Part shown: one piece after another, positions 1 through 29,768 of the stretch
Numbering within the stretch: position 1 is the stretch's first letter
Layout of the letters: each line of letters starts with the position of its first letter
Origin: a virus
Reading direction: 5' to 3' (one strand)
Virus record (IMG/VR): IMGVR_UViG_3300030406_004769
Coordinates: 13,289-43,056 of that record
DNA: 29,768 bases
The notes under the pieces: model-generated
What the model was told of the DNA's origin: nothing
What the model saw: only the letters and a program-made list of their open reading frames with translations
The model's database searches: none
Program-made: the position numbers and the translations under genes

Positions 1-1360
1 CCAGAATTTGATCTGCTTCATTCTCAATTTCGTCACTATGATCATATTTATCCTTATCTGTGTTCGCTGTTCCTACTTTTATAGTATATTGAGCACCAGA
101 TCTTGATCCAGTAACGATTTCTCCTCTCAAGAATTGACCAGTCTCTATTCCAACTTGTAGTATCTTAGTATCAAGATCCCATCTCTTAACTCTTGCAGAT
201 GCGTTGGATCTATTGCCTGATACAAGTTCGTTGAACCAGTAACTTCCAGATCCTATACCAGCAGACGAAGGTGGACCGACTGTAATTGTTGGTGGTGAGA
301 AGAATCCTGCACCAGCATCTTGAATAAAGATATTCGATATAGTTCCACCAGCACCGACTTCAGCACGAGCAGAAGCAGGTAATTGTGGTGATAGAGATGG
401 AAGTGAAATGGATACGTTTGGTGTTGTAGAATAACCAACTCCACCTGTACCTCCAATAGAAATACGTATAATTCCTTTTTTACCATCTGATCTTATTAAT
501 GCAGTAGCAGCAGCACCAACACCTCCACCACCAGAGATCGTGACTACTGGTGCAACAGTATATCCAGCACCTGAATTTGTAATTACTATTTCTTCTATAG
601 AAGTTACATTGTTTCTTGTGGTTAATATACCCACAGCAGTAGCATTTATTCCACCACTAGGTGCTGTAGATAATCCTATGGTAGGAGCACTTGTAAATCC
701 TGATCCATCATTTAGTAGACTTATACTCTTAACAAATCCTGTTCCTATGGTTGCTGTAGCAGTCGCTGCGGATCCAACACTATTCATTTGAAGATCAGTA
801 ATAACACCTAAATCTTCTGTTTTACTATCAATTGCATCAATACCAGTATCAAGTGTTTCATCATTGTATTCAAACAATTCACATTGCAATTCATAAACAT
901 AAGTATTACCTAACTGATAAAAAGGAACTTCATGCTCTACAAATTTTATTTCAAATAATCTACCACCTAAAGGAAAAAATACTAAATCACCTTCACGAGG
1001 TCTCATCACTGCTTCACCTACTTCATCAACATCTTCTTGACTTAGAAATGGTGAGATAAAGTCTTCAAATCTCTCTCTTGATATTACTAATTGTAACTCA
1101 TCTCTTAAACTCATACCAAACTTAGTTAATACATCTCCTGCTCCACTGTAACCATCCCATGTATTAATATAAGCTTCAAGTTGAAAATTATCATCAAACT
1201 TTGATGTTTGAATTTCCTGAAAAATTGTTCCTCTATTAACAAATTTTCTTGGAATATATGTTACTTCTACACCATAAATTTTCAATTGCTCATTTACAAG
1301 CGATTGAATCAAATCTTGTTCTTCAGGTGAACCTTGTAGAAAAAAGGGATTTAAAGCCAT
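1..1360 (-). CDS. 14: Neck protein gp14, 3' end cut off by window edge
   Basis: T4 gp14 joins gp13 in the neck complex that closes the filled head and receives the tail. The frame is open from an ATG at 1360 to base 1, giving 453 residues with no stop, so the C-terminus lies outside the window. The N-terminus (MALNPFFLQGSPEEQDLI) and the block around residues 95-160 (SRERFEDFISPF; PREGDLVFFPLGGRLFEIKF) are typical of marine T4-like gp14. Residues about 196-365 are a glycine-rich insertion of three to four degenerate repeats around GSGFTSAP, GAGYTVAP, GVGYSTTP and GAGFFSPP. This makes the protein much longer than T4 gp14 (about 256 residues). The start overlaps the gp13 stop as TAATG, which implies translational coupling. 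Recognition and frame are clear; the role is known from T4, and the purpose of the insertion is unknown. Confidence 0.9.
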   Translation of the reverse strand, partial: MALNPFFLQGSPEEQDLIQSLVNEQLKIYGVEVTYIPRKFVNRGTIFQEIQTSKFDDNFQLEAYINTWDGYSGAGDVLTKFGMSLRDELQLVISRERFEDFISPFLSQEDVDEVGEAVMRPREGDLVFFPLGGRLFEIKFVEHEVPFYQLGNTYVYELQCELFEYNDETLDTGIDAIDSKTEDLGVITDLQMNSVGSAATATATIGTGFVKSISLLNDGSGFTSAPTIGLSTAPSGGINATAVGILTTRNNVTSIEEIVITNSGAGYTVAPVVTISGGGGVGAAATALIRSDGKKGIIRISIGGTGGVGYSTTPNVSISLPSLSPQLPASARAEVGAGGTISNIFIQDAGAGFFSPPTITVGPPSSAGIGSGSYWFNELVSGNRSNASARVKRWDLDTKILQVGIETGQFLRGEIVTGSRSGAQYTIKVGTANTDKDKYDHSDEIENEADQIL

Positions 1361-2205
1361 TATCCAATAAAATCAAGTGGTGGTAATTCGTAGGTAGTGC
1401 TCATTTCCTGTTTAATCATCTCAAGTTCTCTTAAAGCATCATCATATATCTGTCTACCATTTAACTCAATTCCACCTGGTAATTTAACACCTTGAAACTT
1501 TATCAAATTTTGTCCCCACTGTCTTTTCATTAAAGATGTAAGATATCTTTTCATGAAACTATCATTGAAAAGTTGAGTGTAAGTTGTTGGATCTAATATT
1601 CTATGACAGTCAATAACAATAAAATCACCAGCGTTTAAACTGTTATAATCAATATCTAGATATAATCTATCCTGTCTTTTGTTAAATCTTATCTGTGCTT
1701 CAGTCGTTAATAAAAAGTCAATATCCTCCAGATATGATTTTACCATCGCATATTGTAATAATTCAACTGAATTAAAATAATATAAGTCATTCAAGAATAA
1801 CTGGTATTTAATACTAAACATACCACCAGATATCGCACTCATATCAAATTTAAATATTTTTTCTATACCTACAACAGTTTCAGGTACTTGAATGAAATTT
1901 GATGTCTCATAAAAATTTGATGTGGTTGTACCATAACCACTTATTGCTGTAGATATCCCTGTGGTTGTTACAATACCTACACCAGTTGTTCCCTGTGCCT
2001 TTCCTCTGTCTATATCTCCCTGCGTAAACTGATATTTAAGATACATTCTTTCAATACCGTCAAAATGACGTTCTTGAAAGTATTGAAATGCATCATCAAC
2101 TAGGTCATCAACTTGTTCGTCACTAACATTAATTTCCAAGACTGGTGCACCCAACTGTCTTTTGCAGTAGTCAACTAATTCTTCTCGTGAAGCAGGTTTC
2201 GCCAT
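1360..2205 (-). CDS. 13: Neck protein gp13
   Basis: 281 residues, against about 309 for T4 gp13. It is the head-completion and neck protein that acts with gp14 at the portal vertex. The N-terminus (MAKPASREELVDYCKRQLGA), the acidic helix (DEQVDDLVDDAFQYFQERHFDG, in residues 29-50) and MYLKYQFT are characteristic of marine T4-like gp13. The C-terminal half contains FIVIDCHRILDP and LTSLMKRQWGQNL, also typical. Residues 69-97 are a Gly/Thr-rich flexible stretch (GTTGVGIVTTTGISTAISG) at a place where related proteins vary in length. The ATG at 2205 overlaps the stop of the preceding small gene (TAATG), and the stop overlaps the gp14 start in the same way, so the three genes form one coupled unit. 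Confidence 0.93.
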   Translation of the reverse strand: MAKPASREELVDYCKRQLGAPVLEINVSDEQVDDLVDDAFQYFQERHFDGIERMYLKYQFTQGDIDRGKAQGTTGVGIVTTTGISTAISGYGTTTSNFYETSNFIQVPETVVGIEKIFKFDMSAISGGMFSIKYQLFLNDLYYFNSVELLQYAMVKSYLEDIDFLLTTEAQIRFNKRQDRLYLDIDYNSLNAGDFIVIDCHRILDPTTYTQLFNDSFMKRYLTSLMKRQWGQNLIKFQGVKLPGGIELNGRQIYDDALRELEMIKQEMSTTYELPPLDFIG

Positions 2206-2420
2206 TAGAAATCCTCAGAGTCTTGTGTAATATTTTTTGGTTTTTTCTTACCTTTCAGTTGAATCAATAAATTTTCCTGATCAGTCACCTTTGTACTTAA
2301 TTGCTCAACAACATTATTTAAACCAAGTACTCTTGTTTCTAATGCAATAATTTGAGCAAGCATTTCGTGTGTCTTCTTTTGATAAACACCCAAAATCATT
2401 TTATATTCGTTTTCATCCAT
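2205..2420 (-). CDS. Small coiled-coil protein upstream of gp13
   Basis: 71 residues from the ATG at 2420 (MDENEYKMILGVYQKKTHEM). A longer reading from 2450 is unlikely because its first codons lie inside the terminator hairpin. The middle (residues about 15-55) has heptad-like spacing of Leu, Ile and Val and looks like a coiled coil. The tail is very basic (KGKKKPKN) and then acidic. No enzyme motif is seen. Its place, just before gp13 and after a fibre gene, is where T4 carries the coiled-coil fibritin gene wac, but there is no sequence basis for calling it fibritin. It is the first gene after the late promoter at 2458-2465 and is coupled to gp13 by TAATG. There is no clear Shine-Dalgarno sequence before the start. 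Function unknown. Confidence 0.8.
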   Translation of the reverse strand: MDENEYKMILGVYQKKTHEMLAQIIALETRVLGLNNVVEQLSTKVTDQENLLIQLKGKKKPKNITQDSEDF

Positions 2421-2430
2421 AACAGAGTAT

Positions 2431-2456
2431 AAAAAAAGGTGGGAATACACCCACCT
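2431..2456 (-). terminator. Intrinsic terminator after the tail-fibre gene
   Basis: Read on the minus strand, a perfect 7-bp stem AGGTGGG / CCCACCT encloses a 6-base loop (TGTATT) and is followed directly by a run of T residues. It lies 24 bases after the fibre stop codon. This is the form of a rho-independent terminator and the only good one in the window. It overlaps the presumed start of the transcript from the adjacent late promoter. Confidence 0.88.
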
Positions 2457-2457
2457 A

Positions 2458-2465
2458 TATTTATA
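2458..2465 (-). promoter_or_regulatory. T4-late-type promoter -10 element (TATAAATA)
   Basis: The minus strand reads TATAAATA, the exact T4 late promoter consensus, in the 60-base gap between the fibre gene and the coiled-coil/gp13/gp14 unit. T4 late promoters need no -35 box; the phage sigma factor gp55 reads this element. Transcription would start about six bases downstream, near 2452, inside the 5' arm of the terminator stem. Confidence 0.75.
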
Positions 2466-2480
2466 AGTTATACTTTACTG

Positions 2481-4391
2481 TTAGAACGAGCCACCATCTA
2501 CGGTTATATTTTCTAATTGTCTTAATGAACCATCATGACTAATCACCGCTGATAATCCTGCAGCATCTTTGATGAATACACCACCTGCTTCAATCGTAGC
2601 ATGTGTGGTATTAGTTAATACACTTGTGCTTTCTGATACGTCTGCACCAAAGGCAATTCTACCTACTGAATCATCCCAGAAGACTGCTGCTTTCTTTGCA
2701 GAACCACTATAATAATGGAATATTAAACCAACGTCTATGTTAGCATCTGATGATGGAGCAACTAATGATCCACCACTATTAACAAGACCTACCTCAATCA
2801 AACTATCCTCAACCTTTAAGGTTTCAGTATTGATTATTGATTGTGATCCTAATACTGTGAATGTTCCATTAACTGTTAGGTTATCATCAATAGTAACTGT
2901 TCCACCAGCAGAGTCTATAGTTAAGTTACCAGATGACGTATCTAATTCATTATCACCAGTAACACCAACTTGTATATTACCACCAGTAAGGTCTGTAAAT
3001 GTTCCAGCACCAGCAGACGCACCACCAATGGTTACTCCATCAATAGTACCACCATTGATATCTGCAGTATCAGCAACTAATGAGTCAATCTGTGCAGTTC
3101 CATCAATGAATAGATCCTGCCACTCGTTATCAGATGATCCTAAGTCCCTTGCACCATCTGTAGATGGAAGTAAGTCGCTATCAAATCTACCAGTTGCAGT
3201 AATAGTGTCTGTTGTAGCGTTACCTAGATCAACATTACCTTTAGCATTTAATAAACCTTCAAATGTCGCATCATGAGGTGTATTGACTGCATTTGAATGA
3301 GTAATAACAGCATTACCCATCTTAGCATGGGAAGTGCACTGATAATGTAAAACAGCAGGTGTAGTGTCTGAGATTGTAATCTCAGTATAAGTATTCTGAA
3401 AACTTACACCAGTTGTATAATTATATACCTTATCAACATCTAGGTAAAACTTTAATGGATGACTTCCTGTATTGTCATTCGTAAATCTGTAAGTTTTACC
3501 TGGAGTTAAGTGTAGTATTGGTGCTTCTACACCATCAATCTTATATCCATTATTACTACCTGAACCATTATATCTGTGTGCTGCGGATTTTGCTGCAACT
3601 GATACAGTAAAGTTCTGTGTGGTAGCAGAGTGTGGTGCTTGTAGATATGAAAATCCTTTTAACGCTGTTGTAGTTGTTACACCAGAATTGTTAATTGCAT
3701 CTGCTTCTAAAGTACCATCTAAGTATAAATGTCTCCATTGCTGTGTGGCTGAACCTAAATCAAAAGTATCATCGTCATCTGGAACAAGACTAGAAGCAAA
3801 CTCACCACCGACTACGATATCATCTGCTGTTGAATCACCAAGTCTAACTGTTCCACCACGAAATGTTACGATACCTATAAATTCTGATTCACCACCAACA
3901 AACAATCTATCTGTTACTGAAAGTGCTGCACCAACATGAACACTCTTCTCTATACCAACACCACCTTCAACTATTAAAGCTCCTGTATCTTTGCTAGTTG
4001 AATCTGTAGTATCTGATATAGTGATAGGACCAACAAGTGTTCCACTTGTCATCCATGATAAACCACCACTACCGTCATTTTGAAGAATACCATTAGTGGC
4101 GTTAGTAGCAGGAAGTGTATATGTTAAGTTACCACCTAATGTTGCAGGTGCTTTAAGTTCTATATAATTGTCGCCATTACTTGCACCTTCTACGACTCTT
4201 ACCGCAGAACCAGCAGTGTTAGTTTCTCTTGTCCAGTACCTATGTGATCCGAAAAATTTATTATTGCCTGAAGTACCATCCAGACCGACATAAAAATCAA
4301 ATTCATCAGTTACAAACGCTGGTTCACCTGCTTTCAGAGCAGGTAAACTACTGTTGGCACCTCTTTTAAACTTTATTACAGGAGCAGCCAT
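2481..4391 (-). CDS. Tail-fibre-like virion protein with cupredoxin-like domain
   Basis: 636 residues. Residues 1-50 (PVIKFKRG; GEPAFVTDEFDFYVGLDGT) match the attachment domain common at the N-terminus of phage fibre and tropism-determinant proteins. Shaft-type repeats follow: residues 182-232 and 387-438 share the pattern LG(D/N)xTxD...LxPxxDxxxDLGSxxxxWxxLxxDGT. Between them, residues about 260-365 resemble a cupredoxin (LTPGKTYRFTNDNTGSHPLKF; LHYQCTSHAKMGNAV), with candidate copper ligands His311, Cys352, His355 and Met358. The C-terminal region (GLIFHYYSGSAKKAAVFWDD, about 555-574) resembles C-terminal parts of marine phage structural proteins, and the protein ends DGGSF. The start has AAAAGG 12 bases upstream and a late-type promoter before it, and the gene ends at an intrinsic terminator. 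The likely role is a peripheral fibre contacting the host surface; which fibre is not known. Confidence 0.82.
   Translation of the reverse strand: MAAPVIKFKRGANSSLPALKAGEPAFVTDEFDFYVGLDGTSGNNKFFGSHRYWTRETNTAGSAVRVVEGASNGDNYIELKAPATLGGNLTYTLPATNATNGILQNDGSGGLSWMTSGTLVGPITISDTTDSTSKDTGALIVEGGVGIEKSVHVGAALSVTDRLFVGGESEFIGIVTFRGGTVRLGDSTADDIVVGGEFASSLVPDDDDTFDLGSATQQWRHLYLDGTLEADAINNSGVTTTTALKGFSYLQAPHSATTQNFTVSVAAKSAAHRYNGSGSNNGYKIDGVEAPILHLTPGKTYRFTNDNTGSHPLKFYLDVDKVYNYTTGVSFQNTYTEITISDTTPAVLHYQCTSHAKMGNAVITHSNAVNTPHDATFEGLLNAKGNVDLGNATTDTITATGRFDSDLLPSTDGARDLGSSDNEWQDLFIDGTAQIDSLVADTADINGGTIDGVTIGGASAGAGTFTDLTGGNIQVGVTGDNELDTSSGNLTIDSAGGTVTIDDNLTVNGTFTVLGSQSIINTETLKVEDSLIEVGLVNSGGSLVAPSSDANIDVGLIFHYYSGSAKKAAVFWDDSVGRIAFGADVSESTSVLTNTTHATIEAGGVFIKDAAGLSAVISHDGSLRQLENITVDGGSF
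3078..3233 (-). repeat. Shaft repeat copy 2 in fibre protein
   Basis: Residues about 387-438 (VDLGNATTDTITATGRFDSD, then DLGSSDNEWQDLFIDGT). It aligns with the copy at 3696-3848 at the protein level, sharing LG, LxP, DLGS, W, L and DGT. It flanks the cupredoxin-like domain on the C-terminal side. Confidence 0.7.
3297..3614 (-). other. Cupredoxin-like domain within the fibre gene
   Basis: Residues about 260-365 of the fibre protein. The order of elements fits a small cupredoxin: a beta-rich start, LTPGKTYRFTNDNTGSHPLKF with a His in the first ligand position, a middle TEITISDTTPAVLHY strand region, and the C-x2-H-x2-M loop QCTSHAKMG. All four type-1 copper ligand positions (His, Cys, His, Met) are present. 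Metal binding is inferred, not shown. Confidence 0.68.
3696..3848 (-). repeat. Shaft repeat copy 1 in fibre protein
   Basis: Residues about 182-232 (VRLGDSTADDIVVGGEFASS, then DLGSATQQWRHLYLDGT). It matches the copy at 3078-3233 and flanks the cupredoxin-like domain on the N-terminal side. LGS-x4-W-x2-L-x2-DGT is a motif common in phage fibre shafts. Confidence 0.7.
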
Positions 4392-4416
4392 TGTTTAAAA
4401 TCTACCTTTTAGTTAT

Positions 4417-4424
4417 TATTTATT
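4417..4424 (-). promoter_or_regulatory. Late-type promoter element (AATAAATA) for the fibre gene
   Basis: The minus strand reads AATAAATA in the 49-base gap before the fibre gene. One base differs from the T4 consensus, at the first position, which varies in marine T4-like phages. A transcript starting near 4411 would carry the AAAAGG ribosome-binding sequence ahead of the ATG at 4391. Confidence 0.6.
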
Positions 4425-4440
4425 GATAATCTATGTTTAA

Positions 4441-4722
4441 TCAGAACGTTCCAGCGTCAAAAGCGTCATCATCAACTGAATCTGCTAGGTCAACAATTTG
4501 TGCTGCATCTACGTGTAAGTATTTTTGGGAGTTGGTATCATACATTAAAAATGTATTATCTGCCCTTTGACTCACATCAATATCTTGAACTTGTTCAAGT
4601 TCTTGAAGTGTTGCCAGAGTTGTAGTCGCTGCTTTTTCAGAAGCAACAACCTTTTTGACTGTACGTTGTCCAATCCTAATAGTTATAGGATTAACATTTT
4701 TTACTACTCTTATGCTAGCCAT
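4441..4722 (-). CDS. Small virion-associated protein, 93 residues
   Basis: 93 residues. The N-terminal third is basic and beta-like (MASIRVVKNVNPITIRIG). The C-terminal part (NTFLMYDTNSQKYLHVDAAQ, then IVDLADSVDDDAFDAGTF) is of a kind seen in small structural proteins of marine T4-like phages. The final AGTF recalls the GGSF end of the fibre protein encoded next. The ATG overlaps the stop of the 116-residue gene (TAATG), so the two are probably made together. Their place between the DUF4815 protein and the fibre suggests fibre or baseplate accessory proteins. No enzymatic motif is seen. Confidence 0.75.
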   Translation of the reverse strand: MASIRVVKNVNPITIRIGQRTVKKVVASEKAATTTLATLQELEQVQDIDVSQRADNTFLMYDTNSQKYLHVDAAQIVDLADSVDDDAFDAGTF

Positions 4723-5072
4723 TAGGTTCGTGTAACTGCTTGTGATACGAGTACCATTCCCTCAACAACGCACTCCATAACTCCAGTTGTATTAGTAGTT
4801 ATAACATCATATACATGTCTGCCTGGTTTAAGTTTAGCAGTTTGTGTTGTTGATAGACCGATTTGTATTTTCCCACCCACTGCATCGTATATTGAACATG
4901 TAAATGTAGTAATACCAGTTGGAGTATTATCACCACGATGCTTACGCATTTGGGCAGAGACTCCAAAATTAGTCAAATTTATTGGTGAATTACTTACACC
5001 ATCTTCTAAGGTAAACACTTGTTCAAATGTAGTACCTGTCTTTATTACTAAATTACTGGAGTATACAGCCAT
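4722..5072 (-). CDS. Small beta-sandwich virion protein (BppU-N-like fold suggested)
   Basis: 116 residues, beta-rich. The sequence runs FEQVFTLEDG, INLTNFGVSAQMRKHRG, GGKIQIGLSTTQTAKLKPGR and HVYDVITTN, then a last strand ECVVEGMVLVSQAVTR. This order (an LxDG start, LTxxxVxAQMRK, a GKIxIxLxxxQTAxLKPGRxxYDV block, and a VxEGxVxV end) is common in small phage baseplate or fibre-adaptor proteins with an Ig-like or BppU-N-like fold. The fold call is from memory of the pattern and is an inference. The start ATG at 5072 has CGGTGAT about eight bases upstream as a weak ribosome-binding site. A GATAAATA late-type motif lies about 20 bases upstream. It is coupled to the following 93-residue gene. Confidence 0.75.
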   Translation of the reverse strand: MAVYSSNLVIKTGTTFEQVFTLEDGVSNSPINLTNFGVSAQMRKHRGDNTPTGITTFTCSIYDAVGGKIQIGLSTTQTAKLKPGRHVYDVITTNTTGVMECVVEGMVLVSQAVTRT

Positions 5073-5092
5073 GCATTATCACCGATCTTAGT

Positions 5093-5100
5093 TATTTATC
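5093..5100 (-). promoter_or_regulatory. Late-type promoter element (GATAAATA)
   Basis: The minus strand reads GATAAATA, overlapping the TAA stop of the 63-residue gene, 20 bases before the 116-residue gene start. It fits the NATAAATA late pattern. The overlap with an Asp-Arg-stop codon context means part of the match is also coding, so confidence is moderate. Confidence 0.5.
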
Positions 5101-5287
5101 TATCTAAAAGTTGTCTTAATTGGTTTTTTAACTCATCAATTTCATTTCTCAAATCATCTATCTCTCTTCTTTCACTTAATTTTTTATTTTTTGCCTTCAT
5201 ATAATTAGCATAACCGTTTGCATCAGTGTTTATAATTGCTCCTGATTCTTCACGGTAAAGATTTTTGTGTCCTTCTACTGGTATCAT
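5096..5287 (-). CDS. Small coiled-coil protein, 63 residues
   Basis: 63 residues from the ATG at 5287 (MIPVEGHKNLYREESGAIIN). I chose this start over the ATG at 5329 because MIPVEGHKNLYR is the recognisable N-terminus of a small conserved protein of marine T4-like phages. The ATG here also overlaps the stop of the 28-residue gene as ATGA. The second half (KKLSERREIDDLRNEIDELK) is strongly heptad-patterned and should form a coiled coil. The short conserved N-terminal block followed by a coiled coil suggests a small adaptor or oligomerising protein. Function unknown; I know of no tested homologue. Confidence 0.8.
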   Translation of the reverse strand: MIPVEGHKNLYREESGAIINTDANGYANYMKAKNKKLSERREIDDLRNEIDELKNQLRQLLDR

Positions 5288-5370
5288 AATAGTATACTCA
5301 TTGAAACTGCTGCACCAACTGCTATCCAAAATATTTTAGGTACAATACTCAAGGGAACTGGATGCTTCAT
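5284..5370 (-). CDS. 28-residue single-pass membrane mini-protein
   Basis: An ATG at 5370 opens a 28-codon frame that ends in TGA at 5284-5286. The peptide begins MKHPVPLSIVPK and continues as one hydrophobic stretch (IFWIAVGAAVSMSILL, residues 13-28), long enough for one membrane helix with a positively charged N-terminal side. Support for real coding comes from its joins. Its start overlaps the stop of the 87-residue gene (TAATG), and its stop overlaps the start of the 63-residue gene (ATGA), so it fills the space between them exactly. A GATAAATA motif sits directly before the ATG. It is too short for usual gene callers. The role is unknown; a phage envelope-acting peptide is one possibility. 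Confidence 0.72.
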   Translation of the reverse strand: MKHPVPLSIVPKIFWIAVGAAVSMSILL

Positions 5371-5633
5371 TATTTATCTTGCAACCTCTCTACAACTGTT
5401 TTTGCTTGCATCGGTGCAACATCGTTCAAACCATTAGCATCAAACCAAGGTGCATCTTCCCAACTAAAACCTTCACCAAAAGTATTATCAGGAGACATCA
5501 CATACCAGTGACATTTTGCATCTGGTATATCAACTGCACATACTGCCCAATCATCTGCCCACTGTGGAACCTGCACGTACATTACAGGTAAGTGATTAGC
5601 AAAAAATGAAATAATCAAAGAAAATAAAATCAT
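5370..5633 (-). CDS. Small exported or membrane-anchored protein, 87 residues
   Basis: 87 residues. The first about 20 (MILFSLIISFFANHLPVMYV) are hydrophobic without a basic N-terminal region, so it may be a signal anchor rather than a classical signal peptide. The rest is Trp-rich (W25, W29, W43, W58, W63) and acidic, with two cysteines (C32, C41) that could pair if exported. No family is recognised with confidence. It overlaps the 66-residue gene by ATGA at its start and the 28-residue gene by TAATG at its end. With the 28-residue peptide it makes two adjacent membrane-directed products in an otherwise structural region. Confidence 0.75.
   Translation of the reverse strand: MILFSLIISFFANHLPVMYVQVPQWADDWAVCAVDIPDAKCHWYVMSPDNTFGEGFSWEDAPWFDANGLNDVAPMQAKTVVERLQDK
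5371..5378 (-). promoter_or_regulatory. Possible late-type promoter element (GATAAATA) inside gene end
   Basis: The minus strand reads GATAAATA directly before the ATG of the 28-residue gene and across the stop of the 87-residue gene. A transcript from it would begin after that ATG. It could therefore only serve the 63-residue gene and those after it, or it may be chance, since the codons for Asp-Lys-stop supply most of the match. Confidence 0.35.
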
Positions 5634-5830
5634 GCTGTTTTAACATCAGTTTTTTTCTTTGCTGTAGGCAACCAAGAACCAGGAAAAGGATACTTACTTC
5701 TAAATTTTATATTTTCTTTTTTTATAATATCAGGAGTCCTAATAAATCTGAAATCCGATGGAACAACATCAAATTGTTTTGGAGTTACTGGTTTTGAGAG
5801 ATCCTCGTTGAACTGTTTGAATGTTTTCAT
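5630..5830 (-). CDS. Small basic protein with capsid-targeting-like N-terminus
   Basis: 66 residues. The N-terminus MKTFKQFNEDLSKP resembles the capsid-targeting sequence of T4 internal head proteins (MKTYQEFIAE in IPIII), which is cut by the prohead protease after a (L/I)-x-E site. Here the comparable place reads F-N-E. The remainder is basic and rich in Lys, Pro and Phe (FRSKYPFPGSWLPTAKKKTD). Such N-termini are common in small marine T4-like phage proteins of unknown role. The start overlaps the DUF4815 gene stop (TAATG) and the end overlaps the 87-residue gene (ATGA), so it is translated in a coupled chain. The head-internal role is an inference from the N-terminus only. Confidence 0.72.
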   Translation of the reverse strand: MKTFKQFNEDLSKPVTPKQFDVVPSDFRFIRTPDIIKKENIKFRSKYPFPGSWLPTAKKKTDVKTA

Positions 5831-8800
5831 TATGCTAATGCTATCACTCTTAAATCTCTAAATCTTGGTGGTTTAGCTTCATTTGTTCCACTCATCACAA
5901 TCTTGATTTGGAATCCATTAAATTGCTCAAGTTCATCAATACTAAATTGATAATCAAAAAATTCGTCATCACCACTTGCAGGGATATTTGAATCTGGTCT
6001 TCCACTGTTATTGATTGGGTTGATAATCCTATCACCAAATCCATCACCATCAGTATCAGTCATATTATCAAAACCAGGAAATAGTTCAAATGCTTGTTCA
6101 ACATTACTTGAATCTGTGCGGAATAGTCTGTATAAAACTCTAAAGTCTGCTGAAGAGTCTCTAAAGGCACTAACTAAGACCTTTAATGATGTTGCTGGTT
6201 GATCTAAAGTCACAGTTTGGCTAATATAATTTGAAGCATGAGGATCATCTTGTGTAAGATTTACTCTACCATCAAATGCATAATTTTCGATTGGATTATT
6301 CAAAGCACTTCTACCTAAAACTATTGCAGCATTATCTACAATGTTAATCATAGGAGATAAATTACTATCCTCTGTTGTTAGTGTTAAACCAAGTGTGAAT
6401 GATTTATTTTTTGGTAATGAAGTTAATCTGGTAGTCTCATTTATATCAGATGCTACAATTCTAGGTGTAGTTAATTCATTATCTTCATTTAATGCGATGC
6501 TTTCAAATCCCTGATCTATGAATGATATTTCAGATCCACCTGAACTTGTACCTGAAATGGTTCTTATCGCTCCAGATACAGTTGAACCCTCACCAGGTGT
6601 AATCACATCAAATACTGGAGTAAGTCTATTGAATTGTATATTTCGTGACCCCCTTACATTAGAACCACCAATTTGATTCTCATCTGTGAAACTTGGTACT
6701 TCGTCAGGATTTGTTACATCACCTCTTAGTATTTGAATGTGATACTTATCAAGATCCCTTTCCGATCTTAGTAAAGCACTGTTTGGAAGCGTATGTGTCT
6801 GATTATTAATCCTATGTAAACCAATTCCGTTTAGTTCATATGGGAATATTTGTGTATCAACTAAATGTGCTTGTTGGATTGAGTCAACACCTCTTGAACC
6901 TATTCCTAGTGATCCTGCAGGAGATACTCCAGCAGTGATTGATGTATAATAAATTATTTCACCATTTATTTGTGCATATCCTGCACCCGTTGAGATTCCC
7001 TCTTGAGTTCCAAAGATCGTTGTATCAGCGACTGATACAGTATTATCGTTAAGACCAAATGCTGCTGATATTGTAGTTGGGACTGAATTAGGTTCAATAC
7101 CAGATAGTTTAACAATATTAGTATCAGCATGCATACCATGACTTTGTTGACTAACCTCTATTACATTACCAGTGTATAAATCATTGATTACATCTGAGCT
7201 TGTAATAGTAGTACCAGCCATAGCCACAGCACTGCTACCATTATATACAACCAGAGGGCGACTCGCAGTAAAGTCTGTGCCTTGTACATTTGTTAGATAA
7301 AGTGTGTTTCTATTTGATAAACCTGTGACGGTTATTTGTGCACCAGATCCTTTAACCATTGTGCTGGTTGTTAAACCTAATACGTCACCAATAACATAAC
7401 CAGATCCACCACTGATACTTGAAGGATCAGCGTTAATTTGACCTTGAGCATTAATAACAATGGTTGCTGTGGCACCTGTTCCAGATCCAGTTATATTATA
7501 TAAAGGAACAGCAGCGTAAGTTCCCTGTGAATAACCAACACCAACATTTGTTTTAGTCATAGCGTTAGCTGTTCCACCTGCTTTCTCAACTATTCCTGAA
7601 ATAGCTGTTGAGGCAGTTTCATCACTGACTTTAGCACCAGGAATTAGAATATTATTCATCACAGTGGTGTTTGAAATAACCACTTTTAATTTACGTGGTA
7701 AAGTCTTGATTGGATCTGACCTTAATTCTGATGAAGCACTATCAAGTTCTTGTTTAGGATTGTAGAAAAACGCAGTTCCAGATTCTGTAGTAAAATTACA
7801 TTTATAAAGTTTGAACTTCATGTCTTCAAATTGACTTGCAGTCCAAATTGATCCATTTTGAGATTTAAATAAACTACCACCAATATATTGTTTAGTTACA
7901 AGAACACTCTCAGCATCAGGTAATGTAGTGGTATTAACCGTTCTTTCACCCATACGAGCAACCCACATTTCATATAGATTTGATGTTGGTGCTAAAGCAA
8001 CTATAGCGTACTCTCGCTCTGGTTCAAGATATATTGGTGATGGGAATGTAACTTTTGTTGGGACTGTTCCATCTGTAGATGTATTGATTTGAGATGGTTC
8101 TAAAACAACTCGTGCATGATCTGCTATCATACTATCTGTAGGAGTTCCTAATGTAACATCTCTAATTTCAATCGTACATTTTGTTGATGGGTCAACATTT
8201 GCAAAGAATAAATCAACAGAACTAAGAAATGCTCCTGTCTCATCTACGGTAAATGATTGTGCTAAAGGATCATTTCCTGTTCTTCTCCTTCTTGGTAGTC
8301 TTCTTATAGGTCTAAAGACATTTACTCTCTGTCTTTGTAATTGATTTATTAAACCATTTGCTTCATATGTTGTTTCACCACTACTAATTAATAAGCTACC
8401 TGGTAGTGGTGTAGCGTTAGTGCTACTTGATGTAAGTTTAAAAGTTTTTGTTCCTACACTAAATCTTAGTGGTGGTAGAGGAGTTGAAAAAGGATCTCTA
8501 AAGAAAAATGCACCACTTAGATCACCAAAAGTATCTGGTATTAATTTTATACTTGCTACAGTTGCTTGTGACCCACTTGTTTCACCTAGCAAAGTCATAC
8601 CCTCTGTTACAAATCCAAAATATCTACCTATTACTTCATCAACTAAAGAATTAATATCTACATTCAAAATAGTTGAAGATGAAGAATATACTGATGGTAA
8701 TTCTACACTTCTATCATATGGATTTAAACTATAAGTTGTTGCTGGAGATCCAGCTGGACCTGTTTTATGATTGGGAGCATATGCTCTTGCACTGAATACA

Positions 8801-11800
8801 TGTCTACTTCCGATAAAACCTTTAACTGTTTCACCTATAACAAATGAACCAGAGGTCATTGTAATTTCAATCAATTTTGGAACAATATCAATTCCACTTG
8901 TATTATCAAAGAAAGCGTAATGTCTCTGTAAGGGTCTTAAATTACTTGCATCAAAAGCAACGTTTCTTGATCTGATATGAGTATCAGGGATAGTTGGACC
9001 TTCAACAGTTTCTACAAATGATCTAGAAAAAGCACGATTACCTTGAATATCCTCTTGGAAAAGTCTATCTCCTCCACCTACATCGAGACCTGGATGTGGT
9101 CTACTTCCACCACCAGGACCAAATAGTAAGCGACGGAACCATCCTCTCCTTCTTCTTCGTATCCTATCATTCCTTCTAGGAACTCTTTGATTAGCTCGAA
9201 GCACTATTGGTCTTCCTATAACTGTCCTTACATTAGTGCTCTCCGTTACAATAGTTCTTGTCCAAGAGTCTGATTCTGGATTTAAAGATATATTACCAAT
9301 AAACTCAATCATGCTAAATGGATTAACATTTTCAACTCTTGATGCTAATGGTTGAGTAATCCAATCTGTTTCTGTATATTTTAAAGTAATATGATTACCT
9401 GTTTTCTGCACATTAGAATCTAACAATTCTAGATTAGATTGAAAATCTGCGGTATCTACATTTATTGAAGGTTCTAATGCAGGTTGAGGTGCTATAGTGT
9501 AAAGATCAACAGCTGTGGTAAATTCTGCAAGGTCAGTTACAACAAAACCTTTTGTTGATGGATCTAAACGTGCAGAATCTCTAAAGTCATCAACAAAAAA
9601 TCCAGACTTAAATCTATCTAAATTATCTGCATCTCTAACTTGGAAAGTTTTAGTATCGAGTTCTAAAAGAGAAAGTGATGTAGTCTCTTCAAGAGTTTCA
9701 ATTCTATCCTCAAGTTTACCAATATCTCTCATCGTGTATCTTCTATTATCTACTGCCTTAATAGCAGCGTCCTTAACATCATAGAGATAAGCAGGGAGAG
9801 TAATGGTTGCTATATGCATTGACTCATCAATACCTGCAGGTTCTTTTGGATTGACCGATGAAACACCTTTAACTACATCCATCACACCATCTTTGTTTAA
9901 GACTACTTTATCAACTCTAGGAAGATAGTGTTCATATCCGATTAGTGAACTTTCTTGAGGAGTAACTGTAAGACTAGGATTTGTTGATGCTGAAAAATCT
10001 CTACTTGAAAAAGCAAATGGTGAGGTATTTGTTGCACTAAATCTTCCAACTCTTGGTCTGAAGTCTAAAGTATCAGAAATTCTTATACCTGAATCAGTAT
10101 CTGGTATATCTGACTTAAATGCCTCTGACGGATATGATTCAACAGTAAATACGTCTCCAGTATCACTGCTTGGAACTTCAAAATAATTAAATATAACAAG
10201 TAATTGTCTTGAGGGTACGTAATCATTGCTTCTTCGTATACGAGAATAATCATAGAATTGATCTCTTTGACCTTTATCTAAAGTATAATTTGATGTTATA
10301 TCCTGAAAATTACCTTTACTTACAACTTGAATTACCGAAGTTATGTTAGACTCCTCAAAAGTGCATATTTCCCCAACTACAAATTTAGATGAATTTAAGT
10401 ATACTATTTCAACTTTTGTTGCTGATGATCTTGTGACCACTTGTGCAAGAGCACCACTTGAGGATCCTACAATTTTTTCACCTAATATGGAAGATGTATC
10501 AAGATTTAAACCTGATGGTAATGTTATAGAATCTAAAGTTGGTGCTGAAGTATCTAAAGATTCATACACAGCAATGACCTCTACAACATCTGGTAGATTC
10601 AATGATATAATATCATCTTGAACTCTTAAACCCATGTATGTACTTGTTGTGAGACCACTTGACGCAGTTGATGCAGCAGATACTGTGCCATTTACTGTAA
10701 GTTTTTCACTTCTAATATATTCTTTTTTCTTACTTTGAATACCTATTTTTTTAGCGGTAACATTTACAACAACGTTTGATGCACCTGCTGTTAGTCCAGT
10801 AAAATTAACTGTTGCACCACCAGAACCAAGAGTTACTTGATCTGATGTTAAATCCTCAACTGTACCATCACTATAAGCAACATAATACCTTTCAGCATCA
10901 AATGTTTCAAATAAAGAACTAGTCAATCCGATGCTTGCATTACTGATGGGTATGCTTAAAGCACCTGTGACTGAATTGACTGTCTGTCCAGTAACCTGTT
11001 TTGATACTATTAAATTTGAAGATCCAAGATTGACTGCAGATACGTCATCGCTTCCTACAGGTGCAAACAATCCACCATTCTCAGATACTATAGGTGATCC
11101 TACTATTAAATTGGTTTGTACCGCTGCTGAGGGTAATGCTCCTACACATACTCCACTTACAGCAGTGACTGCTTCAACTTTTGCAGTTGTAACTCCCACA
11201 CTTTCAACTCTGTTAAAACTTTCAACTGCTTGACCAGCAACTGGATACTTAATAATATCACCGACCCTCAAACCAGTAATCACATCACTTTTACCAGTCA
11301 CCACTCCATTAGTTGCTATCTGTACTTGATCTACAACCCCAATACCTGATATTGCTGTTTTTTGTAAAACAACGTCTCCTATAAAATTAACAGCAAATCC
11401 AGTAACTCCACTTGTTCCTTGATAAACTGATTTTACATCACGAATACTATTTGTTTTTACTGATTGTATTGATCTTACAAGCGATTCGTCACCATTTATT
11501 AAAATTTGTTCACCAGGTATAAAAGTACCAGATGTTTGGGTTAGTGTAACTGCTGTTGTATTGTTAACTGTAGTTTCAACAAATCCTGTTGCACCGCTGC
11601 TTTTTCCTCTTACGAAGGACGCTGCAGGACATTGTAAAGGACTTAACGCTGTATTGATAGTCAAACCGACAAATGTTTGTACATCAAATACATATAAATC
11701 ATGCTCTGTTGATGCATTTGAGTAAGTTGCATCAGACAAATTATGCATGTATACTCTTGCTTCACCTATTTTTGTTGTTGCTGTAGGGGGAGTTAGTGCA

Positions 11801-13077
11801 GTTGTTCTTCTCTTATCGTATAATCCAACTGTGAATGTGGTTGCTGCTCCTATTTGTGGTGTTCCACTGACATTATTTAATTTTAATCTTGTACCAAATT
11901 CAAAAGGGACTTGGGAACTATCAATTTTTAGGATATCTCTAGGTTTTTCAACATCTATTATTGTTGTTCCTACTTTATCAATATCATATCCCTTTACATA
12001 GGCAGTTCCAGCAGATATCTTCACAGCCATCAAATCTTCAGATGGTGTATTTCCCTGCTCAGTTTGCTGTCCCTCAAAATACACTCCCTCATTAGATCGA
12101 CGATCATTTAAAGATTCGTTGATTTCTACTTCAAAATTTTCTAAAGCATAGTTTCCTGATTCATCAAATGTTCTTTTCGCAAAATAATCTCTAATTAAAT
12201 TATATTCAGATTTGTTTTGTAACTTTTTAAGTTCTCCATTACTAATCCTTACGAGTTCAACAAATGTTTTATCATCATAATCATTGAGTGCTTTCTTTGA
12301 TAATGTCGCAGAAATTTTTAGTCTATCAGCACCTGGTGCTGCAAAGTTTGAGAATCCCTTAGCATTATCATATAATGATTTATCATCTTTAGCAGATACA
12401 ATCTCCTCTAGGATTGTAAGTCCTACTCTATATGATGAATTGTTTGTATATGGATCTAAAATTATACTACTTTTTTGAACATTTACAAATGTTCCTCTTA
12501 CAAAAAACACTCCTTCACCTACAGAAACTATTGATGAAGTTGCTGTTGCGTTTTCACTTACTAAACTTGCTATTGTCTCACCTGAACTTATTGTTGTATT
12601 ACCGTAAGTGATCGTGTCTTCTAATATTAATATCTCACCATCTTCAAAACTAGATGCTTCATTATCTGTTCCTGATGTTGAGTAATTTACATATAATGTA
12701 ATATCTGTATATTCAGGACCATCTGTAGGGAAACGACAATCATCAATAGTAGCCACAACACCAGATGATTGACCTCTTATACTTTTACCATGTAATTGTT
12801 TTGTGTAAACAGTCACATCAATTCCCAAATGATCTGGATTTATCTTAACTGCACTATATGAATCATTGTAATTAATATTACCAGGAATCACCATTGATCC
12901 CTCTTTGAACATATGACTACCGAAGGACTCTACCTGATTCTGTAATATTGATTGTAACTGCGTTAATTCTCTTGCTTGAATTGGAAAGCCAGGTTTAAAC
13001 AATACACGATAAAAATTATCATCCTTATCGAAATCATCAAAAAATGGGTTTATATTTAAATTCGTTTTTTGTGGCAT
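5830..13077 (-). CDS. Large DUF4815-type virion structural protein
   Basis: 2415 residues. The N-terminus (NINPFFDDFDKDDNFYRVLF, then KPGFPIQARELTQLQSILQN and FGSHMFKEGSMVIPGN) is the signature of DUF4815 phage structural proteins. A conserved marine-phage block lies at about 930-1005 (SRQLLVIFNYFEVP; DTLDFRPRVGRF). A coiled coil is likely at 1112-1140. Two arginine clusters occur, at about 1299-1318 and 1589-1600. The second precedes a conserved sandwich module (NDPLAQSFTVDETGAFLSSV; LFKSQNGSIWTASQFEDMKF). Residues 1834-1919 carry the glycine-rich GVGYSQGTY/GSGYVIGD repeat. Near the C-terminus, DTDGDGFGD (2341-2349) looks like a calcium-binding loop, and the end PPRFRDLRVIALA is typical of the family in cyanophages. 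It begins three bases after the gp8 stop. It stands where T4 has genes 9-12, so a baseplate-peripheral or fibre-connector role is inferred. Confidence 0.85.
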   Translation of the reverse strand: MPQKTNLNINPFFDDFDKDDNFYRVLFKPGFPIQARELTQLQSILQNQVESFGSHMFKEGSMVIPGNINYNDSYSAVKINPDHLGIDVTVYTKQLHGKSIRGQSSGVVATIDDCRFPTDGPEYTDITLYVNYSTSGTDNEASSFEDGEILILEDTITYGNTTISSGETIASLVSENATATSSIVSVGEGVFFVRGTFVNVQKSSIILDPYTNNSSYRVGLTILEEIVSAKDDKSLYDNAKGFSNFAAPGADRLKISATLSKKALNDYDDKTFVELVRISNGELKKLQNKSEYNLIRDYFAKRTFDESGNYALENFEVEINESLNDRRSNEGVYFEGQQTEQGNTPSEDLMAVKISAGTAYVKGYDIDKVGTTIIDVEKPRDILKIDSSQVPFEFGTRLKLNNVSGTPQIGAATTFTVGLYDKRRTTALTPPTATTKIGEARVYMHNLSDATYSNASTEHDLYVFDVQTFVGLTINTALSPLQCPAASFVRGKSSGATGFVETTVNNTTAVTLTQTSGTFIPGEQILINGDESLVRSIQSVKTNSIRDVKSVYQGTSGVTGFAVNFIGDVVLQKTAISGIGVVDQVQIATNGVVTGKSDVITGLRVGDIIKYPVAGQAVESFNRVESVGVTTAKVEAVTAVSGVCVGALPSAAVQTNLIVGSPIVSENGGLFAPVGSDDVSAVNLGSSNLIVSKQVTGQTVNSVTGALSIPISNASIGLTSSLFETFDAERYYVAYSDGTVEDLTSDQVTLGSGGATVNFTGLTAGASNVVVNVTAKKIGIQSKKKEYIRSEKLTVNGTVSAASTASSGLTTSTYMGLRVQDDIISLNLPDVVEVIAVYESLDTSAPTLDSITLPSGLNLDTSSILGEKIVGSSSGALAQVVTRSSATKVEIVYLNSSKFVVGEICTFEESNITSVIQVVSKGNFQDITSNYTLDKGQRDQFYDYSRIRRSNDYVPSRQLLVIFNYFEVPSSDTGDVFTVESYPSEAFKSDIPDTDSGIRISDTLDFRPRVGRFSATNTSPFAFSSRDFSASTNPSLTVTPQESSLIGYEHYLPRVDKVVLNKDGVMDVVKGVSSVNPKEPAGIDESMHIATITLPAYLYDVKDAAIKAVDNRRYTMRDIGKLEDRIETLEETTSLSLLELDTKTFQVRDADNLDRFKSGFFVDDFRDSARLDPSTKGFVVTDLAEFTTAVDLYTIAPQPALEPSINVDTADFQSNLELLDSNVQKTGNHITLKYTETDWITQPLASRVENVNPFSMIEFIGNISLNPESDSWTRTIVTESTNVRTVIGRPIVLRANQRVPRRNDRIRRRRRGWFRRLLFGPGGGSRPHPGLDVGGGDRLFQEDIQGNRAFSRSFVETVEGPTIPDTHIRSRNVAFDASNLRPLQRHYAFFDNTSGIDIVPKLIEITMTSGSFVIGETVKGFIGSRHVFSARAYAPNHKTGPAGSPATTYSLNPYDRSVELPSVYSSSSTILNVDINSLVDEVIGRYFGFVTEGMTLLGETSGSQATVASIKLIPDTFGDLSGAFFFRDPFSTPLPPLRFSVGTKTFKLTSSSTNATPLPGSLLISSGETTYEANGLINQLQRQRVNVFRPIRRLPRRRRTGNDPLAQSFTVDETGAFLSSVDLFFANVDPSTKCTIEIRDVTLGTPTDSMIADHARVVLEPSQINTSTDGTVPTKVTFPSPIYLEPEREYAIVALAPTSNLYEMWVARMGERTVNTTTLPDAESVLVTKQYIGGSLFKSQNGSIWTASQFEDMKFKLYKCNFTTESGTAFFYNPKQELDSASSELRSDPIKTLPRKLKVVISNTTVMNNILIPGAKVSDETASTAISGIVEKAGGTANAMTKTNVGVGYSQGTYAAVPLYNITGSGTGATATIVINAQGQINADPSSISGGSGYVIGDVLGLTTSTMVKGSGAQITVTGLSNRNTLYLTNVQGTDFTASRPLVVYNGSSAVAMAGTTITSSDVINDLYTGNVIEVSQQSHGMHADTNIVKLSGIEPNSVPTTISAAFGLNDNTVSVADTTIFGTQEGISTGAGYAQINGEIIYYTSITAGVSPAGSLGIGSRGVDSIQQAHLVDTQIFPYELNGIGLHRINNQTHTLPNSALLRSERDLDKYHIQILRGDVTNPDEVPSFTDENQIGGSNVRGSRNIQFNRLTPVFDVITPGEGSTVSGAIRTISGTSSGGSEISFIDQGFESIALNEDNELTTPRIVASDINETTRLTSLPKNKSFTLGLTLTTEDSNLSPMINIVDNAAIVLGRSALNNPIENYAFDGRVNLTQDDPHASNYISQTVTLDQPATSLKVLVSAFRDSSADFRVLYRLFRTDSSNVEQAFELFPGFDNMTDTDGDGFGDRIINPINNSGRPDSNIPASGDDEFFDYQFSIDELEQFNGFQIKIVMSGTNEAKPPRFRDLRVIALA

Positions 13078-13080
13078 TTT

Positions 13081-14637
13081 TTAGAATTCTAGAATAATTT
13101 TAACATCTTCTTTTTGTCTAGCGTTTCTCGTAATCAAAGGACGATTATCAAGATAAACTATATCACCTGACTTTTTATTTATCTCAGGATTAGACACCCC
13201 TTGTGTAAACTGTGTGTCTAATGAGATTAACTTAGTGCCTGTTGGATTTGTGCTAACACCTGTAAATCCAGTATCTATAGATCCATTGAATCCACTAGTC
13301 CCACAATTAATTTGATTAGTATTAGACTCAAAGGCATGAACTTTAGCGAATGTTGATACTCCAACATAATCTATTGTATCAAATGAAGTCTGATTCAAGA
13401 AACTTGATCTATCCTGAACAAACTTTATAACTTTGGTGTCTACATCATATGCTGCAACAAATCCTTTTGCTGTTCCAGCAGTAACTACCTGACTGATAGT
13501 TTCACCAATTTGTGGTGATCCATTTGCAGTTGATAGTTTCAATGCACCTACAGACGAAAATGTAGGGTCTGTGAATAGTGCAGTGGATCCTATGGATGTT
13601 GGATTCTTAAGAATACCAATTTGAGAAAAACTAGTATTTACAGGAAAATCATTTGTTGTGGATGTATCAAATCTAGCAAATACTAAAACCCTATCTGATC
13701 CTAACTCCTTGTAGATATCATGACCATGACCTTTAGATGGTGGGATTATTGGTATTAAATTTGCTTTAGTAGATGCACTCGTATTACCAATCGCACCTAA
13801 ATCAACCATACCATAAGTATATCCTTTACCACCTGCAGAAACTACTGCATTTGTGACTTTTCCATTTACGACATCAACAACGACTTTACCACCTGTACCA
13901 TCACCAAGTATGTTTACCTCTTGACCAGTTCCATTTGAGTATCCTACTCCCTGATTTTCAATGTAAACTTTTTTAATTTGATTATTGTTAACATCAGAAT
14001 CACCATTGTCTCTAACTGCTACAACTTGAGAATCAGTTGACGTTGACCAATTATTAGATACAGAAATAAAATCTGTTGAGTCAAATTTAATAATGTCGCT
14101 AGGAGATACAGTGAATAAGTACTTCCACAAATAACCATCTCCGCTTGTACCAGCTTTAGATGGTTCCAAATCAGTAAATGTTGGTTCATCTAAAGAAGAA
14201 TTACCAGTAGTGTTAATACCAGAGGATCCATTATCAATACAAATATAAACTTTAAAATCACTATTCATAACATAGTAATTTGAATCATATAATCTTGCTG
14301 ATCCTGTGATAGGTGATGTATTATTCAGGTTATAGTCGTGACGATACATCTCATACTTGGTTCCTCTTGTCCAAGATATTTTTCTTACAAGTCTTCTAAC
14401 GTTATCAGAAGTGACTTTCTTTCCAAAAGACATATTATCTCCTACAAAATTCATGTAGTTAATATTATCTGTTGGACTTGGTGTATCAGTATTAAAATCT
14501 GTTTTTCTACCAAACCCTGATGTAGTTGGATTGGACAGACCAACAAACACGTAGTAAGAATTGTTAGAGTCTGTAACGTTATCTACAAAATTACTTGCGT
14601 TTAATATTCTAAACTGATCTGTTACAATAGCGGCCAT
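13081..14637 (-). CDS. 8: Baseplate wedge protein gp8
   Basis: 518 residues, against 334 in T4. gp8 is a wedge component of the baseplate, bound to gp7 and gp10 in T4. The N-terminal block (AAIVTDQFRILNASNFVDNV, then NSYYVFVGLSNP and RLVRKISWTRGTKYEMYRHD) and DGYLWKYLFTVSPSD near residue 168 are characteristic of marine T4-like gp8. Extra length comes partly from residues about 219-279, which carry the glycine-rich repeat pair GVGYSNGTG and GGKGYTYG also found in gp14 and the giant protein. It starts 40 bases after the giant gene, behind a consensus late promoter, with a very short leader that has no Shine-Dalgarno sequence. The downstream gene follows three bases after its stop. Confidence 0.92.
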   Translation of the reverse strand: MAAIVTDQFRILNASNFVDNVTDSNNSYYVFVGLSNPTTSGFGRKTDFNTDTPSPTDNINYMNFVGDNMSFGKKVTSDNVRRLVRKISWTRGTKYEMYRHDYNLNNTSPITGSARLYDSNYYVMNSDFKVYICIDNGSSGINTTGNSSLDEPTFTDLEPSKAGTSGDGYLWKYLFTVSPSDIIKFDSTDFISVSNNWSTSTDSQVVAVRDNGDSDVNNNQIKKVYIENQGVGYSNGTGQEVNILGDGTGGKVVVDVVNGKVTNAVVSAGGKGYTYGMVDLGAIGNTSASTKANLIPIIPPSKGHGHDIYKELGSDRVLVFARFDTSTTNDFPVNTSFSQIGILKNPTSIGSTALFTDPTFSSVGALKLSTANGSPQIGETISQVVTAGTAKGFVAAYDVDTKVIKFVQDRSSFLNQTSFDTIDYVGVSTFAKVHAFESNTNQINCGTSGFNGSIDTGFTGVSTNPTGTKLISLDTQFTQGVSNPEINKKSGDIVYLDNRPLITRNARQKEDVKIILEF

Positions 14638-14655
14638 CGAATTGGGTTTTTTCTA

Positions 14656-14663
14656 TATTTATA
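14656..14663 (-). promoter_or_regulatory. T4-late-type promoter -10 element (TATAAATA) for gp8
   Basis: The minus strand reads TATAAATA in the 40-base gap between the giant gene and gp8. A start about six bases downstream, near 14650, would give a leader of only about 12 bases (reading roughly AAAACCCAATTCG) with no ribosome-binding sequence. Confidence 0.78.
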
Positions 14664-14677
14664 CGTCAGAGACTGAG

Positions 14678-17600
14678 TTATTTACTTAATCCACCAGTAT
14701 CTCTTAAACCTTTCCCTCGTCTCTGTATTATAGGGAAGGTTGAGAGACCTGTAGTAGCGGTAAATCCAGTAACTCCAATAGATATTGGAGAACTTGATCT
14801 TGTGAATCCTGAGATCTTACCGAACGATAATGTTCCGCAAGGATTAGTTGCTGAACCAGTTGTAGCAATACCTACAACACTTGTTGTTGATAATATGTTA
14901 CATGTTAATACACCTGCTTTAGTATCAACATATATTTCATCAACTTTATATACATTATCTACGAAGGTGTTACCTATACTTACGATTGATGAATCATGTC
15001 CATCAATAGAAGTAATTCCATACCCAGTCACGGTATCAGATATGAGGATTCTATCACCATCAGATATTGGCGAAGTGCCTTTGGTATCACCAAGACTTGG
15101 ATGTGTGATGAAAAATTCAATTCCAAGAGGATGACCACCAATACCTGTTGCAGTCTGAATTCCAGTGATAATACCAGAGAATCCAGTAGCACCAGCACCA
15201 GTTATGTTTTCAAGTGATACATTAGGTAATGCGGTAATTACTTGTGGTGGAATCGAATGTGTATATCCAAGACCAGGATTTGTAATATTTGCAGTTCCAG
15301 ATAATGTACCGTTTACAACACTTAGTGTCGCTGACGCAGTAGTTCCAATGCCTACACCTATTGCACTTGGAGCAGATATCTTAACATCTACTGTGGATCC
15401 AGTATATCCTGATCCACCACTGCCTATGGTAAGTGCACTGATTGTACCTGCTGCAGACACAGTTGCTGTAATAGCAGCAGCAACAGGATCTCCAGACGTA
15501 TTCACAATCAAAGCGTCAAGATCTCCACCACCTTCATAATTAAATATTCTTGCATTGTCTACGAATAGATCAGTGCCTGATGATGAAAGATCACTTATAA
15601 TTCTACTTGTTGGGTAAACAATTGGTTCAATAGAATCTCTTGCTTTTGAAACTGCTTCACCAGCGATGTTCTTATCTACTTTTTGTTTAGTCCAACTTAT
15701 AGGTCTTGATACAGTGCTTATACCTAAACCTGTGTATAAATTTGTCTCTACCTTGTCTGAAGTTGTAATATTGTAAATTGTTCTTGGATCTTGAGTAAGT
15801 GTATTTGGATCGCTATCTCTCTTTTTAAGGGTAAGAATATCACCTTGTTTAACAGTTTCTACAGTGTTAACTGAAAGACTATCTGTACCACGGGATCCTC
15901 TGTAGAAAAATATATCAACTTTATCATCTTTATCAGGTGCTTCACTAAAGGTAAATGATGTACCACCTTCAAACTGGTAGTGTTGACCAGGTTCCTGTAT
16001 TACACCATTTACAAATATTAGGAGTACAGCGTTCAAATCAATCTCAGGGTTGTTTGTTTCAAAACTGAGTAGTTCTTTATTAAATTCTAATGGGAATCTT
16101 GTCCTTGAACCATTTTGTAAGTTCTTAATAGAATCTACATTATCTAATTCACCAAACTGCCATGATGCAAATGAATCAGTGAATGTCTCAAGAACAGTTA
16201 ATTCAAAGTCTTGAACTACTGATCCTAATCCACGATCAGTTACAAGTCCAACTGGTTTGAATACATCACCCTTTCTGAAACCATATCCTGGTCTTGAAAT
16301 TTTAAATGATTTTACCTCACGGAGAGTAGATCCTATACCTACTGTGCTTGTTGGACCTACGTCAACAGATATTAATAGATTTCTACCAGTCTCAGTTGTC
16401 GCACCAACGCCTAATCTTGATACACCAACAACTTCAAGATTCTCATATGATGGTTGTGGTATGTTGATTTGTGGTTGTACGTAGCCAGTTCCACCATTTG
16501 CAACTGTAAATGTGAGTGTTCCTCCTACGCCCACTGTCGCATTTACAACAGCACCAGTTCCTGCACCACCACCAGCACCAACATTAATTGTAATTGTATC
16601 AGTTGTTGTCGCTGTAATCGTTGTCTGTATACCTACAATTGGATCACCATTTGTTGATGTTGGTGTAGGTCCTGAGCGTGGATATGGATGAAGGGTTTTG
16701 AAATGATCCTTAGAGCACCTGAATACGATACCACCAGTATCAATACCAACTGTGTCGTTAACATTTAAATTATGAGATGGTATCGTAATAACAAACTCTC
16801 CACTAAATGAAGTGTACACTGCATTTGTCGCTGTGTATGCAGGACCTGCAAATGATCCCTTTCTGATAGATCCTATACCAGCACTCTCAAATCTATGCTC
16901 ATACGCTACATCTGTGACTCCAATCGCCACTGTACCCCTATATCCAGATCCATGTGTATCTGCAGTTCCTATTCCGACAGCAGTAATTACGCCATTCTGA
17001 TTCTTGACTGCGGTGACTGCAGCACCCACTAATGGAGCAAACCCTAATCCATTTGTTGATCCTAGTGAAACAATAACTCCACCTCTTGGTAGTTGGTTCT
17101 TATTAACATCTTCATTTGATAAGATTAAATTATTATTACTATCAGTGATGCCTGTAAAGGTTACGCTAGTAATTCCAGTCGCTCCCTCTACAAAATCATA
17201 AATGTTTCCAGAATTATTGGTAGTGGTTGGAGTCTGGAAAATATCATTTAAGAACAATACGCCACTTCCTGTCTCTATACCCGTTGTATTCGCACCACCC
17301 ACTGTAAGTGTGTATGTCGCACCTATACCTGTGAAATCTCTACTAATATTATCAAAAACAGTATTAGTCGTATAATCTTGTCTTTGATACACCCTTCCAC
17401 CAAAGGTTGATCTTGCTTCAGGAATAAGAGTTTCAGGATCAAAAGATCTGGTGTTATCACCTAATGGAGGTTCTGTAAAATGTATTTTACTACCCACAAA
17501 GTTATAAGATCCTAAATGAACTCTTGCTGTAGCACCATCATTATGTGAAGCAGCAGTAGATCCAACCACACCTCTGGTTACATCAATAAGACTGAACGCA

Positions 17601-20600
17601 CCAGATCCAGTAATAGGTCCGACTGCTGTTGTTCCAAGACCAACTAAGTTCACCTTCATAAACTCATCATCAACCTTAATTAAATCACCACTAGCAATCG
17701 TACCAATACCTGATAGTGCAAATACTGTTTCACCTGCACCCACAGATCCATAATTATCTTGTAAGGTATATGATAACTTAGTAAATGCTATTGGACTCTG
17801 AGCAACACCATCAATTGAAATAATTGCTTTGGATAGTTTCTTATCCATTGTAAGGGTATGTGCGTTACCAGCACCAGCAGATGAGAAATTGATAGCAGTT
17901 CCAGCAAGGGCATTGTTTCTTGTTGTCGCTAGTTTAAATTCATCAGATCCAGTCTTGATCGCATATACAGTGGTTGGAATATTACTTCCTCCTGTTTGTA
18001 TACTAGTTGCTGTAACACCTGAGAAAGTAGATCCAAATGCGTAAGTTAGTTTTTCACCAGTATTGAAGAAATGATCTGGTACATTGAATATGTTTGTTGA
18101 TACATCTAATGCTGTGGTTGGATCAAAAGTTTTCTGGAATATCGGAACACCCTCATGTTTGATATCAAAGTCAGTTCTGTTAACTCTATTTCCATTTCTG
18201 GCGTTGTAACCAGCAGTGATCACCTCTTCCCTTATAGTTCCATACGATAATGCATCAGGGATATTAACTAAATCAGATGTAGTTTGAATAATTTCACTAT
18301 GTGTCTGAACAGTGACGTTTGATATACCTGCATCTGGGAAAAACTTAATATCAAGATTAGATCCATTAAATTCAGATCCAAATGTTCCAATACCTGTGGT
18401 ATTTCCAGTTCCAACTGGTAAAAATGGATATTGGGTGATATATGAGTCGGTAGTATCATTAATTATAAGGAATTGATGTAGTGCAGAACTATTACCATAT
18501 CCTACCTTAGCGATTGCCTTAACAGTTGTAACATCAGATTTTCCTACACTGAAAACAGTTCCAGTAGAAGCGATGCTTACATAGTTTGTTTGCAATCTAG
18601 CAGAATTGACTGAAGAATCTGGTTGTCCAGATGCTTTGAATGTATGAGTTCCAATCCCTGAAGCAGTTGTTCCAAATCCAACTATCTTAGTCCTTACAGT
18701 AACATCATTAGGATCGGTGTTTATATAATCAAGTGTTAATATCCCAGAACTTATACTTGAAGTAAATGTTCCAATAAATCTATCAGATATTGAATCATTT
18801 GCATCATTATCAAAGTAAAACTCTGATGCAAAGGTATTAGTATTATCATGATCTATGAATATTTCAGCATAAGTTCTTTCATTAGTGGTCGCATTTAATA
18901 TTTCAGCATTTACAAATAGAGATTCAGTTTTTGCTACCTCTCTGTAGAGTAAGTTATTTGTAGATCCTGCACTAATTATTTGATTAGATGATATTAAATC
19001 AACAAAACCTACTGTTATTGAGGTAGATCCAATGCCTGATGATGTAAATTTATTTTTAATAATTTTTAAATCATAATCAGTATTAAACTTTTCAAATGGT
19101 GTAAATCTAAGACTTAAAGTATTATCAGTTAAATCACCCTCTATATTTGCAATTTGGCGATCAGACCTATTATCAAGAGATCCCTTCTCAAAGGTTATAA
19201 TATCTCCTGTTGGAGATGGTAATGTTATTATCTCTGTTGCCTGTCTCTCACTACCTGCTGGATCAATAACTTGAACTAAAAATCTAGAGTATCCATCTAA
19301 CAAATTGTAGTCGTGAGCATCTACAAATAATTCTGATTCAGATCCACCAGCGTTAGAGAATTGTGAACTGATATCATCAATTGATAATACTCTATTACTA
19401 ATACAATTGATAAAATCTGATAACTTTTTGTTGTTAAATTTAATAAATTTAGATTTAGTTGGATTGAGGTCATCTGGTAAAGCATCAACATCTATACCTA
19501 GATCAAAGAAATTAAGTGTATCAACTCTATTTTCAGTTATAATATCTAATGTGGCGGTGCTAGTTGATTCTAAACTTGATCCTATTGATACTTTACTTAC
19601 ATTGGTGATACCAGTATCAGAAAAATTCTTCAATCCTGTTGGATGAACCAATCCATTTACGGTTGATGATAGTTTATCATATGTTTGACTACTCTTGATT
19701 GTATATGATAAATTCTGATAGTAATCATTATCAGGTAACACTTGATAATCTAAATTTAATTTACCAGTATCATTTGACCACCCAGTGTCTTTTCTTAATG
19801 AATAATCAACTTTAAATATCGCCCTATTGTCTTTGAATATCTTAATTGTAGCAAGAGTTCCTGAATTTTGACCAAATATTTGATCACCAACTTTTAGTTC
19901 ATATGTTCCAAATACTTTTACTGTATCATTTAAATTTTCAGTGATAACCAAATCTCTCTCAATAAAACTAGTTCCCACTTTTGTAAATATCTTTTCACCT
20001 ACTAAGAACGCTTTAGGTTTTTGTGTTACTCTAAAGATTGGGTAATTAGTCTTCTTAACGATAGATGCAAAAGAATTTTGTGATGTAACAGCGATACCAG
20101 GATTTGTTGTTACGAATTTTGATGCGTCAAATACTAATTTTGCTGGATTTGTGTTTGAATATGAAATTACATCATAAAAATTATATTTGTTATCTGCAGA
20201 ATTAAACCCATCACCTGGTGTATTTGGATTACTGTCGTCAATATTAACTATTCCCTCAACGAAAACTTTATCACCTACAGCAAATGGTGCTGCAGTAAAT
20301 CCAGATATTGGTGTTGCTAGGAAACAAGTAACTATACCTGCAGTGTTGGTAAAGCAACTATTAATACCAATACCATTATCATTGTTTTCAGCAAAAACCA
20401 AATTAGTAACTTCATTGAGACCAACAGGTGTTTCTAATATTTCGATTTCACTAATCGCTGCACCTTGTATTTTTGCTTTTAATACACCTGTATCATATTT
20501 TGTTCCAGTCTCTGGATTTACAAGTGATAAATCTGGAGGTGAGCTATAACCTTTACCGCCATCAACTATTTCTATATCTACTATTTCATTTCTATCTACA

Positions 20601-23600
20601 ACAGTAATATTGGGTGATATGTAAACCTCTGGGTTTAATGTCTTATCTGCGGAGAAGTCAAAACCTTGATCATTAATCGTAAACTCATTAATTCTACCAA
20701 CTGTTTCTGATACAGGAATTATATCTGCATTAATTCCATTAGTTGATGCGATACTTACAAACTCAGGTAGTTTTTTGTAGTTTGCACCACCAAATGAAAG
20801 GTTCAATGAACCAACTCCACCCTCTGCTGCATATGATTTAGTCGTGTAAGATAAATCTGCAGTTGTTTTAACATACGATAACTGCTCTGGTGATTCACTA
20901 ACAGAGATATCAAACGTTGTTGCACCTACCCCAGAGATGGTATACGAACCATTATAACTACTATCCTCAAATATAATCTCAGAATAATTCCTTACATCAG
21001 TATCAGCAGTGCTTATAAATCCTGCTTTTTCTAATGAATAATAAACCTTAGTAGGTAAAGCATCATCATAGTATAGAGTTGTTGTGCTACCAGCACTAAT
21101 AACACTAAAGTTAATTGTTGATCCAATTGAAACTAATTCATTATTAAATTCTCTATCATAGAATATTTTTAAATTATATCCGCTGAGTGAGGCATCTCCT
21201 GTATTGAAAACTAAGTTATTATTTTTAATAACATGAATGATAGGATTAATAGCACTAATTTCATGCAATGAACCCTGTGATTTAAGATCTACGATAAGTG
21301 GAGGTTCAGTCAAACTATCTTTTCTAGTTAAAGAAAGATTAAATTTATTATCATCAACTCTATGAACAAAGTATGATCCAGTTCCTAAACCACTTATAAA
21401 ATTACCAGAATCGTAGAATACCTTCTCTCCTGTTTCAAATCCATGAGATGTTAACTCAAATTCATTTTTAGTTAAATTTACAGATGTAGATCCAAATGAT
21501 ATTGGATTTACTAATATTTTATCATTTCCCGAATTATACTTAAGTAGTATAGATTCAGATGACCCTATCCCTAGAGACTGTTTAGGTTTTACTGTTAAAT
21601 TAACTATATCACCATTTTCAAGTCCATGGTCAGTTGATATTGATATAGTAGATTTAATTTTTTCAATTCTAGCAGTTTCTTGTGAAAAATTAGATTCAAT
21701 TGAATATATGAAGTCAGTATCATTATTATTAGAACTGAATGATCTGAAGAACAAACCATCAGTGCTGGTGGTTAAACCTACCTGAGTAGTCAAACCTATC
21801 AAATTATCAGATTTATTAATTACAAATAAAGTTTGTGTTTCACCAGATTCAGGAATATTGAAAGTTGCACTATCACCAGTGTTTGATACAACAATACGTG
21901 TACTACCACCTTTCGTTAAAGTAACTTGTTGATTTTGTGTAAATGGATGATTAGGTATGAATATACTTTGATTTGGAATTGAAGTTGGGATAGGAATATT
22001 ACCGATTACTATTGTGGATATTCCACTTTGACCAGATACTGTTCCAATTCCAAGTTCCTGATTTGGATTGAAGAATATCTTATCATCTAATTTTGATTCA
22101 AAGAAAGGTGTTGTTAGTGGAACTGTAAATTTATCAGTAATTTCTACTATCTCTGTTGATGCTGTATGGATTCCAGCAGTATGTTCAGTTCTTGCACGAA
22201 TTACTCTTCTATCAGGAAATACATTTAAGACGGTTAGTCTTGCTGTGCCTATTCCAATTGTTGACCCTACAGAAATGTTTGGAACATTTGAGACAAATAC
22301 ATCAGTCACTATACCTGCTGCAGTAATCGCTGGAGTATCTGCAATAAGTTTAGTTTTTTCTGAAGAGACTCCAATTACATGTTCCCCGTTTAATTTCGCA
22401 ATAAATGTAGATATTCCTGAAATTACTACAGTATCATTGTCTAGTAAAGTATGTGGACTATTTGTATGTACAGAAATCTCTCCTGATTTCTTCCAAATTA
22501 ATTTTGCACTCTGATAATCCTCTTTTATTGTTGCTAAATTTTCTACAGTTTTTCCTGTTACTGATCCCACTGATGCACTTATACCACCACCATTTGTACC
22601 TGTATTATCAAATTTAACTAAATCACCTACTTTATAACCTTGACCTGCTTCATGTATATCAAATGATTTTACAGATCCTTTACTTACAGACTCAATAGTA
22701 GAACTCTGTAGTAGTATTTCATTTGGTTCATTTATAAAATCATTATCAGATCCAGAATCTCCTACAGCGTATGGTAGGGTATTTCTTATCAAATCTGAAT
22801 TATTAAAATCAAATGTTTGATCAAAAACCTGATCAATTAATTTTGATCTATAAGTATTACCTATAAAGTATGGAAATACTGCAGATTGATTATTAGTATT
22901 AATTCCTACGAAATATGCATAAACACCATTCGGATACTCAGGAGTTTTACCAAATCTACCATTATGCTTATCCAAATCTCCTGAATTATCAAACTTGTAG
23001 TCATCTACAAAGAAACCATTTGTAAATCCAGATGGTCTGTCTGTAACATCAGATGGTGATAAAGCGTAACTAGTGGTAAGATTTCTTATCTGTGAGTTTG
23101 AATCTGAAGGATCATCGTAAGCATATGGTCCATAAATTGGATTACCATCATATGCCCAACCTATTATTGGCGAATGGTTGATACTATCATCACCAAAATC
23201 TGATAGACCTATAGCAGTTGTATATCCAACCATACCATACTGTAAACCACTCTCTGTGTCCCGTAATATCTCATCCCCATGTCTTTCATGGTTGTTAAGT
23301 GAAAGGTGTCTTACAGACGCTTCTAACTTAGAATTAGAACCTTTTGATATTACTTTGATTGTAGTTGTAGCAGCAGTGTATCCAATACCAGTGTTCAATA
23401 CAACAACGTCTGTTACCTTTTGGTTTTCAATTACTGCTCTTAATTTTGCACCTGTTCCTGAACCAATACCAACAACTTCTAAGTCGGGGGGTGAAGTATA
23501 CTCGCTTCCAGTATTCGTAACTTGAACATTTACTATTCTACCACCGTCAATTATTGGTTTTAATTCTGCACCTTTACCAGTTTTTACAGTAATTGTTGGT

Positions 23601-26600
23601 TTTTTATGAAAATTAATGGTTGTAGAACCATATCCAGTTCCATTATTGTACAAATAAACGTCAGAAATATATCCTTTTATAACAGGTGTTGCAGTAATTA
23701 CTCCAACTCCTCCAATAATATCTGCATTTACTGTTACATTTATTGGTGGATATGCAAAAAACTGCTCACTACTTCCTATGGAAACTATATTTACATAATT
23801 ATTTCTATCATAATTTGCAGAAATTGTTCCAGCAGCACCTGCATTTGCTAATCTAAACTCATTCTCATTTAATTTAATTACTTTATATTGTAAGTTAGTG
23901 TCTAAACCACCAATAACTGTTCCGTCAGTGCTATAAGTAATTAATTCACCATCATTAAAACCATGATTTTTGAAGAAAATTGTATCATGTGCAGTGCTAA
24001 TTCCTGTAGGTTGAACAATTAATTTACGATTTTCAAATTCAGTACCTGCATTTATTACAGAAATTTTTGAAATAGTGTTATTTGCCTTCTTTGTCCTGAA
24101 TTTATGTGTACCAGATGTTTCTGCAGTTGTGAAACCAACGGTATTGATACCTGCAGAATAGTCTGCTTGAGTTTCATATAGATTAATTGTTTTGTTATTT
24201 ACAACCTCTGCAACATAAACCGATCCATTATTAAGGGTTAAACCAGTAATTAAATTAATTCCATCTTGGTAAGCGGTTGTGCGAATACCAACTCCTATCG
24301 CAGTATTACCATTTCTATTGTAAATTAATTCATCACCACTAATTAAATTATGATTTTGAAGAAAAGTAATATTATCATTTGTTACATCAACACCACCACC
24401 AACTGTATTCTGTCTTCCATCGAATGAAAGTGTTCTATGTCGCTCCTCTAATTGAGCATTAAGCAAAGCTCCTGTAGAATTACCACCTGTAATTGTTACT
24501 GATGATACCTTTTTTATATCAAAATCTTGAGGATCTACATAAACCTCTGTGAGTGTGCCTTTTACTATCGGTTGAACTAACGCAGTGGTTAAACCTGCTT
24601 CAACAGTCACAGAAGGTAAATTGATAACATCAAAGTTAGTTCCACCATTAAACACTCTAATGCTCTCTAGCGGTCCGTAGTAAACTTTGTCCTCAGACTT
24701 ATAGTTTATAACCTCTACACCATTCACAAGCATTCCAAGAGCACCTGGTGCTGTTACAGTATTATTTCCTGTTTTTATATCAAGGGAGTATGGAAATTTT
24801 CGTAATAAGTTTTGGGGATGGATAAATTGAGTTTTTTGTGAGACTAGAGTAAACTTGTGAAACCCTGATGATGAGGGTGCAGAAAAATATTCACGAGTTG
24901 GTGATATTGAATTATCAGAATCAATTAAAGATCTAGATCTATATAATTGAACTTTTTTCTTATCTGATAGAACTTTAACAAAATATGAAACTCCATCTTC
25001 TAATCCGTCAAGGGTATTATTCTCTGCATTATAAATTACCTCTTCTCCAGTTTTGAATGGAACATCACTATTAAAGACTATTACGCTGAACTTAAGTTTA
25101 TTGGTATCAAATTCTTGTAAGTTTGTGGATACAAGAGATGTTATAATCGCTTGATCAAGATTTTTAGTTAACGTATATGATGGAAGTGAACTAGCAGCAA
25201 CATAAAAACAGTTTTCCTTTTCTGTGTATAAATTCTGAATATCTGAGGTGATCAAATCATTTCCATAGACTAAAGGTGCACCACTACTATTAACTGTTTC
25301 TAATTTTCTCCGTATAGAATACTCTGTAGTCGCTGAAGGAGACCCACTTAAACCACCCAGAGTGACTTGTTTACCATTTATAGTCTGAACTGTCGCATCT
25401 GCAAAAGCAACAGTCTCAGACGCTCCTAGAAGCACATCAACAATATCACCAACCTTTAACGCAGATGGATCGGGGGTGGTTTTTAAATTAAAACCATTAT
25501 TTGTATTATCAACAAAAAATCTAGAACTTGTATTATAAATCCAAGAATTAGCAAATATTTGTTTTTGAGTTTTATCAAATTCTGGATTTTTTATCTTTTC
25601 ACCAACATTTTTAACATATATTTTTTCTCCTTCAGATACTGATGATACATCTCCTATTGTTTCAACGTCAGATAAGACTCCAGTAATTCTTATTTCTACC
25701 TTTTTTGTTAAATCCCCATCTTCATAACCAAAAAATACATCATTTGTCCTTATTGGTGATTTTACATCCATTGCATTATCGACACCAACACAACCTAAGA
25801 ATTGATTGATAGATTTTGATGAATATGTGATTATATTATCACCAGATAGTAAAGTTCCTGTTGTTCCAAACCCTACAGTGCTGTCTACAGTGATAACTGA
25901 TGATCCAACTGATACAGGATTAATGTTTGCAGTTTTAGGTTGTATTTCAAATGTTCCTTCAATTAAATCTCTATCATCAAACCCAACAAATAAACCTAAC
26001 TTGAAATATGTGCTGATTCCCGACCTCGTAAATATCTCAACCTCTGAAACTGATGCCTGTGTATCTAAATCTGATGCTTTTCTAATTGTTTGACCAACTA
26101 ATTTATCAGGATCTCCAGAAATTCTTTCTGCAACAACAATTTCTCTTCTTAAAAACTCTGCTGAAGATGGTTTTGGTAAATATTGCTCTAAATCTATAAC
26201 TTTTGGAACTTCACCAAATAATACTTTGAATAAAATCTTAAATGACTCTTCAGTTCCCTTCGCTTCATAGAATGACCTTGCTTCTTTAACAAAATTATTT
26301 ACATCAAGATCTTCTACAAAATCAACATTCTCTAAACCTGGTGTAAAAGTGTATTTTAACTTCCTATAAAACTCTTTAAGGAAATTAACACTTAAATTAA
26401 CAACATCACTACCTGCTTCATGCTCTACTTGGTTTGTTTCTTCAAAAAGTAGTTCTTCCGAATCAAGATTTGTTCTGTAACTCGAAATACCACTAAAACC
26501 CCTAACAACACCTGTGAAGGTGTTAGTATTAATCCCAGTATAAGTGCATATTTCATCACCAATTTTGAATAATCCATATTGAGAGGGAAATCCCTTAGTT

Positions 26601-26869
26601 GAATAAACTTGTACACTGTCTGTAGAGGATGATATGCCTGAATATAATGTAGTTTTACCAGATATTACCTCTGGAGTCAAATTATCTAGTTTTATGTACT
26701 GGTCAAGGTTATCTGCAAGATCTGTAGCACCTGATTGGTGCTCTTGAGAAATGTAATATTGTTTTAAGAAGTCGAGCGTCTTTGGACTCTCTGCCCGAAT
26801 GAAGTCAGGGAGTTGATTCGCTAGTATTTGCTGAACCTGTACTCGTTTCTCAAAACCAGTTTGTATCAT
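14678..26869 (-). CDS. Giant modular virion protein at the gp7 position (VrlC-like)
   Basis: 4063 residues in one unbroken frame, 41% of the window. It lies between gp6 and gp8, where T4 has gp7 (1032 residues). Marine T4-like phages carry a very long 'virion structural' or VrlC-like gene at this position. The N-terminal block (MIQTGFEKRVQVQQILANQL; RAESPKTLDFLKQYY; EESFKILFKVLFGEVPKVID, to about residue 230) is the conserved part. The rest is modular. About eight beta-type units with a HGxxxGDxVxY core lie between residues 590 and 3370. Many GxGYxxPP units are present. A YHYH-like domain lies at about 1183-1343. A FVNGVIQEPGQHYQFEGG unit lies near 3616. Repeated GIGST/GIST turns are scattered throughout. 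No transmembrane or enzyme motif is evident. It starts after a three-base gap from gp6. Baseplate wedge scaffold and fibre-like surface is the inferred role; equivalence to gp7 is by position only. Confidence 0.85.
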   Translation of the reverse strand: MIQTGFEKRVQVQQILANQLPDFIRAESPKTLDFLKQYYISQEHQSGATDLADNLDQYIKLDNLTPEVISGKTTLYSGISSSTDSVQVYSTKGFPSQYGLFKIGDEICTYTGINTNTFTGVVRGFSGISSYRTNLDSEELLFEETNQVEHEAGSDVVNLSVNFLKEFYRKLKYTFTPGLENVDFVEDLDVNNFVKEARSFYEAKGTEESFKILFKVLFGEVPKVIDLEQYLPKPSSAEFLRREIVVAERISGDPDKLVGQTIRKASDLDTQASVSEVEIFTRSGISTYFKLGLFVGFDDRDLIEGTFEIQPKTANINPVSVGSSVITVDSTVGFGTTGTLLSGDNIITYSSKSINQFLGCVGVDNAMDVKSPIRTNDVFFGYEDGDLTKKVEIRITGVLSDVETIGDVSSVSEGEKIYVKNVGEKIKNPEFDKTQKQIFANSWIYNTSSRFFVDNTNNGFNLKTTPDPSALKVGDIVDVLLGASETVAFADATVQTINGKQVTLGGLSGSPSATTEYSIRRKLETVNSSGAPLVYGNDLITSDIQNLYTEKENCFYVAASSLPSYTLTKNLDQAIITSLVSTNLQEFDTNKLKFSVIVFNSDVPFKTGEEVIYNAENNTLDGLEDGVSYFVKVLSDKKKVQLYRSRSLIDSDNSISPTREYFSAPSSSGFHKFTLVSQKTQFIHPQNLLRKFPYSLDIKTGNNTVTAPGALGMLVNGVEVINYKSEDKVYYGPLESIRVFNGGTNFDVINLPSVTVEAGLTTALVQPIVKGTLTEVYVDPQDFDIKKVSSVTITGGNSTGALLNAQLEERHRTLSFDGRQNTVGGGVDVTNDNITFLQNHNLISGDELIYNRNGNTAIGVGIRTTAYQDGINLITGLTLNNGSVYVAEVVNNKTINLYETQADYSAGINTVGFTTAETSGTHKFRTKKANNTISKISVINAGTEFENRKLIVQPTGISTAHDTIFFKNHGFNDGELITYSTDGTVIGGLDTNLQYKVIKLNENEFRLANAGAAGTISANYDRNNYVNIVSIGSSEQFFAYPPINVTVNADIIGGVGVITATPVIKGYISDVYLYNNGTGYGSTTINFHKKPTITVKTGKGAELKPIIDGGRIVNVQVTNTGSEYTSPPDLEVVGIGSGTGAKLRAVIENQKVTDVVVLNTGIGYTAATTTIKVISKGSNSKLEASVRHLSLNNHERHGDEILRDTESGLQYGMVGYTTAIGLSDFGDDSINHSPIIGWAYDGNPIYGPYAYDDPSDSNSQIRNLTTSYALSPSDVTDRPSGFTNGFFVDDYKFDNSGDLDKHNGRFGKTPEYPNGVYAYFVGINTNNQSAVFPYFIGNTYRSKLIDQVFDQTFDFNNSDLIRNTLPYAVGDSGSDNDFINEPNEILLQSSTIESVSKGSVKSFDIHEAGQGYKVGDLVKFDNTGTNGGGISASVGSVTGKTVENLATIKEDYQSAKLIWKKSGEISVHTNSPHTLLDNDTVVISGISTFIAKLNGEHVIGVSSEKTKLIADTPAITAAGIVTDVFVSNVPNISVGSTIGIGTARLTVLNVFPDRRVIRARTEHTAGIHTASTEIVEITDKFTVPLTTPFFESKLDDKIFFNPNQELGIGTVSGQSGISTIVIGNIPIPTSIPNQSIFIPNHPFTQNQQVTLTKGGSTRIVVSNTGDSATFNIPESGETQTLFVINKSDNLIGLTTQVGLTTSTDGLFFRSFSSNNNDTDFIYSIESNFSQETARIEKIKSTISISTDHGLENGDIVNLTVKPKQSLGIGSSESILLKYNSGNDKILVNPISFGSTSVNLTKNEFELTSHGFETGEKVFYDSGNFISGLGTGSYFVHRVDDNKFNLSLTRKDSLTEPPLIVDLKSQGSLHEISAINPIIHVIKNNNLVFNTGDASLSGYNLKIFYDREFNNELVSIGSTINFSVISAGSTTTLYYDDALPTKVYYSLEKAGFISTADTDVRNYSEIIFEDSSYNGSYTISGVGATTFDISVSESPEQLSYVKTTADLSYTTKSYAAEGGVGSLNLSFGGANYKKLPEFVSIASTNGINADIIPVSETVGRINEFTINDQGFDFSADKTLNPEVYISPNITVVDRNEIVDIEIVDGGKGYSSPPDLSLVNPETGTKYDTGVLKAKIQGAAISEIEILETPVGLNEVTNLVFAENNDNGIGINSCFTNTAGIVTCFLATPISGFTAAPFAVGDKVFVEGIVNIDDSNPNTPGDGFNSADNKYNFYDVISYSNTNPAKLVFDASKFVTTNPGIAVTSQNSFASIVKKTNYPIFRVTQKPKAFLVGEKIFTKVGTSFIERDLVITENLNDTVKVFGTYELKVGDQIFGQNSGTLATIKIFKDNRAIFKVDYSLRKDTGWSNDTGKLNLDYQVLPDNDYYQNLSYTIKSSQTYDKLSSTVNGLVHPTGLKNFSDTGITNVSKVSIGSSLESTSTATLDIITENRVDTLNFFDLGIDVDALPDDLNPTKSKFIKFNNKKLSDFINCISNRVLSIDDISSQFSNAGGSESELFVDAHDYNLLDGYSRFLVQVIDPAGSERQATEIITLPSPTGDIITFEKGSLDNRSDRQIANIEGDLTDNTLSLRFTPFEKFNTDYDLKIIKNKFTSSGIGSTSITVGFVDLISSNQIISAGSTNNLLYREVAKTESLFVNAEILNATTNERTYAEIFIDHDNTNTFASEFYFDNDANDSISDRFIGTFTSSISSGILTLDYINTDPNDVTVRTKIVGFGTTASGIGTHTFKASGQPDSSVNSARLQTNYVSIASTGTVFSVGKSDVTTVKAIAKVGYGNSSALHQFLIINDTTDSYITQYPFLPVGTGNTTGIGTFGSEFNGSNLDIKFFPDAGISNVTVQTHSEIIQTTSDLVNIPDALSYGTIREEVITAGYNARNGNRVNRTDFDIKHEGVPIFQKTFDPTTALDVSTNIFNVPDHFFNTGEKLTYAFGSTFSGVTATSIQTGGSNIPTTVYAIKTGSDEFKLATTRNNALAGTAINFSSAGAGNAHTLTMDKKLSKAIISIDGVAQSPIAFTKLSYTLQDNYGSVGAGETVFALSGIGTIASGDLIKVDDEFMKVNLVGLGTTAVGPITGSGAFSLIDVTRGVVGSTAASHNDGATARVHLGSYNFVGSKIHFTEPPLGDNTRSFDPETLIPEARSTFGGRVYQRQDYTTNTVFDNISRDFTGIGATYTLTVGGANTTGIETGSGVLFLNDIFQTPTTTNNSGNIYDFVEGATGITSVTFTGITDSNNNLILSNEDVNKNQLPRGGVIVSLGSTNGLGFAPLVGAAVTAVKNQNGVITAVGIGTADTHGSGYRGTVAIGVTDVAYEHRFESAGIGSIRKGSFAGPAYTATNAVYTSFSGEFVITIPSHNLNVNDTVGIDTGGIVFRCSKDHFKTLHPYPRSGPTPTSTNGDPIVGIQTTITATTTDTITINVGAGGGAGTGAVVNATVGVGGTLTFTVANGGTGYVQPQINIPQPSYENLEVVGVSRLGVGATTETGRNLLISVDVGPTSTVGIGSTLREVKSFKISRPGYGFRKGDVFKPVGLVTDRGLGSVVQDFELTVLETFTDSFASWQFGELDNVDSIKNLQNGSRTRFPLEFNKELLSFETNNPEIDLNAVLLIFVNGVIQEPGQHYQFEGGTSFTFSEAPDKDDKVDIFFYRGSRGTDSLSVNTVETVKQGDILTLKKRDSDPNTLTQDPRTIYNITTSDKVETNLYTGLGISTVSRPISWTKQKVDKNIAGEAVSKARDSIEPIVYPTSRIISDLSSSGTDLFVDNARIFNYEGGGDLDALIVNTSGDPVAAAITATVSAAGTISALTIGSGGSGYTGSTVDVKISAPSAIGVGIGTTASATLSVVNGTLSGTANITNPGLGYTHSIPPQVITALPNVSLENITGAGATGFSGIITGIQTATGIGGHPLGIEFFITHPSLGDTKGTSPISDGDRILISDTVTGYGITSIDGHDSSIVSIGNTFVDNVYKVDEIYVDTKAGVLTCNILSTTSVVGIATTGSATNPCGTLSFGKISGFTRSSSPISIGVTGFTATTGLSTFPIIQRRGKGLRDTGGLSK
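22840..23320 (-). other. YHYH-like domain within the giant protein
   Basis: Residues about 1183-1343. Key elements in order are RHLSLNNHERHGDEIL, PIIGWAYDGNPIYGPYAY, FFVDDYKF, LDKHNGRFGKTPEYPNGVYA and FPYFIGNTY. GWAYDGNPIYGPY and the LDxxNGRxxxTPEYPxGxYAYF block match the core of the YHYH protein family, of unknown biochemical function, seen in bacterial surface proteins and some marine phage virion proteins. Confidence 0.72.
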
Positions 26870-26872
26870 TTC

Positions 26873-28861
26873 TTAGTATCCGCCTCCAGACGATGGTGTG
26901 CCTGAGCTAGTGCTTGTTGTAGTTGACGATGATGTAGTAGTTGTGGTTGATACTGAAGCAACTGCTGTTGATGTATCACCTCTCTTCAGACTTCCATTCA
27001 AATAACTTGATGTTGTCTTATATCCGACACCAGATATCTGCTCTCCAGATGAAATTGTATCCTTAATCATATTTATTGTACTATCTGCAACAGAAAAACT
27101 TAAATATAAGTCTTTTAGTCCAATTACGTCATTTGAATCTGGAAACGCTTGTATTTCAATAATATTATTTGGTTTTACAGTTGAAGTAATAGTCAATGTA
27201 TTAACTAAAATTTCACCTTTCTTATAATCAACTGATCCAGCAGACTTAACTATCACGGTATATTCATTTGTATCCGCAGATTGTCTTACAACAGAAAGAA
27301 CACCCATATCACCAGTAGCATCTGGTACATCAGTGAAGTATAAAGTTCCTGTTTGACCTGCTAATGTAAATCCTGTGCTTTTAATGTTGAATCCTTCAGA
27401 GTTTTTCTTAAATGAATTTCCATAACATATTTCATATTGTGCTGATTGATTTAGTAATACCTTCATATTACGTCTAATAATCACTCTAGTGATGTTTGAT
27501 GTAATTGATGTGTCGGCACCATCAATAATTTGACCTAATTTACTATATTTGAATCTACCACCAAATTTATTAATGTTAGATGTAGAGAATGTGTTTAGAA
27601 CATTTATTACTTTACTTTTTACCTCATTAACATTTGATACTTGCGAACTATTATAGTATACTGCACTATCAACTTCAACATATAATACCTTCAAATCAAT
27701 AATTTTTTGATTTATTCCTGATAATGAGTAATTTTTTAGTTTTGACTGAATATTTTGCTTATCAAAGTCAGAAACATAGTCACCATTCTTTGGTTTAATG
27801 CTTATAAGCACTTGACCAAACTGCGGTGGATCGAGTTCCTCGCCCCCTACAACCGCTACAGACTCTGTATTAGGGTAAATAGACTGTATTATCGCTTCAT
27901 AGTCTCTGGCGGTCACTGCACGGTACTGTGAGGCATATATTCTAGGTGCAAAATACTTAATTGAGTCAATACTCTCAATATCACCACCATTTGCTGCAGG
28001 TTCTTGAGTAGTTATGATGATATTATTAGTTGGAACAACAGGATTATCGTTAGAATCAACAACTCTTCCTGCATATGAGAAGTTAGCAGACCCATTTCCC
28101 GATTTTCCATCAGTAATTATGTAAGTTGCAGTAATTACTGCACCATTTTCGAGTTTTTTACCAAAATATCCATCACCAAACAGCAATTCGTACTTCTCAT
28201 CCTGCACCTCTTGTATTAAATATGTCTCTGACGTTGAATCAATGTTTAAAATATTGCTTGCAAGTGAATATTCCCTACCTAAAGTGTTTGTATCTGATAA
28301 ACCTTTGACTTTTACTACGATTGTTGAACTGTCTATGAAGGAATTATCAAGCAAAAAGCGTTGATCGAGTGATCCATCGACTAAAAACTGCTTTCTTAAG
28401 AAAGTTCCTTGAAAAACTTCAATATTTTCAAAGTTAGCGACACCATTTACCACTGTAGTAGTGATACTAGATGGTATCGAGAACATAATTGTGCTATTCT
28501 CAGACGCTCCTATGCATACTAGACCTGCTGATAGAGTCAATGTAGGTGTATTAGCAGTAGTTTCTATTGAAAAACTAATAATTGCCTTTGCTGCAGACCT
28601 TGAACGTGGTACATATCCTATATTTCTTGCTAAAGAAACCACGTTTTCTCTCAAAGTTGCCGAATCTAGGAAAGATTCATTCACAACCATGTTTGAGTTG
28701 AACGCAGTTATGTAAGTATTATATGCGAGAGTATCAATTAAGACTGAAAAGTTTGATCCATCAAAGTCGAAGTCCTTAAAATCAGAGTTTGCTCGTAAAT
28801 AACTCTTAATTTGGGTTTTGATTTGATCAAAATCTAGGTTTGTAAACTTTGTAAAAGGCAT
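26873..28861 (-). CDS. 6: Baseplate wedge protein gp6
   Basis: 662 residues, nearly the length of T4 gp6 (660). gp6 dimers form the inner ring of the baseplate that links the wedges. The N-terminus (MPFTKFTNLDFDQIKTQIKS; DFDFDGSNFSVLIDTLAYNT) is typical. Residues about 310-322 (RAVTARDYEAIIQ), preceded by YFAPRIYASQY, are the signature of the baseplate J-type fold shared with gp6 and P2 gpJ. The last about 30 residues are an unusual Ser/Thr tract that ends GTPSSGGGY. The start follows the gp25 stop by one base (TAATATG), and the giant gene starts three bases after its stop, so gp25, gp6 and the giant protein form one unit. Confidence 0.95.
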   Translation of the reverse strand: MPFTKFTNLDFDQIKTQIKSYLRANSDFKDFDFDGSNFSVLIDTLAYNTYITAFNSNMVVNESFLDSATLRENVVSLARNIGYVPRSRSAAKAIISFSIETTANTPTLTLSAGLVCIGASENSTIMFSIPSSITTTVVNGVANFENIEVFQGTFLRKQFLVDGSLDQRFLLDNSFIDSSTIVVKVKGLSDTNTLGREYSLASNILNIDSTSETYLIQEVQDEKYELLFGDGYFGKKLENGAVITATYIITDGKSGNGSANFSYAGRVVDSNDNPVVPTNNIIITTQEPAANGGDIESIDSIKYFAPRIYASQYRAVTARDYEAIIQSIYPNTESVAVVGGEELDPPQFGQVLISIKPKNGDYVSDFDKQNIQSKLKNYSLSGINQKIIDLKVLYVEVDSAVYYNSSQVSNVNEVKSKVINVLNTFSTSNINKFGGRFKYSKLGQIIDGADTSITSNITRVIIRRNMKVLLNQSAQYEICYGNSFKKNSEGFNIKSTGFTLAGQTGTLYFTDVPDATGDMGVLSVVRQSADTNEYTVIVKSAGSVDYKKGEILVNTLTITSTVKPNNIIEIQAFPDSNDVIGLKDLYLSFSVADSTINMIKDTISSGEQISGVGYKTTSSYLNGSLKRGDTSTAVASVSTTTTTSSSTTTSTSSGTPSSGGGY

Positions 28862-28862
28862 A

Positions 28863-29264
28863 TTATCGAGTTGCTTCTAAGATGAATGAGAATTCTTGAG
28901 GTGGTAACTCTTGTCCTACAATATCAAAGAAGATCGTAATGTTTATATTATTACGATCAGGTCTAGGTTCGACTTGAACGCTAACATTAGCGACTCTTGG
29001 TTCAAAGTTTTCTAAAGTTGCAAGTATTTCCTGCTCTATTAGAGTAGAAACACCAAAATCATATAAGTCAAATAGACTTTCATACACTGATGAACCCAAA
29101 AGTGAGTTAAAAAATCGTTCACCAGGAATTGTTTGCACTAAATTACGAACAGAACGACGAATTGCGTTCACATTTTTTAGAACGGGAAGATCTTTTGTGA
29201 CTGGATGAGGGTCAAAAGACAAACTTATGTCTTTAAATGACCTTGAGACTCGTTGTCCGTACAT
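28863..29264 (-). CDS. 25: Baseplate wedge protein gp25
   Basis: 133 residues (T4 gp25 has 132). It belongs to the gp25/lysozyme-like family that forms the wedge core with gp6 and gp53 and contacts the sheath; most members are structural rather than active lysozymes. The N-terminal part (DISLSFDPHPVTKDLPVLKN, then AIRRSVRNLVQTIPGERFF) carries the family core, including the RNLxxTxPGERxF motif. The last part is beta-rich (EPRVANVSVQVEPRPD; ITIFFDIV). The start lies behind a CATAAATA late-type motif with a leader of about 15 bases and no clear ribosome-binding site. Confidence 0.96.
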   Translation of the reverse strand: MYGQRVSRSFKDISLSFDPHPVTKDLPVLKNVNAIRRSVRNLVQTIPGERFFNSLLGSSVYESLFDLYDFGVSTLIEQEILATLENFEPRVANVSVQVEPRPDRNNINITIFFDIVGQELPPQEFSFILEATR

Positions 29265-29277
29265 TTAATAAGAGTTT

Positions 29278-29298
29278 ACTCACTTTATTTATGTGAGT
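29278..29298 (-). promoter_or_regulatory. Late-type promoter (CATAAATA) inside a small inverted repeat
   Basis: The minus strand reads ACTCAC, then ATAAATAAA, then GTGAGT. The six-base arms are complementary (29293-29298 with 29278-29283), and the promoter motif CATAAATA at 29286-29293 lies in the loop. It is the only candidate promoter before gp25. The stem is short and has no T-run, so it is not a terminator. Confidence 0.6.
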
Positions 29299-29308
29299 TG
29301 TGTAACAC

Positions 29309-29768
29309 TTATCCTAATTGTGGATCAATAGTAATTTGTATATTCCCATCTATCGCAGTATTTCCGACTCCAACGTCACCAAATGATCTTTCTTTCGCTG
29401 TTTTCCAGAAATAATTCTCTTCATTACCCAATCCATCACGATCATGACCGTTTTCAACTTGATAATACACTGTTGAAACCTTAAAGTCAGGCATTTTTGG
29501 TGTCTCTGGAGTAATACTGTTGTCGTAAATCCTCATTCTATTGTTAGGATAGAGACAAAACTGCCCATTATCAAGTTCAATCAGGTTATGAGACTTATGT
29601 TCCGCAGGTTGTTCACTCGTAGAGTAGTCAATTGCGTCTACATCTTGATGATAATTGTCTAAAGTGCAGATATAAGTGCCCGTTTGAGTTCCAAAGTCTC
29701 TTGTATAGACCTCATAGTGCATGGAACCGATGAATTGTTTCTGCACTGCGACCACTCCATAGTCCAGA
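29309..29768 (-). CDS. Structural-looking protein upstream of gp25, 5' end outside window
   Basis: The frame is open to the right edge. A GTG at 29755 could be a start, but codons before it (reading LDYG) remain open, so this is probably the C-terminal about 150 residues of a longer protein. The visible part has aromatic and acidic content: QFIGSMHYEVYTRDFGTQTG; HKSHNLIELDNGQFCLYPNN; RMRIYDNSITPETPKMPDF; ENYFWKTAKERSFGDVG. The style (DNGQFCLYPNNRMRIYD) is seen in uncharacterised proteins of marine T4-like phages placed before gp25. In T4 the baseplate genes 53 and 5 lie upstream, but nothing visible here identifies it as either. It ends 44 bases before gp25. Confidence 0.7.
   Translation of the reverse strand, partial: LDYGVVAVQKQFIGSMHYEVYTRDFGTQTGTYICTLDNYHQDVDAIDYSTSEQPAEHKSHNLIELDNGQFCLYPNNRMRIYDNSITPETPKMPDFKVSTVYYQVENGHDRDGLGNEENYFWKTAKERSFGDVGVGNTAIDGNIQITIDPQLG

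Follow-up and report, generated by a model that had tools for sequence, protein, structure and literature searches.

A predicted copper-binding cupredoxin domain is an exchangeable module of tail-fiber and baseplate proteins in marine phages

A tail-fiber gene in a viral genome fragment encodes a stretch with the four residues of a type-1 copper site, raising the question of whether a phage virion protein carries a true cupredoxin and whether that cupredoxin holds copper. The fragment, hereafter the window, is the whole 29,768-nucleotide stretch of DNA that was analyzed. Its gp8 (13081-14637) shares 59.7% identity with gp8 of the Prochlorococcus phages P-SSM2 and P-SSM5, indicating that the window phage is a T4-like marine phage of the same kind. 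The protein in question (Table 1) is identified as a tail fiber by its match to phrog_30742 and by a structural gene neighborhood of baseplate, gp8, and neck genes, the names neck and gp25/gp6 being taken from context. Its N-terminal Mtd_N-like module is kept across 78 relatives. An earlier note had placed a cupredoxin-like domain at 3297-3614 (residues 260-365), between two fiber shaft repeats. The repeats are real and the location holds, but the profile envelope extends the domain on both sides. The motif N-x-T/I-x-D-G/A/C-G-S/T/A-F ends nearly all fiber relatives (2481-2520 in the window), as if it were a capping or attachment signal, and a similar DAGTF closes a 93-aa ORF at 4441-4722.

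Table 1. Coordinates of the fiber protein, its parts, the predicted copper ligands, and a ligand-less relative in the window
Feature	Positions	Strand	Description
Fiber protein carrying the domain	2481-4391	minus	636-aa ORF; PHROG tail fiber phrog_30742, E 1.7e-41
Mtd_N-like N-terminal tail-fiber module, weak	4272-4376	minus	Residues 6-40; Pfam PF18454, 22.9 bits, below the cutoff of 26.3
Shaft repeat copy 1	3714-3788	minus	Residues 202-226, LVPDDDDTFDLGSATQQWRHLYLDG
Cupredoxin-like domain	3285-3638	minus	Residues 252-369, about 118 residues; profile envelope, AlphaFold2 model, Foldseek
His311, first predicted copper ligand	3459-3461	minus	Turn before strand 4 of the domain
Cys352, predicted copper ligand	3336-3338	minus	End of the penultimate strand
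His355, predicted copper ligand	3327-3329	minus	Last loop of the domain
Met358, predicted axial ligand	3318-3320	minus	C-x2-H-x2-M, amicyanin-type
Shaft repeat copy 2	3096-3170	minus	Residues 408-432, LPSTDGARDLGSSDNEWQDLFIDG
Conserved C-terminal part of the fiber	2484-2933	minus	Last 150 residues, ending ...NITVDGGSF; present with or without the domain
Ligand-less relative of the domain	20975-21286	minus	Residues about 1862-1965 of a 4063-aa baseplate-type protein, ORF 14678-26869

All four putative ligands occupy the positions in the ORF that had been assigned to them, with LTPGKTYRFTND starting at residue 295, SHPLKF at residue 310, and LHYQCTSHAKMGNAV at residue 348. Their sequence, His ... 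Cys-x2-His-x(2-4)-Met, has the canonical order and place. The proposed likeness to plastocyanin is correct for the ligands and their order but not for their spacing, which is amicyanin-type, whereas plastocyanins such as those of Prochlorococcus have C-x2-H-x4-M. Cys352 is the sole cysteine of the fiber protein and Met358 one of three methionines; most close relatives with the domain likewise have just one cysteine. The pattern H-x(25-60)-C-x2-H-x(2-4)-M arose in 18 of 100,000 shuffles of the fiber protein, making chance an unreasonable origin for it, and conservation decides the matter. The six reading frames of the window contain no second occurrence. A pseudoazurin-type loop with Asn360 (C+8) as the axial ligand was rejected because Met is invariant and C+8 varies, and because Met stands at C+6 in the bona fide Copper-bind domains L363, L365, L367, and L389. 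Two further histidines, His272 and His349 (about 3576-3578 and 3345-3347; H23 and H100 of the domain), are invariant in 39 window-type copies and not in the wider family; they may mark a second metal or a packing feature.

The predicted structure is that of a cupredoxin. Given an alignment of 39 natural relatives, AlphaFold2 modeled the window domain as an all-beta sandwich (pLDDT 90.4, pTM 0.83). His311 lies immediately ahead of strand E64-67 (domain numbering), Cys352 closes E98-103, and His355 and Met358 fall in the loop preceding the last strand, E111-114; as modeled, these are the canonical cupredoxin positions relative to the strands. A Foldseek search of solved structures returned rusticyanin first (E 7e-4), then McoA, a two-domain laccase, CueO, and nitrite reductase, and all or nearly all of the nearest structures are cupredoxin-fold copper proteins. 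The predicted fold is the Greek-key beta sandwich of cupredoxins, with TM-scores for the window domain that are low (0.39-0.50). The compact relative L075, which shares 29-56% identity with most of its alignment, was modeled with a pLDDT of 93.9 and matched rusticyanin (E 2.2e-5), plastocyanins, amicyanin, AcoP, and a Nitrosopumilus cupredoxin at TM-scores of 0.5-0.6; each of its 50 listed PDB matches at E<=0.001 is a cupredoxin-fold copper protein. The comparison with cupredoxin structures that the earlier note had proposed as a check came out in favor of the cupredoxin fold for both domains. From the topology and strand positions, together with the alignment to known copper proteins, we infer that the four predicted ligands converge in one site. 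Fold matches in BFVD include "beta-sandwich proteins" of Pithovirus and Marseillevirus (A0A481Z7Q7, A0A481Z6J5, and A0A481YY19; 19-28% identity to the model) as well as cyanophage S8/S53 proteins.

Sequence profiles lead to the same family. Against PDB sequences, a profile of window-type domains found pseudoazurin best (E 0.0086), and the five best matches of a wider profile include a multicopper oxidase, nitrite reductases, and pseudoazurin. In a single hhalign comparison, profile A2 aligned with 48 Copper-bind domains gathered from cyanobacterial and archaeal genomes at a probability of 95% (E 1.6e-8), and the His, Cys, His, and Met ligands each fell in matching columns; this set holds bona fide members sharing the C-x2-H-x2-M loop. 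The secreted Prochlorococcus protein L324 matches both Copper-bind (33.7 bits against a cutoff of 21.2) and the phage profile (E 5.1e-10), forming a transitive link between the two. No Pfam or NCBIfam model scored above its curated cutoff for the window domain, PF00127 Copper-bind gave no match to it and a best E of 0.016 among 12 relatives, and a single-sequence search of PDB chains returned nothing useful. An isopeptide-fimbrial TIGR04226 match (15 bits against 30) was rejected as chance. Fold prediction and sequence comparison together leave us nearly certain that residues 252-369 are a genuine member of the cupredoxin superfamily. The nearest cellular relative found is a small plastocyanin-like protein that several Prochlorococcus genomes encode (L324 and L326-L331); it is secreted and differs from plastocyanin itself.

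Does the site bind copper? At 55 first-round IMG/VR loci, the ligands are retained wherever covered. Each of the four is present in 57/57 nonredundant marine phage copies (<72% mutual identity; median 44%, minimum 22%), in which the median column identity is 56%, although the scans that gathered these copies were seeded with peptides that contain the Cys-His loop, so that invariance at the loop is overstated. Loss of Cys352 and Met358 from homologs, named beforehand as a point that would tell against the site, is thus not seen among these 57. To reduce the seeding bias, 30 complete phage records were searched with a sensitive profile. They hold about 39 complete copies (37 intact and two interrupted by a long insertion) and 11 copies with no or one ligand, and none with two or three. 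This all-or-none pattern indicates that the fold tolerates loss of the ligands and that selection keeps the set whole.

The ligand-less copies bear directly on the idea that the domain is a plain structural beta sandwich whose conserved residues serve packing rather than metal. They are found mainly in giant baseplate proteins, where they persist, and one lies in the window itself; it shares 63% identity with L523, itself a profile match, and has a profile-profile probability of 96.5%. Another is in S-CREM2 ORF130, a protein that mass spectrometry has identified in virions (PMC10665884, Table 3). These copies show that the fold works without the site, as a plain sandwich would, and by the same token that packing is independent of the four residues. 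Where present, however, the ligands are the most conserved columns of the domain, and they disappear together. In phage S-B05 (L496), FPFYL replaces HPFYL and YYQASNVAGMGG replaces YYQCxxHxxMGG, so that His, Cys, and His are lost at once even though the loop keeps its length. We therefore regard the plain sandwich as highly improbable. The ligands are the best conserved residues, the fold can do without them, and when they are lost they go only together; on these grounds we predict from the sequence evidence that the domain probably binds copper.

The identity of the metal could still differ, with Zn(II) or Cu(I) acting purely as a structural staple in a site that would never work as a blue copper center. 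Zinc or Cu(I) can occupy His2CysMet sites, and phage fibers with metal staples are known, T4 gp37 being an example. On the other hand, the fold, the loop spacing, and the sequence all agree with copper cupredoxins, and Met is rare in zinc sites, where its conservation would not be required. A staple of this kind appears unlikely.

Presence or absence of the domain in related fibers shows how it is carried. Among relatives sharing the N- and C-terminal parts of the fiber, 22 have the domain and 56 do not, and when fibers of the L418/L421/L422/L424/L427 type are aligned with L416, L420, and L423, both flanks run on without it. The suggestion of an inserted module is borne out by these domain-free relatives and by the placement between shaft repeats; the domain is an exchangeable cassette, dispensable to the fiber. 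It was also thought that a cupredoxin in a phage fiber would be unusual, but many structural proteins of marine phages contain the module. Two scans of IMG/VR yielded 381 and 412 matches, and 54/54 diverse members match solely tail, baseplate, structural, or unnamed PHROGs (12 PHROGs). The many IMG/VR copies likewise led us to reject a domain peculiar to this phage, and its location within a fiber ORF excludes a free plastocyanin gene of the AMG type. The domain is seen in cyanophage gp7 and gp9 and in pelagiphage fibers, in phages of Synechococcus, Prochlorococcus, Pelagibacter, and Methylophilales. Annotated carriers include P-SSM2, P-SSM5, P-TIM68, Bellamy, S-TIM5, S-ShM2 (gp9), and P-HM2 (gp7), together with the podovirus P-GSP1, the Pelagibacter phages Mosig and Baldr, and Methylophilales phages (Melnitz). 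In L325, L129, L322, and L323, from a MAG labeled Euryarchaeota, a phage-like protein has an S8-type protease fused to the domain (YQCQVHGGMVGNIVV); the contigs look viral.

This distribution also bears on whether copper would be bound for its chemistry, through redox exchange with a protein of the host envelope or through copper capture or sensing at adsorption. The all-or-none loss of ligands fits such a role, as does the fact that all copies (57/57) keep the axial Met, a residue that in stellacyanins and laccases is often dispensable to cupredoxin fold and stability. However, the residues separating His355 from Met358, which normally contribute to the docking face, are free to vary and so imply no single partner; the hosts of the carrier phages differ in electron transport; and fiber relatives manage without the domain. 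A chemical role is consequently improbable, about as much so as a zinc or Cu(I) staple. Its broadest form, in which marine tailed phages would bear working blue-copper centers on their tails, with the copper state (redox or metal uptake) controlling fiber behavior or host attachment, we consider very doubtful.

We instead propose that copper would stabilize the module. Each domain would hold one copper ion, loaded outside the cytoplasm, either on release or in seawater. The ion would lock the beta sandwich and keep the module stable and exposed, and the exposed module may then act as a decoration or adhesion domain, as Ig-like domains do on other phages. Against copper loading stands the scarcity of free copper in the cytoplasm, the compartment in which phage proteins fold. 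Provided that copper is bound, a copper-stabilized decoration or adhesion module is a possible role, which we advance tentatively. The combined reading, a true cupredoxin with a complete type-1-like site, carried as a fiber-shaft cassette in the proposed copper-stabilized role, is one that we favor with moderate confidence.

While the fold and site are known, what appears new is their setting as an exchangeable tail-fiber and baseplate module with strict ligand conservation. Searches of the openly accessible literature turned up no phage virion described as carrying a cupredoxin, and none of Pfam, PHROGs, or NCBIfam names the module. Copper binding at this site would make copper-carrying particles of a large group of marine phages, tying adsorption or stability to a scarce, toxic metal. 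A module listed as tail fiber or hypothetical gains a named fold and a candidate metal, and related virion proteins offer a natural contrast, some having the copper site, some the domain without ligands, and some no domain.

Compared with amicyanin, plastocyanin, pseudoazurin, and rusticyanin (PF00127), the phage domain is alike in predicted fold and ligand order, with all ligands in register, and it has the C-x2-H-x2-M loop type in common with amicyanin. Those small blue copper proteins are free periplasmic or lumenal electron carriers, whereas the phage domain is a fiber module that has no signal peptide and scores below the Pfam cutoffs. The Prochlorococcus protein L324 (134 aa) resembles it in matching both Copper-bind and the phage profile, but stands alone, has a signal peptide, and shows C-x2-H-x4-M spacing. 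Within phages, the tail fiber family phrog_30742 and the baseplate wedge tail fiber connector family phrog_677 (cyanophage gp9) contain the same domain and are annotated as tail proteins only, their cupredoxin nature unnamed. The Ig-like and other beta-sandwich decoration domains of phages share with it a plug-in sandwich, a mosaic of presence and absence, and many host proteins. The phage domain differs from Ig-like decoration domains in having a cupredoxin rather than an Ig fold and a conserved four-residue predicted metal site.
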